Positions 1 to 64,000 of a DNA stretch of 64,000 bases are shown piece by piece. This DNA comes from Treponema sp. (GTDB lineage Bacteria > Spirochaetota > Spirochaetia > Treponematales > Breznakiellaceae). Where the stretch lies: positions 1-64,000 of the forward strand of contig WRLP01000005.1 in NCBI GenBank assembly GCA_009777535.1, written 5' to 3'. Under the pieces are notes generated by a model. That model saw only the letters and a program-made list of their open reading frames with translations. It had not been told where the DNA came from and did no database searches. Both the position numbers and the translations under genes were made by a program. The number at the start of each line of letters is the position of its first letter. The first letter of the stretch is position 1.

Positions 1-264
1 CCCCCCGCGAACCCCCGCCGTTTTTTGCCTGTTGTTTTTTTTAAAAAAAGGAAATAAATCCCCCATGGTTTTTTTTTTCTCCCCTTTTCCCCCCCCCCCC
101 CCCCATACACCTGTTAAGTAGTTTTTGTACTAAAAAAAAATCCCGATTTTTTACACGCAAAGGGCCATGCCGAAAAATTTCACACGGAGGAATCACGGGG
201 GAACGGAGTACACGGAGAGGAATTAAGAAAAGGAAAATTCAATTTTTATTTAGGAGATAATTTT
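1..264. other. Low-complexity window start, no gene seen
   Basis: The first ~120 bases are almost entirely homopolymer runs, including ten T at 69-78 and sixteen C at 89-104. Bases 180-225 hold imperfect copies of a short CACGGAG-like word. I see no gene. The C16 run could be a genuine phase-variable tract, as known for poly-G tracts in Treponema, or a sequencing or contig-end artefact. The density of runs of several bases makes the artefact reading more likely. Confidence 0.6.
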
Positions 265-444
265 ATGTTTGAAAATAGAAAAAGCACACTGTGTCAACCT
301 ATTTTAGGACTTGACAGGGGAGCGAGAGAAAAGGTAATAGGTAAAAAACAGCGGCTTAGTATTTTCATGTCCCGATTACAAGGCTCACCGCTTCCTGAAC
401 TTGAGTCATTATATTTGACTCAACTGAACCTATTTGAGTTGTAA
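265..444 (+). CDS. Possible small ORF (59 aa), unknown
   Basis: An ATG at 265 is preceded by AGGAG at 252-256 with normal spacing and opens a 59-codon frame ending at 444. The product is basic in its first half and shows no recognised motif. Its last ~80 bases run antisense to the 3' end of the MazF-type toxin gene, which argues against it. It is listed because the ribosome binding site is good and nothing else explains 240-364. It may equally be chance or a gene remnant. Confidence 0.2.
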   Translation: MFENRKSTLCQPILGLDRGAREKVIGKKQRLSIFMSRLQGSPLPELESLYLTQLNLFEL

Positions 445-703
445 GCCGTTCAATAGACACACTTCTAATTTGGAAACAGTCAACAGCAGATTCCTTTGTT
501 AGGCCGTTTTGCCTGGAAGAAATTATTTTTACCATCCATGGATAATCGCTATAATGTTCTTTCCACTCAGTTATTGGAACAATGATTTTAAGCGGTAGTT
601 TTCCAAGGGCATCAGTATTAATAATGAGGGCAGGCCGGGTTTTATTCATCTCGGCTCCGGTTGTAGGATCAAGTTCTATTTGCCAAATTTCACCTTGTTT
701 CAT
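365..703 (-). CDS. mazF: MazF/PemK-type toxin endoribonuclease
   Basis: This 112-residue protein matches the MazF/PemK toxin fold: an N-terminal MKQGEIWQI strand, the family's TRPALII segment, the PIT strand in the middle, and a terminal helix. Family members cut mRNA at short sites and are held inactive by a partner antitoxin. The ATG at 703 is preferred to an in-frame TTG at 721 because the MKQGEIW start is typical and ATG is the stronger codon. The gene overlaps the upstream antitoxin gene by 14 bases, so the two are translationally coupled, antitoxin first, as in most type II modules. Confidence 0.85.
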   Translation of the reverse strand: MKQGEIWQIELDPTTGAEMNKTRPALIINTDALGKLPLKIIVPITEWKEHYSDYPWMVKIISSRQNGLTKESAVDCFQIRSVSIERLTTQIGSVESNIMTQVQEAVSLVIGT

Positions 704-908
704 AAAAATTTTCGCCGTCAATTGCGCAGAAAGCGGTCAATTCCTTATTACTGAGGTATTCTCCGGCAGCCATCTCGGCGGCTTTTTCCAATATAAGGAG
801 TTTTTTTGCTTTTTTTTCTTTTATGTACCCAACAAAATCAATCACTTCTCCATAATAACGGGGGGGGAGGGAATCAATTTCATGTATTAGAACTGATTTT
901 TCAATCAT
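690..908 (-). CDS. DUF2281-like antitoxin
   Basis: A 72-residue acidic protein begins at ATG 908 behind a clear AGGAG. Its first ~35 residues (LIHEIDSLPP, then YGEVIDFVGYIKEKK) resemble the DUF2281/YhfG-like antitoxin N-terminus: a short strand followed by a helix. The rest is a less regular tail that would be expected to wrap the toxin. It overlaps the MazF-type gene that follows. The in-frame start at 974 adds 22 residues unlike the family and has no ribosome binding site. The assignment as antitoxin rests mainly on position and size. Confidence 0.7.
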   Translation of the reverse strand: MIEKSVLIHEIDSLPPRYYGEVIDFVGYIKEKKAKKLLILEKAAEMAAGEYLSNKELTAFCAIDGENFYETR

Positions 909-1057
909 CGTTTTTCTCCTGACTGCTTTAAGTATTACAGGCCGCCACTCGACTGTCAATTGGCAGGGAAACACTGGCTTGTCAGGAATTTTGTCGTAGC
1001 GAATTTAATATCAAATCCAGCAGGCACAGCCTCTCAGCCATGCCTGCATTTTGACAT

Positions 1058-2443
1058 CTAGAAAATGAGCGAGAGTATGAATACCCCTATCATGCCACAA
1101 AAGCCATGAATCAGTGTACCCAATGTTTGAGTCTTGTAGCCCTGTTCGGGAGTCATGCCGCCGAAGTTGGTTACAACCCAGAAATATGAGTCATTGGCAT
1201 GCGACACGGTCATTGCACCGGCAGCAACGGCCATTACACAAAGCGCCGCACGCACGGGTGTATCCAAACCCAGGCTTCCAAGCATGGGGTACAGTATTGC
1301 AGATGAAGTTACCAGCGCCACTGTTGATGAGCCTTGGGCGGTTTTTAGAATAGCCGAAAGCAGGAACGGGAAAAAGATACCTACTGCCGAAAGGGCCCCT
1401 GCATTTTCCCTGATGTACGGAACCAGATCAGTAGAAGATATTACCCTTCCAAGAACGCCGCCGGCCGCAGTAATGAACAGAATCGGGCCGACTATTTTCA
1501 GCGTCTCATTTGTAATTTCATTAAATTTATCGAGCTTTCCTGCCGAAGCAATCTGCCAGACAGAGAATAACACGCCTATCCCCAAAGCAATAATGGGAGT
1601 GCCGATGAATTTAAGAAAATCTGCACCGGCGCCGGTCCACCCGGCCATTGAAGCAATTGATCCCAATGCCATGGCCAGAATCGGCATAAGAATCGGTGCC
1701 AGTGATACAAAGCCATTTGGCAATTTGCCATAACTGCTTACAAGCTCTTCGTAGCTCTTGGTTATGCTGCCAAGTTCAAGGTCTTCGCTTGTTTGCACTT
1801 TTTTGCCGATGAATTTGGCAAAAAAATAAGCTCCAATCATAGCCGGAATGGAACACAGAGCACCCACCCCGATAACAAGAAGAAGATTATCGCCCAGGCC
1901 AAGATTTTGTGCCGCTGCTATTGGACCTGGGGTAGGCGGAATAAATACGTGTGATGTATACAACCCAAGCGAGAGACCTATTGTCATCGACGCGCTGCTT
2001 ACTCTGGTTTTTTTTACCAATGCTTTACGGATTGGGTCCAGAATAACAAAACCGGAATCGCAGAATACCGGTATGGATACAACCCAACCCATGAGCTGCA
2101 CTGCCAGTACCGGATTTTTTGGACCTACCAGCTTGATTATCATATCAGCCAGCTTGAACGCAGCACCTGTCTGCTCAATAACCGTTCCGATCAAAGCACC
2201 CAGGATAATGACGATACCAATGCTGGTAAATATACCTGCAAACCCGGCACCGATTACATTTGCAATCCCATCAATAGTCCTGCCATCAACCGTCTTGTTG
2301 ATGAGAGGAATCCCCGCTACCAGCCCAAAAAGAAGTGAAACCGTAAGAATTGCGAGAAATGGGTGGATTCTTAATTTTGAGATTGCCAAAATCATTGCAA
2401 TAATTGTAATGATTAGTGCAATTACCAAACCAAAACCTGTCAT
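1058..2443 (-). CDS. GntP-family gluconate/hydroxyacid permease
   Basis: A 461-residue, highly hydrophobic protein with about twelve membrane segments, starting at ATG 2443 behind AGGAGG. It matches the GntP family (gluconate, glycerate and related hydroxy-acids, proton-coupled) in length and in signature segments: IPVFCDSGFVIL near residue 125, FIPPTPGP near 170, and a late AQGSSTVAL segment. The substrate cannot be told from sequence. It diverges from oadA, and no sugar-acid kinase or dehydratase lies nearby to suggest one. It could feed carbon toward the oxaloacetate/pyruvate pool used by the next locus, but that is inference only. Confidence 0.88.
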   Translation of the reverse strand: MTGFGLVIALIITIIAMILAISKLRIHPFLAILTVSLLFGLVAGIPLINKTVDGRTIDGIANVIGAGFAGIFTSIGIVIILGALIGTVIEQTGAAFKLADMIIKLVGPKNPVLAVQLMGWVVSIPVFCDSGFVILDPIRKALVKKTRVSSASMTIGLSLGLYTSHVFIPPTPGPIAAAQNLGLGDNLLLVIGVGALCSIPAMIGAYFFAKFIGKKVQTSEDLELGSITKSYEELVSSYGKLPNGFVSLAPILMPILAMALGSIASMAGWTGAGADFLKFIGTPIIALGIGVLFSVWQIASAGKLDKFNEITNETLKIVGPILFITAAGGVLGRVISSTDLVPYIRENAGALSAVGIFFPFLLSAILKTAQGSSTVALVTSSAILYPMLGSLGLDTPVRAALCVMAVAAGAMTVSHANDSYFWVVTNFGGMTPEQGYKTQTLGTLIHGFCGMIGVFILSLIF

Positions 2444-2500
2444 ACTTTCCTCCTAATTTTTCCTTCCAGATTCTGAAAAACAAAATATTTTTCAACTTCC

Positions 2501-2530
2501 ATTATAACACGTTTATAAAATGTATTTACA
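2501..2530 (-). promoter_or_regulatory. Candidate gntP promoter
   Basis: On the minus strand a perfect TATAAT (2501-2506) lies 18 bases after TGTAAA (2525-2530), about 55 bases upstream of the permease start. The -35 element is weak. The -35 sits at the 3' end of the 19-codon ORF described next. Confidence 0.4.
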
Positions 2531-2585
2531 GATCCCCTGTGAGAATTACATCAGGCTCCTTGTCGTTTCTTAATATACCTTTCAT
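2526..2585 (-). CDS. Tiny ORF (19 aa) with strong RBS
   Basis: ATG at 2585 follows AAGGAGG with ideal spacing and opens a 19-codon frame (MKGILRNDKEP...) ending at 2526, just before the gntP promoter candidate. It could be a leader peptide or small protein for gntP transcription, or the surviving start of a lost gene. No homologue is recognised. The ribosome binding site is better than those of many genes here. Confidence 0.3.
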   Translation of the reverse strand: MKGILRNDKEPDVILTGDL

Positions 2586-2605
2586 CTTTGATCCTCCTTC
2601 TGCCC

Positions 2606-2635
2606 TTGAATCTGCCACGTTTTTCCACATATAAT
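2606..2635 (+). promoter_or_regulatory. Candidate oadA promoter
   Basis: TTGAAT (2606-2611) and a perfect TATAAT (2630-2635) are separated by 18 bases, 48 bases before oadA. The site lies in the divergent region between gntP and oadA. Confidence 0.55.
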
Positions 2636-2682
2636 AAACGTAGGCAAATATTAAATTTAAATAGCTGTCAAAGGAAGGAAAA

Positions 2683-4752
2683 ATGCCCAAAGTAAAACTC
2701 ACTGATCTTGTGCTGCGGGACGCCCATCAGTCCCTGTTTGCCACCCGAATGGTTACGGCGGATATGCTGCCCATTTGTGACAAACTCGATAAAGTCGGAT
2801 TTTTTGCCCTGGAAGCATGGGGCGGAGCAACTTTTGATTCATGTATCAGATTTTTAAATGAAGATCCGTGGGAAAGGCTGAAAAAACTGAAAAAAGCCCT
2901 ACCCAATACCAAGATCATGATGCTTTTGCGCGGTCAAAACCTTCTGGGGTACAGACACTATGCCGACGATGTGGTCGCTAAATTCGTGGAGTATGCGGCA
3001 AAGGACGGCGTTGATATTTTCCGTATTTTCGACGCGGTAAACGACCCAAGGAATTTTCTTGCCGCCACCAATGCTGCAAAAAAAACCGGCAAACATATCC
3101 AGGCGACCATTTCTTATGCGTTAACTCCCTTTCATACAATCGAAAAATACGCCGAGTTTGCAAAACAGCTTGTCGATATCGGCGCGGATTCAATCTGTAT
3201 AAAGGATATGGCCGGTCTCTTAAAACCATACGAGGGTTATAACCTTGTAAAGGCGATCAAAAAGGTGACAGACCTTCCTGTTGAAATTCACACGCATGCA
3301 ACAACCGGTATGTCGGTTGCATCGCTTGCCAAATGCGCCGAGGCGGGGGCGGAAATTCTGGACACCACAATTTCTCCCATGGCTATGGGAACAAGCCATA
3401 GCCCAACCGAAACCATGGTGGAAATTTTCAGGGGAACCGAATACGATACCGGCCTTGATATAAATCTGCTGCTGGAAATTGCAGCCTATTTCCGTGAGAT
3501 ACGAAAGAACTATAAAAAGTTTGAATCGAGTTTCCTCGGTGCAGATACGCGCATTTTGCAAAGCCAGGTTCCCGGCGGGATGCTTTCCAACCTTGAAAGC
3601 CAGCTTAAAGAACAGGGCGCTTCCGACAAGATCGACGAAGTGCTTAAAGAGATCGCTGTTGTTCAGAAGGACTCAGGTTATCCGCCGCTGGTAACGCCTA
3701 CCAGCCAGATTGTGGGTACCCAGGCGGTGTTTAACGTTCTCTTCGGCCGCTACAACAAACTTTCAGGCGAATTCCAGGATCTTATGGCCGGCAAATACGG
3801 CGCATGTCCTGCACCCAAAAATACTGATGTGGTTAAGAAGGCGCTTGAAGCCCTTAAAATGGAAAAAGAAATTACCCACAGGCCGGCGGACGATATCCCT
3901 GCTGAATATAACAAACTCGAAGAAGAAACAAAAAAACTCCTTGGAACAAGTACGGTTACTCCCGAAGATGTACTGACAAATGCGATGTTTCCAAAAGTTG
4001 CGCCTAACTTCTTTAAGACAAGGGCCGACGGCCCCGTGGTCTTTAAGGGCGAGGAAGCCGCGCCGGCGGGCGCTGCGGCTCCGGCGTCTAAGGGATCGGG
4101 CCAGGCTGAAAAATACAATGTAAACGTTAACGGGACGAACTATGCTGTAGTGGTATCCCCCGCCGGAACAGTAGCCGCTGTAAGCGCCGCTCCGGCGGCT
4201 GCCCCGGCTGCAAGCGCTCCCGCCGCAGCGCCTGCTTCCGGCAGCGTACCGGTTCTTGCGCCTGTGGCGGGTACCGTCCTGCGTTACTCTGTCGAGGAAG
4301 GCGCCCAGGTGCAGAAGGGCCAGACAGTACTCATCATGGAGTCCATGAAAATGGAGCTGGAAATAAAAACAACAGAGGCCGGAAAAATCCACTTCCTTGT
4401 TGCCGCAGGCGCTCAGGTGGCTGCCCAGCAGCCGTTGGCTCAAATCGGCGGGGTAGTAGCCGCAGCGCCTGCTCCGGCAGTACCGGTTGCCCCGCCTGCA
4501 GCTCCTGTCCAGACGCCTGCTGCGGCCGCAGCATCTGGGGAGGGAACAGTAATCCCCGCGCCGGTTGCCGGCACTGTTCTGCGTTATTCGGTTAGTGAGG
4601 GTGCACAGGTTGCTTCGGGAGCCACAGTGCTCATAATTGAGTCCATGAAAATGGAACTGGAAATAAAATCAACCGCTGCCGGCAAGGTACACTTCCTTGT
4701 TCCCGCCGGAACCCAGGTCGCTTCACAACAGCCCATTGCGGAAATATGCTGA
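2683..4752 (+). CDS. oadA: Oxaloacetate decarboxylase alpha subunit with two biotin domains
   Basis: OadA removes the carboxylate of oxaloacetate onto biotin, which the membrane beta subunit then decarboxylates to pump Na+. The 689 residues read: carboxyltransferase barrel (about 1-300, with LRDAHQS near residue 11 and HTHATTGMS near 205), the conserved post-barrel OADA/PYC region (300-450), an Ala/Pro linker, then two biotinyl domains in tandem. Each carries ESMKMELEIK; the biotin-acceptor lysines are residues 556 and 656, exactly 300 bp apart. One biotin domain is normal. The family usually has ~600 residues, and the excess equals the extra domain. The gene starts at ATG behind AAGGAAGG and is followed 15 bp later by oadB. 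A pyruvate-carboxylase B-type role is less likely with oadB adjacent. Confidence 0.93.
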   Translation: MPKVKLTDLVLRDAHQSLFATRMVTADMLPICDKLDKVGFFALEAWGGATFDSCIRFLNEDPWERLKKLKKALPNTKIMMLLRGQNLLGYRHYADDVVAKFVEYAAKDGVDIFRIFDAVNDPRNFLAATNAAKKTGKHIQATISYALTPFHTIEKYAEFAKQLVDIGADSICIKDMAGLLKPYEGYNLVKAIKKVTDLPVEIHTHATTGMSVASLAKCAEAGAEILDTTISPMAMGTSHSPTETMVEIFRGTEYDTGLDINLLLEIAAYFREIRKNYKKFESSFLGADTRILQSQVPGGMLSNLESQLKEQGASDKIDEVLKEIAVVQKDSGYPPLVTPTSQIVGTQAVFNVLFGRYNKLSGEFQDLMAGKYGACPAPKNTDVVKKALEALKMEKEITHRPADDIPAEYNKLEEETKKLLGTSTVTPEDVLTNAMFPKVAPNFFKTRADGPVVFKGEEAAPAGAAAPASKGSGQAEKYNVNVNGTNYAVVVSPAGTVAAVSAAPAAAPAASAPAAAPASGSVPVLAPVAGTVLRYSVEEGAQVQKGQTVLIMESMKMELEIKTTEAGKIHFLVAAGAQVAAQQPLAQIGGVVAAAPAPAVPVAPPAAPVQTPAAAAASGEGTVIPAPVAGTVLRYSVSEGAQVASGATVLIIESMKMELEIKSTAAGKVHFLVPAGTQVASQQPIAEIC

Positions 4753-4767
4753 GGAATAGAGGAATAT

Positions 4768-6219
4768 ATGATAGATAATAAAAAAGATCCCGTATTTATT
4801 ACAAAAGTCTGTCTTTTGATTGTGATTGGCGCGTTTGCCTTCTCCATGGTAAACGCAGCCTTTTCCTACAGGGCTCATGCCCAGTCAACGGCATCATCTG
4901 ATGAACTGCCTTCGTTCAGGAATATGGGCGGCATAATCCCCAACAGCAGGGATCTTCCCCATGTTACGCTGGGTAGTTTTCTAAAAAATATCGTCACAAC
5001 TACAGGTATATATTCGTTTATATTCGACAAAACAGACAAGGAAACCACTGTTATTGATGAAGCAACTGGCGGCTATCAAACCACTGCGGTTATGGGCTGG
5101 CAGGGACTATTAATGGTAATTGTGGGTTTTGTTATTGTTTATCTTGGGGCGGCAAAAGGATTTGAGCCCCTGCTTCTGATTCCCATCGGCTTTGGTACAA
5201 TTTTCGTGAATATTCCGAACGCCAATATGGGAAGTCCTGGAGTATGGAACGAGACACTTAAAATATTTGAGCACCAGGGGTTCCTCGATATAATTTACAA
5301 GGCAGGGGTCGGCAACGAGTTCTTCCCCCTGCTCATTTTTTTGGGTATTGGGGCGATGACCGACTTTGGCCCGCTTATTGCAAACCCAAAGACCGCCTTG
5401 CTCGGCGCCGCTGCACAGTTCGGCGTTTTCGGAACTTTGTTTTTTGTTAGTATAGCCAACTTCCTTCCCGGCGTTGCCTTTAACCTTAAAGAAGCCTGTG
5501 CCGTCTCCATAATTGGCGGCGCTGACGGTCCGACTACAATATACATCGCCGCAAAACTTGCGCCCCACCTAATGGCTACGGTGGCGGTTGCGGCCTATTC
5601 CTACATGGCCCTTGTGCCGATTATTCAGCCGCCAATTATGAAACTCCTTACAACCAAGGACGAGCGCCTAATCAGAATGAAGCAGCTAAGGCCGGTTTCA
5701 CAAAAAGAAAAAGTTCTCTTTCCAATGGTGTCGTTTGTGTTGAGCCTGCTTTTAATTCCTTCGGCTGCGCCGCTGATCGGCTGCCTTATGTTCGGAAACT
5801 TTTTGCGCGAATGTAAGGTTGTAGACAGGCTTTCCGATACTTCACAGAACGCCCTTATGAACATTGTTTCACTGTTTCTATCTCTGGGAGTCGGCAGCCA
5901 GATGACACCGGAGAAGTTCCTTAATCCTTCGTCGCTCATAATTGTAGTGATGGGACTTGTCGCCTTTTGTATTGCCACAGCGACCGGGGTTTTGGTAGCA
6001 AAGTTTATGAACCTGTTCCTGAAAGAAAAGATCAATCCCCTTATCGGTTCGGCCGGAGTTTCGGCAGTGCCAATGGCCGCCCGTGTTTCCAACAAGGTTG
6101 GCCAGGAATATGATCCGGGGAACTTTTTATTGATGCATGCCATGGGCCCCAATGTATCCGGCGTAATTGGAACCGCCATCGCCGCAGGTGTTATGATTGC
6201 AGTCTACGGCGGCGGTTAG
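4768..6219 (+). CDS. oadB: Na+-translocating oxaloacetate decarboxylase beta subunit
   Basis: OadB is the membrane subunit that decarboxylates carboxybiotin and exports Na+. Residues ~115-483 align by eye with the whole known protein: GAMTDFGPLIANP, the GGADGPT motif near residue 250 that carries the key Asp, and a C-terminal SAGVSAVPMAARVSNK block. The first ~110 residues are extra: a membrane helix (about 12-32) followed by a polar stretch. Known OadB proteins begin close to where this extension ends. No oadG (gamma subunit, a small one-helix protein) lies next to oadA or oadB. The extension could substitute for it; that is conjecture. RBS is AGAGGAA just before ATG. Confidence 0.93.
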   Translation: MIDNKKDPVFITKVCLLIVIGAFAFSMVNAAFSYRAHAQSTASSDELPSFRNMGGIIPNSRDLPHVTLGSFLKNIVTTTGIYSFIFDKTDKETTVIDEATGGYQTTAVMGWQGLLMVIVGFVIVYLGAAKGFEPLLLIPIGFGTIFVNIPNANMGSPGVWNETLKIFEHQGFLDIIYKAGVGNEFFPLLIFLGIGAMTDFGPLIANPKTALLGAAAQFGVFGTLFFVSIANFLPGVAFNLKEACAVSIIGGADGPTTIYIAAKLAPHLMATVAVAAYSYMALVPIIQPPIMKLLTTKDERLIRMKQLRPVSQKEKVLFPMVSFVLSLLLIPSAAPLIGCLMFGNFLRECKVVDRLSDTSQNALMNIVSLFLSLGVGSQMTPEKFLNPSSLIIVVMGLVAFCIATATGVLVAKFMNLFLKEKINPLIGSAGVSAVPMAARVSNKVGQEYDPGNFLLMHAMGPNVSGVIGTAIAAGVMIAVYGGG

Positions 6220-6230
6220 GAAAGGTGGGC

Positions 6231-8150
6231 GTGAAATTTTTTTGGCCTGTGTGTTATCCGCTTTCCGCGACCAGAAAGAATTGTTTAATCTTTAAACTTG
6301 TCGTTTTTTTTGTTCTTGCCTTCGCAGTTTTGACGGGATGCAATAATCCTTCCGGTTCAGGAAACGACGGTCAGAAGCCAGAAGAGCCAAATGATCCGGC
6401 CGAGATTATACCGAATACGCCCACAGAAGTTGTGGCAGAAGCAATTTCATCAAGCGTTATAGAGATAAGCTGGACTCCGGTTTCCAATGCCCAAGGTTAT
6501 ATAATATTTGAAAGTCCGGTTGAAGACGGTACTTATGATGAAATTGGTACTGTTAGTAAAACTGATTTTGAACATACGGGGCTGGAACCAAATACAACTT
6601 ATTATTATAGAGTATCTGCCTTTAACAATGCCGGGGAAAGCTCAAAATCAGAATTTGTTTATGCAGTAACTCATGGCGTGGTGCCAGCCGTACCGGTGGA
6701 AGTAAAAGCAGAGGCCGCTTCATCAAGCGCTATTGAGATAAGCTGGAATCCTGTTTCCAATGCTGATGGATATAAAATTTTCAAAAGTTCAAGCGAGAAT
6801 GGCACTTATGATTTGCTGGAAGACGTGTCGACTGAAAGCGTTGAAGATACCGGGCTTGCGGAAGGTTCATCGCATTATTACAAGGTATCTGCATACAACA
6901 TTATGGGAGAGAGTGAAAAATCAAATGCTGTTTATGCGACAACAGTAGGACCCCCTCCTGGTATGCCGGGAAATGTTATTGCCTCAGGAGAGTCTTCAAG
7001 TAGAATTAAAGTAAGCTGGGATTTTGTCCCCAATGCTACAAGATACTTTTTATATCAGAGTATGGCTCCTGGCGGAACATATGTAAAAGTGAATCCATCT
7101 CCGGAAACTGATTATTTTACCGGCAATGCTGCCGAGATCAGTTCTCTTTCTTCCGGTACAATTTTCTATTACAAAGTATCAGCATGGAACAGTAACGGGG
7201 AAAGCACACAGTCAATTTACGTTGCGGCAAAAACCAGCCCCAGCGGGAGACCCCCTGCGCCCACTGGGGTGAGCGTGAGTGCGGTGTCGAATCTAATAAG
7301 AATTAGTTTTAATCCTGTACCAGGTGCCACAAGGTATTATGTGTATGTAAGTTCAAACAGCACCAGCGGTTTTTTAAGGCTTTATAACGCTGCAAATGGC
7401 AATGATTATTTCCCTGCTAACACAGGATCAGTTACCCTTAATAATCTGCCGCTTAATTCTTTTATCTATGTCAGAGTATCAGCCTATAACAGTAACGGAG
7501 AAGGTTTGCAATCCAGTGCCAGTGCTTATAATTTCTCTATTCCAGTAGCTCCATGGGCTCCCTATTTGGATAGCGCTTCATTAATATCATCTGACACAGT
7601 CAAGCTGGAATGGAGTATTGAGCCTTTTGATGTACATACAGGTTATTATGTATATGCCAGTATCAGGAGCACAGGCCCTTATATAAAAGTTGGTGCTACT
7701 GCAAATAAATTTGCTGAGATTTCCGGCCTTTATCAAGACATGACCTATTACTTTAAAGTATCGGCTTTTGATGGTAATGGTGAAGGTGTGCTGCAAATTA
7801 CTCCAGTTTCTATTACAACCCCTGCGGAGGTAAATCATTTCTCTTTATCGGAAAGAACATGGTATGACAACACTATAGCTGCCGGTGAAATTCATTATTA
7901 CAAAATTTACACAGGAATAAATGGCTATGACTGGTATATTAATTGGGAAGATGCCGCAAATTCCGAAAGTACGGCGGATGTGAGAATTGGTTTTAAGAGA
8001 CAGGGAGCTTCATCATATATTATCAATGTCACCGATCTTGGAAACTTTGGCTGGAATAAAATGATTCTGGAGCAATTACCGAATGAGTATTTTATAATAG
8101 AAGTTCGTGGCGTTGAACCCGGTACTTACAGATTAGAGTACGAGCGATGA
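6231..8150 (+). CDS. Fibronectin type III repeat lipoprotein
   Basis: A secreted lipoprotein of ~639 residues. The N-terminus has a long hydrophobic signal ending in LTGC, a lipobox. Five consecutive fibronectin III-like domains follow, each ~90 residues with the ISW, Y-Y-V-SA-N and GES/GEG signatures, and a separate C-terminal beta domain of ~100 residues with regularly spaced Tyr/Trp. Such proteins bind partners at the cell surface; no enzyme motif is seen. It starts at GTG 6231, after AGGAAAGG; an in-frame GTG at 6225 is possible. It lies 11 bases after oadB and may be transcribed with it, though no functional link is apparent. Confidence 0.85.
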   Translation: MKFFWPVCYPLSATRKNCLIFKLVVFFVLAFAVLTGCNNPSGSGNDGQKPEEPNDPAEIIPNTPTEVVAEAISSSVIEISWTPVSNAQGYIIFESPVEDGTYDEIGTVSKTDFEHTGLEPNTTYYYRVSAFNNAGESSKSEFVYAVTHGVVPAVPVEVKAEAASSSAIEISWNPVSNADGYKIFKSSSENGTYDLLEDVSTESVEDTGLAEGSSHYYKVSAYNIMGESEKSNAVYATTVGPPPGMPGNVIASGESSSRIKVSWDFVPNATRYFLYQSMAPGGTYVKVNPSPETDYFTGNAAEISSLSSGTIFYYKVSAWNSNGESTQSIYVAAKTSPSGRPPAPTGVSVSAVSNLIRISFNPVPGATRYYVYVSSNSTSGFLRLYNAANGNDYFPANTGSVTLNNLPLNSFIYVRVSAYNSNGEGLQSSASAYNFSIPVAPWAPYLDSASLISSDTVKLEWSIEPFDVHTGYYVYASIRSTGPYIKVGATANKFAEISGLYQDMTYYFKVSAFDGNGEGVLQITPVSITTPAEVNHFSLSERTWYDNTIAAGEIHYYKIYTGINGYDWYINWEDAANSESTADVRIGFKRQGASSYIINVTDLGNFGWNKMILEQLPNEYFIIEVRGVEPGTYRLEYER

Positions 8151-8171
8151 TAATTAAACAGACGAATATGA

Positions 8172-8177
8172 TATAAT
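8172..8177 (+). promoter_or_regulatory. Candidate -10 element
   Basis: A perfect TATAAT lies 32 bases ahead of the next lipoprotein gene. The best -35, TGATAA 18 bases upstream, is poor and overlaps the end of the previous gene. Confidence 0.35.
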
Positions 8178-8208
8178 CCAGGTGTAATTTGTCAGGGGAG
8201 GCTTAATC

Positions 8209-11200
8209 ATGATAAACTCCGGCAGACCTTTTCGATTCCCGCATTTCATTTTTCTTTTTTATCTTTATATATTTTCCTTCTCTGGCTGCGATCTTTTTAC
8301 CGGTACAACAGACAATGATCTTCTAAAAAAAATAGACGAGGAAGTCGCCTGGGCCAATGCTGCGAGACTGAACATCTCCGTAATTTGTCCGCCGGCCTGG
8401 GGTTCAAGCCCGCAGAATGGAACCGGTAGGTGTTTTGATGCAAGACGGACAGGCGAAGCGCCGCGCCTAGGTTATGCTTTTAACCTGGAGTTTACGCCGG
8501 AGGCGGATTATGCCCTGACAGAATGGCGGGCCTATGCCACGGCCTCGTTGACACCGGGCTGGCAGTTTGACTCTAACCCGGCGGCCTTGCTTGAAGGCCC
8601 CGCTGTTCTTGTCGCGGTTTTTAATAATGTTGATCCTAACGGCAGCATAAGCGGCATCATAATTGACTCAACAACAGCGGTAACCATGGTTCCCTTTTGC
8701 CTTGAAGCTCCGCGCATTGTGCGGACTTACCCTTCAATGCAGTCGCCGGATGATTATTACCCTGAAAACCAAAGCATTATGCTGTACTTTGCCGCTCCCA
8801 TTGACGGCAGTACTGCAATCTTCGATGAAAATAATATCACCATTACCATGAAGAACCTTGAAAACGGTAACCCGGTAGAAAACGATCAGCTTGCAGATAT
8901 AAATAAATATTATAAAGAACCGGTTTGGGATCCTATCCGGAGAATTATCATTATTGAGGCGCAGGCACAGGATGGCAATGAACCGGAAGATGAACCTAAA
9001 AATTATGAGATAACTGTTACGGTGGGCTCCGGAATTACAAATATGAACGGTGCGTCTTTGACAAAGACAGTTGAGTTTTCCTGGAAAACAGGCGGTAATC
9101 CCATCGTTACGGTTGATCAGTGGGATGCCTCTTATGACGGGATTAGTGAGATTACCGTAACATGGAAATTATCAAGCGATGATGATTCTGCAAATGTGTA
9201 TTATTATGTGAACTCGGGTACTGTCCGCCAGAATGCGATCATGGCACCTGAGAAAGGCAAGGCATTTATCGGGAACATACAGCCGCTGAATACAGGCGGG
9301 GTAAGGTCAGCGCAGCCGGTAAGCGGCATACAACGCTATGACATATACATAGAACTTTCCGGCGGCGGGTATGAGGATATGAGGCTAAAAGGTCCGCTGA
9401 CAATCTGGAATATTCCTGGAATGAAAGTGAAGCCGGATAATACCGTCCTGCTTGGCAATTACAACATCAATACAGCTCTTGTGGCGGAAGACTCCAAAGA
9501 AAAAAACTTTGTCCTTGCCGAAGATATCACTATTTCCGGCACATGGGCGCCTGTAGGCGATAATACAAAGCTCTTCGAAGGAAATTTTTACGGCAATGGG
9601 CATACCATTACGCTGAACAGCGGCCTGAATACGGCGAAAAAAGCCTATGCCGGACTTTTTGGTTATGCGCAAGGCGCAGAAATTCGTGACTTACGCGTGG
9701 TGTATGCCGGTGCGGCCATAATTCCTGATGCCACAGTTCCGGCAGAAGGGCTCATGGCAAGAGGGTGGGAAAGTCCTGCCGGAGTCCCCTACAACGCTTT
9801 TTATGCCGGGGGCATTGCCGGCTGCATGATAGATACCAAAGTCCGCAATGTAATAACAGATTCCCTGAGCAGCGCGGTATTCAGCGTTACACCGTCAGCC
9901 TATTCCGCCGTATGGCTCGGCGGCATAGCCGGTTACATCGAAGGAGCGGGAATAGTCGAAAACTGTTATGCAGGTTTGCCTGTAACATGTAAGCCCGGCA
10001 GTTCCGGAAACGCCAATGTGGGAGGAGTTGCAGGCGAAGTCAGGCAGGGCGGCATAGACGGTGTTACCATTGCCGCTAATGTCAGTGCGGACATTGGCGC
10101 AAATGAAGGCTGGCTGAACATAGGCGGCGTAGCGGGCATAAGCCGGAGTAACAACTTGCGGGATATAACTTTCAAGGAAGGTGTTGTCTCGTTTTACCGG
10201 AATGCAGATAGAGTACTGAGTGACGCTTGCGGCGGTATTGTGGCCATCGCTTATGAAACGAATCTTGAAAACTGTTTTTTTGCAGGCGCTGTTGAATCGG
10301 CCCGGTCTTCCGGAAAAGTAAGTAACTTTACCTTTCTGGGCGGACTCATAGCCTACAACTTTGTTAAAGATGCCCATGTGACAATCAATAACTGCCATGT
10401 ACAGGGGAATATCGGAATAAACTACGCAAACGGCGGGATGTTCAGCGGCGTTGTGGGATATATGATAATAGAAGGTGAAACGGATGATGATGAAGGGTGG
10501 ATTAGTACTGGAAGCGGAAGCGTTACAATGACCAACAGCTTTTTTGAACAGGGGATAATAAACTTCAACGGTTTTGGCCACACCTACGCAAGCGGTTTTG
10601 CGGGCTTAATAAACGGGAAGAATAATTTATTTAGCAACTGCGGCATCTATGAAGGAACTCTTGTTCTTGAGGTAGTACAGACAGGGGAAGATACTTTTTA
10701 TGCCGGCGGCTTTACATCCGATAACTATGGCGAAATATCCAATTGTTTTTCCGGAATCGATGTTATTGCAAGATATGAAGGTGATAGCTATGTTAGTATT
10801 GGCGGTTTTGCAGGGGCTAACAGCTTTGGCGGTACTATCAGCGCCTGCTACGCGGCCGGTACGGTACGGGCGCTGGTAAGAAATAACAGTATTAAAGATT
10901 TGGGTGTAAATGTCGGGGGCTTTGCAGGTTCAAGTTACATTGGAACCATAGAAAACTGCTATGCTCTGGGCGATGTACTGGCAGATAAGCAGGCAGGAGC
11001 CACCGGTTTGACTGTCGGTGGTCTTGTCGGCTGGATTGGTGACAGCAAAATATCCAGGTGTTTCAGCACCGGGCAGGTATGCGCCCAGAACTCCGTAATC
11101 GGGGTTAATGCCGGCGGCATTGTGGGTGGCAGTAATGACAGCACAATTGAGTGCACAGCGGCTTTGGGAGGGAAAGTTGCCTCGGCATCCGGCGGAGGTG

Positions 11201-11523
11201 CGGGCAGGATCGCAGGTTATGCGGATGGTGGTTTATCAAACAACTACGCTATTGATACAATGTTTACTAGTAACGATGGTTCGTATGTGAGCGGACTGAA
11301 GTTCCTTGAAGACGATGTTGACTCTATTATGGGCAATTTTCCTGAGTGGATTCCAAGCGGGACGGCTGATAATAATGTACACGGTGAAACCAAAAGCATA
11401 AGTGATTTTCAATCTGCCGTATTCTGGCAAAGGGAACTGGGCTTTAGCAATACAGTGTGGGATTTCAGCACGCCGGCAGTGCATCGCGGCTACCCGGTAC
11501 TCAGAGGGCTTTCGGGACAGTGA
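8209..11523 (+). CDS. Large surface lipoprotein with Ig-like and GLUG repeats
   Basis: A 1104-residue protein starting at ATG behind GGGGAGG. The signal peptide ends in FSFSGC (lipobox). Next come a short region with a Cys pair, a bacterial Ig-like (Big_5-type) domain around residues 165-300, another beta domain, and from ~430 to ~1060 at least a dozen GLUG-type motifs (GG-AG-...-NC-A-G) predicted to form a right-handed beta-solenoid. The end (ELGFSNTVWDFS...GYPVLRGL) is a common closing block of GLUG proteins. GLUG repeats occur in adhesins and proteases; no protease motif is seen here. A role in surface attachment is likely but not shown. Confidence 0.85.
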   Translation: MINSGRPFRFPHFIFLFYLYIFSFSGCDLFTGTTDNDLLKKIDEEVAWANAARLNISVICPPAWGSSPQNGTGRCFDARRTGEAPRLGYAFNLEFTPEADYALTEWRAYATASLTPGWQFDSNPAALLEGPAVLVAVFNNVDPNGSISGIIIDSTTAVTMVPFCLEAPRIVRTYPSMQSPDDYYPENQSIMLYFAAPIDGSTAIFDENNITITMKNLENGNPVENDQLADINKYYKEPVWDPIRRIIIIEAQAQDGNEPEDEPKNYEITVTVGSGITNMNGASLTKTVEFSWKTGGNPIVTVDQWDASYDGISEITVTWKLSSDDDSANVYYYVNSGTVRQNAIMAPEKGKAFIGNIQPLNTGGVRSAQPVSGIQRYDIYIELSGGGYEDMRLKGPLTIWNIPGMKVKPDNTVLLGNYNINTALVAEDSKEKNFVLAEDITISGTWAPVGDNTKLFEGNFYGNGHTITLNSGLNTAKKAYAGLFGYAQGAEIRDLRVVYAGAAIIPDATVPAEGLMARGWESPAGVPYNAFYAGGIAGCMIDTKVRNVITDSLSSAVFSVTPSAYSAVWLGGIAGYIEGAGIVENCYAGLPVTCKPGSSGNANVGGVAGEVRQGGIDGVTIAANVSADIGANEGWLNIGGVAGISRSNNLRDITFKEGVVSFYRNADRVLSDACGGIVAIAYETNLENCFFAGAVESARSSGKVSNFTFLGGLIAYNFVKDAHVTINNCHVQGNIGINYANGGMFSGVVGYMIIEGETDDDEGWISTGSGSVTMTNSFFEQGIINFNGFGHTYASGFAGLINGKNNLFSNCGIYEGTLVLEVVQTGEDTFYAGGFTSDNYGEISNCFSGIDVIARYEGDSYVSIGGFAGANSFGGTISACYAAGTVRALVRNNSIKDLGVNVGGFAGSSYIGTIENCYALGDVLADKQAGATGLTVGGLVGWIGDSKISRCFSTGQVCAQNSVIGVNAGGIVGGSNDSTIECTAALGGKVASASGGGAGRIAGYADGGLSNNYAIDTMFTSNDGSYVSGLKFLEDDVDSIMGNFPEWIPSGTADNNVHGETKSISDFQSAVFWQRELGFSNTVWDFSTPAVHRGYPVLRGLSGQ

Positions 11524-11588
11524 GGGTTCTTGCATATAGCATCTTATTTTTGCCTTGCTGAGGACTGGTGAATAATCAATATAGGGGC

Positions 11589-11594
11589 TATAAT
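11589..11594 (+). promoter_or_regulatory. Candidate promoter of FecR-like gene
   Basis: A perfect TATAAT lies 20 bases ahead of the gene; TGGTGA at 11566-11571 is a weak -35 at 17-base spacing. AAGGAG follows at 11601-11606 as the ribosome binding site. Confidence 0.45.
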
Positions 11595-11614
11595 AAAACA
11601 AGTAAGGAGTTCTT

Positions 11615-12013
11615 ATGAAAAAGATGGTGATATTTACTTTGATGCTGATCGTGTTGACGGTTTGTGTATTTGCACAGGATTACACGGTGCAGAGCGTTAC
11701 AGGCCGTGTCGAGCGGGAAATTGGCGGCCAGAGAGCGGCCGTAAGGGCAGGGGACTCTCTGTCGGCCGATGCACTGATACACACCGGAGTGGGGGCTTCT
11801 CTTGTCGTCAGAAGCGGTGAAGGAACATTCACTGTTCAGGCCGCCAGAAGCGGCAAGCTGGTGGACCTGGCCGTCGCAGCTTCCGGTGTCCGGATCAGCG
11901 GGAATGTTGCCCGTGTTGATACCGGAGTTGTCGGCAGAACCACAGCCCAGGTCTCAACAGCTTCAGCCCGTGCCAGCGATGCCGCCGAGGAAGAGGAAAT
12001 TTCTGACGAATAA
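11615..12013 (+). CDS. Exported FecR-like protein
   Basis: A 132-residue protein with a cleavable signal peptide ending near VFA-QDYTV. The mature part has FecR-like beta repeats (VTGRVERE, then AGDSLSADALIHTG, then VVRSGEG) and an acidic tail (EEEEISDE). FecR-type domains sit in the periplasm; the full FecR sensor has an added N-terminal helix that is missing here. The gene has its own promoter and precedes the CHASE2 cyclase by 18 bp. A FecR-like protein beside a CHASE2 cyclase is a recurring pairing in spirochaetes, so it may supply or modify the CHASE2 signal. Confidence 0.75.
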   Translation: MKKMVIFTLMLIVLTVCVFAQDYTVQSVTGRVEREIGGQRAAVRAGDSLSADALIHTGVGASLVVRSGEGTFTVQAARSGKLVDLAVAASGVRISGNVARVDTGVVGRTTAQVSTASARASDAAEEEEISDE

Positions 12014-12031
12014 TGCTACGGTAATTGCGGC

Positions 12032-14686
12032 ATGAGTAAAAAGAAAGTATATAAACCGTTTATCGCAATTACTCTTGCGGCTTGTTTGTTGTCTTCCCTG
12101 TTATTTTTTACCCCCCTGGATAACAAGCTCTTCGACTTATTTCTGCGTGCCGTGCCTTCGCTTACCGAAGATGAAAAAGTCTTTATTCTGACATTGGATG
12201 ACGATTCAATCAGGGTTGCCGGAGGGTTTCCCTTCCGCCGCGAAGTAATGGCCGATGTAATACTTTTATTAAAAGAAATCGGCGTACGGACAATAGTTTT
12301 TGACTTAAGTTATCTTGATGAAAGTCCGCACAGAATGGATCCCGAGTATGCGGCGCAGGTATTTGACTACTATCTGAACTCCGGTTTCGCCCGTTTGGAC
12401 GATGCTGCCGCCGCTGTAATTGACGGGATCGGTCCGGCCACCGGCAGAGCGGAACGGGAGCTTTATAAAGAGGATATCCGCCTTCTGTATGAGAATGTAA
12501 GGGAAGAGCTGGAAACATCCCTTACATTTTTAATCAGGGATGTTGATGAATATTTTGCCCAGGCGCTTGCTTTTACCGATTGTTCCTGGCTCAACTTTAC
12601 CATGTACGAACCCGATGATATTCTTGATGCGGAAGGTTTTGTTACAGATGCTGAAATCGATCAATACCTCGCTGATTATATCGCTCTGGAAAATGTCACT
12701 GCACTCGATGATACAAAAACGCAGGAAATGGCAGGAGTGTTGCCGACAATTCCCAAACTTTTAACAAGAGCCAGGGGCGCGGGTTTTGTAAACGCTTCGG
12801 CGGATTCCGACGGCTTGCGCAGGCGAATACATTTGCTTGCAAAATACAATGATAATTATTACGGCCATCTTTCTCTTGTAGCTTTGCAGGAAAGAATGGG
12901 ATACACATCAATTGATGTTTCCAACAGGTCTGTTACGCTTAATAATCCTGATGGCGGCAAACTGCGTATTCCCCGCGCGCAGGACGGTTCAATGCTTTTG
13001 AAATGGCCCAAAAAGCAGTTTCTCGACTATAAGATGATGTCTCTGATAGAACTGATTCAGCATACACAGAGGGAGCCGCTTTTAGCGCAGAATATTGCGT
13101 TGATGAATGACGGCGGGTTTTTCTTTTACTGGGATGGCGAAAAAGCCCCCTGGGAATACTATCTTGAGGCAGAGGAAATAAAAAACATTGCTTTTGCTGA
13201 AAACGGCGCGGCTACAGCGGAATGGCTGCAGGCGCGGCAGAATTTTTTTGATTCATGCAGGGATTTCCTTTACGGCGGCTATGAGGAAGCAATACTCGCC
13301 GATGTCGGTGAATACCAGGAGATAGTGGACTGGGTAGAAGAGTTATTCGCCGCTTCCAGGGATCTGTTTTACGATATGGCCGAAATCAGGGAATTGGTTT
13401 CTGTTCTAAATGACAGTTTTTGTGTTATTGGATCAGACGCAACCTCTATGACCGACATTGGTTTTAATACATTCCAGGAATTTTATCCCAATGTGGGCAC
13501 ATACGCGGTGGCAGCCAATATGCTGCTGTCGGGGGAGTTCTTTTCAGACACGCCCTGGTATGTGTCCGCGGTAATAGCATTAGTTTTTTCCCTGTTAATA
13601 GGGTTTTTTATCAGCCGTTTTGATACTTATGCTTCCATCATTACTGGAGTAGCGGGGCTTGTTGTCTTAACCGGTGCTTTCCTTGCGCTCTTTACGTTAA
13701 AGAAGGTGTACATAGGCTTTGCCATGCCGCTGGGAGCCACAACTCTTGCCTTTGTTTCGATCATGGTCAGTAAATTCCTTGTTGCCAGCCGTGAAAGAAC
13801 ATTTTTACACGGCGCCTTTTCCCGCTATCTTGCACCGGAGATAATCACCGAAATAATCAATGACCCCGGTAAGCTTAACCTGGGCGGTGAAAAACGTGAG
13901 ATGACCGCGATGTTTACAGACATTCAGGGTTTTTCCACGATTTCGGAGCATTTGGATCCCGCACATCTGGTTAAACTGCTCAACCGGTATCTTACGGCCA
14001 TGAGTAATATAATAATGGAAAACCTTGGAACCATCGATAAATATGAGGGCGATGCCATTATAGCCTTTTTTGGCGCACCCGTTTTTCGTGCCGATCACGC
14101 TGTTCTTGCCTGCCGCAGCGCCCTTGCAATGAAAGCTGTTGAAATTGAATTAAACAAGGTGATAGTGGAGGAGGGGTTGAGTCCCTTGCCGCTCTTTACC
14201 CGCATCGGTATTAATACAGGCGAAATGGTTGTCGGTAACATGGGTGCGGAAAACAAAATGGATTATACAATTATGGGAAATGCCGTTAACCTGGCTTCCC
14301 GTCTTGAAGGAGTCAACAAGCAGTATCAGACCGGCGGTATATTGATAAGTGAATATACCAGGGAAAAAACCGGAGATGAGTTTCTGTTCCGCAGACTTGA
14401 CCGCGTGAGGGTTGTCGGGATAAACACGCCGCTGCGCCTGTACGAACTCCTTGATCTGAAAAAGAATGCAGATAATGCGGCGCTGAATGCAGTTGAAAAA
14501 TGGGAAAGTGCAATCGACACTTATGAACAGAGAAAATTCAGGGATGCCGCGAAATTATTTACCTCGCTGATGCAGAGCAGCGGTACAGACAAAGTGGCCG
14601 AATTTTATGCCAGCCGCTGCATGGAGTATGCTGCATACCCTCCGCCGGAAAATTGGGACGCGGTAAATAATTTAACCGAAAAGTAA
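12032..14686 (+). CDS. CHASE2-domain class III adenylate cyclase
   Basis: An 884-residue membrane receptor that would make cAMP in response to an outside signal. Order: membrane helix (about 10-30); extracytoplasmic CHASE2 sensor (about 35-500, with FILTLDDDSIRVAGGFPFRR at its start); three membrane helices (about 508-595); class III catalytic domain (about 615-800). Catalytic features are present: metal-binding Asp in FTDIQGF (residue ~631) and in KYEGDA, adenine-selecting Lys in KYEGD and Asp in DYTIMG, and the transition-state Asn and Arg in GNAVNLASR. ATP rather than GTP is therefore the expected substrate. It is probably cotranscribed with the FecR-like gene. The RBS is weak. Confidence 0.92.
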   Translation: MSKKKVYKPFIAITLAACLLSSLLFFTPLDNKLFDLFLRAVPSLTEDEKVFILTLDDDSIRVAGGFPFRREVMADVILLLKEIGVRTIVFDLSYLDESPHRMDPEYAAQVFDYYLNSGFARLDDAAAAVIDGIGPATGRAERELYKEDIRLLYENVREELETSLTFLIRDVDEYFAQALAFTDCSWLNFTMYEPDDILDAEGFVTDAEIDQYLADYIALENVTALDDTKTQEMAGVLPTIPKLLTRARGAGFVNASADSDGLRRRIHLLAKYNDNYYGHLSLVALQERMGYTSIDVSNRSVTLNNPDGGKLRIPRAQDGSMLLKWPKKQFLDYKMMSLIELIQHTQREPLLAQNIALMNDGGFFFYWDGEKAPWEYYLEAEEIKNIAFAENGAATAEWLQARQNFFDSCRDFLYGGYEEAILADVGEYQEIVDWVEELFAASRDLFYDMAEIRELVSVLNDSFCVIGSDATSMTDIGFNTFQEFYPNVGTYAVAANMLLSGEFFSDTPWYVSAVIALVFSLLIGFFISRFDTYASIITGVAGLVVLTGAFLALFTLKKVYIGFAMPLGATTLAFVSIMVSKFLVASRERTFLHGAFSRYLAPEIITEIINDPGKLNLGGEKREMTAMFTDIQGFSTISEHLDPAHLVKLLNRYLTAMSNIIMENLGTIDKYEGDAIIAFFGAPVFRADHAVLACRSALAMKAVEIELNKVIVEEGLSPLPLFTRIGINTGEMVVGNMGAENKMDYTIMGNAVNLASRLEGVNKQYQTGGILISEYTREKTGDEFLFRRLDRVRVVGINTPLRLYELLDLKKNADNAALNAVEKWESAIDTYEQRKFRDAAKLFTSLMQSSGTDKVAEFYASRCMEYAAYPPPENWDAVNNLTEK

Positions 14687-14688
14687 CC

Positions 14689-15708
14689 CTAAGGATTCCA
14701 GCTCAATTCTTTAAGCTCATGTGATGTGCGCAGCTTCCAGATTGTCCTTTCCTGAATCTGACGAACCCTTTCGCGGGTAATGCCCAAAAGCTTTCCTGTT
14801 TCTTCCAGGGTCAACGGAACTTCACCGGTTAGGCCGTAGCGAAGCTGAATAATTTTCATTTCCCTTTCAGAAAGCTGGGAGAGTATAACGTCCATGGTTT
14901 CCTGCAATGCCACGGAGAAAACCATTTCGAACGGCTCGGCCATTGTGTCGTCTCTAATCAGATCCGCAAGACGGGTCAGGTTGCCGTCGTCTACAATGGT
15001 ATCGAGGCTGGTTGTTTCCTGGGACAATTTTACAATTTCTTTTACCTTGGATACGGGAATCTGCAGATACTCGGACAATTCTTCATCACTGGGATCACGT
15101 CCCAGATCCTGGGTTAGCTGCTTTGCAACGAAGTAGCATTTTTTAATTGTATTAAGCATATGAATGGGAATGCGGATAACGCGCCCCTTATCAGCAATAC
15201 TCTTTATTATTGCCTGCCTTATCCACCATGTTCCATAAGTGGAAAAACGGCAGCCCCTGGTATAATCAAAACGTTCTACCGCCTCTATAAGGCCGATATT
15301 GCCCTCATCAATCAGGTCAAGCAGTGAAAGCCCGCGGTGCTGATAGTTTTTGGCTATGGATACAACAAGACGCAGGTTCGAGTTTATCATCTTGTTCTTG
15401 TAGAAGAGCAGGGCGTTGGTAAGGGCAGTCTTTTCATTTTCATAACCGGCTTTTTGTTCCGTTTTTTGCTCCGTTTCCAGTTCATTAAGCTTTCCCCTAA
15501 GGCTTACAATTTTTTCCCCTATGCTTTGCTCTTCCTGAACTGTGAGAAGCGGAAACTTTGAAATCTGTTTTAAGTACAGTGCCAGCGGATCCGTTTCTTT
15601 TGTTACTCTGGGCTTTTTTGTGTTTTTAATCAGGGAACTCCTTGGACGTTTCCTGAGCCGCTTGATTTCTGTTTCTGCCGTGTTTGATGTGAAAAAAGTT
15701 TTTGACAT
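14689..15708 (-). CDS. Sigma-70 family RNA polymerase sigma factor
   Basis: A 339-residue sigma factor with region 1.2 ([10 protein letters not shown] near 42), a complete region 2 ([20 protein letters not shown], and [14 protein letters not shown] for -10 melting), region 3 and region 4 ([19 protein letters not shown] for -35 recognition). Region 1.1 and the long non-conserved insert of the housekeeping RpoD are missing, so this is an RpoD/RpoS-like group 2 factor and not the main sigma. It faces the cyclase gene tail to tail, with two bases between stops. AGAGG precedes the ATG. Its regulon is unknown. Confidence 0.9.
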
Positions 15709-15739
15709 AATGTAACCTCTGTTTTTTTTTTAATTACAC

Positions 15740-16591
15740 CTATGCTCTAGGTGCTATTGCCGGATCGATAGGGGCATTACTGCGGTAAACCATGAAAAAC
15801 AACTGCGGTTTTTCAGAAAGCGCATCAATGCCCAATTTTCCTAATTCCTCCCCGGGACCTACGCGATCCCCTTTTTTTACTGACAGGCTTTCGCAGCCGC
15901 CGTATACATACAAATATCCCCCTGATACCTCCACAATTACTACTCTGCCGAATCCCCTGTAAGGGCCGGCGGACATTACCGTTCCGTGGGTAAGGCTTTT
16001 AACAGATTCTGATCGCTCTCCCTGCACGACCACCCCATATAATTTTCCTGTCATGTAGGCGACTTCCCTGGCTTTTACCGGCCAGCGCAGGGAAGGGTCC
16101 ACTGTCCTGGAAGTTAACTGTCTGCTTTCGCTTAGAACCGGCACCACCGGTGTGTTCTGGGCCGGCTGGCTGGTTGTGGTTCTGGTGGCTGCGAGAACGG
16201 GTACTTTTATCCTGTCGCCGGCTTTTAGAACGTGGTTTTGCGGAAAGCCATTGATGTCGAGCAAAGCCTGCAGGGTAACCCCGTGGGTTCGCGATATGCC
16301 GTAAAGCGTGTCATTCCGTACTACCAGATACTCCGTGAAAGACTGGGGGTTAGCCGCAGATGAGGCAGTGGCTGAGGGAATTAACAAACGCCTGCCCACT
16401 TGTAGACTGGAAGCATCGGTAATATTGTTATATCTCATAAGCTCGTCCGCACTGATCCGGTAAGAGCGGGAAATAGCATACAATGTTTCCCCCCTTTCCA
16501 CCGTATGGATTAAATCCTCGGCAGCCAGTATTCCGGGTGAAAGGAATGCCGTAATGGTTAAAGATATAACGAGGCCTTTTAAGTAGTTCAT
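15740..16591 (-). CDS. LysM protein with degenerate M23 (LytM) domain
   Basis: An exported protein of 283 residues: signal peptide to about 24, two LysM peptidoglycan-binding modules (VERGETLYAISRSYRISADE near 30; VRNDTLYGISRTHGVTLQAL near 92), a linker, and an M23/LytM beta domain (about 170-280). The active M23 enzyme needs an H-x-H motif in the YxHL segment; here this reads YVYGGCESL, so the histidines are missing. An earlier zinc-site His is not evident either. Like EnvC or NlpD it is likely to activate a cell-wall amidase and not cut wall itself. It lies just upstream of the sigma gene, 31 bp apart, and may be cotranscribed with it. Confidence 0.85.
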   Translation of the reverse strand: MNYLKGLVISLTITAFLSPGILAAEDLIHTVERGETLYAISRSYRISADELMRYNNITDASSLQVGRRLLIPSATASSAANPQSFTEYLVVRNDTLYGISRTHGVTLQALLDINGFPQNHVLKAGDRIKVPVLAATRTTTSQPAQNTPVVPVLSESRQLTSRTVDPSLRWPVKAREVAYMTGKLYGVVVQGERSESVKSLTHGTVMSAGPYRGFGRVVIVEVSGGYLYVYGGCESLSVKKGDRVGPGEELGKLGIDALSEKPQLFFMVYRSNAPIDPAIAPRA

Positions 16592-16900
16592 GGCCCTTCA
16601 TTATCGGCATATTTCACTCACTTTTTCACTCCAATTTTTGTATATCTATCTTTTTATACCCTGTATTTCATTCAAAAGCAACACATTTAACTAACGAGCG
16701 TTAATTCTTTCCGAATAAAATAATAAAAATCTTAAACAAAACAATAAAATTAAACATTTGAAGCTAATGTATTATCTCCCTCCCCCATAAGGCTAAATTT
16801 GCCCCATAATCTGCAAAAAAGCCCCAGCGAAGCGGGCGCCCGGCGGATTTATGCTTGAGAAACGTGAAAAATCCCTGCATACTGCTTACAGGAGAATTAA
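16592..16900. other. Divergent intergenic region
   Basis: 309 bases between the LysM gene and the dCMP deaminase gene. The middle is A+T-rich with a TTAAC...GTTAA inverted repeat near 16687-16705, which might be a binding site. The right part has a short G+C-rich stretch (agcgggcgcccggcgg, near 16830). AGGAG precedes the deaminase start. No gene or strong promoter stands out. Confidence 0.5.
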
Positions 16901-17392
16901 ATGGCTGAGAATGAATATAAAAGGCCAAGCTGGGATGAGTATTTTATGGAGGTCTGCGAGGCTATTTCCAAACGGGCTACCTGCGACCGCGGCCGCTCAG
17001 GCTGCGTAATAGCCAAGGACAAACAACTGCTGGTTACCGGCTATGTGGGGGCTCCGGCCGGCCTGCCGCACTGCGATGAAGCCGGCCATAATTTTAAAAA
17101 GTTAATCCACGAAGACGGCAGTTCTACGACCCATTGTGTCAGGACTGTCCACGCTGAGCAAAATGCCATTTGCCAGGCTGCCAGGCGCGGAATTCCCATT
17201 AGTGGCGGCACACTGTACTGCCGAATGACCCCGTGCAGAACCTGTGCCATGTTGATCATTAATTGCGGAATTGAGCGTGTTGTCTGTCAGCGCCGTTACC
17301 ACGACGCCGGAGATTCTGAGGCCATGTTTGAAAAAGCGAATATCAAACTGGAATATGTTTTTGATGAAGTGCAGAAATACAGTGATCAATAA
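16901..17392 (+). CDS. Deoxycytidylate (dCMP) deaminase
   Basis: A 163-residue member of the ComEB/dCMP deaminase family, which turns dCMP into dUMP for thymidylate synthesis. The zinc site is complete: HAEQNAI (zinc His and catalytic Glu) and a PCRTCAM segment with two Cys ligands. RPSWDEYFMEVCEAISKRATC at the start is typical of the family. The gene is preceded by AGGAG. It stands alone, and no thymidylate gene is adjacent. Length matches the family. Confidence 0.92.
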   Translation: MAENEYKRPSWDEYFMEVCEAISKRATCDRGRSGCVIAKDKQLLVTGYVGAPAGLPHCDEAGHNFKKLIHEDGSSTTHCVRTVHAEQNAICQAARRGIPISGGTLYCRMTPCRTCAMLIINCGIERVVCQRRYHDAGDSEAMFEKANIKLEYVFDEVQKYSDQ

Positions 17393-17430
17393 ACTTATTT
17401 ACTTACACTTGTAGGGAATACAGCTTTTTC

Positions 17431-17459
17431 TTGCTAATTCCGCATATTGAGGGTATTCT
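17431..17459 (+). promoter_or_regulatory. Candidate promoter, possibly for a leaderless mRNA
   Basis: TTGCTA (17431-17436) and TATTCT (17454-17459) are 17 bases apart. Transcription would begin near 17466, at the ATG (17467) of the next gene. No ribosome binding site precedes that ATG. Confidence 0.45.
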
Positions 17460-17466
17460 GTAGTAT

Positions 17467-18462
17467 ATGCCCACTAACAGCCCGGATTTTAAGCCGGATA
17501 TGCTGGTTTTAACAGAGAACGAAGAAGAACTGGTCTGTGAAATCGGGGATTGGCTAAAAGAGAGAAGCCCCGGCGATTATAAACTGGTGCAGGAACGGTT
17601 TCTCCAACTCAGGAATCTGGGAGCGGCAGTTTCCGGCTATCCTTCCATAAGAGACACCCAATTTTTGAAGGGCATTGTCAGAGACGAAGGCCAGCTTGTG
17701 GAATCGCTTCTTGGCTTTTCATCGCCATCGCATCTTTTACACATTCCCACAAAAGTGGTGGTATTGCGCAGTTTTCTGGTGGCTAAATTTCACGCTTTTT
17801 CACTGCTTTCCTATATTACAGACAACAGTGCCGGTTTTATCGACTCTGTGAAAAATGTTATTTTTTCGGTAATTTGCACCCTTATGGCAGAGGATGTTTA
17901 TTTTTCATACCTCGAAGATCCTGATTTTTCCATTAATACCAAGGCGCGGATTGCAAATGACCTTATAGCCCTTTGGGATACAGGTACAGACCCAAGAGGC
18001 GTCCGCCATCTTTCCGCCCTTTCGTCCCTCTGGATAGCCAGGGATGCGGCGCCGCCAAGTTTTGGTACCATGGACGGAAACACGGAGCTGCTGCGGATTT
18101 GCATTGATATGGAAAAAGACTGGTATGAATTCCTGAAGGAAGAATCTTCGAACAACGATACAAGATGGGCGCTGGAGGAATTTCTTTTTGGTCTTTCCTA
18201 CGAAGAGATCTTACAGATTCGTTCAAAGCTGAAGGAAAACGGTATTTCTGCTGCAAGTTATGATGAAATACGCTCATATCTGGGTTCAAAGCCGTCTTAT
18301 TCTGCGGTCACAGAAGGCGATCCCCGTGCAATCTACGACTTTTTTATCGAACGGCGGGATGCATGTGCACTGCGAAAAAAGCTTTCCGCGCCGGGTCCCC
18401 TACACACACTGGAGGGAGTTTATTTAAAATACAGGATAATTCTTGAATCGGCCAAATCCTGA
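17467..18462 (+). CDS. Unknown protein, mostly helical (331 aa)
   Basis: I do not recognise this protein. It is soluble, mostly alpha-helical, slightly acidic, with no signal peptide and no membrane segment. A middle stretch (about 95-140) is the most hydrophobic and is likely a buried helical core. A Trp/Glu-rich part (DMEKDWYEFLKEE) lies near 215. No catalytic motif is visible. The reading frame is long with normal codon use for this window, so it is real. It may be translated from a leaderless message. Neighbours give no clue to its role. Confidence 0.75.
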   Translation: MPTNSPDFKPDMLVLTENEEELVCEIGDWLKERSPGDYKLVQERFLQLRNLGAAVSGYPSIRDTQFLKGIVRDEGQLVESLLGFSSPSHLLHIPTKVVVLRSFLVAKFHAFSLLSYITDNSAGFIDSVKNVIFSVICTLMAEDVYFSYLEDPDFSINTKARIANDLIALWDTGTDPRGVRHLSALSSLWIARDAAPPSFGTMDGNTELLRICIDMEKDWYEFLKEESSNNDTRWALEEFLFGLSYEEILQIRSKLKENGISAASYDEIRSYLGSKPSYSAVTEGDPRAIYDFFIERRDACALRKKLSAPGPLHTLEGVYLKYRIILESAKS

Positions 18463-18471
18463 AGATGCGGA

Positions 18472-18499
18472 TTGACGAAAAGTAAAATATAACTAAAAT
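18472..18499 (+). promoter_or_regulatory. Candidate mgtE promoter
   Basis: TTGACG (18472-18477) and TAAAAT (18494-18499) with a 16-base spacer. Transcription would start near 18506, giving a leader of about 220 bases before the mgtE start codon. Confidence 0.55.
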
Positions 18500-18505
18500 T
18501 AATAA

Positions 18506-18724
18506 TAGATGAACTTCTGCAGCCTGGCTGTGGAAAGATTAATAAGAGGAGGCCCATAGTGAGCTTACGTAAAACCAGCGACACGGACAGTGACCCTTAC
18601 GGTAGTAAGAACAAGGTATCAACTGGATGTCATACCGCGGGCCTGCCTACTATTTTTTAAAAAAATAACAGGCAAATATTCTGTCCGCTTCCGGATGTCT
18701 ATCAAAAACCGGGAGGATGCAATC
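18506..18724 (+). promoter_or_regulatory. Structured mgtE leader with competing hairpins
   Basis: An outer helix pairs AGGCCC (18550-18555) with GGGCCT (18639-18644). It encloses one arm closed by CTTACGTAA with TTAC/GTAAG (18564-18609) and another closed by GGTAT/ATACC (18615-18636). The 3' strand of the outer helix overlaps GCCTG (18641-18645), which can instead pair with CAGGC (18669-18673) around an A/T stem, so the two states exclude each other. Downstream, CTTCCGG (18688-18694) pairs with CCGGGAG (18709-18715) and covers the mgtE ribosome binding site. Leaders of Mg2+ transporters are often Mg2+ sensors; I could not match the M-box or any other class I know. Confidence 0.55.
18559..18660 (+). 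CDS. Candidate mgtE leader peptide (33 aa)
   Basis: A GTG at 18559 follows GAGGAGG (18546-18552) with good spacing and opens a 33-codon frame that stops at 18660, inside the leader's switching hairpin. Residues 7-13 read SDTDSDP: alternating Asp ending in Pro. In E. coli, nascent chains with acidic runs and Pro destabilise the ribosome at low Mg2+ (the MgtL leader of mgtA). Translation through this frame would open the outer leader helix. No homology is claimed. It could be a chance frame over structured RNA. Confidence 0.4.
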   Translation: MSLRKTSDTDSDPYGSKNKVSTGCHTAGLPTIF

Positions 18725-20065
18725 ATGAAAGATCAGATTTTTTCCATTATCAACGCCGATTATATCGACGTATCCAGCCTTAAATCCCTGCTTTCCGAAA
18801 TGAACACCGTGGATATTGCGGAACTTTTTGAGGATTTGGAAAAAGAAAAGATAATATGGCTGTTCAGGGTTTTACCCAAAGACATTGCTTCCTATGTGTT
18901 TGCATATATGGACAGCGATCATCAGCAGGTAATTATCGAGGCTCTTACCGATTCGGAAGTCGGCGATATAATCAACAAGCTCTTTGTGGACGATGCTGTA
19001 GATTTTATCGAAGAGATGCCGGCCAATGTGGTAAAGAGGGCGCTGCAAAATGCCCAGAGTGAAAAACGAAAACTCATAAATCAGCTTCTGCAATACCCCG
19101 ATGATTCTGCCGGCAGCATAATGACCACAGAATATGTCGATCTGCGGGAAAGCGCCACTGTAAGGGAGGCCTTTGGTACCATCCGTAAAATCGGACTTAA
19201 CAAGGAAACAATTTACACCTGTTATGTGATACGCAGGGACCGGATGCTCGTCGGCGCAGTATCCGCAAAAAGCCTTATGCTTGCCAATCCGAATGACCGG
19301 ATCAGTGAAATAATGGATACCAATTTTATTTTTGCCCATACAACCGATGATCAGGAAGCCGTAGCCGATCAGTTTCAAAAATACGATCTTTTGGCAATGC
19401 CGGTTGTGGACAGGGAGCAGCGGCTGGTCGGCATTATAACAGTCGACGACATAATGGAAGTAATTGTAAAAGAAAGCACCGAAGATATGGAGAAGATGAG
19501 CGCTCTGGCTCCCTCCGATGAGCCTTATCTGAAAACCGGCATTGCCCGCCTGGCAAAAAACCGCATCATCTGGCTTTTGGTACTTATGCTTTCGGCGACC
19601 ATTACAGGCAGTATTATTTCCAGCTTTGAATCAGGACTTGCGGTTATGCCCATCCTTATGGCCTTTATTCCAATGCTTATGGATTCAGGGGGCAACGCCG
19701 GCGCACAGTCTTCAACCCTGATCATTCGCGGCCTGGCTGTGGGCGAAATTCGCAAGAGAGACATACTCAGGGTAGGGTGGAAAGAAATTCGCGTCGGGGT
19801 TTTTTGCGGCCTTGTACTGGGGCTGGTTAACTTTATACGTGTTTATTTTCTGAATGGGAAAAATGCGCTGTTGTCCCTTACTGTTACTCTAGCCCTGTTT
19901 GCCACGATTCTTATCGCGAAAACCATCGGCGGTCTTCTGCCCATAATTGCCAAAAGAATCAAAATAGATCCGGCGATTATGGCCGCCCCGCTTATCACCA
20001 CTATTGTGGATGCCGCATCGCTTGTAATATACTTTTCGATTGCAAAGGTAGTTCTTGGGCTTTAG
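18725..20065 (+). CDS. mgtE: Mg2+ channel/transporter
   Basis: MgtE is a dimeric Mg2+-gated Mg2+ channel. The 446 residues show the usual order: N-terminal helical N-domain (about 1-125), a CBS pair (about 130-250, with LVGAVSAKSLM and LVGIITVDDIM), a connecting helix, and five membrane helices (about 275-446), including the pore segment with MDSGGNAGAQSS. Acidic residues expected to bind regulatory Mg2+ are plentiful in the N-domain. The ATG at 18725 is chosen because GGGAGG precedes it and the product then has family length; the in-frame start at 18590 would add 45 residues unlike MgtE across the leader. The gene converges with the disulfide reductase gene, overlapping it by four bases. Confidence 0.93.
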   Translation: MKDQIFSIINADYIDVSSLKSLLSEMNTVDIAELFEDLEKEKIIWLFRVLPKDIASYVFAYMDSDHQQVIIEALTDSEVGDIINKLFVDDAVDFIEEMPANVVKRALQNAQSEKRKLINQLLQYPDDSAGSIMTTEYVDLRESATVREAFGTIRKIGLNKETIYTCYVIRRDRMLVGAVSAKSLMLANPNDRISEIMDTNFIFAHTTDDQEAVADQFQKYDLLAMPVVDREQRLVGIITVDDIMEVIVKESTEDMEKMSALAPSDEPYLKTGIARLAKNRIIWLLVLMLSATITGSIISSFESGLAVMPILMAFIPMLMDSGGNAGAQSSTLIIRGLAVGEIRKRDILRVGWKEIRVGVFCGLVLGLVNFIRVYFLNGKNALLSLTVTLALFATILIAKTIGGLLPIIAKRIKIDPAIMAAPLITTIVDAASLVIYFSIAKVVLGL

Positions 20066-21708
20066 CACCGGACAGCATTGTACAGTCTGTAGCCGCCGCT
20101 AAGGTTAAATGCATCAAACCCGTTTTGCGTTAGAATCCTGGCGGCTATGTAACTGCGCAGTCCGCTGTGACAGACGATATACACGGGTTTTGAGGGGTCC
20201 AGTTCCCCAAGCCGTTCCCTCAGGGAATCCAGCGGAATGTTTGTAAAGCCGTTCATGCCCTCATGTATGATTTCACCACGGGTGCGTACATCAAGAAGGG
20301 TAACGCTGCCGTCACGCGGCAGGGCATCAACATCATGCCAATGGAAACTTTTTGTTTTTCCGGTCAAAATATTTTCGATTACGTATCCCGCCATGTTTAC
20401 CGGATCTTTTGCTGATGAATAAGGCGGCGCATAACACAGCTCCAGGCGGGTAAGGTCTGCGGCTGTCATTCCGGCGCGGATTGCAGTTGCAAGAACATCG
20501 CAGCGTTTGTCCACGCCGTCATACCCCGCGATTTGGGCGCCGAGGATTTTCCCGCTCTCTTTTTCAAAAATAACTTTCATGGACATGGAGCTGGTGCCGG
20601 GGTAATATCCCGCATGACCTGTCAGCCAAAGGAAGGCCTTGTCATAATTCAGGGCAAGACGTTTGGCTGTTTTTTCGTTTATTCCGGTTGAAGCCACTGT
20701 CATGTCAAAGACCTTGATAACCGCCGAGCCCTGTGTACCGGTATATTCGGACTGAATGCCGCAGATATTGTCGGCGGCAATTCTTGCCTGCTTGTTTGCC
20801 GGGCCTGCCAGCGGAATCATGGCCGCCTGTCCTGTAACAAAATCAGTTACCTCGACTGCGTCCCCCGCCGCATAAATATCCGGATCGGAGGTAAGCATGT
20901 GCCTATCTGTTACAATGCCGCCGCGTTCGTTTACTTTTAAGCCGGCATCTTTTGCGAGAAGGCTTTCACTCCTGACACCGATGGCCAGAATCACCATATC
21001 CGCTTTTATGGATCCCTTTGACAGTTCAATGGACAGGCTATTGTTCTGCTCGATGATTCTTTGCAGTCCATTGTTAAGGTGAAGCGATACGCGATGCCGG
21101 CGCAGATGGTGATGCACATCACAGGCTATATCAATGTCCAGTGGGGCAATAACCTGATCAGATAATTCGATTATGCTCACTTCAAGGCCGGCTTCGCTTA
21201 AATTTTCGGCCATCTCAATTCCGATAAAGCCGCCGCCGACTACCGCCGCGCTTTTAGGGTGGTTTTTCTGTATGTACTCTTTTATTTTGTCAGTATCACT
21301 CATATTCCGCAGGGTAAAAACCTGTTCGGAATTGATGCCTTCAATCGGCGGCTTTATCGGCGCCCCTCCTGGCGACAGTAAAAGTTTGTCGTAACTTTCG
21401 CTGTATGTTTTTCCGGTACGCCTGTCTTTTATTTCAACCGTTTTTGACTCGCGATCAATGGATAGCGCTTCGCTTTGAACCCTAACATCAACATTGAACC
21501 GCCTGCGAAAACTTTCCGGTGTTTGCAGCAGCAAATCTTCACGGTTTGCGATACTGCCCCCTATGTAATAAGGCAGGCCGCAGTTGGCAAACGAGATATG
21601 CTCCCCGCGCTCAATCATGATGATCTCGGCGCTTTCATTCAGCCTGCGCAGGCGGGCTGCGGCAGTCGCTCCTCCCGCAACCCCGCCCACAATCAGAACT
21701 TTTTTCAT
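20062..21708 (-). CDS. CoA-disulfide reductase-like flavoprotein with rhodanese domain
   Basis: A 548-residue NAD(P)H-flavin oxidoreductase. Residues 1-440 hold the FAD site (VGGVAGGATAAARL), the active-site Cys in SFANCGLPYY (about residue 43), the NAD(P)H site (AAVVGGGFIGIEMAENL near 155) and a second FAD segment (DIYAAGDAVEV). A C-terminal rhodanese domain (about 455-548) has its Cys in VYIVCHSGLRS. This CoADR-Rhd type reduces CoA-disulfide, CoA-persulfide or polysulfide. It is the last gene of the oxygen-defence operon, six bases after the superoxide reductase gene, so it may also act as an electron donor or repair damaged thiols there. Confidence 0.88.
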   Translation of the reverse strand: MKKVLIVGGVAGGATAAARLRRLNESAEIIMIERGEHISFANCGLPYYIGGSIANREDLLLQTPESFRRRFNVDVRVQSEALSIDRESKTVEIKDRRTGKTYSESYDKLLLSPGGAPIKPPIEGINSEQVFTLRNMSDTDKIKEYIQKNHPKSAAVVGGGFIGIEMAENLSEAGLEVSIIELSDQVIAPLDIDIACDVHHHLRRHRVSLHLNNGLQRIIEQNNSLSIELSKGSIKADMVILAIGVRSESLLAKDAGLKVNERGGIVTDRHMLTSDPDIYAAGDAVEVTDFVTGQAAMIPLAGPANKQARIAADNICGIQSEYTGTQGSAVIKVFDMTVASTGINEKTAKRLALNYDKAFLWLTGHAGYYPGTSSMSMKVIFEKESGKILGAQIAGYDGVDKRCDVLATAIRAGMTAADLTRLELCYAPPYSSAKDPVNMAGYVIENILTGKTKSFHWHDVDALPRDGSVTLLDVRTRGEIIHEGMNGFTNIPLDSLRERLGELDPSKPVYIVCHSGLRSYIAARILTQNGFDAFNLSGGYRLYNAVRC

Positions 21709-21714
21709 TGCCTG

Positions 21715-22098
21715 CTATACTTCCGTTTTCCACAGCCCGTGCAGATTGCAGTAGGCGTAAACTGCCACCGGTTTATCGTCCGAGAAGCAGAAGGTAAGAG
21801 CCGGAGCATCACCGGCTTTCAGGCTTTTGCGCTGGCCGCCGCGTTCCGTTTCCACATACACAAATGCGATATAATGTTCGCTCTCCATCGGGTGCGGCAC
21901 AGAGCCGATCTGAACACTGATGCTGTCTCCCGAAACTTTTACCGATGGAAGATGCTTTTCAGTGCTTGCTTCCACCGTATTAGGTGCAAGCTCGGTCATA
22001 TTATCGCCGCAGCAAACCAGAGGTACACCTTTGTCTTCAACCAGCCCTGCGATATTGCCGCAGTGTTTGCAAATGTAAAATTTTTGTTTTCCGCTCAT
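21715..22098 (-). CDS. dfx: Desulfoferrodoxin (superoxide reductase)
   Basis: A 127-residue 2Fe-superoxide reductase, which reduces superoxide to peroxide without making oxygen. The N-terminal desulforedoxin-like domain has Cys ligands CKHCG near 10 and CCG near 29. The C-terminal catalytic domain has PHPMESEHYI (two His), and CNLHGLW at the end (Cys and His). All the Fe(His)4Cys ligands appear present. It lies between rubrerythrin and the flavoprotein in one operon, where electrons would come from rubredoxin. Confidence 0.95.
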   Translation of the reverse strand: MSGKQKFYICKHCGNIAGLVEDKGVPLVCCGDNMTELAPNTVEASTEKHLPSVKVSGDSISVQIGSVPHPMESEHYIAFVYVETERGGQRKSLKAGDAPALTFCFSDDKPVAVYAYCNLHGLWKTEV

Positions 22099-22110
22099 TT
22101 TTTACTCCTA

Positions 22111-22653
22111 TTAATAATTAATTACGCGCAGTTCGAAATAGCTTTGTGGATGAACGCAGACAGGGCATTTTGGCGGAGCGCTTTCACTGTCCACAATATG
22201 ACCGCAGTTGCGGCAAATCCATACAGACTTTTGTTTTTTTGTAAAGACTGTTTTGTCCTCGATGTTTTTGAGCAGTTTCAGATAACGTTCTTCATGCTCT
22301 TTTTCAATACCGGCAACCATGTTAAAAAGCAGAGCGATGTCGTTAAAGCCTTCTTCCTTTGCCTCTTCGGCCATACGCTTGTACATCTCTGTCCACTCGC
22401 CGTGCTCTCCGGCCGCCGCCGCCTTCAGGTTTTCCGGTGTCGCCGGAATGTCGCCCCCGCAAAGCAGTTTGAACCAAATTTTTGCGTGCTCCTTTTCGTT
22501 GCCCGCGGTTTCTTCAAAGATGGCTCCAATTTGTTCATAGCCTTCTTTCTTCGCCTTGGAAGCAAAGTAGGTGTACTTGTTCCTTGCCTGGCTTTCACCG
22601 GCAAATGCCTCCATCAGGTTTTTTTCAGTCTTTGTTCCTTTAAGATTCGCCAT
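22111..22653 (-). CDS. rbr: Rubrerythrin
   Basis: A 180-residue peroxidase of anaerobes. The diiron ferritin-like domain (1-140) has the ligands Glu in AFAGESQARNKY, E-x-x-H in AGNEKEHAK and IEKEHEERY. The C-terminal rubredoxin domain (about 143-180) has WICRNCGHI and CPVCVHP for the FeS4 centre. It would remove the peroxide made by superoxide reductase. A good RBS precedes ATG 22653. It sits in the defence operon between the ferredoxin-like and superoxide reductase genes. Confidence 0.95.
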   Translation of the reverse strand: MANLKGTKTEKNLMEAFAGESQARNKYTYFASKAKKEGYEQIGAIFEETAGNEKEHAKIWFKLLCGGDIPATPENLKAAAAGEHGEWTEMYKRMAEEAKEEGFNDIALLFNMVAGIEKEHEERYLKLLKNIEDKTVFTKKQKSVWICRNCGHIVDSESAPPKCPVCVHPQSYFELRVINY

Positions 22654-22670
22654 TTAACACTCCTTCAAAA

Positions 22671-23156
22671 TTAATTGTTTAATTGTTTTAATAACAATTC
22701 CGCCGCATCCTTTGGAAAATCCGGTGCGGCGTTTTTTAACATTGTCTCCAGAAGATCGCGCGCTTCGGCGCTTTGGGGCAGCATATACCCCGATTCGCGC
22801 AGAATATCTTCTGCCATGCGAAGATTAGATTTCGCGACCGCCTTTGCAAATTGCCGCTCAATAGCGCTGCCGGAAGAAGCTGCAACAGCTTCGGCTATCA
22901 TCTCCTGCTGTACCTTGCTGCGCGCCAACGCACGCTGCGCTGCGATAACGGCTTCTGTTTTTTTCTGCTGCGGCGGATACTTGTCGGGAACCATTGAGAT
23001 TGCCCCCGACGGGCATGAGTTCACGCATTCCATACAGCCTGGAAGACATTTGGCCGCGTCAATAATGCTGTTTTCCGTATTTGTTGCGCCGGTAGGACAG
23101 ACATAAAGGCACATGCAGTCTTTTCCGCAAATGCGGACATTTCTATAAGCCGGCAT
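22671..23156 (-). CDS. Ferredoxin-like 4Fe-4S protein with helical tail
   Basis: A 161-residue protein. The first ~55 residues hold two iron-sulfur motifs with unusual spacing: C-x3-C-x-C-x3-CP (CGKDCMCLYVCP) and C-x3-C-x2-C-x3-CP (CLPGCMECVNSCP). The remaining ~100 residues are helical and charged and not recognised. It probably carries electrons to the rubredoxin, rubrerythrin or superoxide reductase encoded beside it. It lies four bases after the double-rubredoxin gene. Confidence 0.8.
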   Translation of the reverse strand: MPAYRNVRICGKDCMCLYVCPTGATNTENSIIDAAKCLPGCMECVNSCPSGAISMVPDKYPPQQKKTEAVIAAQRALARSKVQQEMIAEAVAASSGSAIERQFAKAVAKSNLRMAEDILRESGYMLPQSAEARDLLETMLKNAAPDFPKDAAELLLKQLNN

Positions 23157-23160
23157 TCCA

Positions 23161-23826
23161 TTACCCCCTTTCCACTTCTAAGATTTTGAAACTCGGCACC
23201 TTGCAGACCGGACATATTTCCGGAGGGGCGTTTCCAAGATAGATGAATCCGCAGATATCACAAACAAATATCCTTGTATTTGCAAGCATGGCATCACCTT
23301 CAGTTTCATAACGGTCAAGCAGCGATTTTAACATCGCACTGACTTTTTCGCTCCAGACCAGAGAACGCAGCGCCCCCCTGTCTGCATTCGATTGGGCGGC
23401 ATTATTCGCGGCGAGATACCCTGCCGCCATGTCGTGCTCGAGCATTTGCGCAGCGTCTTTTAATGATTTGCCTTTTTCAGCGCCCGCCCTGGCTTTGTAG
23501 AAATCTGCTATTTTATAGAAGGCTTCCATTTCGGCGGTGAGCCGCTGTTTTTCACAGCCCTTGGCAAGGTTGGAGCATATTGCCGACAGTTCCCCTGCGG
23601 ACAGCTCCCTAAGGGGTTCGGCATGGGCGCTGCCCGAACCGGAAGGCTGAGCTGCCGGCGCACCTTCATCGAAGGGTTCGAACAAGGACTTGCGCGCCCC
23701 GCAAAAGGGGCAGGCGAAGTTTTCCGTAAGATCTTCCCATTTTGTCCCCGCCGCTATGCCTTTTTCGGGAATGCCCTTGGCTTCATCGTAGACATACTTA
23801 CAAATGGAACACTTATACTTTCGCAT
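23161..23826 (-). CDS. Two-rubredoxin protein with central helical domain
   Basis: A 221-residue protein with a rubredoxin domain at each end. The N-terminal one has CSICKYVYD and CPFCGARK (about 5-45); the C-terminal one has CDICGFIY and CPVCKVP (about 187-215). Between lies a helical segment (about 70-165) with CEKQRLTAEMEAFYKIADFY, which resembles a rubrerythrin-associated helical domain but lacks the diiron E-x-x-H pattern. It likely moves electrons within the defence operon, of which it is the first gene. No PerR-like operator is obvious in the 93 bases upstream. Confidence 0.82.
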   Translation of the reverse strand: MRKYKCSICKYVYDEAKGIPEKGIAAGTKWEDLTENFACPFCGARKSLFEPFDEGAPAAQPSGSGSAHAEPLRELSAGELSAICSNLAKGCEKQRLTAEMEAFYKIADFYKARAGAEKGKSLKDAAQMLEHDMAAGYLAANNAAQSNADRGALRSLVWSEKVSAMLKSLLDRYETEGDAMLANTRIFVCDICGFIYLGNAPPEICPVCKVPSFKILEVERG

Positions 23827-23919
23827 CTTCTCTCCTTGCCTTTATTTTAGTTTATTTCAGACAGGATTGCACGATCTATTTCAGCGTTCGAAATACCGTT
23901 TTTCCAGGGTGCGGGGCTA

Positions 23920-24426
23920 TTACTGCGAAACGAACTCCGCTCCCCTTTTGTTTAAAACTGTGAGCGAAGACAGGTCGAGGTATAAATACCCGGAGTATCC
24001 GTCTTCTTCGTATGTATCCAAAACGCCCATTGCCTCAACCCAGGAATCAGGCGCCGGGTATGGCTGCTTTATATCTCCGGTCCATGCCACTTCAAACCCG
24101 GCATTGCCGTCGTTACCGCAGCATCCGGGGCCGTAGCGAACCACAAAATAGTAGGGTTCGTCCCTTTCCTGATATTGTTCCGCCTTGAAAATCCCTTCGA
24201 GCTTGATTGTTTTCCCCAAATAGTTTGCTGTATTAAGATAAATATCGTTCACCTGACCAATGAACATTCTTTCTCTTACTTCTATAACATCTCCCCGCGC
24301 ATCAGGCTGCGGCGCGGCACTGATATTTTCAGCGCTTTTTTTTGCCCTGGAGCAGTTAGCTGTAAAAAACAGGGTGATTGCCAAAAGACTTAAAGCTACT
24401 ACATGGCGGTTTTTGATTTTATTCAT
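23920..24426 (-). CDS. Lipoprotein, metal-transport associated (DUF1980-like)
   Basis: A 168-residue lipoprotein with signal peptide and TANC lipobox. The mature part contains YLGKTIKLEGIF, a beta-rich core and GPGCCGNDG, resembling the C-terminal (CC-containing) part of DUF1980/YcgQ proteins that accompany zinc-linked permeases. It overlaps the end of the metal permease gene by eight bases and so belongs to that operon. It may help with metal capture or delivery in the periplasm. The family link is by eye only. Confidence 0.6.
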   Translation of the reverse strand: MNKIKNRHVVALSLLAITLFFTANCSRAKKSAENISAAPQPDARGDVIEVRERMFIGQVNDIYLNTANYLGKTIKLEGIFKAEQYQERDEPYYFVVRYGPGCCGNDGNAGFEVAWTGDIKQPYPAPDSWVEAMGVLDTYEEDGYSGYLYLDLSSLTVLNKRGAEFVSQ

Positions 24427-25273
24427 TGGAGGCCTCCTTTAGCCTGTTCGTTAAAGTTGAATTGCGCATAATATCCGCAAACCAAAATAGAACAAATACA
24501 ATAATATTGATCATCACAACGCTTGCGCCGGTTGGTGTCGCGTAAAGGTACGAAATAACGACACCGGTGAAAAAGCAAAGTATTGAAATTACAGCGGAAC
24601 AAATGGTAACGCTTTTGAATTTCCTGAATATCCGCATGGAACTTAGGGCCGGAAAGATAATCAGGCTTGATATCAGCATGGCTCCCATCATGCGCATGCC
24701 AAGTACGATTGTAATGGCTGTTAAAAAAGCTATCAGCATATTGTAAAGCCCGGTTTTAATTCCGCCGGCTTTGGCGAATGTTTCATCAAACGTTATGGCA
24801 AACAATTTGTGGTAAAACAGGATAAAGAGAATCATAACTGTAATTGACAGGCAGATTGATAAATACACATCGGCCCTGCTCATCGCCAAAATACTGCCAA
24901 ACAGATAATTGCATACATCGGTATTCATGCCGGTTGTCCTGGATATTATGACAACGCCGATCGCCAGAGAGCTTGTGGAAACAAGGGCGACAGCGGCATC
25001 GCCCTTTATCTTGCTGTTTTCGCTCAGGCGAAGCAGCAAAAACGCCGCTGTAATTACCACCGGAATTGCAACACTCAATGGAGCCATGTTAAAGGCGGTC
25101 GCAATGGCCAGGGAACCGAAGCCCACATTGGAAAGGCCGGTTCCGATCATGGAATAACGCTTCAGCACCAGCGAAACGCCAAGCAGCGCGGCGCAGATTG
25201 AGACGAGGGCTCCAACAACAACCGCCCTGACCAGAAACGCATAACTGAACATTTCAAAAATTATTTCAAACAT
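24419..25273 (-). CDS. znuB: Metal ABC transporter permease (ZnuB/MntB type)
   Basis: An ABC-3 family permease of 284 residues with about eight to nine membrane helices, with ALVSTSSLAIGVVI near 120 and a late GASVVMINIIVF. It forms the membrane channel for the ZnuA-ZnuC pair encoded upstream. The start is set at 25273 because the protein then begins at the first helix and overlaps znuC by eight bases; the longer in-frame start at 25399 lies deep inside znuC. Zn2+ is likely, Mn2+ possible. Confidence 0.88.
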   Translation of the reverse strand: MFEIIFEMFSYAFLVRAVVVGALVSICAALLGVSLVLKRYSMIGTGLSNVGFGSLAIATAFNMAPLSVAIPVVITAAFLLLRLSENSKIKGDAAVALVSTSSLAIGVVIISRTTGMNTDVCNYLFGSILAMSRADVYLSICLSITVMILFILFYHKLFAITFDETFAKAGGIKTGLYNMLIAFLTAITIVLGMRMMGAMLISSLIIFPALSSMRIFRKFKSVTICSAVISILCFFTGVVISYLYATPTGASVVMINIIVFVLFWFADIMRNSTLTNRLKEASNE

Positions 25274-25988
25274 TTTCTGTTTCCTTTTTAACAAAAAATT
25301 TCCTGCCTGTTTCAGATGCCCTGTATTCTTCCATGCTGCCGAAAAAAAGCTGCTGTTTTTGTAAATGAAGGGTGCTGGCTGCGCAGTCTGACGCCTCAAT
25401 ATCGTGGGAAACCATGATAATTGTCATGCCCATTTCCCGGTTTATTTTTTTAAGAAGCTGATATAATTCGGCGCTTATCAGAGGATCGAGACCGGCGAAA
25501 GGTTCATCCAGAACGAGAAGTTTTACGGCGGCGCAAAGAGAGCGTGCAAGCAACACCCGCCTCTGCTGTCCGCCTGAAAGCTCCCGGAAGCAGCGGTTTT
25601 TAAGATCGGCAACGCCCAAATGTTTCAGGGTCTCTTCGGCCTTGCGTTTTTCCGCCGGCGTATAAAACGGACGCAGCCCCATTTTTCCCAGATTTCCCGA
25701 CAATGCAATTTCCAGCACACCGGCGGGGAAATCCTTTTTTGCAATCGTCTCCTGGGAAAGATAACCGACCTCGGTTTGTTTAAGCTCAGGATTAAAGGTG
25801 ATTGTTCCTTCCATGGGATTCAACAGCCGCAGTATGCCCCTGATCAATGTGGTTTTTCCCGAACCATTCTCACCGGCTATGCAGAGAAAATCCCCTCGCT
25901 TTACGGAAAAATTCAGGCCCCGGGCGGCGATATGCCCGTCATACCCAAATGAAGCATTTTGGCAGCAAACAAGCATATCACTGTTCAT
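25266..25988 (-). CDS. znuC: Metal ABC transporter ATPase (ZnuC type)
   Basis: A 240-residue ABC ATPase with Walker A GENGSGKTT (about 39), Q-loop GYLSQET, signature LSGGQQRRV (about 138), Walker B LLVLDEPFAGLD and switch His in MVSHD. It powers the metal importer with the adjacent permease and binding protein. It overlaps both neighbours (one base with znuA, eight with znuB), so translation is coupled. Confidence 0.92.
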   Translation of the reverse strand: MNSDMLVCCQNASFGYDGHIAARGLNFSVKRGDFLCIAGENGSGKTTLIRGILRLLNPMEGTITFNPELKQTEVGYLSQETIAKKDFPAGVLEIALSGNLGKMGLRPFYTPAEKRKAEETLKHLGVADLKNRCFRELSGGQQRRVLLARSLCAAVKLLVLDEPFAGLDPLISAELYQLLKKINREMGMTIIMVSHDIEASDCAASTLHLQKQQLFFGSMEEYRASETGRKFFVKKETENV

Positions 25989-26959
25989 TAATTCAAAGCC
26001 TCCCGTAAGCTTTCGATGTTAAGGCGCATCAGGTCGAGATAACCCAGCCCTGCATCAAAATCCCGTTTTGTAATATTGTGACAGGCATGTAACAGGAGTT
26101 TTTTTGCACCTGTTTCTGCACTTATTGTATCAGCCATTCGCTCATTGGAAAGCTCGATGTGGAACACTACGGGAATTTGCTCCGCCCTGATTTTGTTGAT
26201 CAAAAAGGCAACGGTGGCCGCGCTCGGTTCAGTCTCGGTGGAACAGCCGGGGAAAGCTGCATAGTAATTGAGCTCGTAGGCATCGGCGAGGTAGCGGAAT
26301 GGAAACCTGTCGCCGAAGACAAATGTATCACGCTTTGCGCCGGCAGTAACTTCTTCAAAAGCGGCGTCCAGTTCTTCAAGAGCTTCAATGTAAGCGGCGG
26401 CATTTTGCCGGTAAAAGCCGGCATTGGCAGCATCAGCTTCGCAGAGCAGTTCAGTTATCGCCTGAACAATCAGCGCCGCGTTCTTTGGCGAAGTCCACAC
26501 ATGCTCATCGTATGCAATTTCCTCATGGCCATGATCGTCGTGTTCGTCATCATCACCGGGGTCTTCCATGCCTTCGACAATTTCTTCTTCAACTACATCA
26601 ACAGTTTCCATCAGGGCAAGAATGTTCATGTTTTCCGTTTGCATGGAATCGAGAATACGGTCGATCCACGCATCTGACTCGCCGCCGATGTAAATAAAAA
26701 TATCACTGTTTTGAATGGTGATAATATCCCTGGGCGATGGCTCGAAGGAATGGCTTTCGGATCCCGGCGGCAGCAGCATGAACAGGTTTATCCTGTCTCC
26801 CGCAATCTGCCGCACAAAATCGTAAGGTGCAAAAATTGTTGTTGTTACGTTAATTTTGCCGCCTGCATTTCGCACAGCGGCTTTTCTGTTCCCCCTGCAG
26901 CCGGCAACAAAGAATAGTGCGGCTGCAAGTATTATAATAATTAATATATATTTTTTCAA
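25988..26959 (-). CDS. znuA: Zinc/manganese-binding lipoprotein (ZnuA type)
   Basis: A cluster A-I substrate-binding lipoprotein of 323 residues: VAGC lipobox near 20; first metal His in GSESHSFEPS (about 72); an acidic, His-rich loop (about 135-150, DEHDDHGHEE) typical of zinc-binding ZnuA; second His in DEHVWTSP; third His in VFHIELSNE. The His loop favours Zn2+ over Mn2+. It is 50 bases after a small membrane protein gene and leads znuC and znuB. Confidence 0.9.
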   Translation of the reverse strand: MKKYILIIIILAAALFFVAGCRGNRKAAVRNAGGKINVTTTIFAPYDFVRQIAGDRINLFMLLPPGSESHSFEPSPRDIITIQNSDIFIYIGGESDAWIDRILDSMQTENMNILALMETVDVVEEEIVEGMEDPGDDDEHDDHGHEEIAYDEHVWTSPKNAALIVQAITELLCEADAANAGFYRQNAAAYIEALEELDAAFEEVTAGAKRDTFVFGDRFPFRYLADAYELNYYAAFPGCSTETEPSAATVAFLINKIRAEQIPVVFHIELSNERMADTISAETGAKKLLLHACHNITKRDFDAGLGYLDLMRLNIESLREALN

Positions 26960-27009
26960 AATAACCTCCGTAAAATATAGTGAATTTAAGGTTAAGTAAA
27001 AAAAATATT

Positions 27010-27324
27010 TCAGCAGTTAAAGCGAACTTTTAGCATAACGGGCGAAGGACAGTTAAAACAGGCAAAAATATTGCTTTTGGGAGTTTGGAGGAATAATACC
27101 AGGTAGACGGCCAGAAACAAAAAGATACCGGCCAGCTTTATGGTTTTAAGAAAAAGCGCCGCCGCCTCAATTTGAAAACATGGTGAACAGTCTGTTTCTA
27201 TACAATCATGGTCAAGGCTGGCTGCCGTCAAGGTTTCGGTAACAATGACGGTAAAAGCAATACAAAAGGCCAGAATGAGAAGCACGATTTTTCTTTTTGG
27301 GCACAGCCTCATATCAATGTACAT
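27010..27324 (-). CDS. Small membrane protein with Cys/His/Asp-rich loop
   Basis: A protein of ~104 residues with two hydrophobic segments flanking a short loop that carries HDCIETDCSPC, and Cys near the C-terminus. Similar small proteins with an HDC-x-DC-x-C loop occur near metal-uptake operons; the loop could bind Zn2+. It is first in the znu operon. The start is uncertain: ATG 27324, ATG 27312 and an in-frame TTG at 27351 all lack a ribosome binding site. Confidence 0.6.
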   Translation of the reverse strand: MYIDMRLCPKRKIVLLILAFCIAFTVIVTETLTAASLDHDCIETDCSPCFQIEAAALFLKTIKLAGIFLFLAVYLVLFLQTPKSNIFACFNCPSPVMLKVRFNC

Positions 27325-27351
27325 GATACTTGTTGTGCCGAATTTATGCAA
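27323..27351 (-). promoter_or_regulatory. Candidate znu operon promoter
   Basis: On the minus strand TTGCAT (27346-27351) and TATCAT (27323-27328) are 17 bases apart. If used, transcription begins near 27316 and the first gene would start at ATG 27312 or further in, nearly leaderless. No Zur-like operator could be assigned. Confidence 0.4.
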
Positions 27352-27488
27352 GTTCAGGTTTGCCGGCGGAAGGAGGTTAACAGCTCCAAATAAGCGTTGG
27401 CAAAAAGAAATAATTTAAGGGGCACATCGTTTCCGGTGTTCAGGGCTTTAATTTTGTTCTGCAATGCATTATTATGACTTGTATATGA

Positions 27489-28444
27489 GGTGCCCTGTCG
27501 GGCGCCATAGATTGTCGGCGCGCGCTGGCCTTGCTAAAGCAAGTCCGCATTGTCGGCATACCGTGGATTCTATTGGCGCTACGACGTGCTAACGTGGTTG
27601 ATCCACGCCCTGTCGGGCGCTGTGTGTTGTCGGCGCACTGTCGGCATCCTAAAGGATGCCTTGCGTTTGGTCGTCGCAGCGGCATACAATGGTGCTACGA
27701 CGTGCTGACGTGGTTGATCCACGCCCTGACGGGCGCTGTGTGTTGTCGGGCGCACTGTCGGCATCCTAAAGGATGCCTTGCGTTTGGTCGTCGCAGTGGC
27801 ATACAATGGTGCTACGCTGTTTTGACCTTGTTCATCTACACCGCTTAACGCGGTGCGTTTTGTTTGTCGGCGCGCGCTGGCCTTGCTAAAGCAAGTCCGC
27901 ATTGTCGGCATACAGTGGATTCAATTGGCGCTACGACGTGCTGACGTGGTTGATCCACGCCCTGACGGGCGCTGTGTGTTGTCGGCGCGCGCTGGCCTTG
28001 CTAAAGCAAGTCCGCATTATCGGCATACCGTGGATTCTATTGGCGCTACGACGTGCTGACGTGGTTGATCCACGCCCTGTCGGGCGCTGTGTGTTGTCGG
28101 CGCGCACTGTCGGCCTCCTGAAGGAGGCCTTGCGTATGGTCGTCGCAGCGGCATACAATGGTGCTACGCTGTTTTGACCTTGTTCATCTACACCGCTTGA
28201 CGCGGTGCGTTTTGTTTGTCGGCGCGCGCTGGCCTTGCTAAAGCAAGTCCGCATTGTCGGCATACCGTGGATTCAATTGGCGCTACGACGTGCTGACGTG
28301 GTTGATCCACGCCCTGACGGGCGCCATAGATTGTCGGGCGCACTGTCGGCATCCTAAAGGATGCCTTGCGTTTGGTCGTCGCAGTGGCATACAATGGTGC
28401 TACGCTGTTTTGACCTTGTTCATCTACACCGCTTAACGCGGTGC
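27489..28444 (+). repeat. Mosaic array of 17 hairpins ahead of ssrA
   Basis: About 955 non-coding bases built from four unit types. Type A centres on CTTGCTAAAGCAAG (27530, 27882, 27997, 28234). Type A' centres on GGCATCC-TAAA-GGATGCC (27643, 27760, 28348; at 28112 both arms differ and still pair). Type B has CGTGG-TTGAT-CCACG and CGCCC-TGWC-GGGCG (CGCCC cores near 27606, 27722, 27958, 28073, 28310; partial at 27491). Type C has CACCGC-TTRAC-GCGGTG (27839, 28191, 28427). A-type and B/C-type units alternate strictly; A-type cores recur every 113-122 bp. C always follows A'. Units of one type are nearly identical. Frames stay open on both strands but lack ribosome binding sites. The array runs to 12 bases before ssrA. 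Confidence 0.9.
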
Positions 28445-28455
28445 CATTCTTTAGC

Positions 28456-28798
28456 GGGGGTGATCCGGTTTCGACTGGTACGGATCGGGGTACAGGCTGC
28501 AGGTGGAGCGCTCATCTCCTGATTGAGCAAAAATTTAACTGCCAACTACGACAGTTACGAATACGCCTTAGCTGCGTAATCGCGTGGAACCGTTCCGCCG
28601 CTCTGAGGGACGGCTTCCGCGTCGCAATCAGAGCTGGTCAGGCCGCCGCTTCCGGAGGCGGTTTGATAAGATTTCCCGGAATAAGGACAGGCCGCGCGCT
28701 GTTTAGCCAAGCCTGTTCCGACAAAATAATAAACAGCTAAACCTGTAGATGCTTGTGTTTCGCGTATTAGGACGCGGGTTCGACTCCCGCCACCTCCA
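28456..28798 (+). ncRNA. ssrA: tmRNA
   Basis: Transfer-messenger RNA rescues stalled ribosomes and tags their products for breakdown. The 5' end GGGGGTG pairs with CACCTCC at the 3' end; GATCCGGTTTCGACTGG at the start and GGGTTCGACTCCCGCC (T arm) near the end are diagnostic. The tag frame reads ANYDSYEYALAA then TAA (28531-28569), with the ALAA end recognised by ClpXP. The discriminator A is at 28798 and CCA is not encoded. Its promoter is unclear: TTGACC at 28410-28415, inside the last array unit, is a possible -35, but no good -10 follows. Confidence 0.97.
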
Positions 28799-28827
28799 GA
28801 GGCGTTCTTTCAAAACTGTGGCAATGG

Positions 28828-28944
28828 CAGAAATGTATGCTTGAAAATTTCATTTGGGGTCCTGCCTGTGGCCAAAAACACTGCGCGGGGGCAGCGTTTT
28901 TGCCACAGTCACCCCTCAAGAAATTAAATCAGCATACATTTCTG
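28828..28944. repeat. 117-bp near-perfect palindromic element
   Basis: A single long imperfect inverted repeat 29 bases downstream of ssrA. The outer arms CAGAAATGTATGCT (28828-28841) and AGCATACATTTCTG (28931-28944) match perfectly. The middle arms (AATTTCATTTGGGGT and ACCCCTCAAGAAATT) mostly match. The inner arms 28866-28884 and 28891-28908 pair except for one bulge and one mismatch around a GCGGGG loop. A further copy of the inner arm (ACTGTGGCAA, 28815-28824) could pair alternatively with 28900-28909. No target-site duplication or long T run is seen. It could be a MITE-like element or an unusual terminator. Confidence 0.75.
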
Positions 28945-28982
28945 AGCTTACACAGTTGTGCATCACATGAGGGAGGAGGCCT

Positions 28983-29393
28983 ATGGAAGGCGACCCCGAA
29001 GACCCGAGCCGGCATGGAAACAAAATGGCTATAAAAAAACTTGTTTTGACGGGGCTTGGGTTTCTCTTTCTTGGCTTGGGTGCGGCCGGTGCATTTTTGC
29101 CTGTGATGCCTACTACGCCCTTTGTTTTGCTTGCCGCCATGTGTTTCTCCGCAAGCAACAAAAAGTTTTATGATTGGCTGCAGCGGAATAGTTTTTTTGG
29201 CCCTTACATCGAAAACTATCGTACAAAGCAAGGTATCAAAAAATCACTGAAGATTAAAAGCATCGTTTTCCTGTGGACAGGGCTTATAATTTCAATGGCG
29301 CTAAGGCGAACCTTATTGATTTGTATTATACTTGGAATAGTTGGTGCGGGCGTAACCATACACCTGCTATTGATTAAAACAAGGAAGGTATAA
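28983..29393 (+). CDS. DUF454 (YbaN-like) inner membrane protein
   Basis: A 136-residue membrane protein of the DUF454/YbaN family, with the family block LGFLFLGLGAAGAFLPVMPTTPF and later FYDWLQRNSFFGPYIENY, and two to three further helices. Its function is unknown in any organism; some members lie near haem or metal genes. The start at ATG 28983 has GGGAGG six bases upstream; ATG 29025 is nearer the conserved part but has a weak RBS. It is three bases upstream of a ZIP transporter gene, so the pair is probably cotranscribed. Confidence 0.85.
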   Translation: MEGDPEDPSRHGNKMAIKKLVLTGLGFLFLGLGAAGAFLPVMPTTPFVLLAAMCFSASNKKFYDWLQRNSFFGPYIENYRTKQGIKKSLKIKSIVFLWTGLIISMALRRTLLICIILGIVGAGVTIHLLLIKTRKV

Positions 29394-29396
29394 TTT

Positions 29397-30188
29397 ATGC
29401 AATCATTGTTATTTGTGGGCGGTGGATTGGGTTTTATTTTTTTGATGACCAGCCTGGGAGCCGCGACAGTATTTTTCTTTCGCAAGGCCGCACCGGGAAA
29501 ATTTCAACAGATTTTTCTTGGGTTCGCCGCCGGCGTAATGATTGCGGCTTCAGTCTGGAGTTTATTGATTCCGGCTATTGAAGCGGCGGAAGAACGGGGA
29601 CAAATCGGCTGGATTCCTGCGGCTTGCGGATTTGTGCTTGGCGTTTTATTTCTGCTGATTCTTGATCATATCATTCCCCACCTTCATGCCTTTACCGGTC
29701 TTCGGGAAGGGCCGAAATCCTTATCAAAACGCACCACGCTCTTAATGTCCGCAGTAACCCTGCATAACATTCCCGAAGGTATGGCCGTGGGCCTTGCATT
29801 CGCTTTAGCGGCACAACATGGCAATGATCCGGCAATGTATGCATCGGCTACTGCCCTGGCTCTTGGCATTGGAATTCAAAACTTCCCCGAGGGCGCCGCC
29901 ATTTCGCTTCCCATGCGTCAGGAAGGCATTTCGTCAGCAAGGGCTTTTTGGCTTGGCTGCATGTCAGGCGCTGTAGAACCTGTTTTTGGTTTTCTGACTT
30001 TTCTTCTGGCTTTATGGATAGCTCCGGCTATGCCCTGGCTGTTATCATTTGCAGCCGGCGCGATGATGTATGTCGTGGTAGAGGAGTTAATCCCCGAAGC
30101 GCATTTGAGCGAACATACTCATGCAGGTACATTAGGCGTCATGGCCGGTTTTCTGGTAATGATGGTGTTGGATGTGGCGCTGGGGTGA
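29397..30188 (+). CDS. ZIP-family divalent metal transporter
   Basis: A 263-residue ZIP (ZupT/GufA-like) metal permease, expected to move Zn2+ or Fe2+ across the cytoplasmic membrane. About eight helices; the metal site motifs LHNIPEGMAVG (about 121) and QNFPEGAAISLP (about 161) are intact, as is the C-terminal VVEELIPEAH. A short His-containing stretch (DHIIPHLHAF) lies between helices. It follows the DUF454 gene and converges with argH, eight bases apart. Confidence 0.92.
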   Translation: MQSLLFVGGGLGFIFLMTSLGAATVFFFRKAAPGKFQQIFLGFAAGVMIAASVWSLLIPAIEAAEERGQIGWIPAACGFVLGVLFLLILDHIIPHLHAFTGLREGPKSLSKRTTLLMSAVTLHNIPEGMAVGLAFALAAQHGNDPAMYASATALALGIGIQNFPEGAAISLPMRQEGISSARAFWLGCMSGAVEPVFGFLTFLLALWIAPAMPWLLSFAAGAMMYVVVEELIPEAHLSEHTHAGTLGVMAGFLVMMVLDVALG

Positions 30189-30195
30189 TCCCCGT

Positions 30196-31575
30196 TTATC
30201 TGATATTTTCCAGGTACTTCTGTGCATCTTTAATGGCCTGTGCCATGGCGGCGGGGGAGGGGCCGCCGGGTAATGCCCTTACTTCTATACATTTTTCTAC
30301 TGATACCGCTTCATAAAAGGTATCGTCAAATAATTCCGATTCTTTTTTAAGTTCCTGCAGGGTTAATTCTTCAAGCCGTACATTCTTTTTTATGGCATAA
30401 AGCACAAGCTTTCCGGCAATTTCGTGCGCCTCCCTGAATGTAAGGCCTTTTTTAACAAGCCAATCCGCCGCATCTGTCGCATTTGTATAGCCGCCCAGCG
30501 CGCTTTCGTACATGCGTTTTATATTAAACTCCAGCGTTTGAAACATTCCGCAAAAAACGGATAAACTCATCTTTACCGTATCGGCGGCATCGAATACCGC
30601 TTCCTTATCTTCCTGCATATCCTTGTTATACGAAAGCGGCAGCCCTTTCATCATTGTTAACAAACCGGCGAGGCTGCCGTATACACGGCCTGTTTTGCCC
30701 CTTATCAGCTCCGCCATGTCCGGATTCTTTTTTTGAGGCATGATTGACGAGCCTGTCGCATAACAATCCGAAATTTCGATAAAGGCGAAGGCGTCGGTTG
30801 ACCATAATATCAGCTCTTCGCAAAAACGGCTTAAATGCATCATGACCAGGGACAGGCAGGAAACAAACTCGATGCAAAAATCCCTGTCTGATACGGCGTC
30901 CAGACTGTTGGCGGTTATATCCGCAAACCCAAGCCTTTCTTTAAGGAATTGTCTGTCCAGGGGATACGAAGTCGATGCAAGCGCGCCGGAACCCAGAGGC
31001 ATTACATCGGTCCTTTTGCGGCAGCCGCGCAGTCTTTCATAATCGCGCCTGAACATTTCGAAATACGCAAGTATGTGATGGGCGAGCGTTACGGGCTGCG
31101 CTTTTTGCAGATGTGTAAATCCCGGCATGATAACATCGGTACTATTTTTTGCCGCTTCAAGCAATGCTTCAAGAAGGCGGACAATCAGGGCGCATATCCC
31201 GTCAATTTCTTCTTTTACATACATTCGCATATCCAGCGCAACCTGATCATTTCGGCTTCTGCCGGTGTGGAGCCGCTTGCCGGCATCTCCTATGCGTGTA
31301 ACAAGCTGTGACTCAACAAATGTATGAATGTCCTCGGCTGCCGGATCGATTTCCAGCGTACCTTTTTCAATATCGCAAAGGATTTCCTGAAGGTTTTTTA
31401 TGATTAATGCAGCTTCCTCATTTTTTATAATTCCCTGGCGCCCGAGCATTTCGGCATAAGCCATGCTGCCGTTTATATCATGTTTATACAGTCTTTTATC
31501 GAAAGCAATGGAGGAATGAAATTTATTCGCATACTCGTCTGTTTGACCGCTAAAGCGTCCTCCCCACAGTTTCAT
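30196..31575 (-). CDS. argH: Argininosuccinate lyase
   Basis: Splits argininosuccinate to arginine and fumarate. 459 residues with the fumarase/aspartase superfamily blocks: TGRSRNDQVALDMR (about 107), TVLA-like THLQKAQPVT and the signature GSSIMPQKKNPD (about 276). Length is typical. It is the last gene of the gdhA-asnA-glnN-argG-argH operon, ten bases after argG. Confidence 0.95.
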   Translation of the reverse strand: MKLWGGRFSGQTDEYANKFHSSIAFDKRLYKHDINGSMAYAEMLGRQGIIKNEEAALIIKNLQEILCDIEKGTLEIDPAAEDIHTFVESQLVTRIGDAGKRLHTGRSRNDQVALDMRMYVKEEIDGICALIVRLLEALLEAAKNSTDVIMPGFTHLQKAQPVTLAHHILAYFEMFRRDYERLRGCRKRTDVMPLGSGALASTSYPLDRQFLKERLGFADITANSLDAVSDRDFCIEFVSCLSLVMMHLSRFCEELILWSTDAFAFIEISDCYATGSSIMPQKKNPDMAELIRGKTGRVYGSLAGLLTMMKGLPLSYNKDMQEDKEAVFDAADTVKMSLSVFCGMFQTLEFNIKRMYESALGGYTNATDAADWLVKKGLTFREAHEIAGKLVLYAIKKNVRLEELTLQELKKESELFDDTFYEAVSVEKCIEVRALPGGPSPAAMAQAIKDAQKYLENIR

Positions 31576-31585
31576 GACGGCTCCG

Positions 31586-32797
31586 TTATTTTTGTTGTTT
31601 TTTCTGCATGAGGGCCCTGACCATTACCGGAAGCCCTGTAAGTTTGATAAAACCTTCAGCATCATTGTGGTTATAAAGCTCTCCCGTAGTAAAACTTGAT
31701 ATGTCTATATTATACAACGAATACGGTGAAACGCATCCGGCCGGAACAACATTCCCCCTGTACAGTTTCAGTTTGACAGAGCCGGTAACCTGGTCCTGGG
31801 TTTTGTCGACAAATGCAGATAACGCTTCACGCAGGGGCGTGAACCATTCGCCGCCGTATATCAACTCGGAAAGTTCCTGGGCTGCAATGTTCTTGAACGC
31901 CATTGTCTTGCGGTCGAGGCACAACCGTTCAAGTTCCCTGTGGGCAGTATATAAAATTGTCCCTCCCGGTGTTTCATACACGCCTCGGGATTTCATGCCG
32001 ACAACCCTGTTCTCAACAAGGTCCGCGATGCCCACGCCGTTTCTGCCGCCGATTTTATTGAGTGTGTCCACCAACTCTACCGGCGCAATAAATTTGCCGT
32101 TAAGTTTTACAGGAATCCCCTTATCAAACTCAAGCTCCACATATTCCGGTGTATCCGGCGCATCTTCCGGCCTTACAGATAACAATAATACCCGCCGGTA
32201 ATCCGGTTCAGTAGCCGGATCTTCAAGCTCCAGCCCTTCGTGGCTTGAATGCCAAATATTTTCATCGCGGCTGTAACTTTGCTCTTTTTTTGACGGCGGT
32301 TCAATACCCCGCTTTTGCAGATACTCCATCAATTCTTCGCGCGATTTTAGCTGCCATATACGCCATGGCGCGATAATATTCATATGCGGGGCAAAAGACC
32401 GTATTGTCAGTTCAAAGCGCACCTGATCGTTTCCCTTTCCTGTTGCCCCATGACAAATCGTATCCGCTCCTTCGGCCAGTGCGGTATCTACCAGTTTTTT
32501 GGCTATAAGGGGGCGTGCGGCGGATGTGCCAAGAAGATATTTATCTTCATATACGGCGTTTGCCTTCAGCATTGGAAAAATATAACCTGTTATAAATTCT
32601 TCTTTGGCGTCAATGACCAGCACTTTACTCGCACCGGTTTCTGTCGCTTTCTTTTTTAATTTATCATAATCTGTGCATTGCCCTAAATCGACGCAGCAAG
32701 CTATGACCTCGCAATTATTATAATTTTCCTTCAGCCACGGTATTATAACCGTGGTATCAAGGCCGCCCGAATAGGCTAATACAATTTTTTTTGTCAC
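31586..32797 (-). CDS. argG: Argininosuccinate synthase
   Basis: Joins citrulline and aspartate using ATP. 403 residues with the N-type PP-loop [11 protein letters not shown] (about 8), citrulline-binding [13 protein letters not shown] (about 115) and conserved [14 protein letters not shown]. It lies 16 bases after glnN. It draws on aspartate, linking arginine to the ammonium-fixing genes upstream. No argF or carbamoyl-phosphate gene is in the window. Confidence 0.95.
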
Positions 32798-32813
32798 AAG
32801 AAAACTCCCCTGT

Positions 32814-34913
32814 TTATATTACACTGTAAAGCAAATCGGCGTACGACGGCAGCGGCCAATACTTTTTGGCGACAAGGCTTTCAAGTTCGTCTGCTGTTAG
32901 CCGCAATTCCGACATGGAAGCAAGCACCTTGCTGCCGAATAATGCCGCCTGGGCATCTGTTTTCTGCTCATTTTTGGCTTCCATGGCTGCGTTTTCAAGG
33001 GTTTTAAGATTTTCAAACAGCTTTGTGGATAAACCGGCGATTTGTCCGAGCAGAAAACTTTCCAGAGATGTATCGTAACCGCCGCAGTTTTTTTTACGCT
33101 CCAAAAGGAGCGCAAGCTCGTTTTGATAATCTATGCATGCGGGAATTATTTCTCCTTTTGTTATATCGATCATTGTCAGGGCTTCGATGCCCAGTGTTTT
33201 GCAGTAGCTCTCCGTAAGAATTTCATAGCGTGATTGAAGTTCCGCTTTGGAAAAAACCCGGTGAGCGGCAAACATGGTTACGCTTTTTTCACAAATAAAA
33301 GCCCCAAGCGTGTCCATTGTAGTTTTCAAATTTGATAAACCACGGCGCGAGGCTTCCTTAACCCAGTCTGCGCTGTAATTGTTTCCATTAAAGATTATGC
33401 GCTTGTGGTTACCATAGGTTGTTTTTATAATCGCGCCAAGAGCGGCGTTAAAATCCTTTACGCCTTCAAGCGAATCGGCAAACTGTGAAAGAACCTCCGC
33501 TACTGCCGTATTCAGAACAATGTTCGGCCCCGCAACCGATAATGACGAGCCGGGCATGCGGAATTCAAATTTGTTGCCTGTAAACGCAAACGGCGATGTC
33601 CGGTTTCTGTCTGTTGCATCCATTGGAAAATGCGGCAGTGCCGTTACACCAATTTCCATCTGATACTTTTTTTTGTTACGATATACCGAACCCGATTCGA
33701 TGGCTTCCAGCATTCCTGTCAGTTCATTGCCCAAAAACATTGATATTATTGCCGGCGGCGCCTCGTTTGCTCCCAGGCGGTGATCGTTTCCGGCGCTTGC
33801 GACTGATGCACGGAGTAAATCCTGATAATCATCAACGGCCTTAATCACCGCTACCAGAAAAAGCAGAAATTGCGCGTTTTCGTGCGGAGTTTCACCAGGT
33901 TCCAGCAGGTTAACGCCCGTGTCGGAAGCCAGAGACCAGTTGTTATGTTTGCCGCTTCCGTTTACGCCTGCAAACGGCTTTTCATGCAGCAGGCATACAA
34001 GTCCGTGCTTGTATGCGACACTTTTCATAAGTTCCATCGTTAGCTGATTATGATCGGTTGCGATATTTGCCGTGGTATATATCGGTGCAAGTTCGTGCTG
34101 GGCGGGAGCGGCTTCGTTGTGCTTGGTTTTCGCCAGCACTCCGAGCTTCCAAAGCTCCTCATCAAGTTCCTTCATAAAGGCCGAAACACGCGGGGTCAGC
34201 GTTCTGAAATAATGATCATCCATTTCCTGCCCCTTGGGCGGGCGCGCACCGAACAGTGTTCTGCCGGTAAAGGCCAAATCGGGGCGCTTCAGGTACATGT
34301 CTTTATCTACAAGAAAATATTCCTGTTCGGGGCCTACAGTTGGAAGAACCCTGCGTACGGACGTATTGCCGAACAGCTTCAGGATTCTGCGCGACTGTTT
34401 GTCGATTGCGTCCATGGAACGCAGCAGCGGCGTTTTCTTGTCGAGCGCTTCGCCGCTGTAGGAGCAGAATGCCGTTGGAATGCAAAGAGTGCCGTTTTTT
34501 ATAAACGCATAGCTGGTAATGTCCCAGACAGTATATCCCCTTGCCTCAAATGTTGCGCGTAACCCTCCGGAGGGAAAGCTTGATGCATCAGGTTCGCCGC
34601 GTACCAGTTCCTTGCCGGAAAACTCCATTATTACCTTGCCGTCGCCGACGGGGGAAATAAAACTGTCGTGCTTTTCCGCCGTGATGCCGGTCATTGGCTG
34701 GAACCAGTGCGAAAAATGCGTCGCGCCTTTTTCAACCGCCCAGTTCTTCATGTCGTTTGCTACAGCATTCGCGACATCAAGTTCCAAATGTGTGCCCTCT
34801 CTCATTGTCTTTTTGAGAACCCTGTAAATGTCCTTGGGCAGGCGCAGACGCATCGTTTCGTCGTTAAACACCATGCTTCCAAATAATTCCGGTATGTCTT
34901 TCATGTTTTCCAT
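32814..34913 (-). CDS. glnN: Type III glutamine synthetase
   Basis: A 699-residue GSIII enzyme, making glutamine from glutamate and ammonium. GSIII is much longer than GSI. Family features are [20 protein letters not shown] (about 80), [10 protein letters not shown] (glutamate/metal site, about 178), [14 protein letters not shown] (about 264) and [15 protein letters not shown] (about 317). It lies five bases after asnA. A second, type I synthetase is encoded at 61108-62430, so the organism has two with likely different control. Confidence 0.95.
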
Positions 34914-34918
34914 CTTTA

Positions 34919-35932
34919 TTACAGCAGCTTAATGCCGGTCGATTCACAGCCCGACAAAGTATCTTTATCCCAAATCGAGGATTGAACTTCGCCGATATGC
35001 GCTTTTTTCAAAAACAGCATGCAAAGGCGCGACTGCCCGATCCCGCCGCCGATCGCCAGGGGAAGTCCGCCGCCCAGCAGTTGTTTGTGATAGGGCAGAT
35101 TTCTTCGATTGTCGCAGCCGGCCATGGTTAACTGCCCGTCAAGGGCTTTTTCGTCCACGCGGATTCCCATGGACGATATTTCAAAAGCACATTCAAGCAG
35201 TTCATTCCAAAACAAAATATCTCCGTTTAACGTCCAGTCGTCGTAGTCAGGAGCGCGCCCGTCGTGTCTTATGCCCGATCGCAATAGGCCGCCTATTTGC
35301 ATTATGAACGCTGTCCTGTGTTTTTTAACGTACTCATTTTCGCGCTCTTTAGGAGAAAGTTCAGGGTACATGTCCTCCAGTTCCTGCGAGGTAACAAACG
35401 AAACCACGCGGCAAAGCCTGGCGGCGGCCTTGCCGTCCAGGTACCTTTTACCGATTTCTTCCTCTGTATCGCAAATTGCGCCAACGATTTTTTCTACGGT
35501 TTCTTTTAGGTATTCAATATTCCTTTCTGTACGGTCGATGACCTTCTCCCAGTCCCACTGATCCACATAAATAGAATGCAGGTTATCCATTTCCTCATCG
35601 CGCCGCACCGCGTTCATGTCGGTGTACAGCCCTTCGCCAACGGGTATGCCGTATTTGTGAAGTGCAATTCGTTTCCACTTTGCCAGTGACTGGACTATTT
35701 GGGCATAGCTTCCGGTTTCCAAAAGATCAAATTCAACCGGCCTTTCTATTCCATTCAAATCGTCGTTCAATCCCGAACCCGATTCGACGAACAGCGGTGC
35801 AGATACACGCATCAAATTCAGCGCGGACGAGAGCTTTTGCTCAAATATTCTTTTGATGTCGCCTATTGCTCTCTGCGTCTCGTAAACCGACAGAATCGGC
35901 TGATAACTACCGGGTATAATTAACTTTGACAT
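34919..35932 (-). CDS. asnA: Aspartate-ammonia ligase (asparagine synthetase A)
   Basis: AsnA makes asparagine from aspartate, ammonium and ATP. 337 residues, typical length, resembling class II tRNA synthetases: [15 protein letters not shown] (about 52), [15 protein letters not shown] (about 77), [11 protein letters not shown] and the C-terminal [14 protein letters not shown]. It lies between gdhA and glnN (11 and 5 bases), as part of a set of ammonium-using enzymes. Confidence 0.96.
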
Positions 35933-35942
35933 AAAACTTTTC

Positions 35943-37274
35943 TCAGATGATACCCTGCAGCATCATTACTTCGCAAACCTTTACAAAGCCCCCGATATTC
36001 GCGCCGGCGACAAGGTCGTTCTTTGTCGCATAATGTTCCGCTGTCTCTGAAACCTGCTTGTAAATATTTTGCATAATACCCTGAAGTTTTTTATCGACTT
36101 CTTCAAACGGCCAGAACAGCCTTCCGCTGTTTTGTGCCATCTCCAGTGCTGATACGGCAACCCCGCCGGCATTGGACGCTTTGCCCGGCGCGTATATTAC
36201 GCCGCTTTTATGCAACAGCTCTACTGCTTCCAGCGTAGTGGACATATTGGAACCTTCGGCAACTGCAAGACAGTTGTTTTTTATCAAAACTTTTGCATCA
36301 TCTTCGTTTAATTCATTTTGCGTAGCGCAGGGAAGGGCGACATCGCATGGCACCTGCCAAACAGAGCCCTTGTCGAAATATTCAGCGCCCTTGCGGTGTT
36401 TTACATACTCGCTTATTCTGCCCCTTTGTTTTTCTTTAATGAGCTTGACTGTTTCCAGGTCGATGCCATCAGGATCAAGCACATAACCGCTCGAATCGGA
36501 TACTGTCAGCACCTTGGCGCCTAACTGCGTGGCTTTTTCTGCGGCGTAAATCGCTACATTGCCGGCGCCGGAAACCAGAACTCTTTTTCCCTGGAACGTC
36601 GTCTTTAAGGAAGATAATATCTGCTCGGCAAAATACACAAGCCCGTATCCGGTTGCCTCCTTGCGCGCAAGAGATCCCCCGTAACACAGGGACTTGCCGG
36701 TGTAAGTACCGTCTACAAGACCTGTAAGCCGCTTGTACTGCCCGTACATATAGCCGATTTCTCTGGCCCCAACGCCGATATCACCCGCCGGTACATCTGT
36801 ATCAGCGCCGATATGGCGGTACAATTCGTTCATAAAACTCTGACAAAACCCCATAACCTCCCGGTCGGATTTTCCTTTCGGGTCAAAATCAGAACCGCCT
36901 TTCCCGCCGCCGATGGGAAGCCCGGTCAGCGAGTTCTTAAAGATTTGTTCAAACCCCAAAAATTTTATTGTGCTGAGGGTTACGCTCGGATGGAACCTGA
37001 GCCCGCCCTTATACGGCCCGATTGCACTGTTGAATTGAACACGGTACCCGCGGTTCACATGCACCGCCCCTGAATCGTCTACCCAGGGCACCCTGAAAAT
37101 GATCTGGCGCTCAGGTTCGACCAGGCGTTCTAAAATTCCAGCTTTCTCACATTCGCGATGCTCGTCCAGATACGGCTGAAGCGTCGGCAAAATTTCCGTA
37201 AGTGTTTGATGGAATTCCGGCTGTCCGGGATTCTTCGCTTTTGTGTCCTCCAATACCTTCATTGAGTATGACAT
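35943..37274 (-). CDS. gdhA: NADP-type glutamate dehydrogenase
   Basis: Makes glutamate from 2-oxoglutarate and ammonium. 443 residues, hexameric small GDH type, with LPIGGGKGGSDFDP (catalytic Lys, about 125), PAGDIGVGAREIGY (about 163) and the nucleotide site VSGAGNVAIYAAEKA (about 237). AGGAG precedes the ATG. It leads the operon and is preceded by an intrinsic terminator that also overlaps an ANTAR-like loop (see that entry). Confidence 0.95.
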   Translation of the reverse strand: MSYSMKVLEDTKAKNPGQPEFHQTLTEILPTLQPYLDEHRECEKAGILERLVEPERQIIFRVPWVDDSGAVHVNRGYRVQFNSAIGPYKGGLRFHPSVTLSTIKFLGFEQIFKNSLTGLPIGGGKGGSDFDPKGKSDREVMGFCQSFMNELYRHIGADTDVPAGDIGVGAREIGYMYGQYKRLTGLVDGTYTGKSLCYGGSLARKEATGYGLVYFAEQILSSLKTTFQGKRVLVSGAGNVAIYAAEKATQLGAKVLTVSDSSGYVLDPDGIDLETVKLIKEKQRGRISEYVKHRKGAEYFDKGSVWQVPCDVALPCATQNELNEDDAKVLIKNNCLAVAEGSNMSTTLEAVELLHKSGVIYAPGKASNAGGVAVSALEMAQNSGRLFWPFEEVDKKLQGIMQNIYKQVSETAEHYATKNDLVAGANIGGFVKVCEVMMLQGII

Positions 37275-37297
37275 AATGGTTCTCCTCCAAAAAATTG

Positions 37298-37356
37298 AAA
37301 AAAAAAGTGTTCACCGGCAGGCAGATTTTTGCCAATACCGACAAACACCATTGTTT
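37298..37356 (-). terminator. Intrinsic terminator/attenuator before gdhA
   Basis: On the minus strand a stem between 37330-37348 and 37307-37323 (GTGTT...AACAC outer, GGCA...TGCC inner, several G-U pairs) is followed by nine U (37298-37306). It lies 33-74 bases before gdhA and can end dtxR transcripts. The 5' arm overlaps another hairpin, AAAC-AATGGT-GTTT (37343-37356), whose six-base loop has A1 and G4. The two hairpins exclude each other, as in antitermination leaders. Confidence 0.6.
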
Positions 37357-37377
37357 ACCATGCCTTTTTACCATTTT

Positions 37378-37755
37378 TTAGCTGTTCGTGTCAATATGTT
37401 TGCGGATAGCCGAAAAACTTTTTTCGCTTAAAACATGCTCCATTTTACAGGCGTCCTGTACAGCTGTTTTTTTATCTACACCCAGAGAAATGAGCCAGTC
37501 AGAAATAGCCACATGCCTTTCATACATCCTCTCCGCTATTTTTCGCCCTTTTCCTGTAAGCGTGATGTGGCCCTCATCGTCTACGGTTATATACCCTTTG
37601 GCACGAAGGTTTTTCATGGCAACACTTACGCTTGGTTTGCTGTATTCCAGCTCGTTTACTATATCGATAGAGCGAACCCGCTCCCCCCTATGGCTCAATA
37701 TCAGAATTGTTTCAAGATAGTTTTCCGCTGATTCGTGGACGTTCAATGTTTTCAC
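37378..37755 (-). CDS. DtxR/MntR-family metal-dependent repressor
   Basis: A ~125-residue repressor: winged helix (LNVHESAENYLETIL, then DIVNELEYSKPSVSVAMKNL) and dimerization/metal-binding part (ERHVAISDWLISLGVD, CKMEHVLS). It lacks the C-terminal SH3 domain of DtxR, so it resembles MntR-length proteins. Metal ligands Glu/His/Cys are present, including the CKMEH segment. It diverges from feoA, with palindromes between that are probably its operators, so it likely senses Fe2+ (or Mn2+) and represses feo. Start uncertain: GTG 37755 (no RBS; a TACAAT -10 is ~7 bases upstream, so possibly leaderless) or TTG 37773. Confidence 0.85.
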   Translation of the reverse strand: MKTLNVHESAENYLETILILSHRGERVRSIDIVNELEYSKPSVSVAMKNLRAKGYITVDDEGHITLTGKGRKIAERMYERHVAISDWLISLGVDKKTAVQDACKMEHVLSEKSFSAIRKHIDTNS

Positions 37756-37846
37756 CCTGATATTGTACCACAAACCACACGAAAAAAGTCAGTGAAGGCC
37801 TGTGCCGGTTTGCGGTAAAAAATGAGTATTTTTATCAAAAAAAAGC

Positions 37847-37875
37847 TTGACATTGGAGTTAGTCTTTGCTAACCT
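37847..37875 (+). promoter_or_regulatory. feo promoter with internal operator
   Basis: A consensus TTGACA (37847-37852) is followed after 17 bases by TAACCT (37870-37875). The palindrome GTTAGTCTTTGCTAAC (37858-37873) occupies the spacer and part of the -10 element. Its GTTAG/CTAAC arms resemble the core of DtxR-type boxes (TTAGGTTAGCCTAACCTAA). Confidence 0.65.
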
Positions 37876-37879
37876 TTAA

Positions 37880-37901
37880 TTAGTTAGTTATAACTTACTA
37901 A
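37880..37901 (+). promoter_or_regulatory. Second palindromic operator candidate
   Basis: A 22-bp palindrome with halves TTAGTTAGTTA and TAACTTACTAA, symmetrical apart from one base pair. It lies just after the -10 of the feo promoter and shares TTAG/CTAA ends with the first site. The likely binder is the adjacent DtxR/MntR-type protein. Confidence 0.6.
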
Positions 37902-37948
37902 AAGATGCTAAATCCGGCAGAAATACATGTCCGGGGAGAAAATGGACA

Positions 37949-38170
37949 ATGCAGACCCTTAAAGAGATAAAACCAGGGGCAACAGTTAGGATCACAAAGG
38001 TGAGAGGGGCGGGGCCTGTTAAACGCCGTATCATGGAAATGGGCGTCACCAAAGGGACGGAAGTTCATGTCCGCAAGGTTGCCCCCCTTGGCGATCCGCT
38101 GGAAATCGCAATACGGGGCTATGAGCTTTCCCTGCGAAAAGCGGACGCCGAACTGATAGAAGTAGAGTGA
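37949..38170 (+). CDS. feoA: Ferrous iron transport protein A
   Basis: A 73-residue SH3-like FeoA, a cytoplasmic partner of FeoB. It has the family's pattern: IKPGATVRITKVRGAGPVKRRIMEMG, then KGTEVHVRKVAPLGDPLEI. It starts at ATG 37949 and ends 15 bases before the FeoB ATG. It is the first gene after the iron-type operators. Confidence 0.92.
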   Translation: MQTLKEIKPGATVRITKVRGAGPVKRRIMEMGVTKGTEVHVRKVAPLGDPLEIAIRGYELSLRKADAELIEVE

Positions 38171-38185
38171 GGCTTGTACAAAACT

Positions 38186-40339
38186 ATGCCGATAAAGATT
38201 GCGCTTGCCGGAAACCCCAACAGCGGCAAGACAACTCTGTTTAACGCCCTGACCGGTTCGAACCAATTTGTAGGAAACTGGCCGGGCGTAACTGTGGAAA
38301 AGAAAGAGGGCAAATTAAAGGGTTATGATGATGTAACCGCTACCGACCTGCCCGGCATCTACTCGCTTTCTCCATATTCACCGGAAGAAGTGGTCGCCCG
38401 CGATTACCTGACAGGAGAGCGGCCCGACGCCATTTTGAATGTTATTGACAGTACAAATCTGGAGCGCAATCTGTTTCTTACGACTCAATTAACAGAGCTT
38501 GGTATTCCTGTTGTTGCCGCACTTAACATGATGGATATTATTAATCGGAACGGAGATAAAATTGATACCGTCCGGCTTGCCAAAGAACTTGGCTGCTGTG
38601 TCGTAGAGATTTCCGCGCTAAAGGGCGAGGGCGTTTCGCAGGTGGCGGAAGCGGCGGTTAAGGCAGCGGGCGGCGCGAAAACAGTCCCCCAGCACTGTTT
38701 TTCAGGCGGCGTGGAGCATACACTGGCGCATATCGAAGAAGCCGTGCTTCATGATCTGCCGCAGGAACAGCAGAGATTTTTTGCCATCAAGCTGTTTGAG
38801 CGGGACAGTAAAATAATAGAAAAACTGAAACTGAGTCCTGAACAGGTTGCGCATATCGAAGAAGACATAAAACGGCGGGAAGCGGAACTGGACGACGACA
38901 GCGAAAGCATTATTACCGCCGAGCGTTATGCGTATATCGATTCAATTATCAGGGACTGCATAAAAATCAGGAACAGGGGCCGGCTGAGCGTATCAGATAA
39001 AATAGACAAGATTGTAACAAACCGAATCCTGGCGCTTCCCATCTTTGCGGCAGTCATGTTTATTGTTTACTTTGTTTCGGTTACCACGGCGGGCAGGATT
39101 GCCACCGGCTGGGCTGCCGAGGGCGTATTCGGCAGGGGCTGGAATCTTTTCGGCCTATGGGTTCCCGGTATCCCCGTCTTGCTGGGAAATTTTCTTCAGG
39201 CAATAAACTGCGCACAATGGCTGCAAAGTTTGATTCTGGACGGCATTGTTGCAGGCGTCGGCTCGGTACTGGGCTTTTTGCCGCAGATGTTTATCCTTTT
39301 TATTTTTCTTGCGTTTCTGGAAGCCTGCGGTTATATGGCGCGTATCGCCTTTATCATGGACAGAATTTTCCGCCGCTTCGGATTGTCGGGTAAATCCTTT
39401 ATTCCGATTCTGATCGGCACAGGCTGCGGAGTTCCCGGTATTATGGCGTCCCGGACGATCGAGAACGACCGTGACCGGAAAATGACCATTATGACCACTA
39501 CCTTTATTCCGTGTTCAGCCAAACTGCCGGTTATCGCGCTGATTGCCGGCGCTCTGTTCGGCGGAACATGGTGGGTTGCACCCAGCGCCTACTTTGCAGG
39601 TATCGCGGCAATTATCTGTTCCGGCGTTATTTTGAAGAAAACAAAAATGTTCTCCGGCGATGCGGCGCCCTTTGTCATGGAACTCCCCGCCTATCACTGG
39701 CCGACCGTGAAAAATATTCTGCGCAGCATGTGGGAGCGCGGCTATTCATTCATCAAAAAAGCGGGGACTATCATACTTCTGGCGTCCATATTTATTTGGC
39801 TTGCTTCCAACCTTGGCTGGGGAGATGAAGGTTTTGGATTCGTCGACATGAATAAAAGTGTTCTGGCGGGATTTGGCGGGGTTATTGCTCCCATCTTTGC
39901 GCCGCTGGGCTGGGGAAACTGGCAGGCTACTGTCGCCGCCCTCACCGGCCTGATAGCGAAAGAAAATGTAGTGGGCACTTTCGGCGTCCTGTACGGTTTT
40001 GGCCTGTCTGCCGGAGATGAAACTGAAATATGGGGTTTGCTGGCTTCCGGTTTTACCGCGCTGACCGCCTACTCATTTTTGATATTTAACCTGTTATGCG
40101 CTCCATGCGTTGCCGCAATGGCAGCCATCAGGCGTGAAATGAACAGCATAAAATGGTTCCTGGCGGCTGTAGGCTATCAGTGCGCCCTGGCTTATTTTGC
40201 TTCGTTTTGCATTTATCAATTCGGTATGCTGTTAGCGGGTAACTTTGGATTTTGGACTGTTATGGCATTTCTGTTGGCGGCAGGGTTTTTGTTTCTTCTG
40301 TTCCGTCCGGCAGTTAAAAGAAAGGAAGCGAAGTTATGA
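38186..40339 (+). CDS. feoB: Ferrous iron transporter B
   Basis: FeoB imports Fe2+ under anaerobic conditions. The ~717 residues have an N-terminal G domain (G1 GNPNSGKTT, G3 DLPGIYSL, G4 NMMD), a helical spacer with an acidic stretch (about 190-270), and a membrane part with the two Gate motifs; the Cys-containing GTGCGVPGIMASRT block is near 417. ATG 38186 is chosen because it places MPIKIALAGNP at the N-terminus; a TTG at 38174 is too close to the RBS. The ATG of the small partner gene overlaps the FeoB stop. Confidence 0.95.
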   Translation: MPIKIALAGNPNSGKTTLFNALTGSNQFVGNWPGVTVEKKEGKLKGYDDVTATDLPGIYSLSPYSPEEVVARDYLTGERPDAILNVIDSTNLERNLFLTTQLTELGIPVVAALNMMDIINRNGDKIDTVRLAKELGCCVVEISALKGEGVSQVAEAAVKAAGGAKTVPQHCFSGGVEHTLAHIEEAVLHDLPQEQQRFFAIKLFERDSKIIEKLKLSPEQVAHIEEDIKRREAELDDDSESIITAERYAYIDSIIRDCIKIRNRGRLSVSDKIDKIVTNRILALPIFAAVMFIVYFVSVTTAGRIATGWAAEGVFGRGWNLFGLWVPGIPVLLGNFLQAINCAQWLQSLILDGIVAGVGSVLGFLPQMFILFIFLAFLEACGYMARIAFIMDRIFRRFGLSGKSFIPILIGTGCGVPGIMASRTIENDRDRKMTIMTTTFIPCSAKLPVIALIAGALFGGTWWVAPSAYFAGIAAIICSGVILKKTKMFSGDAAPFVMELPAYHWPTVKNILRSMWERGYSFIKKAGTIILLASIFIWLASNLGWGDEGFGFVDMNKSVLAGFGGVIAPIFAPLGWGNWQATVAALTGLIAKENVVGTFGVLYGFGLSAGDETEIWGLLASGFTALTAYSFLIFNLLCAPCVAAMAAIRREMNSIKWFLAAVGYQCALAYFASFCIYQFGMLLAGNFGFWTVMAFLLAAGFLFLLFRPAVKRKEAKL

Positions 40340-40509
40340 CTTTTTTAACGGAAAACATAGGAACGATTCTTACAGGGCTGGTTTTGCTTGGTATTGTTTC
40401 GGCGATCATACTGAAGATTCGTCGTGATAGAAAAAAGAACAAATGCGCCGGGTGTTCTTTTAACTGCACAGCCCGCAGTTGCTCACTTGAAATATCTGAC
40501 CCCCGCTGA
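40336..40509 (+). CDS. FeoB-associated Cys-rich membrane protein
   Basis: A 57-residue protein whose ATG overlaps the feoB stop (ATGA). One membrane helix (about 8-26) is followed by a basic stretch (KIRRDRKKNK) and a Cys-rich tail, CAGCSFNCTARSC. This matches the FeoB-associated Cys-rich membrane proteins found after feoB in many anaerobes; the cysteines may bind iron on the cytoplasmic side. The last 27 bases run antisense to the purL 3' end. Confidence 0.85.
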   Translation: MTFLTENIGTILTGLVLLGIVSAIILKIRRDRKKNKCAGCSFNCTARSCSLEISDPR

Positions 40510-43500
40510 AAATATATCCATTGTCTTTTCCCCGGGCACGTTTTTTAACAGTCCTTCTCCGGCGCGTTCGACATGACCCATCTTGCCCAATATCCTGCCG
40601 CAGGGGGAAATGAGCCCCTCGATTGCATACATCGAACCATTTGGGTTATTCGGCATCCTTGCGGCGGGGCGGCCGGTATCATCAACATACTGCGTGCATA
40701 TCCTTCCGGAGTTTTTCAACGACAACAGTGTGTCTTCGCCGGCAATCAGCCGTCCCTCCCCGTGGGAAATCGCTGTCATGAAAATATCGCCGACCTTTAC
40801 ATTCGACAGCCACGGCGAATCGACCGATGTTACACGCACAGGACACAATGCCGATACATGACGGCCGATATTGTTGTAATACAATGTTGCGCTGTTTTCT
40901 GTCATCGCGGCTATTTTGCCGAAGGGCAAAAGCCCCAGCTTAATTAAAGCCTGAAAGCCGTTGCAAATTCCAAGGATGAGTCCCTGCCTCTTTTCGAGAA
41001 GCTCTGTGACTGCCTCGGTAACTTTTGGAGAGCGGAAAGCGGTTGCGATAAATTTTGCGCTTCCGTCGGGTTCATCGCCGCCGGAAAAGCCGCCTGGAAT
41101 GGCTATTATCTGCGAATTTTTGATAAGGGCGGCAAGACTCTCTGCCGAAGCCTTTATATCCTGTGTGTTTTGGTTTTTGAAAATAAAGATTTCTGTCTTT
41201 GCGCCGGCGTCCAAAAACTTTTTTGACGTATCGTACTCGCAGTTTGTTCCCGGAAAAACAGGAATTAACACTCTGGGAGATGCAAATTTTTCGCCGCTGT
41301 ACATTTGAAAAGTTTTTTTGCTGAAATCTGCCTGCCCAGCGTCAACATTTTGTGCAAGACGGGCGCTAATGGGAAATACTGATGCAAGGGTTTTCAGGTA
41401 CGCATCTTCGGCTGTTTTAACAGGCAGGCTGTTCTTTTCAAAAACAAACCCTTCTCCACCGGCTGTCCCGATAAATTGCGGCGAGAACTCCTTAAGGAGC
41501 GAAATATCGCCGGCAATCAGAATGTCGGCAAGGCAGGGATAGAATAAATCTTCGCCGCTGTACTCGAACTTAAACCCCAGGCCATTGCCAAGGCATGATT
41601 TTGCGATAGCTGCCGCCGCGCCGCCGGTTTCTACAACAGTACAAAAATCAATTTTTCCGCCGTCGATATTTGCGGAAATAACTTTCATCAGTTTTACGAA
41701 AAATTCATAATCGAGGCAGAGTGAAGGCGTGCGGGGTATTGCAATTCTGTAAACTTTGGCGCCGTTGTATAATACATTACTTATCAGTTCTGACGCCTTT
41801 GCCGGCGCAAGTGCGAATGATATCAGTGTGGGCGGTACATCCAAATCCATAAAAGAGCCGCTCATTGAATCTTTTCCGCCTATTGCGCCGAGCCCCAGCC
41901 CAAGCTGTGCAGATAACGCGCCAAGCATCGCGGAGACAGGCTCGCCCCAGCGCTCAGGATCGCCAGACAGTTTTTTGAAATATTCCTGAAATGATAAATA
42001 TATCCCGTCAAAGGGCGTTCCGGCGGCGCATACCTTCGCTACGGAAAGCAGCACCGAATATTGGGCTCCCACAAAAGGGCTTTGGCTCATTAGATACGGA
42101 TCGAAGCCCCATGCGGCGACGGTCGCGGTGTCGGTATCAAGTGGATAAACCGGCAGCTTAGCCGCCATGGCGATCGCCGGCGTTAGCTGCTTTGCGCCGC
42201 CGAAGGGCATGAATACGCTGCCCGCGCCAATGGTCGAATCGAACATTTCGCTCATGCCCTTATTGGAAGCGACATTCAGCCTTTTAAGTTCCGCCGTAAG
42301 CGCACCGGTATAATCGCCGTTTTTAAGGAAGGGAGCGGCTTCGGCCGAAGATTCGTTCATATAAAGCGGGATTTCATCTTTTATTACAGCAGATGCGGTT
42401 TGCTTTACGCCATTGGAAGATAAAAGCGAACGCTTTAGATTGACGATTTCGCGCCCGCTAAAATTCATTATCATGCGATTTGTGTCTGTTACAAGGGCAA
42501 CAGATGTTGCCTTTAAATTTTCGGCAGCGCACAATTCGATCATTTTGTTAAGATTTTCCGGTGCGATAACAACGGCCATACGTTCCTGGGATTCCGAGAT
42601 GGCAAGCTCTGTGCCGCTGAGCCCTTCGTATTTTTTGGGGACTGCGTCCAGGTTTATCAAAAGCCCGTCTGCCAGTTCCCCGATGGCGACACAGACGCCG
42701 CCTGCGCCGAAGTCATTGCAGCGTTTGATAAGCCGCGAGCAGTCGGGGTTGCGGAACAGCCTTTGGATTTTTCGTTCTGTTATGGGGTTTCCCTTTTGAA
42801 CTTCGGCGCCGCTTGTTTCGATGCTGAGCGAATCATGCGCTTTTGATGAACCTGTCGCGCCTCCGCAGCCGTCCCTGCCGGTTTCACCGCCGATTAAAAG
42901 AATAATGTCGCCTGCCTGCGGTTGTTTGCGTATAACATTTTCCGCCGGTGCGGCGCCAACGACAAAGCCCGCTTCGAGCCTTTTTGCCGCATAGCCTCTG
43001 TGGTACACCTCCGCGACGATTCCTGTTGCCAGGCCTATTTGATTGCCGTAGGAGGAAAAGCCCCTTGCCGCCTCTTTTGATATAATTCTCTGCGGCAGCT
43101 TGCCCGGCATTGTATTATCTACCGCAGCTAAAATGTCAGCCGCGCCTGTAACGCGCATGGCATGATAGACATACGCCCTGCCGGAAAGCGGATCGCGGAT
43201 TGCGCCGCCAAGGCACGTCGCCGCTCCTCCGAAGGGCTCTATCTCTGTGGGGTGGTTGTGGGTTTCATTTTTGAACATCACGAGGTAGTCTTTATCGCCG
43301 CCGCTGGTCTGTGCTGTAACCTTAATGGAGCAGGCGTTTATTTCTTCCGATTCGTCCAAAGCTGCAAGAAGCCCCCTGCCTTTCAGCTCACGCACGCCAA
43401 TTGTCGCCATATCCATAAGACATTCGTACTTTTCCGGCCGGCTGTTATAATGCTTTTTGAATAATCGCCTGTATTCGTTATACGCTTCTTCAATTTCGGG

Positions 43501-44241
43501 AATTTTGGAATTAAATCGAATGTCTTTAAGCTCTGTCAGAAAGGTAGTGTGCCGGCAGTGATCCGACCAGTATGTATCGAGTACGCGGATTTCTGTTTCG
43601 GTAGGCTCCCTGCCTTCGCCGGAAAAGTACTGTTGTACAAATTCAATGTCGCCGGCGCTCATGGCAAGCGCGTACTGCTGCCGAAAAGCCTGTAGCTGCG
43701 CCTTGTCAAAGGAGCGAAAGCCTTCAATTTCTTTTACCGGCTCAGGCGGTAAAACTTTTTGTGTTAAACTTGACGGCTTTTCGCCGGACGCAATGCGCGA
43801 ATCCACAGGATTAACCAGATAGTTTTGGATTTTTTCTATATTTGCCGCGCCGGCCAGCGCATAAACCGTCGCGCACCGTACTGTTGGGCGCTTCCCCATC
43901 GTTAAAAGCTGAACACATTGCGCGGCGGAATCAGCCCTTAAATCGTACTGCCCGGGCAGGTATTCGACTGCGAAGACGGTATATTCCTTTAAGGCCGGCA
44001 GGCTCTCCAAATAGACATCATCAACCGGCGGCTCAGAAAAAACCGTCTTTATTGCAGTATCAAAATCACCGTCTTTAAGCCCCTCGATATCGTACCGCAG
44101 GAAAATTCTTAAAGAGCTGATTGATTCTTTAAGCTGGGTGTTTAATTCCAGACGCAGATTATCCGCAAGGCTGCTAACAGTTGGTTTTTTTTCAACAAAG
44201 ATTCTTCGTATCATTTGATTTGCTTGTGGTTTATGTATCAT
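40483..44241 (-). CDS. purL: Phosphoribosylformylglycinamidine synthase
   Basis: A 1252-residue single-chain FGAM synthase, the fourth step of purine synthesis, which takes its amide nitrogen from glutamine. It has the large synthetase part (FKNETHNHPTEIEPFGGAATC near 328; GGETGRDGCGGATGSS near 452) and a C-terminal glutaminase domain (PVFPGTNCEYD near 992; nucleophile in GICNGFQALIKLG). This fused clostridial type differs from the split PurLQS type. It ends convergent to the feo genes and stands alone. Confidence 0.94.
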   Translation of the reverse strand: MIHKPQANQMIRRIFVEKKPTVSSLADNLRLELNTQLKESISSLRIFLRYDIEGLKDGDFDTAIKTVFSEPPVDDVYLESLPALKEYTVFAVEYLPGQYDLRADSAAQCVQLLTMGKRPTVRCATVYALAGAANIEKIQNYLVNPVDSRIASGEKPSSLTQKVLPPEPVKEIEGFRSFDKAQLQAFRQQYALAMSAGDIEFVQQYFSGEGREPTETEIRVLDTYWSDHCRHTTFLTELKDIRFNSKIPEIEEAYNEYRRLFKKHYNSRPEKYECLMDMATIGVRELKGRGLLAALDESEEINACSIKVTAQTSGGDKDYLVMFKNETHNHPTEIEPFGGAATCLGGAIRDPLSGRAYVYHAMRVTGAADILAAVDNTMPGKLPQRIISKEAARGFSSYGNQIGLATGIVAEVYHRGYAAKRLEAGFVVGAAPAENVIRKQPQAGDIILLIGGETGRDGCGGATGSSKAHDSLSIETSGAEVQKGNPITERKIQRLFRNPDCSRLIKRCNDFGAGGVCVAIGELADGLLINLDAVPKKYEGLSGTELAISESQERMAVVIAPENLNKMIELCAAENLKATSVALVTDTNRMIMNFSGREIVNLKRSLLSSNGVKQTASAVIKDEIPLYMNESSAEAAPFLKNGDYTGALTAELKRLNVASNKGMSEMFDSTIGAGSVFMPFGGAKQLTPAIAMAAKLPVYPLDTDTATVAAWGFDPYLMSQSPFVGAQYSVLLSVAKVCAAGTPFDGIYLSFQEYFKKLSGDPERWGEPVSAMLGALSAQLGLGLGAIGGKDSMSGSFMDLDVPPTLISFALAPAKASELISNVLYNGAKVYRIAIPRTPSLCLDYEFFVKLMKVISANIDGGKIDFCTVVETGGAAAAIAKSCLGNGLGFKFEYSGEDLFYPCLADILIAGDISLLKEFSPQFIGTAGGEGFVFEKNSLPVKTAEDAYLKTLASVFPISARLAQNVDAGQADFSKKTFQMYSGEKFASPRVLIPVFPGTNCEYDTSKKFLDAGAKTEIFIFKNQNTQDIKASAESLAALIKNSQIIAIPGGFSGGDEPDGSAKFIATAFRSPKVTEAVTELLEKRQGLILGICNGFQALIKLGLLPFGKIAAMTENSATLYYNNIGRHVSALCPVRVTSVDSPWLSNVKVGDIFMTAISHGEGRLIAGEDTLLSLKNSGRICTQYVDDTGRPAARMPNNPNGSMYAIEGLISPCGRILGKMGHVERAGEGLLKNVPGEKTMDIFSAGVRYFK

Positions 44242-44295
44242 ATTACCACTGGGCTAGTCAAGTGGAAATTTACAGAAATACTTTTAGGTAAATCG

Positions 44296-44324
44296 AGGGG
44301 CTGCCCTTTTTCCAGACAGCCCCT
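44296..44324 (-). terminator. Hairpin after lipoprotein gene
   Basis: AGGGGCTG (44296-44303) pairs perfectly with CAGCCCCT (44317-44324), 14 bases after the lipoprotein stop. No long U run follows on the minus strand (only ATTT), so it is a weak intrinsic terminator candidate. Confidence 0.45.
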
Positions 44325-44337
44325 GATAATTGATGTT

Positions 44338-46305
44338 CTAGTAGGTAGTAACTAAGATATTGTCCACATTGGCCGATATGCTGCCTGTGCCGACAAAGAG
44401 TTTCTCAACCTTAAAGCGTACACTGGCGTTTATATCTAGATCAAAGTGTTTGTTAAGCAGGGCGCTGCCACCGGCGGTCCATGAAGGTACGGTAACAGGC
44501 TCACCTACCGGCACCCAGGTACCTTTGTTGCTCTCCAATTCATAAAAGAGGGTTATAACGCCGTTTGAATGTGAACTGTATGAAGCATAGTCAAAAGATA
44601 TTGACTTTATTCCTGGTAAATAATCCATCAATTCAACACGGTTTGTATTTTCGCCGGTGTCGGCTGCACTGCCGCCTCTGAATCGTATGCTTCTATCACC
44701 TTCGCGGCGATCGTTGCCATCCATTCTTCCTACCCCGCTCACTGTCCAGTCATATCCGCCTGATTCTACTGCACGCGCCGCATAGGCAGTGCCATCCCAT
44801 TCGTCGCCTTCAAAATCGACAAGAAAATGTGGATCGATAATTAGCGTAATAACGAGCGTTCCCGCGCTTAAGCCGTTGACTGCATTAAAGCCTTCCGCTG
44901 CAGCAACGTCAAAGGTAACAATATAGCTGCCGGCATCCGAGGGCGCGGTATTGCTTTTTGCATATACGACATCATCCCCTTCATACCAGATTGTGATTGC
45001 TCCCTGGGATTTACCGGCGTAGGGAGTTATGCTGACTTCTTTGGGGCTGCCGTCATGAATCGGCGACAGTCCATCAATGTTAAAATCATCTGCAACAGGG
45101 TCAACGGCAGCAACATCGAAAGCGCTATCACTTTCACCGATAATGACGATATTATCTATATTGACCGATGTAAAGTTACTGTCAGGTGTAATTACTTTTT
45201 CAATTTTGAAGCGTACATTTTCTTTGCCGCCGGCTCCAAGGTCAAATTCAATAGTTTGCATGGCGCCTTCCCATGCATCGGCAATAACACTACCTTCCGC
45301 TGTCCATTCGCCGTCCATTTCCTGAGTATAAAGGATTATTTCACCACCGTTATGCGAACTGTACGAAGCATAATCAAAAGATATTGATGTTATTTTACCG
45401 CTTAAATAACTGACTAACTCAATGCCATTTGGAATGCCATTGGCAACTTCATTGCTGTTGCTGCGCAGCCGGATGCTGGCAGTACCGTCACGGCGATCAT
45501 TGAGGTCTTCGCTGCTCGGATGAGTTACGCCCCTCACTGTCCATTCGTATCCATTCCATGTTATTGTACGCTGTCCATAGGAACCGGCATTGCCGCCGCC
45601 CGCCCATGCCGCATCTTCAAAGTCAACAATAAAGTGCGGGTCGGTAATTACTCTTCGAATGACGAGTGTTCCGGCAACCAGATCATTTGCTGCATTGAAG
45701 CCTGCTGCTGCCGCTACGTCAAAGGTTACGGCATATCTTCCGGCTGCTGAGGGCGCTTCTGTGCTTTTGGGATAATCCGTGCCGCCTATACCTGTATACC
45801 AGACAGTTATCTGCCCTTGTGACCTGTCTGAGTCTTTAAGCGTTATGCTGACTGCTTTGTGAGTGCCGTCTTGATCCACTGTCAGTTCGCCAATGGTATA
45901 ATAATCTTCTGCTTCGGGGGTATTACCGCGAATTATCAGCGTTCCAGCGTTCAGGCCGCTTGCTGCTTTATAGCCTGCTGCTGCCGCTACATCAAAGGTA
46001 ACTGTGTAATGCCCGACTTCCAGGGGTGCGTTTGTACTCTTTGCGTAAGTTGTGCCGTTTGTCCCTTCATAGAAGACAGTTATTGCCCCCTGGGATTTTC
46101 CTTCTTTGGCCGTTATACTGACTGCTTTGGAACTGCCATCATAATCCACTATCAGTACGCCAACGTTAAAATCAGCTGCCGCAGGGTCAACCGCAGTTTG
46201 CCCGTTTCCGGTAGCCTGTTCACACCCTGCCATTCCAAATAAAATTATTGCAGCTAATGCAATAATTACCATTTGCGCAATTTGCGCTTTGAAAGTTCTT
46301 TTCAT
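44338..46305 (-). CDS. Lipoprotein with alternating MBG-like and beta-sandwich domains
   Basis: A 655-residue lipoprotein with MAGC lipobox. Three ~85-residue repeats of an MBG-like bacterial Ig-type domain (DYDGSSKAVSITAKEGKSQG, ...YTVTFDVAAAAGYKA...GTLIIRG) at about 40-125, 135-220 and 400-485. Two copies of a ~150-residue domain, beginning VDFE and ending NVDN/NIDN, lie at about 228-390 and 490-655; the signature inside is SISFDYASYSSH. That same domain ends the nucleotidase encoded at 47421. It is probably a surface-binding module, perhaps for sugars. Not an enzyme by any motif I can see. RBS AGGAGAG. Confidence 0.8.
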   Translation of the reverse strand: MKRTFKAQIAQMVIIALAAIILFGMAGCEQATGNGQTAVDPAAADFNVGVLIVDYDGSSKAVSITAKEGKSQGAITVFYEGTNGTTYAKSTNAPLEVGHYTVTFDVAAAAGYKAASGLNAGTLIIRGNTPEAEDYYTIGELTVDQDGTHKAVSITLKDSDRSQGQITVWYTGIGGTDYPKSTEAPSAAGRYAVTFDVAAAAGFNAANDLVAGTLVIRRVITDPHFIVDFEDAAWAGGGNAGSYGQRTITWNGYEWTVRGVTHPSSEDLNDRRDGTASIRLRSNSNEVANGIPNGIELVSYLSGKITSISFDYASYSSHNGGEIILYTQEMDGEWTAEGSVIADAWEGAMQTIEFDLGAGGKENVRFKIEKVITPDSNFTSVNIDNIVIIGESDSAFDVAAVDPVADDFNIDGLSPIHDGSPKEVSITPYAGKSQGAITIWYEGDDVVYAKSNTAPSDAGSYIVTFDVAAAEGFNAVNGLSAGTLVITLIIDPHFLVDFEGDEWDGTAYAARAVESGGYDWTVSGVGRMDGNDRREGDRSIRFRGGSAADTGENTNRVELMDYLPGIKSISFDYASYSSHSNGVITLFYELESNKGTWVPVGEPVTVPSWTAGGSALLNKHFDLDINASVRFKVEKLFVGTGSISANVDNILVTTY

Positions 46306-46323
46306 TACTCTCTCCTTAAAAAA

Positions 46324-47415
46324 TTATTTCCATGCATTTGGCATAATCCGGTTATTGATAAACCATTGGGTTTCTTTCAATTTCAGATTATTATTGCTGC
46401 ATAGTATTTCGAATTTGTCGTTTAAAACCGAAAACGTAATGTTGCCGTTAAACGATTCTATTCTGTTGCCCTCGGCCCTGTTTTCAAAAGTTGTCAGGTA
46501 TACATGGTCGGTATAGGGCGCCACCCTGTTTATAAATGCCTGCGAAGGGAATGTGATATCAGGGGTCACATTGTATTCTGTATTGCCAACGACTGCGGTT
46601 ACGCATACATATTCAGGGGTAATTGCCGCCATTAATTTTTCGTTAGATGAAGTGACTGATCCGTGGTGCCCGGCTTTATAAAGTACGGTATGCCCTAATC
46701 CACCATGATGTTCTGCATAATAATCAACAAGGCGATCCTCACCGTTTTTTTCCAAATCTCCGGTAAAAAGGTAATAATTGCCATCCTGGACAATTCTAAG
46801 GCATACTGAATAATCATTTTCGCTGCTTGTATTATTTTCATAGTAGTAGTTGTAAAGAATCTCAAGCTGAACGCCGTCCGCTAAATCGTAAATGCGCTGT
46901 GCACCATTCTCGTTGTTATAACACTGCAGGGCGGTATAATGAACAGCTCCCCTTGCCACCGCAATATCTCTTGCATTTTTATAATTATTATAAGCGACCG
47001 TTGTGCTGTCTGTTCTGGGAAAATCAATAATGATTCCAATTTCATAAGAATCAAAAATACCTGTGTAAGTATTGGTGCTATAAAAGCCGGCAATATGGTC
47101 CTGGTGGCCGTGGGTGGCGATTACAAATTCCAGTTTGCTGTCCTGAATATGTTTGTCTATGTACGCTTTAATGGTTGCTGCCGAAGATGTTCTTGAACCG
47201 GCATCAATAAGTATATCAATTTCACCGTAATTGATATAAATGCTGTCGCCGGTAAACCTGTTGCCCAATTCCAAAAAATGAATGCTCAGGTCCGGCGCCG
47301 GCTCATCGTAATGAGGCGGCACTGTGGATTGCTGGGGAAATGTACAGCCGGCCAAAACAGGGGCGAGTAGTAAAATTACTGCCGCTACAATGCCCGGCTT
47401 AAACATTTTCTTCAT
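46324..47415 (-). CDS. Exported ComEC-like metallo-beta-lactamase-fold hydrolase
   Basis: A 363-residue lipoprotein (LAGC lipobox near 23) with the ComEC/Rec2-type metallo-beta-lactamase domain only: zinc motif THGHQDHIAG (about 104), Asp in LFTGDLEKNGE (about 220) and GHHGSVTSS (about 247). ComEC's membrane channel is missing. Such proteins may be phosphodiesterases or nucleases acting outside the membrane. Next to an exported 5'-nucleotidase it could help break down extracellular nucleic acids for phosphate or nucleosides. It lies six bases after the nucleotidase gene. Confidence 0.82.
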   Translation of the reverse strand: MKKMFKPGIVAAVILLLAPVLAGCTFPQQSTVPPHYDEPAPDLSIHFLELGNRFTGDSIYINYGEIDILIDAGSRTSSAATIKAYIDKHIQDSKLEFVIATHGHQDHIAGFYSTNTYTGIFDSYEIGIIIDFPRTDSTTVAYNNYKNARDIAVARGAVHYTALQCYNNENGAQRIYDLADGVQLEILYNYYYENNTSSENDYSVCLRIVQDGNYYLFTGDLEKNGEDRLVDYYAEHHGGLGHTVLYKAGHHGSVTSSNEKLMAAITPEYVCVTAVVGNTEYNVTPDITFPSQAFINRVAPYTDHVYLTTFENRAEGNRIESFNGNITFSVLNDKFEILCSNNNLKLKETQWFINNRIMPNAWK

Positions 47416-47420
47416 TTTTT

Positions 47421-50417
47421 TTACCCGTCAACTGTAACGTTGATATTATCTATGTTGACCGATGTAAAGTTTGAAAGACCGCCTTCCCTCACGATTTTAA
47501 TGCGAACGCTGTCTGTAACATTAAGGTTATAACTTTCGTTCAGCATGGCGCCGCTCCATGCCGGCGCTGAGATTTTTCCGGCTTTTACCCAGCTCGCAGT
47601 TCCTTCAATGTGATAGTAAAGGACTATTGTCCCGCCGCTGTGCGTGCCATACGAAGCATAGTCAAAGGAAATTGTCTCTATGCCTGTTGTTAAATAATCC
47701 ATTAATTCAACATTGCAGTTGTCGCCGGAATTACCGCGAAGCCGTATGCTTTGTGTGCCGGTAAAGCGATCGTTTGCATCTGTTGTACTTACAACACCAC
47801 TGACAGTCCATTCAAATCCGCCGCTCATTACCGTGCGTTCTGTGTAACCCGTGCTGTTCCATGCAGGATCTTCAAAGTCAACGCTAAGCGGTCCTGTTTT
47901 CGGCGTTTGCGGATCGCCGAAGTATTCAGCGGGAGGATCTATGCTGCCCGGGGGCATATGGGGTTTTATATCGGTAACCGTAACCGCTCTTCCCGCGCTG
48001 AAAGTGATAGTACCGTCGTTGAGAAGTTCGACCGCCTTTGCCCTGTAAGCCGGATACCAGGCTTCATCTGAAGCGGGAATAATAAATTCCCAGCTTGGCG
48101 TAAACACATTGGTAATTTCGCCTTCCTTTACTCTTTCGATGTAGTCGGCCAAAACACCCTGCATGCCCTCGGAGTTTTGTACGGTTACGCTGTTAACTGT
48201 CAGTGAACTGTCAACATTCTGGGCAATTACTGTGTAAGTACCCATAACAATAGTGTCCAATTGAGCCATGCGGTGGTTGTTAATCGCAACGCGGTATGTC
48301 TCTCCCAGATTAAAAGGAGTACTGTCGGGATTCATCATGTTGATAATTCTGTCTCCCTGATTTTTGCTCAGATCAACCTGATAACTGAGTCCCTCGAACT
48401 GATCAAAATTATAGCCCATACCCCCGCCGCCGTATGGAATGGTCAGATCCCCGGCCTTCATATTGGTACGGTGATAATCATAATGCGCCCATTCCATCCA
48501 CTCCTTGAACTGAGCTCCGCTCATTTCAACTACACCAAGGGTGTTGTCGTAAAAATAAATGCCGCTCATGTTGCTGCGGGTAAGGGGGCCTTCCAGGGCA
48601 TTTGCAGTGGGAGACAGGGGAGCGGTGCCGCTCAGGGTAACATTGTAATCCTGCGTGTAGTACAGCATTGCATCATTTATCAGGTGAATTAACGCGGTAT
48701 CTTCCACATAACGGGTATTGGCAGCTTTAATTTCATACTCATGAACCAGCGGGCCGCCGGTCAGAGTGCCTACTGTTTGGCTGATGAGTCCCGTCTCCCC
48801 CCACCTCGTTCTGTATTTCATCTGATCGATCATACCGTCGCGGAGAGGAACACCAAGGACAAGAGTACCGGGGCTGTAAACAGCCTGCTCTTCCACACCG
48901 TAGTTGTCGCCGCCGGTAAACATAAAGTCATTCATAGACACTTTGTATAATTTAGTGGGATCAATTGTCTCTCCCGATGTTATGATGGTCCAGTTGCTGC
49001 CCGACCCGCTTGCGTTTGTAATAACGGGCGGAGTGCCGAGACTGCCTGAGCCTGTTACGGGCATTCTGTTCAGAAGATTTATCAGATAGTCGCCCCGTAA
49101 CTTGAACAGGTATATTTCATTATCAAAGGGCATCAATGTCCACATGAATCCAACCGTTACATTGTCGGTTGGGCCGCCCACTTCGACGCTTCTCCAGCCG
49201 CCTGAATTTTGTATCAGCACAAAATCCTGCCAACCCGGTCCTGCCTTCCAGGCGGGCTCGTTCGCTTTGCGCACAATGTAATCAAATACCAGCTTGTTTG
49301 CCCATGCATTCTTGCCTATGCTTTGAGCGTTGCCAAAAACTCCGATAACTTCATTCATAATGGGCCCGATGAGCTCTTCGTATCCGGCAACCATTGTCGC
49401 TATACCACTGTCAACCACATTATCTGGAAGAATGGGGCTGTTTGTGAAACCGGAGATTGTGCTTGGCGTAACGCTCACAAGATTATGCCCGTCAAATTGT
49501 AAACTTAGTTTGCCCAAGGCTCTGCCGTTATAGCTCGCCTGAATAACAGGGACACCGTTTGCCGTTCCGGATACAGTGCTATGCGAATGTCCGGAAATAA
49601 TACCGTCAAAACCCATGGTTGCAAGGCTGGCTGCTTCTCCGCTCACACTGCTGCCGCTCCCGCTTACACCCATGTGGGTAAGGGCGATAACTGCATGACA
49701 TTCCTGAACAGTTCTTAAATCGCTGACCATATTTGCCAGCCAGCTTCCGGGCTCCCTGAATTCATAATCTTCAACAGCTTTTGCCGAAACCAGATTGGGT
49801 GTTAAGGTGGTCGTCAGGCCGATAATGCCAATCCGTCTTCCGGCCCTGTTTGCAATTACGTATGGGTGGCAAAAGTCAGGCTGATTATCGGTACCATTCA
49901 GAAAAATATTGGCGGCAAGGAATACAATGTCCCCGTCATCAATAAATTTTTCAAATAAATCCGGGCCCCAGTCCCATTCATGGTTGCCGACTGCCGAGTA
50001 CTTTACCCCAAGCTCCTTCATCAACAAGGAAACCGGCTCGCCTTCAAAATAATTTGACATTGCCGACCCCTGATAGTTATCACCGGCTGCCAGCAGCATG
50101 GAGTGTTCTGACTGTGAAAGCAAATGTTTTGTTATTGCGGTAAATCTTGCCGCCCCGGGATTGGAAGCGGATGCAGAGCTGTCCATTGTACCGTGAAAGT
50201 CGTTAAAACTAAAAATGTCAATGGTGACATTTCCATCCACCCAGGGCGTCGCCGGTTCCTCCGGGTTAAATGCCGGCGGCGGTTGTTCTTCCCGCCTTGG
50301 TGTAGAATTGACATCGGTCTCGCAAGCCGAAAACATCAGCATTGCAAAAATTGCGATGGCAAAGAAAAAAGTCAATGGAATCGAGTGCGTAATCCTGATA
50401 AATTTCTTAAACATGGT
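47421..50417 (-). CDS. Exported 5'-nucleotidase/cyclic phosphodiesterase family lipoprotein
   Basis: About 998 residues with FSAC lipobox. The metallophosphatase domain (about 65-330) has FSFNDFHG, GDNYQGS, GNHEWDWG and SGHSHS. Two 5'-nucleotidase C-terminal type regions follow (about 365-550 and 590-830); most relatives have one. The end (about 860-998) is the VDFE...FDYASYGTH...NIDN beta domain also present twice in the protein at 44338. It would hydrolyse nucleotides or 2',3'-cyclic nucleotides at the surface. Start at ATG 50417 after AAGGAGAAAA; the in-frame start at 50510 lies within the upstream gene. Confidence 0.9.
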   Translation of the reverse strand, partial: TMFKKFIRITHSIPLTFFFAIAIFAMLMFSACETDVNSTPRREEQPPPAFNPEEPATPWVDGNVTIDIFSFNDFHGTMDSSASASNPGAARFTAITKHLLSQSEHSMLLAAGDNYQGSAMSNYFEGEPVSLLMKELGVKYSAVGNHEWDWGPDLFEKFIDDGDIVFLAANIFLNGTDNQPDFCHPYVIANRAGRRIGIIGLTTTLTPNLVSAKAVEDYEFREPGSWLANMVSDLRTVQECHAVIALTHMGVSGSGSSVSGEAASLATMGFDGIISGHSHSTVSGTANGVPVIQASYNGRALGKLSLQFDGHNLVSVTPSTISGFTNSPILPDNVVDSGIATMVAGYEELIGPIMNEVIGVFGNAQSIGKNAWANKLVFDYIVRKANEPAWKAGPGWQDFVLIQNSGGWRSVEVGGPTDNVTVGFMWTLMPFDNEIYLFKLRGDYLINLLNRMPVTGSGSLGTPPVITNASGSGSNWTIITSGETIDPTKLYKVSMNDFMFTGGDNYGVEEQAVYSPGTLVLGVPLRDGMIDQMKYRTRWGETGLISQTVGTLTGGPLVHEYEIKAANTRYVEDTALIHLINDAMLYYTQDYNVTLSGTAPLSPTANALEGPLTRSNMSGIYFYDNTLGVVEMSGAQFKEWMEWAHYDYHRTNMKAGDLTIPYGGGGMGYNFDQFEGLSYQVDLSKNQGDRIINMMNPDSTPFNLGETYRVAINNHRMAQLDTIVMGTYTVIAQNVDSSLTVNSVTVQNSEGMQGVLADYIERVKEGEITNVFTPSWEFIIPASDEAWYPAYRAKAVELLNDGTITFSAGRAVTVTDIKPHMPPGSIDPPAEYFGDPQTPKTGPLSVDFEDPAWNSTGYTERTVMSGGFEWTVSGVVSTTDANDRFTGTQSIRLRGNSGDNCNVELMDYLTTGIETISFDYASYGTHSGGTIVLYYHIEGTASWVKAGKISAPAWSGAMLNESYNLNVTDSVRIKIVREGGLSNFTSVNIDNINVTVDG

Positions 50418-50433
50418 TTTCTCCTTAATATTT

Positions 50434-51891
50434 TTAAAACCTGAGAGCTGCAAGTATGCTTCCGAAAGAGAAAAGGCCGCCCGGCGCAAACAGGTCAATG
50501 GCATCATCACCGTAGGCGTTTGATACCCCGGTAGTGGATTCTACCCAGAGATTTTCAGCAATATTAAAAGTAAGACCAATATGGAAACGGCTGGCAAATC
50601 CGCTGCCGGATGAATCTTGAAGTATTTTTCGCGAAGTGGTTTTATTGCCGGCGGTATAATAATCCTGATTAACTGTTTGCAGGGTAGCCGCAGTGGCTTG
50701 AATTCGTGCGCCTGTATTCAGGGTAAACCGGTCGGGAATAATTTTGTACTGCATTGCAAGCCGCAGATCGGGCCGGAAGATAAATGTAACAGTTGAGTTA
50801 CTTGTTCCGTTATAGACAAGACTGCCTGAACCTCCCACAGACATGGAATTTTGTTCCTGGCTGGTTAATGTTAATGGCAGGTTAAGCTTGAACCTGAGCG
50901 CAAGCCTGTCTTTGCTCCAGGAGCTGCTGAGCGAAGGAGTAAGCATATTTGAAACAAAAAATTGTTCAACGTACGGGTTGCTGCCGGGACTAAATGTTCC
51001 GTTGATTTTACCGGTCTTGTAAGCTTTTCCTTCTATATAGCTGTATTCGTTGTTGTAAATATTAAAAGCAAGAGCATAATCAATATCTGTAGAAAGGCTG
51101 AAAGCCCCTTCCCTGTACAGGGTATAACCCCCCATTCCGATGGCCAAAGAAGGGTCAAAGTGATTCAATGAGCGCCCAATATATTCACCGGTATTACCAG
51201 CGCTGTCAGGGCCGTTCGTCTTGGTTTTTTGGTAATCACGATCGAATACCAAATCCAGAGTTGCATAAGGCCTGATTCCGTTTCCGGTTAAATTTTTTGC
51301 CATTGCCCAGGCAATCTGGGGAGCAAGATAGCCCCTTTCAAGCTGGTAGCTGCTGTATAACTGGTTTGCAGTTACGATGTCCTTTTTGTTAAAAAACTGA
51401 TAGTCGGTACGATAAGTAAGCCGAAAACCCATATCGGCCAGGCCGATTAAAACAGCTGCATTGTTGACAGGATTTGTAGTCCCGCCCAGGCTGATGGTAC
51501 TGTAAACATCATAAACCTTGCCGGCTGATCCACCGTTGGGGACTGTTCCGGGCTCCTCCCGTGTGTAATTGTTCACCGGCGCGCCGCTCCAGAAATTCCC
51601 GGTGTAGAATGCGCTGATATACACATTTTTTACCTGAGTTGCAAAACCGGCGGTTGCTACAGGGGAGAAGGTTTCGTCCCATAAAAAGGATACCAGGCCA
51701 AACCATTTATTAAAGTTTACATTGGTATAGGTATCCGGCCGGATAAAGTCATCTGCATTGCTGCGGTATCTTCCTTCTGTTGTAATGCTTTGCGGTGATG
51801 ACCAGATGTTGCCGGGCAAATTCTGCGCCCATGCTCCCGCAGCCGCAATTACAAATAACAGTAACATAAAGACAATTTTGTTGATTTTCAT
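50434..51891 (-). CDS. Putative outer-membrane beta-barrel protein
   Basis: A 485-residue protein with a cleavable signal peptide (ends AGAWA-QN). The rest is rich in alternating, aromatic-flanked strands with Gly/Asn/Ser turns and ends in LAALRF; a C-terminal Phe is the usual outer-membrane assembly signal. There are no cysteines of note and no enzyme motif. It leads the operon with the exported nucleotidase and metallo-hydrolase, so it may let nucleosides or phosphate across the outer membrane; that is inference. RBS GGGAG. Confidence 0.7.
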   Translation of the reverse strand: MKINKIVFMLLLFVIAAAGAWAQNLPGNIWSSPQSITTEGRYRSNADDFIRPDTYTNVNFNKWFGLVSFLWDETFSPVATAGFATQVKNVYISAFYTGNFWSGAPVNNYTREEPGTVPNGGSAGKVYDVYSTISLGGTTNPVNNAAVLIGLADMGFRLTYRTDYQFFNKKDIVTANQLYSSYQLERGYLAPQIAWAMAKNLTGNGIRPYATLDLVFDRDYQKTKTNGPDSAGNTGEYIGRSLNHFDPSLAIGMGGYTLYREGAFSLSTDIDYALAFNIYNNEYSYIEGKAYKTGKINGTFSPGSNPYVEQFFVSNMLTPSLSSSWSKDRLALRFKLNLPLTLTSQEQNSMSVGGSGSLVYNGTSNSTVTFIFRPDLRLAMQYKIIPDRFTLNTGARIQATAATLQTVNQDYYTAGNKTTSRKILQDSSGSGFASRFHIGLTFNIAENLWVESTTGVSNAYGDDAIDLFAPGGLFSFGSILAALRF

Positions 51892-51944
51892 TTTTATCTC
51901 CCTGGATTGTTATGATAAACGTCTTTTAGCGGAAGAAAACGGCT

Positions 51945-51981
51945 TTAACGGATTTTTAACAAGGATAACAATAATTTAACA
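51945..51981 (+). promoter_or_regulatory. TTAACA direct repeats in phosphatase intergenic region
   Basis: Hexamers TTAACG (51945), TTAACA (51956), ATAACA (51965) and TTAACA (51976) start 11, 9 and 11 bases apart; a further TTAACA occurs at 52012. This resembles the Bacillus PhoP box (TTAACA-like repeats about 11 bp apart). It lies between divergent genes for an outer-membrane protein/nucleotidase and a phosphatase. The region is A+T-rich, so chance repeats are possible. Confidence 0.35.
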
Positions 51982-52083
51982 TAACGGTTTTTGTTGAAAA
52001 TTAATTATTATTTAACATTGTTTTATCAATTATCTAATATCCGGTTTGTATTTTCTCATTAACAGAATAACGAGGAGGATATT

Positions 52084-53700
52084 ATGTCGTTAATGAAACG
52101 GAAGAAGTTTAGGGTATCACAGCTGTTTACCCTGCTGCTGGTTGCTGCTTTTGTTGTTGTCACAGGAGCCTGCGAAGACGATCTGGGGGGTACAAGCTCC
52201 GATATACAGGACGAAGGGGAAACGGTTAAAAATTACCTTTCCGGCGAAGATGCTATTTCCTGGGGCCAATTAATTACTCCGCTAACCCTTGGTTTAACAC
52301 CTGGAAATGATACAACAGAGATTAGGCTTAACTGGTATTCGTCGGGCAGTCCGGCCGATAAGACGGCGCAGGTGCGGTTCATCAGAGGGACCCGTACTGA
52401 GGGAACAGAGTTAATTGAAAAAACCGGAGAAGTTGCCCAGGCATCAACCGGTTATAGCGCTCATAAAGTTACGGTAACAGGCTTAACTCCTGGAGCGAGC
52501 TACCAGTATTTTATTTCAACTGACGGGACAGACTGGAGCCCTGCATACGATTTCACCGCTCCTGCCGCAGGCGGCGTTTTCAAATTTGCCATAATAGCGG
52601 ACCCCCAGTTGACCGAAGGCACTGTTGATGTAAACAGCCGCTATCCCAGTACCAGCACTACTACCGCTGCCGGATGGATAGAAACAATGCAAAAAATCGC
52701 AGAGGCAAATGTGAGCTTTATTGTTAGCTGCGGGGATCAGGTTGATCGCAGCGCCGGCCTTGAAGCGGAATACACAAACTTCTTTGCCCCTACAGCGCTG
52801 CGGAACCTTCCTCTTGCTCCTACATCCGGCAACCACGACAATCACCTTCATTATAACCATCATTTTAACTGGCCAAATACTCAAGTGTTCGGTACTGAAA
52901 CAGTCGAAACAGTAGCGGGAAGAAATTATTTTTACCGTTACAACAACATTCTTTTTGTAGTCCTCAACACCGCTCCCTATCCAGGCAGTGCCAGCGCCGC
53001 CATGCCGTATGTCCAGAACTTTGACGCCACCCTCACGGCAGCTAAAGCCGCTCACCCTGTCTACGACTGGCTGATAGTTCAGCATCATAAATCAACTGCC
53101 AGCGTTGGTGACCATGTGGCAGACACCGATATTCAGTATTACGTGGAAGCCGGCTTTGAAAGGGTTATGTCCGAGCACAATGTTGATTTTGTCCTTGCCG
53201 GTCATGATCATGTATACGCCCGCTCTTACCCCCTGGCAGGCAGGGACGACGGCAAGGTTTCTGTGCCGGATAAATCGTTCAGCGCTGTCAGCGGAAGCAC
53301 ATGGGCCTCACCCAATGATCCTGTATACCTTACCTTTACAACAGGCAGCGGGCTGAAATATTATGCGGTAAGTTCGGATGACACTTTTAATTATGCCAAT
53401 ACACTGTATGTGAAGGATAATTTAGCGTATCCGTATCTGGGTGAAGTAACCAATGCAAACGGCGACAGCTCCACTAATTTCGGCAGCTCAGCCTATATGA
53501 ACGATGGGTTTCTACCCGTTTCCAACGCGGCTTATGTTCAGCCATACATACCGAGTTACGCCATTGTTGAGGTCAACGGAAAAACCATTACATTTAGCAC
53601 CTATCCAATCGCTACTGTGAGCGGTACGAGCCCCGGCGCTGCTGCACCTCATAGTTTTAATGCAAACACGCCCTACGATACGATTACGGTAACAAAATAA
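52084..53700 (+). CDS. Purple-acid-phosphatase-like exported phosphoesterase
   Basis: A 538-residue protein with a TGAC lipobox. An N-terminal Fn3-like PAP domain (about 55-155: STAEI-like TTEIRLNWYSSG and LTPGASYQYFIS) precedes a calcineurin-type metallophosphatase domain (about 160-410) with IIADPQL, SCGDQVDR, SGNHDNH, VQHHKS and AGHDHVYARS; these supply the expected metal ligands. Purple acid phosphatases release phosphate from monoesters; substrate unknown. The gene diverges from the outer-membrane/nucleotidase operon and is followed by a strong terminator. RBS GAGGAGG. Confidence 0.9.
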   Translation: MSLMKRKKFRVSQLFTLLLVAAFVVVTGACEDDLGGTSSDIQDEGETVKNYLSGEDAISWGQLITPLTLGLTPGNDTTEIRLNWYSSGSPADKTAQVRFIRGTRTEGTELIEKTGEVAQASTGYSAHKVTVTGLTPGASYQYFISTDGTDWSPAYDFTAPAAGGVFKFAIIADPQLTEGTVDVNSRYPSTSTTTAAGWIETMQKIAEANVSFIVSCGDQVDRSAGLEAEYTNFFAPTALRNLPLAPTSGNHDNHLHYNHHFNWPNTQVFGTETVETVAGRNYFYRYNNILFVVLNTAPYPGSASAAMPYVQNFDATLTAAKAAHPVYDWLIVQHHKSTASVGDHVADTDIQYYVEAGFERVMSEHNVDFVLAGHDHVYARSYPLAGRDDGKVSVPDKSFSAVSGSTWASPNDPVYLTFTTGSGLKYYAVSSDDTFNYANTLYVKDNLAYPYLGEVTNANGDSSTNFGSSAYMNDGFLPVSNAAYVQPYIPSYAIVEVNGKTITFSTYPIATVSGTSPGAAAPHSFNANTPYDTITVTK

Positions 53701-53715
53701 GGTAAAAATAAAATG

Positions 53716-53750
53716 AAGAGTGGAGGTGGCAGCCTCCACTCTTCTCTTTT
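53716..53750 (+). terminator. Intrinsic terminator after the phosphatase gene
   Basis: AAGAGTGGAGG (53716-53726) and CCTCCACTCTT (53733-53743) form a perfect 11-bp stem with a six-base loop, followed by CTCTTTTT. It also sits just past the stop of the convergent gene at 53751 and may serve both strands. Confidence 0.85.
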
Positions 53751-54530
53751 TCACCCAATCCCAAAATAGCGTCCGCCTGAACTCGAGTGATCTTCAAAGG
53801 GAATAATTCCGCCAAAGCCGCCTGCGGCATTTCTGGTTAATCCCATAATAACCTTTAAACGGTAGAACAGGTTTTTAAACTGCGGCGGTTTTGATACATT
53901 TATATCTTTTATATCATTGTTTTCCCAGGATTGTTGAATTTTTATTCCCGCCTCCTGATATCTGAATAAAATATGAGCCAGATCATCCTGAATTTTTTTC
54001 TGATCCGTGCGCACTGTTACTTTACGAATTCCATGTTTAATTAGAAAAGAAGCTGAAGGCATATCTTGCGGAAATATGCACCAGCGGTTGTCATACGAGG
54101 TTGGTGTTTTGAAGGGCGACCTGAAACGCATGGAGTCGAGCATAAATACAGGGGGCGCATCGTTTTTGAGGTTGAAAGATTTTAGCAAATTTGCGGTGGC
54201 AAATAACGCCTTGGTTAGTTCCCGCACATCAACAGCCATTTTATTTACATATGAATTTGCATGTACGCCGTTGTACAGAGGTACAGGCCGGTAACCAAGT
54301 TGTGCAAGAGTAAGACTTTCTTTGACTCCGGTATCTCCGGGAAGATCAACTATCAATGCGGTGTCCTTTTTTAAGAATTGCATCCAGTCAATATTTTCCA
54401 TATTCAGCTCGTATGATTCTGAACATGATTTTCCGGCAAAAAGAACTGGTTTTACCCATTCTGTCCATAGTGCGTTATCCGGCGCCCAAATTTTGTATGT
54501 TTCAATATCACTTGAAAAATTACTGTCCAT
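53751..54530 (-). CDS. Unknown protein in ligase cassette (259 aa)
   Basis: I do not recognise this protein. It is soluble, with a mixed alpha/beta make-up and no signal peptide. It has DTALIVDLPGDTGVKESL near 57, LAQLGYRPVPLYNG near 77 and a glycine-rich end (NAAGGFGGIIPFEDHSSSGG). The Asp-Leu-Pro-Gly segment might be a nucleotide or phosphate loop but is not a standard P-loop. It begins four bases after the GspS-like ligase gene and closes the cassette, so it probably works with that ligase. Confidence 0.7.
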   Translation of the reverse strand: MDSNFSSDIETYKIWAPDNALWTEWVKPVLFAGKSCSESYELNMENIDWMQFLKKDTALIVDLPGDTGVKESLTLAQLGYRPVPLYNGVHANSYVNKMAVDVRELTKALFATANLLKSFNLKNDAPPVFMLDSMRFRSPFKTPTSYDNRWCIFPQDMPSASFLIKHGIRKVTVRTDQKKIQDDLAHILFRYQEAGIKIQQSWENNDIKDINVSKPPQFKNLFYRLKVIMGLTRNAAGGFGGIIPFEDHSSSGGRYFGIG

Positions 54531-54534
54531 TACT

Positions 54535-55764
54535 TTAATTATCCTTCTCTATTAATATTGGTATGTCAATTGCTCCTGCATCAATGCGTGGATAGGGGCT
54601 GATACGTCCGTAAAATCCAGCCCTTTTTCCATCAACTGTAAATACACCGATGCATACGTGATACTCTTCTCCATTACCGGTTTTAATTGGAATACTTTTA
54701 AAACAACGCTGTAAAATCCAGTTTTCCGGTTCTTTTTTTACTGCTTTATTTATTTGAATCATTTCTTTTTCGGATATTGCTGACCTAATCGAAACCCCTT
54801 CACCTACTCTTCCGAGGGCTGGCTTAAAAATAAAATTATCATCATTCAGCGTTTTGTGCCTTGGGTCACAGGTTTCCGGCAGGAACCGTTTCCATGCAGG
54901 AACATCAATACCCAGTAAATTCCATACCAACGGGAGCCTCTTGGACTGGGCAAAAATCGCGACCGGATGATTGCAGGATGACGTGTTACAATCATAGTAT
55001 CCCTGCCAGCGGGATTTTTCCGGCAAATTGACCAGCCACTCAAGGGGAAAAAATCTTACAATACCGGCAACCGCACACTCCTGTCCTTTAATAATGCTAA
55101 AAGCCTTCCGGCTTTCCCATTTCAAATGATCGGGTGCTGCATAAACTGATTTCATATCATGCCGGTCAAAGTAATCCCCCAAAAACTGCATAACCTGGCG
55201 ATCATCGGAATAAGATGTGGCATGGACAAAAGCAACATTGCCGTCATGTTTAATCCTGGTTTGAAACGCTTTCAATAATTTTGCTGCTACATTATCACCG
55301 GCTGTAGCATCCACATACTGGCAGGCAATTTCCGGTAAAACCGATGCCTCCGCAAGGCCGCCTGGCACATCACTGTTTACTTCGGATACTGCCCAGCCGG
55401 TTTCGTTTATTGAGTCCGGTAACACCGGATGAAAATCAAAACGCATCAGACGTATATGTTGTTCTGGTTTGTAGCTTGACAGATGCGGTAAAACTTTAAG
55501 AATTTTTTTTGGCAGACCAAGTTCTTTTGCTAAGGGTAAATTGTGTATTAATGCTTCTTCCATCAACATTGTTTCTTTGGATAACTGCTCTGCCCACTGT
55601 CCCAGATTTTGCGCAGTTTCCTTTGAAACAATAAGAACATATTTTGCTATTGTATTTTGATCGCCGACCATTGGGTCCCATTTATATCCCTTAAAGATTA
55701 CATTTAGCCGGTAATCGGGATATTGCTCGCCGGTAAGGGCGGCAAACCTGAGCGGCGCATTCAT
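54535..55764 (-). CDS. Glutathionylspermidine-synthase-like ATP-grasp ligase
   Basis: A 409-residue protein resembling the synthetase (preATP-grasp plus ATP-grasp) domain of glutathionylspermidine synthase and E. coli YgiC/YjfC. Supporting parts: SEVNSDVPGGLAEASVL near 148, which fits the family's substrate/Mg region; DDNFIFKPALGRVGEGVSI near 306, the ATP-grasp Lys and flexible loop; ENWILQRCFKSIPI near 350. The N-terminal amidase domain of bifunctional GspS is missing. It would join an amine to a peptide carboxylate with ATP; real substrates unknown. One base separates it from the upstream membrane protein gene. Confidence 0.8.
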   Translation of the reverse strand: MNAPLRFAALTGEQYPDYRLNVIFKGYKWDPMVGDQNTIAKYVLIVSKETAQNLGQWAEQLSKETMLMEEALIHNLPLAKELGLPKKILKVLPHLSSYKPEQHIRLMRFDFHPVLPDSINETGWAVSEVNSDVPGGLAEASVLPEIACQYVDATAGDNVAAKLLKAFQTRIKHDGNVAFVHATSYSDDRQVMQFLGDYFDRHDMKSVYAAPDHLKWESRKAFSIIKGQECAVAGIVRFFPLEWLVNLPEKSRWQGYYDCNTSSCNHPVAIFAQSKRLPLVWNLLGIDVPAWKRFLPETCDPRHKTLNDDNFIFKPALGRVGEGVSIRSAISEKEMIQINKAVKKEPENWILQRCFKSIPIKTGNGEEYHVCIGVFTVDGKRAGFYGRISPYPRIDAGAIDIPILIEKDN

Positions 55765-55765
55765 G

Positions 55766-56488
55766 TCAACTCCTTAACATAGAGTTTTGTTGTTTTGATT
55801 TATGGTTTATTATCAGTTCTACCAGAATCATGATAACAGTCAGTGGCAGCACAGGCCATGCAATTGCAAATTCCTTGACAGTTTCCGGAAAGGATGTCCA
55901 ATTGCCGGAACATGCGCGTCCCAGAATAATACCGCTTAGCATTAAATACAGGCAGAAACGAATGCCGCTGCCCATGTCGCGTTCAACTGTAATCCGTTCA
56001 AAAATGTCTGTAAAATAATGAAAAACATACCCCAGAATGACCCATGCGGCCAGCCCCAGGCAGCCTGCAAACAGAACGCACCACCAACCGGGCCCGTCTC
56101 CAATATTTGCTCCTGCATATATGGCGGCTAACGCAAAAAATTCTCCAATGATTACAACAAGGACAGCTTTATTTTTATGGTGTATGGCGTCATCAGGCCA
56201 GATAATGCCAAAGCAGACCGTCATTAATATCAACCCTCCGTACATCCACGCAAAACCCAGTAGGATATAGAACACAATGTAAATTAAACTGTCAACCACA
56301 TCAAACGAAGCAAAATCCTTAAGAATAATGTAAAGTGCAAGTATAAAATACACCGGTAAGGAAGCGATAATAAGCTTCGCCTCCAGATTGTTTTTTTTAG
56401 GCCATGCTTTGAACACTGGCAAATACCAGCGCCTGCAAAACAGGAAAAAGCAAACACAAGCCCCGACAAAAACACCAAACTCATCCAC
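55766..56488 (-). CDS. Membrane protein of the ligase cassette
   Basis: A 240-residue integral membrane protein with about seven helices and short, partly charged loops. Not recognised. There is no transporter motif. It is eight bases downstream of hisF and one base upstream of the GspS-like ligase gene, so all three cassette genes are translated together. It might anchor the ligase, or export its product. Confidence 0.75.
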   Translation of the reverse strand: MDEFGVFVGACVCFFLFCRRWYLPVFKAWPKKNNLEAKLIIASLPVYFILALYIILKDFASFDVVDSLIYIVFYILLGFAWMYGGLILMTVCFGIIWPDDAIHHKNKAVLVVIIGEFFALAAIYAGANIGDGPGWWCVLFAGCLGLAAWVILGYVFHYFTDIFERITVERDMGSGIRFCLYLMLSGIILGRACSGNWTSFPETVKEFAIAWPVLPLTVIMILVELIINHKSKQQNSMLRS

Positions 56489-56496
56489 AACAACAC

Positions 56497-57291
56497 CTAT
56501 TCCCTTTTACCTTCGTATGGCCGTACATTCACGCCGCCTTGCGCCAAATAATCTTTAAGCTCGCGGACACTGTAATTCCTTTCGGCTCTGGGCGAGTAAA
56601 GCATGCTGCTGATAATCGCGCCCTGCGCCTCGGTTGTTAAAAACAAATCTTTTAGGTGTTCCGGCTTCCCGGCTCCGCCCGAAGCAATCAGCGGAACAGA
56701 AACGGCGTTTTCCGCAAGCCGCATCAATTCAAGATCGTAGCCCGCCATTGTGCCGTCGCAGTCAATGCTGTTCAGGCATATTTCACCTGCGCCCAGTTCC
56801 TGCCCGCGGCGGATCCATTCTATGGCGTCCATTCCTGTTGCAAGTCTCGCGCCGTCTATAAACACTTCGTAGCCGCTTTTGGTTTTCCCGTTGCGCCTAG
56901 CCTGGGTTGATAGCACAATGCACTGCGAGCCGAACGCCTTGGCCCCATCCGAGATAATCTGCGGGTTGCGCACTGCCATTGAATCAATGCTGATTTTTTC
57001 CGCTCCTGCCTTCAGCGTTTCGTACATATCGTCCAGGTTCTTGATCCCGCCGCCCACTGTAAAGGGAATGAACACGCGGCTGGCGGTTTTTTTTACTGTT
57101 TCGATATCAATTTTGCGTTTGTCGGAACTGGCGGTAATGTCGTAAAAAATAATTTCGTCGATTTGCGCATCGTACATGGCCTGTGCAAGTTCGTCGGCGG
57201 AAGCGACATCAATATTATCCTGAAACTGTACTGCCTTTGTTACACGTCCATTAATAATATCAAAACAGGCTATGAGCCTTTTTGTCAGCAT
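56497..57291 (-). CDS. hisF: HisF-type cyclase (imidazole glycerol phosphate synthase)
   Basis: A 264-residue HisF barrel, which with HisH makes IGP and AICAR from PRFAR. It has CFDIINGRVTK (first catalytic Asp, about 11), DITASSDKRKID, FTVGGGI, SIDCDGTMAGYD and ASGGAG. The second catalytic Asp (Asp130 in T. maritima, in a V-x-x-D-x-R context) appears replaced: the segment reads IVLSTQARRNG. The gene overlaps hisH by seven bases. No other his gene is near; instead it follows glnA, guaA and pyrG. It may still act in histidine synthesis, or be a paralogue with another role. Confidence 0.85.
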   Translation of the reverse strand: MLTKRLIACFDIINGRVTKAVQFQDNIDVASADELAQAMYDAQIDEIIFYDITASSDKRKIDIETVKKTASRVFIPFTVGGGIKNLDDMYETLKAGAEKISIDSMAVRNPQIISDGAKAFGSQCIVLSTQARRNGKTKSGYEVFIDGARLATGMDAIEWIRRGQELGAGEICLNSIDCDGTMAGYDLELMRLAENAVSVPLIASGGAGKPEHLKDLFLTTEAQGAIISSMLYSPRAERNYSVRELKDYLAQGGVNVRPYEGKRE

Positions 57292-57905
57292 ATTGCACCC
57301 CCATTTCGGCCGGCAAGCATTAAAAATCCTTTTAAGAGCCTAAGCCCCGCCTCTCCGCTTTTTTCGATATGAAACTGGGTGCCGTAGATATTACCCCTGT
57401 TTACCGCCGCCGTAAAGTCCCTGCCGTAATACGCTGTTCCCCATGTATCAACTGTATCTTCGGGTATTGCGTAGTATGAATTGACAAAATAGAAATGCCC
57501 GTCTGCGGCGTTTGTCGGCGTTTCTTTAGCGAAACGAACCTGATTCCAGCCCATTTGCGGCACCCTAACCATGGCTGAATCAAACTTTTTAACACGGCCT
57601 TTAAGCCAGCCAAAACAAGCAGCGTCTTCTTCCTCGCTGTGTTCAAAGAGAATTTGCATTCCGACACAAACACCCAAAAACGGATTATTTTTATTTATTA
57701 CATATTCTGTTAAAGCGTCTGCAATGCCTGACTCCTGTAAGGAGCGCATGGTAGCGCCCGCGCTGCCGACACCGGGTAAAATGATATGCGATGCGTTTTG
57801 CAGACTATCGGGCGCTGCGGCGAGTTCCGCCTGAAAACCCAGCCGGTTTACAGCATGCATAACACTGGGGGCATTTCCGGCTTTGTAGTCAATTATTTTA
57901 ATCAT
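57285..57905 (-). CDS. hisH: HisH glutaminase subunit
   Basis: A 206-residue class I glutamine amidotransferase, the glutaminase partner of HisF. It has the oxyanion segment PGVGSAG (about 44), the nucleophile in GVCVGMQILFE (about 78), PQMGWNQV (about 116) and the His/Glu of QFHIEKSGE (about 178); the usual Pro of the HPE motif is Ile. Ammonia passes to HisF through the barrel. It starts two bases after pyrG. All catalytic residues are present. Confidence 0.9.
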   Translation of the reverse strand: MIKIIDYKAGNAPSVMHAVNRLGFQAELAAAPDSLQNASHIILPGVGSAGATMRSLQESGIADALTEYVINKNNPFLGVCVGMQILFEHSEEEDAACFGWLKGRVKKFDSAMVRVPQMGWNQVRFAKETPTNAADGHFYFVNSYYAIPEDTVDTWGTAYYGRDFTAAVNRGNIYGTQFHIEKSGEAGLRLLKGFLMLAGRNGGAIC

Positions 57906-57907
57906 TC

Positions 57908-59533
57908 CTAATTCCTCATCTTTATGCCTGCTTCCACCAGGCCCAGAAACAATGGGTGGGGTCTGTTGGGGCGGCTCTTGAACTCGGGGTGAAATTGTAC
58001 ACCTATAAAAAACGGCTTGTCGGTGATTTCTACCGCTTCGATTAAATTGCCGTCCGGCGATGTGCCGGAAAGTGTCAGTCCTTTTTCGGATAATAATTGG
58101 CGGTAATTGTTATTGAATTCGAAGCGGTGGCGGTGGCGTTCGCTTATTTCTTCCGATTTGTAAAACTGTTCCAGCTTTGTTCCCTTCGCTATTTTGCACG
58201 GATATGCGCCCAGGCGCATGGTGCCGCCGCTGTTGAGTTTTCCCTCCTGGCCCGGCATGTAGTGAATTACCGGATTTTTTGTATTGGGATTGAACTCGGC
58301 GGAATGTGCTTCTTTTAGGGCGCATACATTTCGTGCAAACTCGATGACAGCAATCTGCATTCCAAGGCAAATCCCCAAATAGGGAATGTTGTTTTCGCGG
58401 GCATAGCGGCATGCGTCAATTTTTCCTTCGATGCCGCGATCCCCAAAGCCGCCGGGAATGATCATGCCGTTTACTCCGCACAGAAGTTCCGCCGCGCCCT
58501 TTTCGCTGATGGCTTCGCTGTCGATCCATTTGATGCGTACAAAGGCTCCCGCCTCAAACCCCGCGTGGTTTAAACTTTCGATGATCGAAAGGTATGCGTC
58601 ATGCAGCTTTATATATTTGCCAACGACAGCAATCGTTGTTTCTTTTTTCCGTGATGCGATTTTTTTTGTCATTTCGCGCCATGCGGTTAAATCGGGCGGC
58701 GGCGGATTAATGCCGAGCTCGCGGCATACAACCTTATCAAGGCCGTTTTCATGCAGCAGGAGCGGCGCTTCGTACAGGGAAGGCAGCGTAATGTTTTCTA
58801 TTACACAGTCGGGTTTTACACTGCAAAAAAGCGCGATCTTTTCCATAATGCCCGGGCTTATGGGTTCATCGGCACGGGCGATAATAATATTCGGAGTAAT
58901 CCCCATCGACTGCAATTCTTTTACCGAATGCTGCGTGGGTTTGGATTTATGTTCGCCTGACGCTTTTAAGAAGGGAACCAGTGTTACATGAATAGACAGG
59001 CAGTTTTCACGCCCCCGTTCAAGGCCAATCTGCCGAACGGCCTCGATAAAGGGCTGGCTTTCGATATCGCCGATTGTACCGCCAATCTCTGTTATCAAAA
59101 TATCCGCTCCGGTTTTTTCCGCGCCCGCATAAATAAAATTCTTTATCTCCTGGGTAACATGCGGAATTACCTGAACTGTGTTTCCCGAATAGCCGCCTTC
59201 GCGCTCCCTGTGCAGCACACTCCAGTAAATTTTTCCGGAAGTATGGCTGGAAAATTTGGTCAAGTTTTCGTCTATGAACCTTTCGTAATGGCCCAGATCC
59301 AGGTCTGTTTCCGCGCCGTCGTCTGTAACAAAAACCTCTCCGTGCTGGTAGGGGCTCATGGTACCCGGATCGACATTCATATACGGGTCAAGTTTTTGCG
59401 CTGCTACTTTTAATCCCCGCTGTTTTAGCAGCCTGCCCAGAGAGGCGGCAGTAATTCCCTTGCCAAGCCCCGAGACGACTCCGCCTGTTACAAATATAAA
59501 TTTAGTTACCTGCACGCTTTCATTCCCATTCAA
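57908..59533 (-). CDS. pyrG: CTP synthase
   Basis: Amidates UTP to CTP with glutamine and ATP. 541 residues with the synthetase domain ([19 protein letters not shown] near 14, [18 protein letters not shown] near 52) and a C-terminal glutaminase domain ([12 protein letters not shown] near 350, nucleophile in [11 protein letters not shown] near 380, QFHPEF near 516). The start overlaps the guaA end by 14 bases. Typical length. Confidence 0.96.
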
Positions 59534-60464
59534 CCGTAGCCGGAGGCTTCTTTGTAATATCGTACACGACCCTGCTTACTCCCGCAACCTCGCCTGTTAT
59601 ACGGGCGGATATTTTTGCCAATACCTTGTGCGGCAGCGCGGCATATTCGCAGGTCATAAAATCTGATGTAATAACCGCGCGCACCGCAATCACGGGATTA
59701 TATGCCCTTGTCTTTTCTTTAATGCCGGTGGAAAGAGTGTTTGTTAAAATAGCAAAATACTGATTGGGGCGTTCTTTTAATTTGCCGATTTCTTCCCTGA
59801 CCACAGCATCGGCCTGCCTTAGAATTTCCAGCTTTTCTTTTGTCAATTCACCGATTACACGGACGGCAAGCCCCGGTCCCGGGAAGGGCTGTCTTTCAAC
59901 TAACGCTTTTGGCAGGCCCAGTTTTTGTCCGATGACGCGTACTTCGTCTTTATACAGGCTGCAGAGAGGTTCCAGCAGCTGCGAAAAGGCAAGTTTTTTC
60001 GGCAGACCGCCGACATTATGATGGCTTTTTATTGTTGCTCCCGCTTCTCCTCCGGATTCTGCAATATCAGGATAAATCGTACCCTGTGCCAATACCGGAA
60101 TATTCCCCAGTTTTGCCGCTTCTTCCTCGAATACACGGATAAATTCTTTTCCGATAATTTTTCGCTTTTGCTCAGGATCGGTTATGCCCTTCAGTCGGCC
60201 CAGGAAGCGATCCTGTGCGTTCACGCGGATGAGTTGCAGCTTACGTTTGGAAAAAAACTTTTCAATTTCGTCGCCTTCGTTTTTCCGCATAAAACCGTGA
60301 TCTACAAAAACGCATGTTAATTGATTCGGCACAGCCTTGCTGATAAGCGCAGCGCAGACAGATGAATCTACCCCGCCTGAAAGCGCCAAAAGCACCCGAT
60401 CGCTGCCTACCCGTTCCCGAATCCGCGCCACTTCTTTTTCGATAAAATTGTCTAATTTTTTCAT
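59520..60464 (-). CDS. guaA: GMP synthase ATP-PPase subunit
   Basis: A 314-residue protein carrying only the ATP pyrophosphatase ([16 protein letters not shown], about 25) and C-terminal dimerization part ([16 protein letters not shown]; ending [15 protein letters not shown]) of GMP synthase. The ~200-residue glutaminase domain of the usual bacterial GuaA is absent, so this matches the two-subunit (GuaAb) type known from archaea. A separate glutaminase subunit is not encoded in the window; free ammonia may be used. ATG 60464 follows GGAGG; it overlaps pyrG downstream. Confidence 0.9.
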
Positions 60465-60497
60465 TGCTCCAATGCCTCCCATGTATATATTTAACGG

Positions 60498-61079
60498 TTA
60501 ATTTTCCGTACCGTTTTCATAATCGTGTATGATCTTTTCACCTATTACACGTTTTGATCTGCGTGTATCCATCGCTCTTTTTTCGATGTGGCGATGCGCT
60601 TCGTGTTCACTCATTCCGCATGATGAAATTAAAATGCTTTTCGCGCGGTCAATTATGCGTATATTGTCTATTTTTTGTTTTAAGCTTTCGTTTTCGGATT
60701 TTACGGCGGAAAGACGGATACGCATGGTTTTTGCCAGACAAAAGGCCTGGCGGAATATTTCTTCGTTAATTGGTATCGAGATGGTCAAAAGGCCGTCCTT
60801 CCCGCAGGCGGCGGAAACCTGCCCGTATATCTCACTGTCTACTGCTAAAATAACCTGGCTTAATTCACTCATTGCGATTTGACGCGCCAGTTTTTCGCCG
60901 GTCTCGTCAGGCAGGGGAGAACTGATGATCACAAAATCAAACCCGCGTTCCAAAAGAACCCTGCGCCCTTCACCGCAGTTATGTGCATGGACAGCAGAAA
61001 TATCGTTATGCGCACGAAGCATCTGCGCAATAAATGCGAAGCTCTTTTCGGTAGAAGTAATGATTAGCGCGCTTTCCAT
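60498..61079 (-). CDS. ANTAR-domain antitermination regulator
   Basis: A 193-residue RNA-binding regulator. The N-terminal ~120 residues resemble a response-regulator receiver, but the phospho-Asp position reads FVIISSPLP, so it is probably a pseudo-receiver. A coiled-coil segment (about 120-140) is followed by the ANTAR domain (IRIIDRAKSILISSCGMSEHEAHRHIEKRAMDTRRSKRVI). ANTAR proteins bind paired hairpins with six-base loops (A1, G4) and prevent terminators. It lies 28 bases after glnA and is like the ANTAR proteins next to glnA in clostridia. Start ATG 61079 gives the normal length; the in-frame start at 61145 overlaps glnA. Confidence 0.9.
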   Translation of the reverse strand: MESALIITSTEKSFAFIAQMLRAHNDISAVHAHNCGEGRRVLLERGFDFVIISSPLPDETGEKLARQIAMSELSQVILAVDSEIYGQVSAACGKDGLLTISIPINEEIFRQAFCLAKTMRIRLSAVKSENESLKQKIDNIRIIDRAKSILISSCGMSEHEAHRHIEKRAMDTRRSKRVIGEKIIHDYENGTEN

Positions 61080-61107
61080 ACACTTTAATCCTGTCAGCGT
61101 AAACCTG

Positions 61108-62430
61108 TTACAGTACCGAAAAATACCGGTTCCTGTAAAATTCATTTCTATTTTCAGCCTTCTCCAATTCCACAGCTTCCGCCTGTTTTGCTTCCAAAAA
61201 TTTATCGAATAGATTCTCTCCGATTACCGTTTTTATAAATTCGCTTTTCCCGGCGCAGCCGATGGCAGCAGTCAAACTGTCCGGAAGCCTCTCCAATTTT
61301 ATTTTTTCTGCTTCTTCCGCCGCAAGCAGATCCATGTTCACAGGGGGAGGTAAATCAGTTTTATTTTCGATTCCGTCAAGACCAGCCGAGATAATAAGAG
61401 AAAACGCAAGATACGGATTTACGGATGGATCGGGCGAACGAAGTTCCATTCGCACTTTTTCGCCGGCTGCTGCGGGAATACGAATCAACTGCGAGCGGTT
61501 ATAGGGTGACCATGAAACATATTTGGGCGCATCAAATTTACCCAGTCTCTCGTATGAGTTTGCCGTGGGGTTCAGGAACAATGTGATTTCACGTGATTTT
61601 GAAAGAATACCGGCGATAAAATTTTCTGAAACCGCCGAATGTTCCCCTGTATCGGCGTTTTTGAAAATATTGCGTCCGTTTTGATTCAGCGAAAGATTGA
61701 CATGCAGTCCGTTGCCCGGAGCATCAGGAATTGGTTTTGGCATGAACGATGCAAATAAGGCGTTCCGCTCTGCAATCGCTTTTACAACTGTTTTAAATGA
61801 TTGCAGATTATCTGCGGCTTCAAGTGCGTTGCTGAACTTAAAGTCAACTTCATTTTGGCCAGGCCCCTGTTCATGGTGCGAGGCTTCGGGCTGCATCCCC
61901 ATTTCCGCCAGTGTCAGGCATATCTCGCGGCGGATATCTTCACCCTTGTCCAGCGGAAGTACATCAAGATATCCGCCCTTGTCAAAAGCAGCCAGTGTCG
62001 GATCGCCGTTATCATCTGTTTTGAATAAATAAAACTCGCACTCTGCGCCGACTTTACAGGTGTATCCCATTTTGTCCGCCCTTGCAGCGGCATTTTTCAG
62101 AATGGTGCGCCCGTCGTTGGTAAAAAACGTTCCATCAGGATTTTTTATATCGCAGTAAAACCGCGCGACTCTGCCGGGCCCCGCGCGCCACGGCAGAATA
62201 TTCAGCGTTACGGGATCCGGATACAGCAACAAATCCGAATCTGTTACATCCTTAAATCCTTTAATGGAATGTGCGTCGAAAGAAACTCCGCCCTCAAATG
62301 CCGATTCGAGCTCTTCCGCCATGATTGCTATGTTTTTTTGCATGCCGAATAAATCGCAAAATGCCAAACGAATAAATTTTACATCATTCTCTTTTACGAA
62401 ATCCAGGACTTCCCTTGCCGTGGTAGTCAT
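61108..62430 (-). CDS. glnA: Type I glutamine synthetase
   Basis: A 440-residue short GSI, like clostridial GlnA. It has FDAHSIKGFKDVTDSDLLLYPD near 60, GAECEFYLF (about 130), HHEQGPGQNEVDF (about 182), PIPDAPGNGLHVNLSL (about 232) and a YERLGKFDAPKYVSWSPYNRS block. The adenylylation-loop Tyr of enteric GSI is not evident. ATG 62430 has GGAGG ahead of it; the longer in-frame start at 62535 would read across the leader and promoter. It leads the packed glnA-ANTAR-guaA-pyrG-hisH-hisF-cassette gene set. Confidence 0.94.
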   Translation of the reverse strand: MTTTAREVLDFVKENDVKFIRLAFCDLFGMQKNIAIMAEELESAFEGGVSFDAHSIKGFKDVTDSDLLLYPDPVTLNILPWRAGPGRVARFYCDIKNPDGTFFTNDGRTILKNAAARADKMGYTCKVGAECEFYLFKTDDNGDPTLAAFDKGGYLDVLPLDKGEDIRREICLTLAEMGMQPEASHHEQGPGQNEVDFKFSNALEAADNLQSFKTVVKAIAERNALFASFMPKPIPDAPGNGLHVNLSLNQNGRNIFKNADTGEHSAVSENFIAGILSKSREITLFLNPTANSYERLGKFDAPKYVSWSPYNRSQLIRIPAAAGEKVRMELRSPDPSVNPYLAFSLIISAGLDGIENKTDLPPPVNMDLLAAEEAEKIKLERLPDSLTAAIGCAGKSEFIKTVIGENLFDKFLEAKQAEAVELEKAENRNEFYRNRYFSVL

Positions 62431-62516
62431 GCGTGCCTCCAAACGAAAAAAAGCGCCCATCTGCCGCACACCGGGGTGAACCCCGCGCGCCATAGATGAA
62501 CGCCTTTGTTCAGCTT
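62431..62516 (-). promoter_or_regulatory. glnA leader with ANTAR-type hairpin
   Basis: About 86 bases. The RNA begins with TGAAC-AAAGGC-GTTCA (62497-62512), a 5-bp stem whose hexaloop has A1 and G4. A G+C-rich hairpin follows (62466-62490, GGGG-TTCA-CCCC core), then GGGCGC and seven U (62446-62452) just before the ribosome binding site. This fits an ANTAR-regulated terminator leader, but I could not identify the second A1/G4 hexaloop of the known dual-hairpin target, and the terminator stem is not clear-cut. Confidence 0.55.
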
Positions 62517-62522
62517 GGTTAC

Positions 62523-62551
62523 AGTATATAAACATGGCTTTTATTGGTCAA
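62523..62551 (-). promoter_or_regulatory. glnA promoter
   Basis: On the minus strand TTGACC (62546-62551) and TATACT (62523-62528) with an ideal 17-base spacer. Transcription starts near 62516, four bases before the ANTAR-type hairpin. Confidence 0.7.
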
Positions 62552-62593
62552 CAGGGAGGTGATATACTATGAAGCAATGCAGAGGCTAATTCC

Positions 62594-63883
62594 GTGAAAA
62601 AACTTTTGATGAGATTCCGCAGCGCTTTTTTTGCCCCCCATTTCGACCTACGTGTAAGGCTGTTCCATGTACTGGCCTTGGGCGGGACTCTTATCAGCCT
62701 GCTTATGATGATTTTGGGGATCATCACCAACAGCGGCTTCGTCAATATTGCATTCAATCTGGGCAGCGCCGTACTTTCTTATACCCTGTTGACATACTCA
62801 CGTCTGACACGGCGTTATAAAATTTGCTACCTTATTACAGTCATAATTATATTTATGGGGCTGTTTCCCGTCCTGTTTTTCTCATCGGGGGGCTACCACA
62901 GCGGGATGCCGGCTTTTTTTGTGTTTGCAGTGGCCTTTACCGTTTTTATGCTGGAAGGGAAAAAAGCGATATTCTTTTCTCTGGCGGAACTCCTGCTGTA
63001 TACTGCTATCTGCCTTATCGCCTATTATTATCCCGAAACAGTCAATGCCTTTGCCAGAGAGCAGGAAGTTCTCCTCGACATTATTATAGCCTTTATCTCT
63101 GTGAGCCTGGTGTTAGGTGCCAGCCTCTTCCTGCACTTCCGGCTCTACAACGAGCAGCAGAAAAAACTTGATGAGCAAAATACAGTGCTTGACCATGCCA
63201 GCCGTGCCAAAACGGCGTTTCTTGCAAACACATCACACGAAATGAGAACGCCGTTAACGATTATTTCTGTTAATGTGCAGACAGTGATGGAAATACTTGA
63301 AGATATGGGCGGGGTACTGAAAGACAAGGAGGCCGGAAAACTGCTGGAGACTGCACAGGATGAAATCATGCGGCTTGCACGAATGGTTGGCGGAATGTTG
63401 AATTTAACATCAATGAGCGAGAGCGCCGAAAAGGAGATGGTAGATTTTACGGCTCTGCTTACAAGCAGCGCTGAAATGCTGCGGCTCTCGCTGCAAAGGT
63501 CGGGGAACTCTCTTGTTACCGGCATAGAAGCGGGCTTAAGTGTTTTCGGCAGCGCAGATTTGCTGGCGCAGGTCTTGACTAATTTAATACAAAATGCGGG
63601 CCAGCATACAAAGGACGGGACAATCAATCTATCTGCGGCAAGAAACAGCGGAGTAATTACCGTAACAATTGCAGATAACGGCAGCGGGATTCCGGAAAAT
63701 CTGCTGTCGCAAGTATTCGAGCGCGGTGTGTCTGATGGCGGGACAGGTTTTGGGCTGTACCTGTGCAGGACAGTTGTAGAATCACACGGCGGCAGGATAT
63801 GGATCGAGAGCAGGTATGGCAGCGGCACATCAGTGTTTTTTACCCTGCCTGTGTATGAAGGACAGTATGGAGGGCAGAAATGA
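62594..63883 (+). CDS. Membrane sensor histidine kinase
   Basis: A 429-residue kinase. About six membrane helices (about 20-185) form the input domain, with no large external loop, so it may sense within or at the membrane. HisKA dimerization domain with H-box FLANTSHEMRTPLT (about 213). HATPase domain with N-box LTNLIQNAGQHT (about 331), G1 DNGSGIPE and G2 GGTGFGLYLC. It starts at GTG 62594 behind AGAGG. It overlaps the following response regulator (ATGA). It diverges from glnA; a nitrogen signal is possible but unproven. Confidence 0.92.
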   Translation: MKKLLMRFRSAFFAPHFDLRVRLFHVLALGGTLISLLMMILGIITNSGFVNIAFNLGSAVLSYTLLTYSRLTRRYKICYLITVIIIFMGLFPVLFFSSGGYHSGMPAFFVFAVAFTVFMLEGKKAIFFSLAELLLYTAICLIAYYYPETVNAFAREQEVLLDIIIAFISVSLVLGASLFLHFRLYNEQQKKLDEQNTVLDHASRAKTAFLANTSHEMRTPLTIISVNVQTVMEILEDMGGVLKDKEAGKLLETAQDEIMRLARMVGGMLNLTSMSESAEKEMVDFTALLTSSAEMLRLSLQRSGNSLVTGIEAGLSVFGSADLLAQVLTNLIQNAGQHTKDGTINLSAARNSGVITVTIADNGSGIPENLLSQVFERGVSDGGTGFGLYLCRTVVESHGGRIWIESRYGSGTSVFFTLPVYEGQYGGQK

Positions 63884-64000
63884 GCGCCACGATCTTGTTA
63901 GTTGAAGATAACGAACAGATACTGCGGGGCAATGAGCGTATGCTCAAACGCCGGGGCTATACTGTCGCAACAGCGCTCACTCTGGCCGAAGCGAGATTCT
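63880..64000 (+). CDS. Response regulator, cut by window end
   Basis: The first 40 residues of a receiver domain: ATILLVEDNEQILRGNERML (acidic pair Glu-Asp) then KRRGYTVATALTLAEA. The phospho-Asp and output domain lie beyond 64000. GGAGGG precedes the ATG, which overlaps the kinase stop by four bases, so it is the partner of that kinase. Confidence 0.9.
   Translation, partial: MSATILLVEDNEQILRGNERMLKRRGYTVATALTLAEARF

Follow-up and report, generated by a model that had tools for sequence, protein, structure and literature searches.

The Correia/NEMIS, ERIC, RUP, RPE and CIR elements are dispersed repeats of less than 200 bp which are non-coding or nearly so, form folded structures and are found with both filled and empty sites; Correia elements also carry promoter-like sequences (PMC2229807). 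REP, BIME and REPIN sequences with their RAYT transposases (PMC2817692, PMC3116915, PMC3733652) are likewise dispersed palindromic repeats, with a unit of 20-40 bp, mosaic arrangements and strong pairing, and alternating orientation is a feature of BIMEs (PMC2817692). In mitochondria, repetitive hairpin-forming or double-hairpin elements of up to 84 bp have been described, which occur as double-hairpin units and as tandem multi-hairpin blocks near tRNA and rRNA genes and show few complementary substitutions between copies (PMC2800124).

Here, we describe a repeat unit, which will be referred to as the module, that forms an array next to ssrA in a Treponema sp. of the family Breznakiellaceae. 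The analysis covered a window of 64,000 nucleotides (assembly GCA_009777535.1, contig WRLP01000005.1, positions 1 to 64,000) and followed up a first-pass annotation of the array. The module shares with the Correia-type group its length of less than 200 bp, the lack of coding capacity, dispersal, folding and the occurrence of filled and empty sites. Unlike these elements, it lacks clear terminal inverted repeats and a general target duplication, its fold is a compound of three stems (P1, H1 and H2) rather than one long palindrome, and it is placed where stem-loops such as tRNA and tmRNA have their 5′ foot as well as in head-to-tail arrays. From REP, BIME and REPIN sequences it differs by its length of about 115 nt, by the uniform orientation of neighbouring units and by the absence of a Y1 match in its own genome. 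With its double-hairpin units and tandem blocks it resembles the mitochondrial elements, a likeness which is an analogy only; those elements are organellar.

Results

Anatomy of the array next to ssrA

Direct reading of the window clearly demonstrated all of the 17 hairpins that had been reported next to ssrA (27489-28443, plus strand; Table 1). They make up eight head-to-tail modules, each consisting of one hairpin H1 and one hairpin H2, preceded by one leading H2; the number of eight comes from a 47-contig draft assembly with modules 82-95% alike over long blocks and may be off. The final hairpin stops 12 nt short of ssrA. H1 has a TAAA or TGAA loop closed by C-G and occurs in two forms (A and A′), and H2 reads CGCCC-TGAC-GGGCG or CACCGC-TTAAC-GCGGTG (forms B and C among the H2 hairpins), followed by a T-rich tail. 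The strict alternation of hairpins described in the first-pass annotation is correct and results from the composite unit, because every module contributes one H1 and one H2. Form C was said always to follow A′, which is true for all three C hairpins, but A′ also precedes B once (module 2).

Successive module periods were 115, 116, 121, 115, 115, 122 and 115 nt. The repeat is thus periodic as stated before, with a measured range of 115-122 instead of 113-122 bp. None of the unit lengths (115, 116, 121 and 122) is a multiple of 3, in agreement with the view that the array is non-coding, and it was also rightly held not to be a CRISPR, since the spacers are repeated as well and the modules align over their full length. 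Two-module blocks of 236 nt recur at 95% identity within the array, and the mosaic order of hairpin forms is explained by duplication of two-module blocks. The H1 of module 6 is altered on both arms relative to module 3. Terminator-like hairpins numbered 15 in the array compared to 2.4 ± 1.7 in shuffled sequences, and the folding z-score of the whole array was -6.1.

Table 1. Features of the ssrA region in the window, with hairpin forms in their order along the array.
Feature	Position	Strand	Forms	H1	H2	Evidence and remarks
Candidate sigma70-type promoter TTTAAT-17-TATTAT upstream of array	27447-27475	+				Matrix score 8.4; predicted
Leading H2 hairpin (3′ remnant of one more module)	27489-27506	+	B		27489-27506	Direct reading
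Module 1, type 1	27512-27626	+	A-B	27530-27543	27606-27619	Covariance model R1, 27515-27624, 72.9 bits
Module 2, type 2	27627-27742	+	A′-B	27643-27660	27722-27735	R1, 87 bits; promoter-like TTGCGT-18-TACAAT at 27661-27690
Module 3, type 2	27743-27863	+	A′-C	27760-27777	27839-27855	R1, 117.7 bits (among the sequences building R1); promoter-like segment at 27778-27807
Module 4, type 1	27864-27978	+	A-B	27882-27895	27958-27971	R1, 77.9 bits
Module 5, type 1	27979-28093	+	A-B	27997-28010	28073-28086	R1, 74.8 bits
Module 6, type 2	28094-28215	+	A′-C	28112-28129	28191-28207	R1, 114.3 bits (among the sequences building R1); promoter-like segment at 28130-28159
Module 7, type 1	28216-28330	+	A-B	28234-28247	28310-28323	R1, 76.7 bits
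Module 8, type 2, abuts ssrA	28331-28455	+	A′-C	28348-28365	28427-28443	R1, 114.1 bits; promoter-like segment at 28366-28395
ssrA (tmRNA, tag ANYDSYEYALAA)	28456-28798	+				ARAGORN; Rfam RF00023, 164 bits
Separate long-hairpin host repeat, empty copy 3′ of ssrA	28815-28960	+				18 genome matches; empty/filled comparison

Copies in the genome and in relatives

A covariance model (R1) with 113 model positions was built from ten modules. Searching with a covariance model yielded 41 module copies in the own 2.77-Mb draft genome, several of them at contig ends. The case which the first-pass annotation had named as counting against its view, units that occur nowhere else, therefore does not apply. 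In the genus, 28 of 31 genomes contained copies, the highest number in one genome being 95, and in an order-wide draw of 119 genomes modules were confined to five genera of the same family. A complete genome of the family with a size of 4.1 Mb (G045) had one copy, which precedes tRNA-Leu (locus L110). The two named matches of a pattern scan were MAGs called Treponema sp., and two exact module patterns matched no viral contig. Where copies were read, neighbouring modules shared the same orientation in 47 out of 48 cases, and the repeating unit of head-to-tail arrays comprises the module together with a spacer.

The module is a short, non-coding, multi-copy and dispersed repeat with filled and empty sites, as are elements of the MITE type. 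On present evidence a classical MITE was rejected, as clear terminal inverted repeats were not seen and target duplications are not the rule; for 169 of 208 copies, the longest exact match between inverted ends measured 3-5 nt. An attC integron array was also discarded, the RYYYAAC and GTTRRRY boxes being both present in only 2 of 208 copies.

In the literature searched on termite treponemes, no described repeat of this kind was found, and ten module-bearing loci compared with Rfam gave tRNA- or tmRNA-type and sub-threshold or chance matches only. Termite-leu is an RNA motif whose name suggests a link to leucine genes. This motif and other RNA motifs come from termite guts (PMC2864571, Rfam), the presumed source of module-bearing bacteria as well, but the array region (27400-28460) had no match in Rfam 15 up to E=5. 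So far, the module family is absent from Rfam and from the literature searched, and it is specific to one taxonomic family within the taxa sampled.

Fold and covariation

Among 140 distinct copies, 95.2% of the cells in P1 (GCRC with GYGC, enclosing H1), H1 and H2 were paired. Changed stem cells were two-sided in 539 and one-sided in 11 cases, counts which are inflated by shared descent of the copies and were obtained from an alignment fitted to the model. The covariation score of 0.536 compared to 0.126 after shuffling, no slid control came near, and the stem pairing was also recovered by an independent column analysis. G.U and A.C accounted for only 14 and 25 of about 2200 stem cells, respectively. 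The resulting G.U fraction of 0.6% contrasts with 8.8% for the tRNAs in the same loci, this fraction being the only one fairly comparable with tRNAs since ARAGORN omits mismatches. Leader copies, in which the module precedes a tRNA or tmRNA gene, and all other copies were alike in their low G.U content (0.86% in leader copies).

A structured RNA had been among the first proposals for the array. The fold is indeed strongly conserved, but the near absence of G.U argues for pairing that is kept at the DNA level. Such pairing might be maintained if the fold is recognised in single-stranded or extruded form, or if one arm is copied to the other. A pseudoknot, in which a middle helix would cross P1 (columns 50-51 with 75-76), was hinted at too weakly to be claimed. 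Some modules contain a further small hairpin within the H1 loop or arm (L071:2001-2126, L089:2001-2124 and L190:1403-1494).

Placement at the foot of stem-loops

Placement was evaluated for 213 non-identical copies with flanks; as these represent the better-scoring copies of few genomes, the following proportions are not genome-wide frequencies. In 34 copies, the module stopped -2 to 8 nt ahead of the 5′ end of a tRNA or tmRNA encoded on the same strand, and in seven it stopped 3-8 nt from the 3′ end of a tRNA encoded on the other strand. Few copies had their other end near a tRNA, and for 115 no tRNA was present within the fetched flank. Since the two arms of the acceptor stem pair with each other, the complement of the tRNA 3′ end resembles the 5′ end, and both tRNA placements obey a single rule: the module 3′ end is located at a stem foot. 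At L094, two modules precede a TPP-riboswitch-like sequence, which was recognised by eye and not reported by Rfam.

For copies away from tRNAs, a stem with a score of at least 6 started no more than 14 nt downstream in 13.8% compared to 3.2% of the controls (p=2e-6), and an unscored foot test requiring exact arms of at least 7 nt resulted in a weak excess (43% versus 30%). The stem-foot rule for these copies is an enrichment and not universal.

At six loci of the own genome (L071, L077, L080, L081, L086 and L089), fragments of the tRNA 3′ end recur as inverted copies on the downstream side of the tRNA, and nested hairpin repeats, modules included, lie between the copies. Palindromic repeats appear to have a second hotspot at tRNA 3′ ends.

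Filled and empty sites

The long-hairpin host repeat found 3′ of ssrA is separate from the module and consists of 14-nt perfect outer arms and an inner hairpin. In seven distinct empty copies, GGCCAAAAA is followed by the inner hairpin within a base, whereas the copies at L090 and L092 carry a module at the foot of the inner hairpin; L093 and L074 also appear to carry one when read by eye. Alignment of an empty with a filled copy of the host repeat showed an exact insert of 119 nt that replaces one base without target duplication. This argument for mobility is weakened in that the filled host repeats could derive from a single insertion which was later copied with the host. Another larger repeat of the own genome contains three near-identical modules (L083, L084 and L085); its ends, CCACTAACCTCACGA and the complement, resemble terminal inverted repeats, and modules may hitch-hike in other elements.

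Direct repeats of at least 9 nt around element groups numbered 18 compared to about 1 expected. Target-site duplication as a general rule was nevertheless rejected, as most of the long direct repeats represent the spacer of tandem units. At L094 and L099, direct repeats of 12-13 nt were observed without a full preceding module.

Modules are present in the ssrA leader of nine genomes of the genus, with one module in G016, G009, G036, G008 and G017, two to three in G007, G148 and G010, and eight in the strain described here; about 16 congeners have an ordinary leader with no module before ssrA. On the ssrA tree, which is poorly resolved, module presence needs 7 changes, as many as for shuffled labels. 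Orthologous tRNA-Leu(CAA) genes keep the module in four species, and tRNA-Leu(TAA) genes likewise in two genera, with 1 to 3 copies. This retention counts against pure transience, because a neutral passenger is not expected to persist in this way. The proposal of an element inserted beside ssrA holds in that an inserted repeat is present, but it does not represent what is left of an integrase-type element at an att site in the ssrA 3′ end, the modules being located 5′ of ssrA and likewise of many tRNAs. At L205 (G037), ssrA is directly preceded by 17 nt that match the module 5′ end (TGTCGGCGCACTGTCGG), whereas the remainder of the module is gone, possibly as an excision scar or by deletion.

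Discussion

The array probably represents eight copies and the 3′ remnant of a non-autonomous, fold-dependent mobile DNA repeat which enters 5′ of stem-loops and which, in the leader of ssrA, has been amplified locally in tandem. The mobile unit would comprise about 113-119 bp folding as P1, H1 (with a CTAAAG loop) and H2 with its T-rich tail. Its entry point would be the 5′ foot of tRNA acceptor stems, of tmRNA, of a TPP-riboswitch-like leader and of the hairpins of other repeats, with a hypothetical enzyme recognising the fold in single-stranded or extruded DNA. At ssrA, one insertion may have been followed by growth through block duplication, for example of modules 3-4 and 6-7. Placed before tRNA and tmRNA genes, modules would become a transcribed 5′ leader, to which some copies might supply promoters, and ssrA of this strain may start from several tandem promoters. 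Its leader may reach a length of about 975 nt, transcription may begin at several tandem starts, or both may apply, and a benefit of the array to ssrA expression is possible. It is conceivable, though rather doubtful, that the module stands for a new class of mobile repeats which recognise the 5′ foot of stem-loops (tRNA, tmRNA and hairpins) in single-stranded or extruded DNA, are moved by a hypothetical enzyme and have been turned into stackable promoter-leader modules in the leaders of stable RNAs.

An alternative, which we regard as unlikely, is a conserved cis-acting RNA leader that regulates or matures tRNA and tmRNA, for example by attenuation at H2, with dispersal being secondary. More than half of the copies analysed for placement (the 115 out of 213 with no tRNA in the fetched flank) are difficult to reconcile with such a function, as are those that face a tRNA 3′ end from the opposite strand, even though the precise abutment to mature tRNA and tmRNA 5′ ends and the strongly conserved fold would be expected from a leader RNA. 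The same is true for the near lack of G.U, which extends to the leader copies, and for the T-tail of H2, which is no different in leader and other copies. The module kept at orthologous tRNA-Leu loci across genera speaks for a leader function; the congeners doing without any module before ssrA speak against it. Finally, about one in three of the tRNA/tmRNA leader groups has a good sigma70-type promoter whose end lies 3-39 nt upstream of the first module, and modules there would therefore be transcribed leader, which speaks for this alternative.

It is less likely still that the array is a tandem promoter array, in which type-2 modules would act as promoter cassettes whose amplification raises ssrA expression, with type-1 modules as spacers. 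Modules 2, 3, 6 and 8 have TTGCGT-18-TACAAT after H1, and the motif TTGCNT-17/18-TAYAAT is found in register in these modules and in the ssrA modules of G010 and G008, but it is missing from the ssrA modules of G016, G009 and G036 and from the majority of copies in the family. The idea that every module has a sigma70 promoter was rejected, as only a subset has the segment. Considering all copies, a promoter-like segment after H1 with a score of at least 8 was enriched in leader copies (23% compared to 2.6% of the others and 6% of shuffled segments). In the window, however, the segments reach a modest score of 8.4, equal to that of the candidate upstream of the array, which in turn does not exceed the internal segments, and a strict promoter scan gave no promoter.

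The first-pass annotation had further suggested a BIME-like mosaic and a linked REP-type transposase. The array is a non-coding repeat mosaic, but not a BIME array: orientation is the same in nearly all neighbouring pairs instead of alternating, matches extend over the full 113 positions of the model compared to a palindrome of 20-40 bp, and no RAYT gene was detected in this genome. With regard to the REP tags GTAG and CGTC, reading of copies showed GCTAC (GTAGC on the other strand) in some of them only. More generally, movement of a REP/BIME or IS200/IS605-type non-autonomous element by a Y1 transposase (RAYT/TnpA) appears highly improbable. A two-hairpin, non-coding, dispersed unit with the fold of one strand conserved would suit such an enzyme, and Y1 genes are present in 18 out of 40 genomes of the genus. 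Their presence does not track module copy number across the genus, however, with no Y1 in the high-copy genomes G035, G018 and G001; PF01797 matched nothing in the own genome, which is 92.8% complete, and a module was found near only one of 23 Y1 loci. The search for Y1 genes in genomes and near module loci revealed no transposase or recombinase linked to module copies, which also counts against the mobile repeat favoured above, as does the lack of a clear terminal inverted repeat and of a general target duplication.

That real modules were merely given their number and order at ssrA by the draft assembly has hardly any probability, for in spite of the 47 contigs, the copies at contig ends and the long blocks of high similarity, the contig continues through unique sequence on both flanks, the modules differ by paired changes, and one to three modules occupy the same place in other species.

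If the module is a mobile DNA repeat as proposed, these bacteria would harbour folded DNA repeats that land at genes which form hairpins, and such a placement is undescribed for the repeat families compared here. The ssrA and tRNA leaders of the family, with 0 to 8 modules at one and the same gene depending on the species, would then constitute a natural experiment on the load of hairpins and possibly of promoters that the leader of a stable RNA tolerates. Covariation with almost no G.U offers a way of telling DNA-level from RNA-level structure by sequence alone.

Elsewhere in the window, at 21518-21686, Rfam reported a match to V_AS7, a Vibrio antisense RNA, with 92.1 bits at a cut-off of 90. 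The match is antisense to an oxidoreductase-like open reading frame and probably reflects coding conservation and not an RNA gene.
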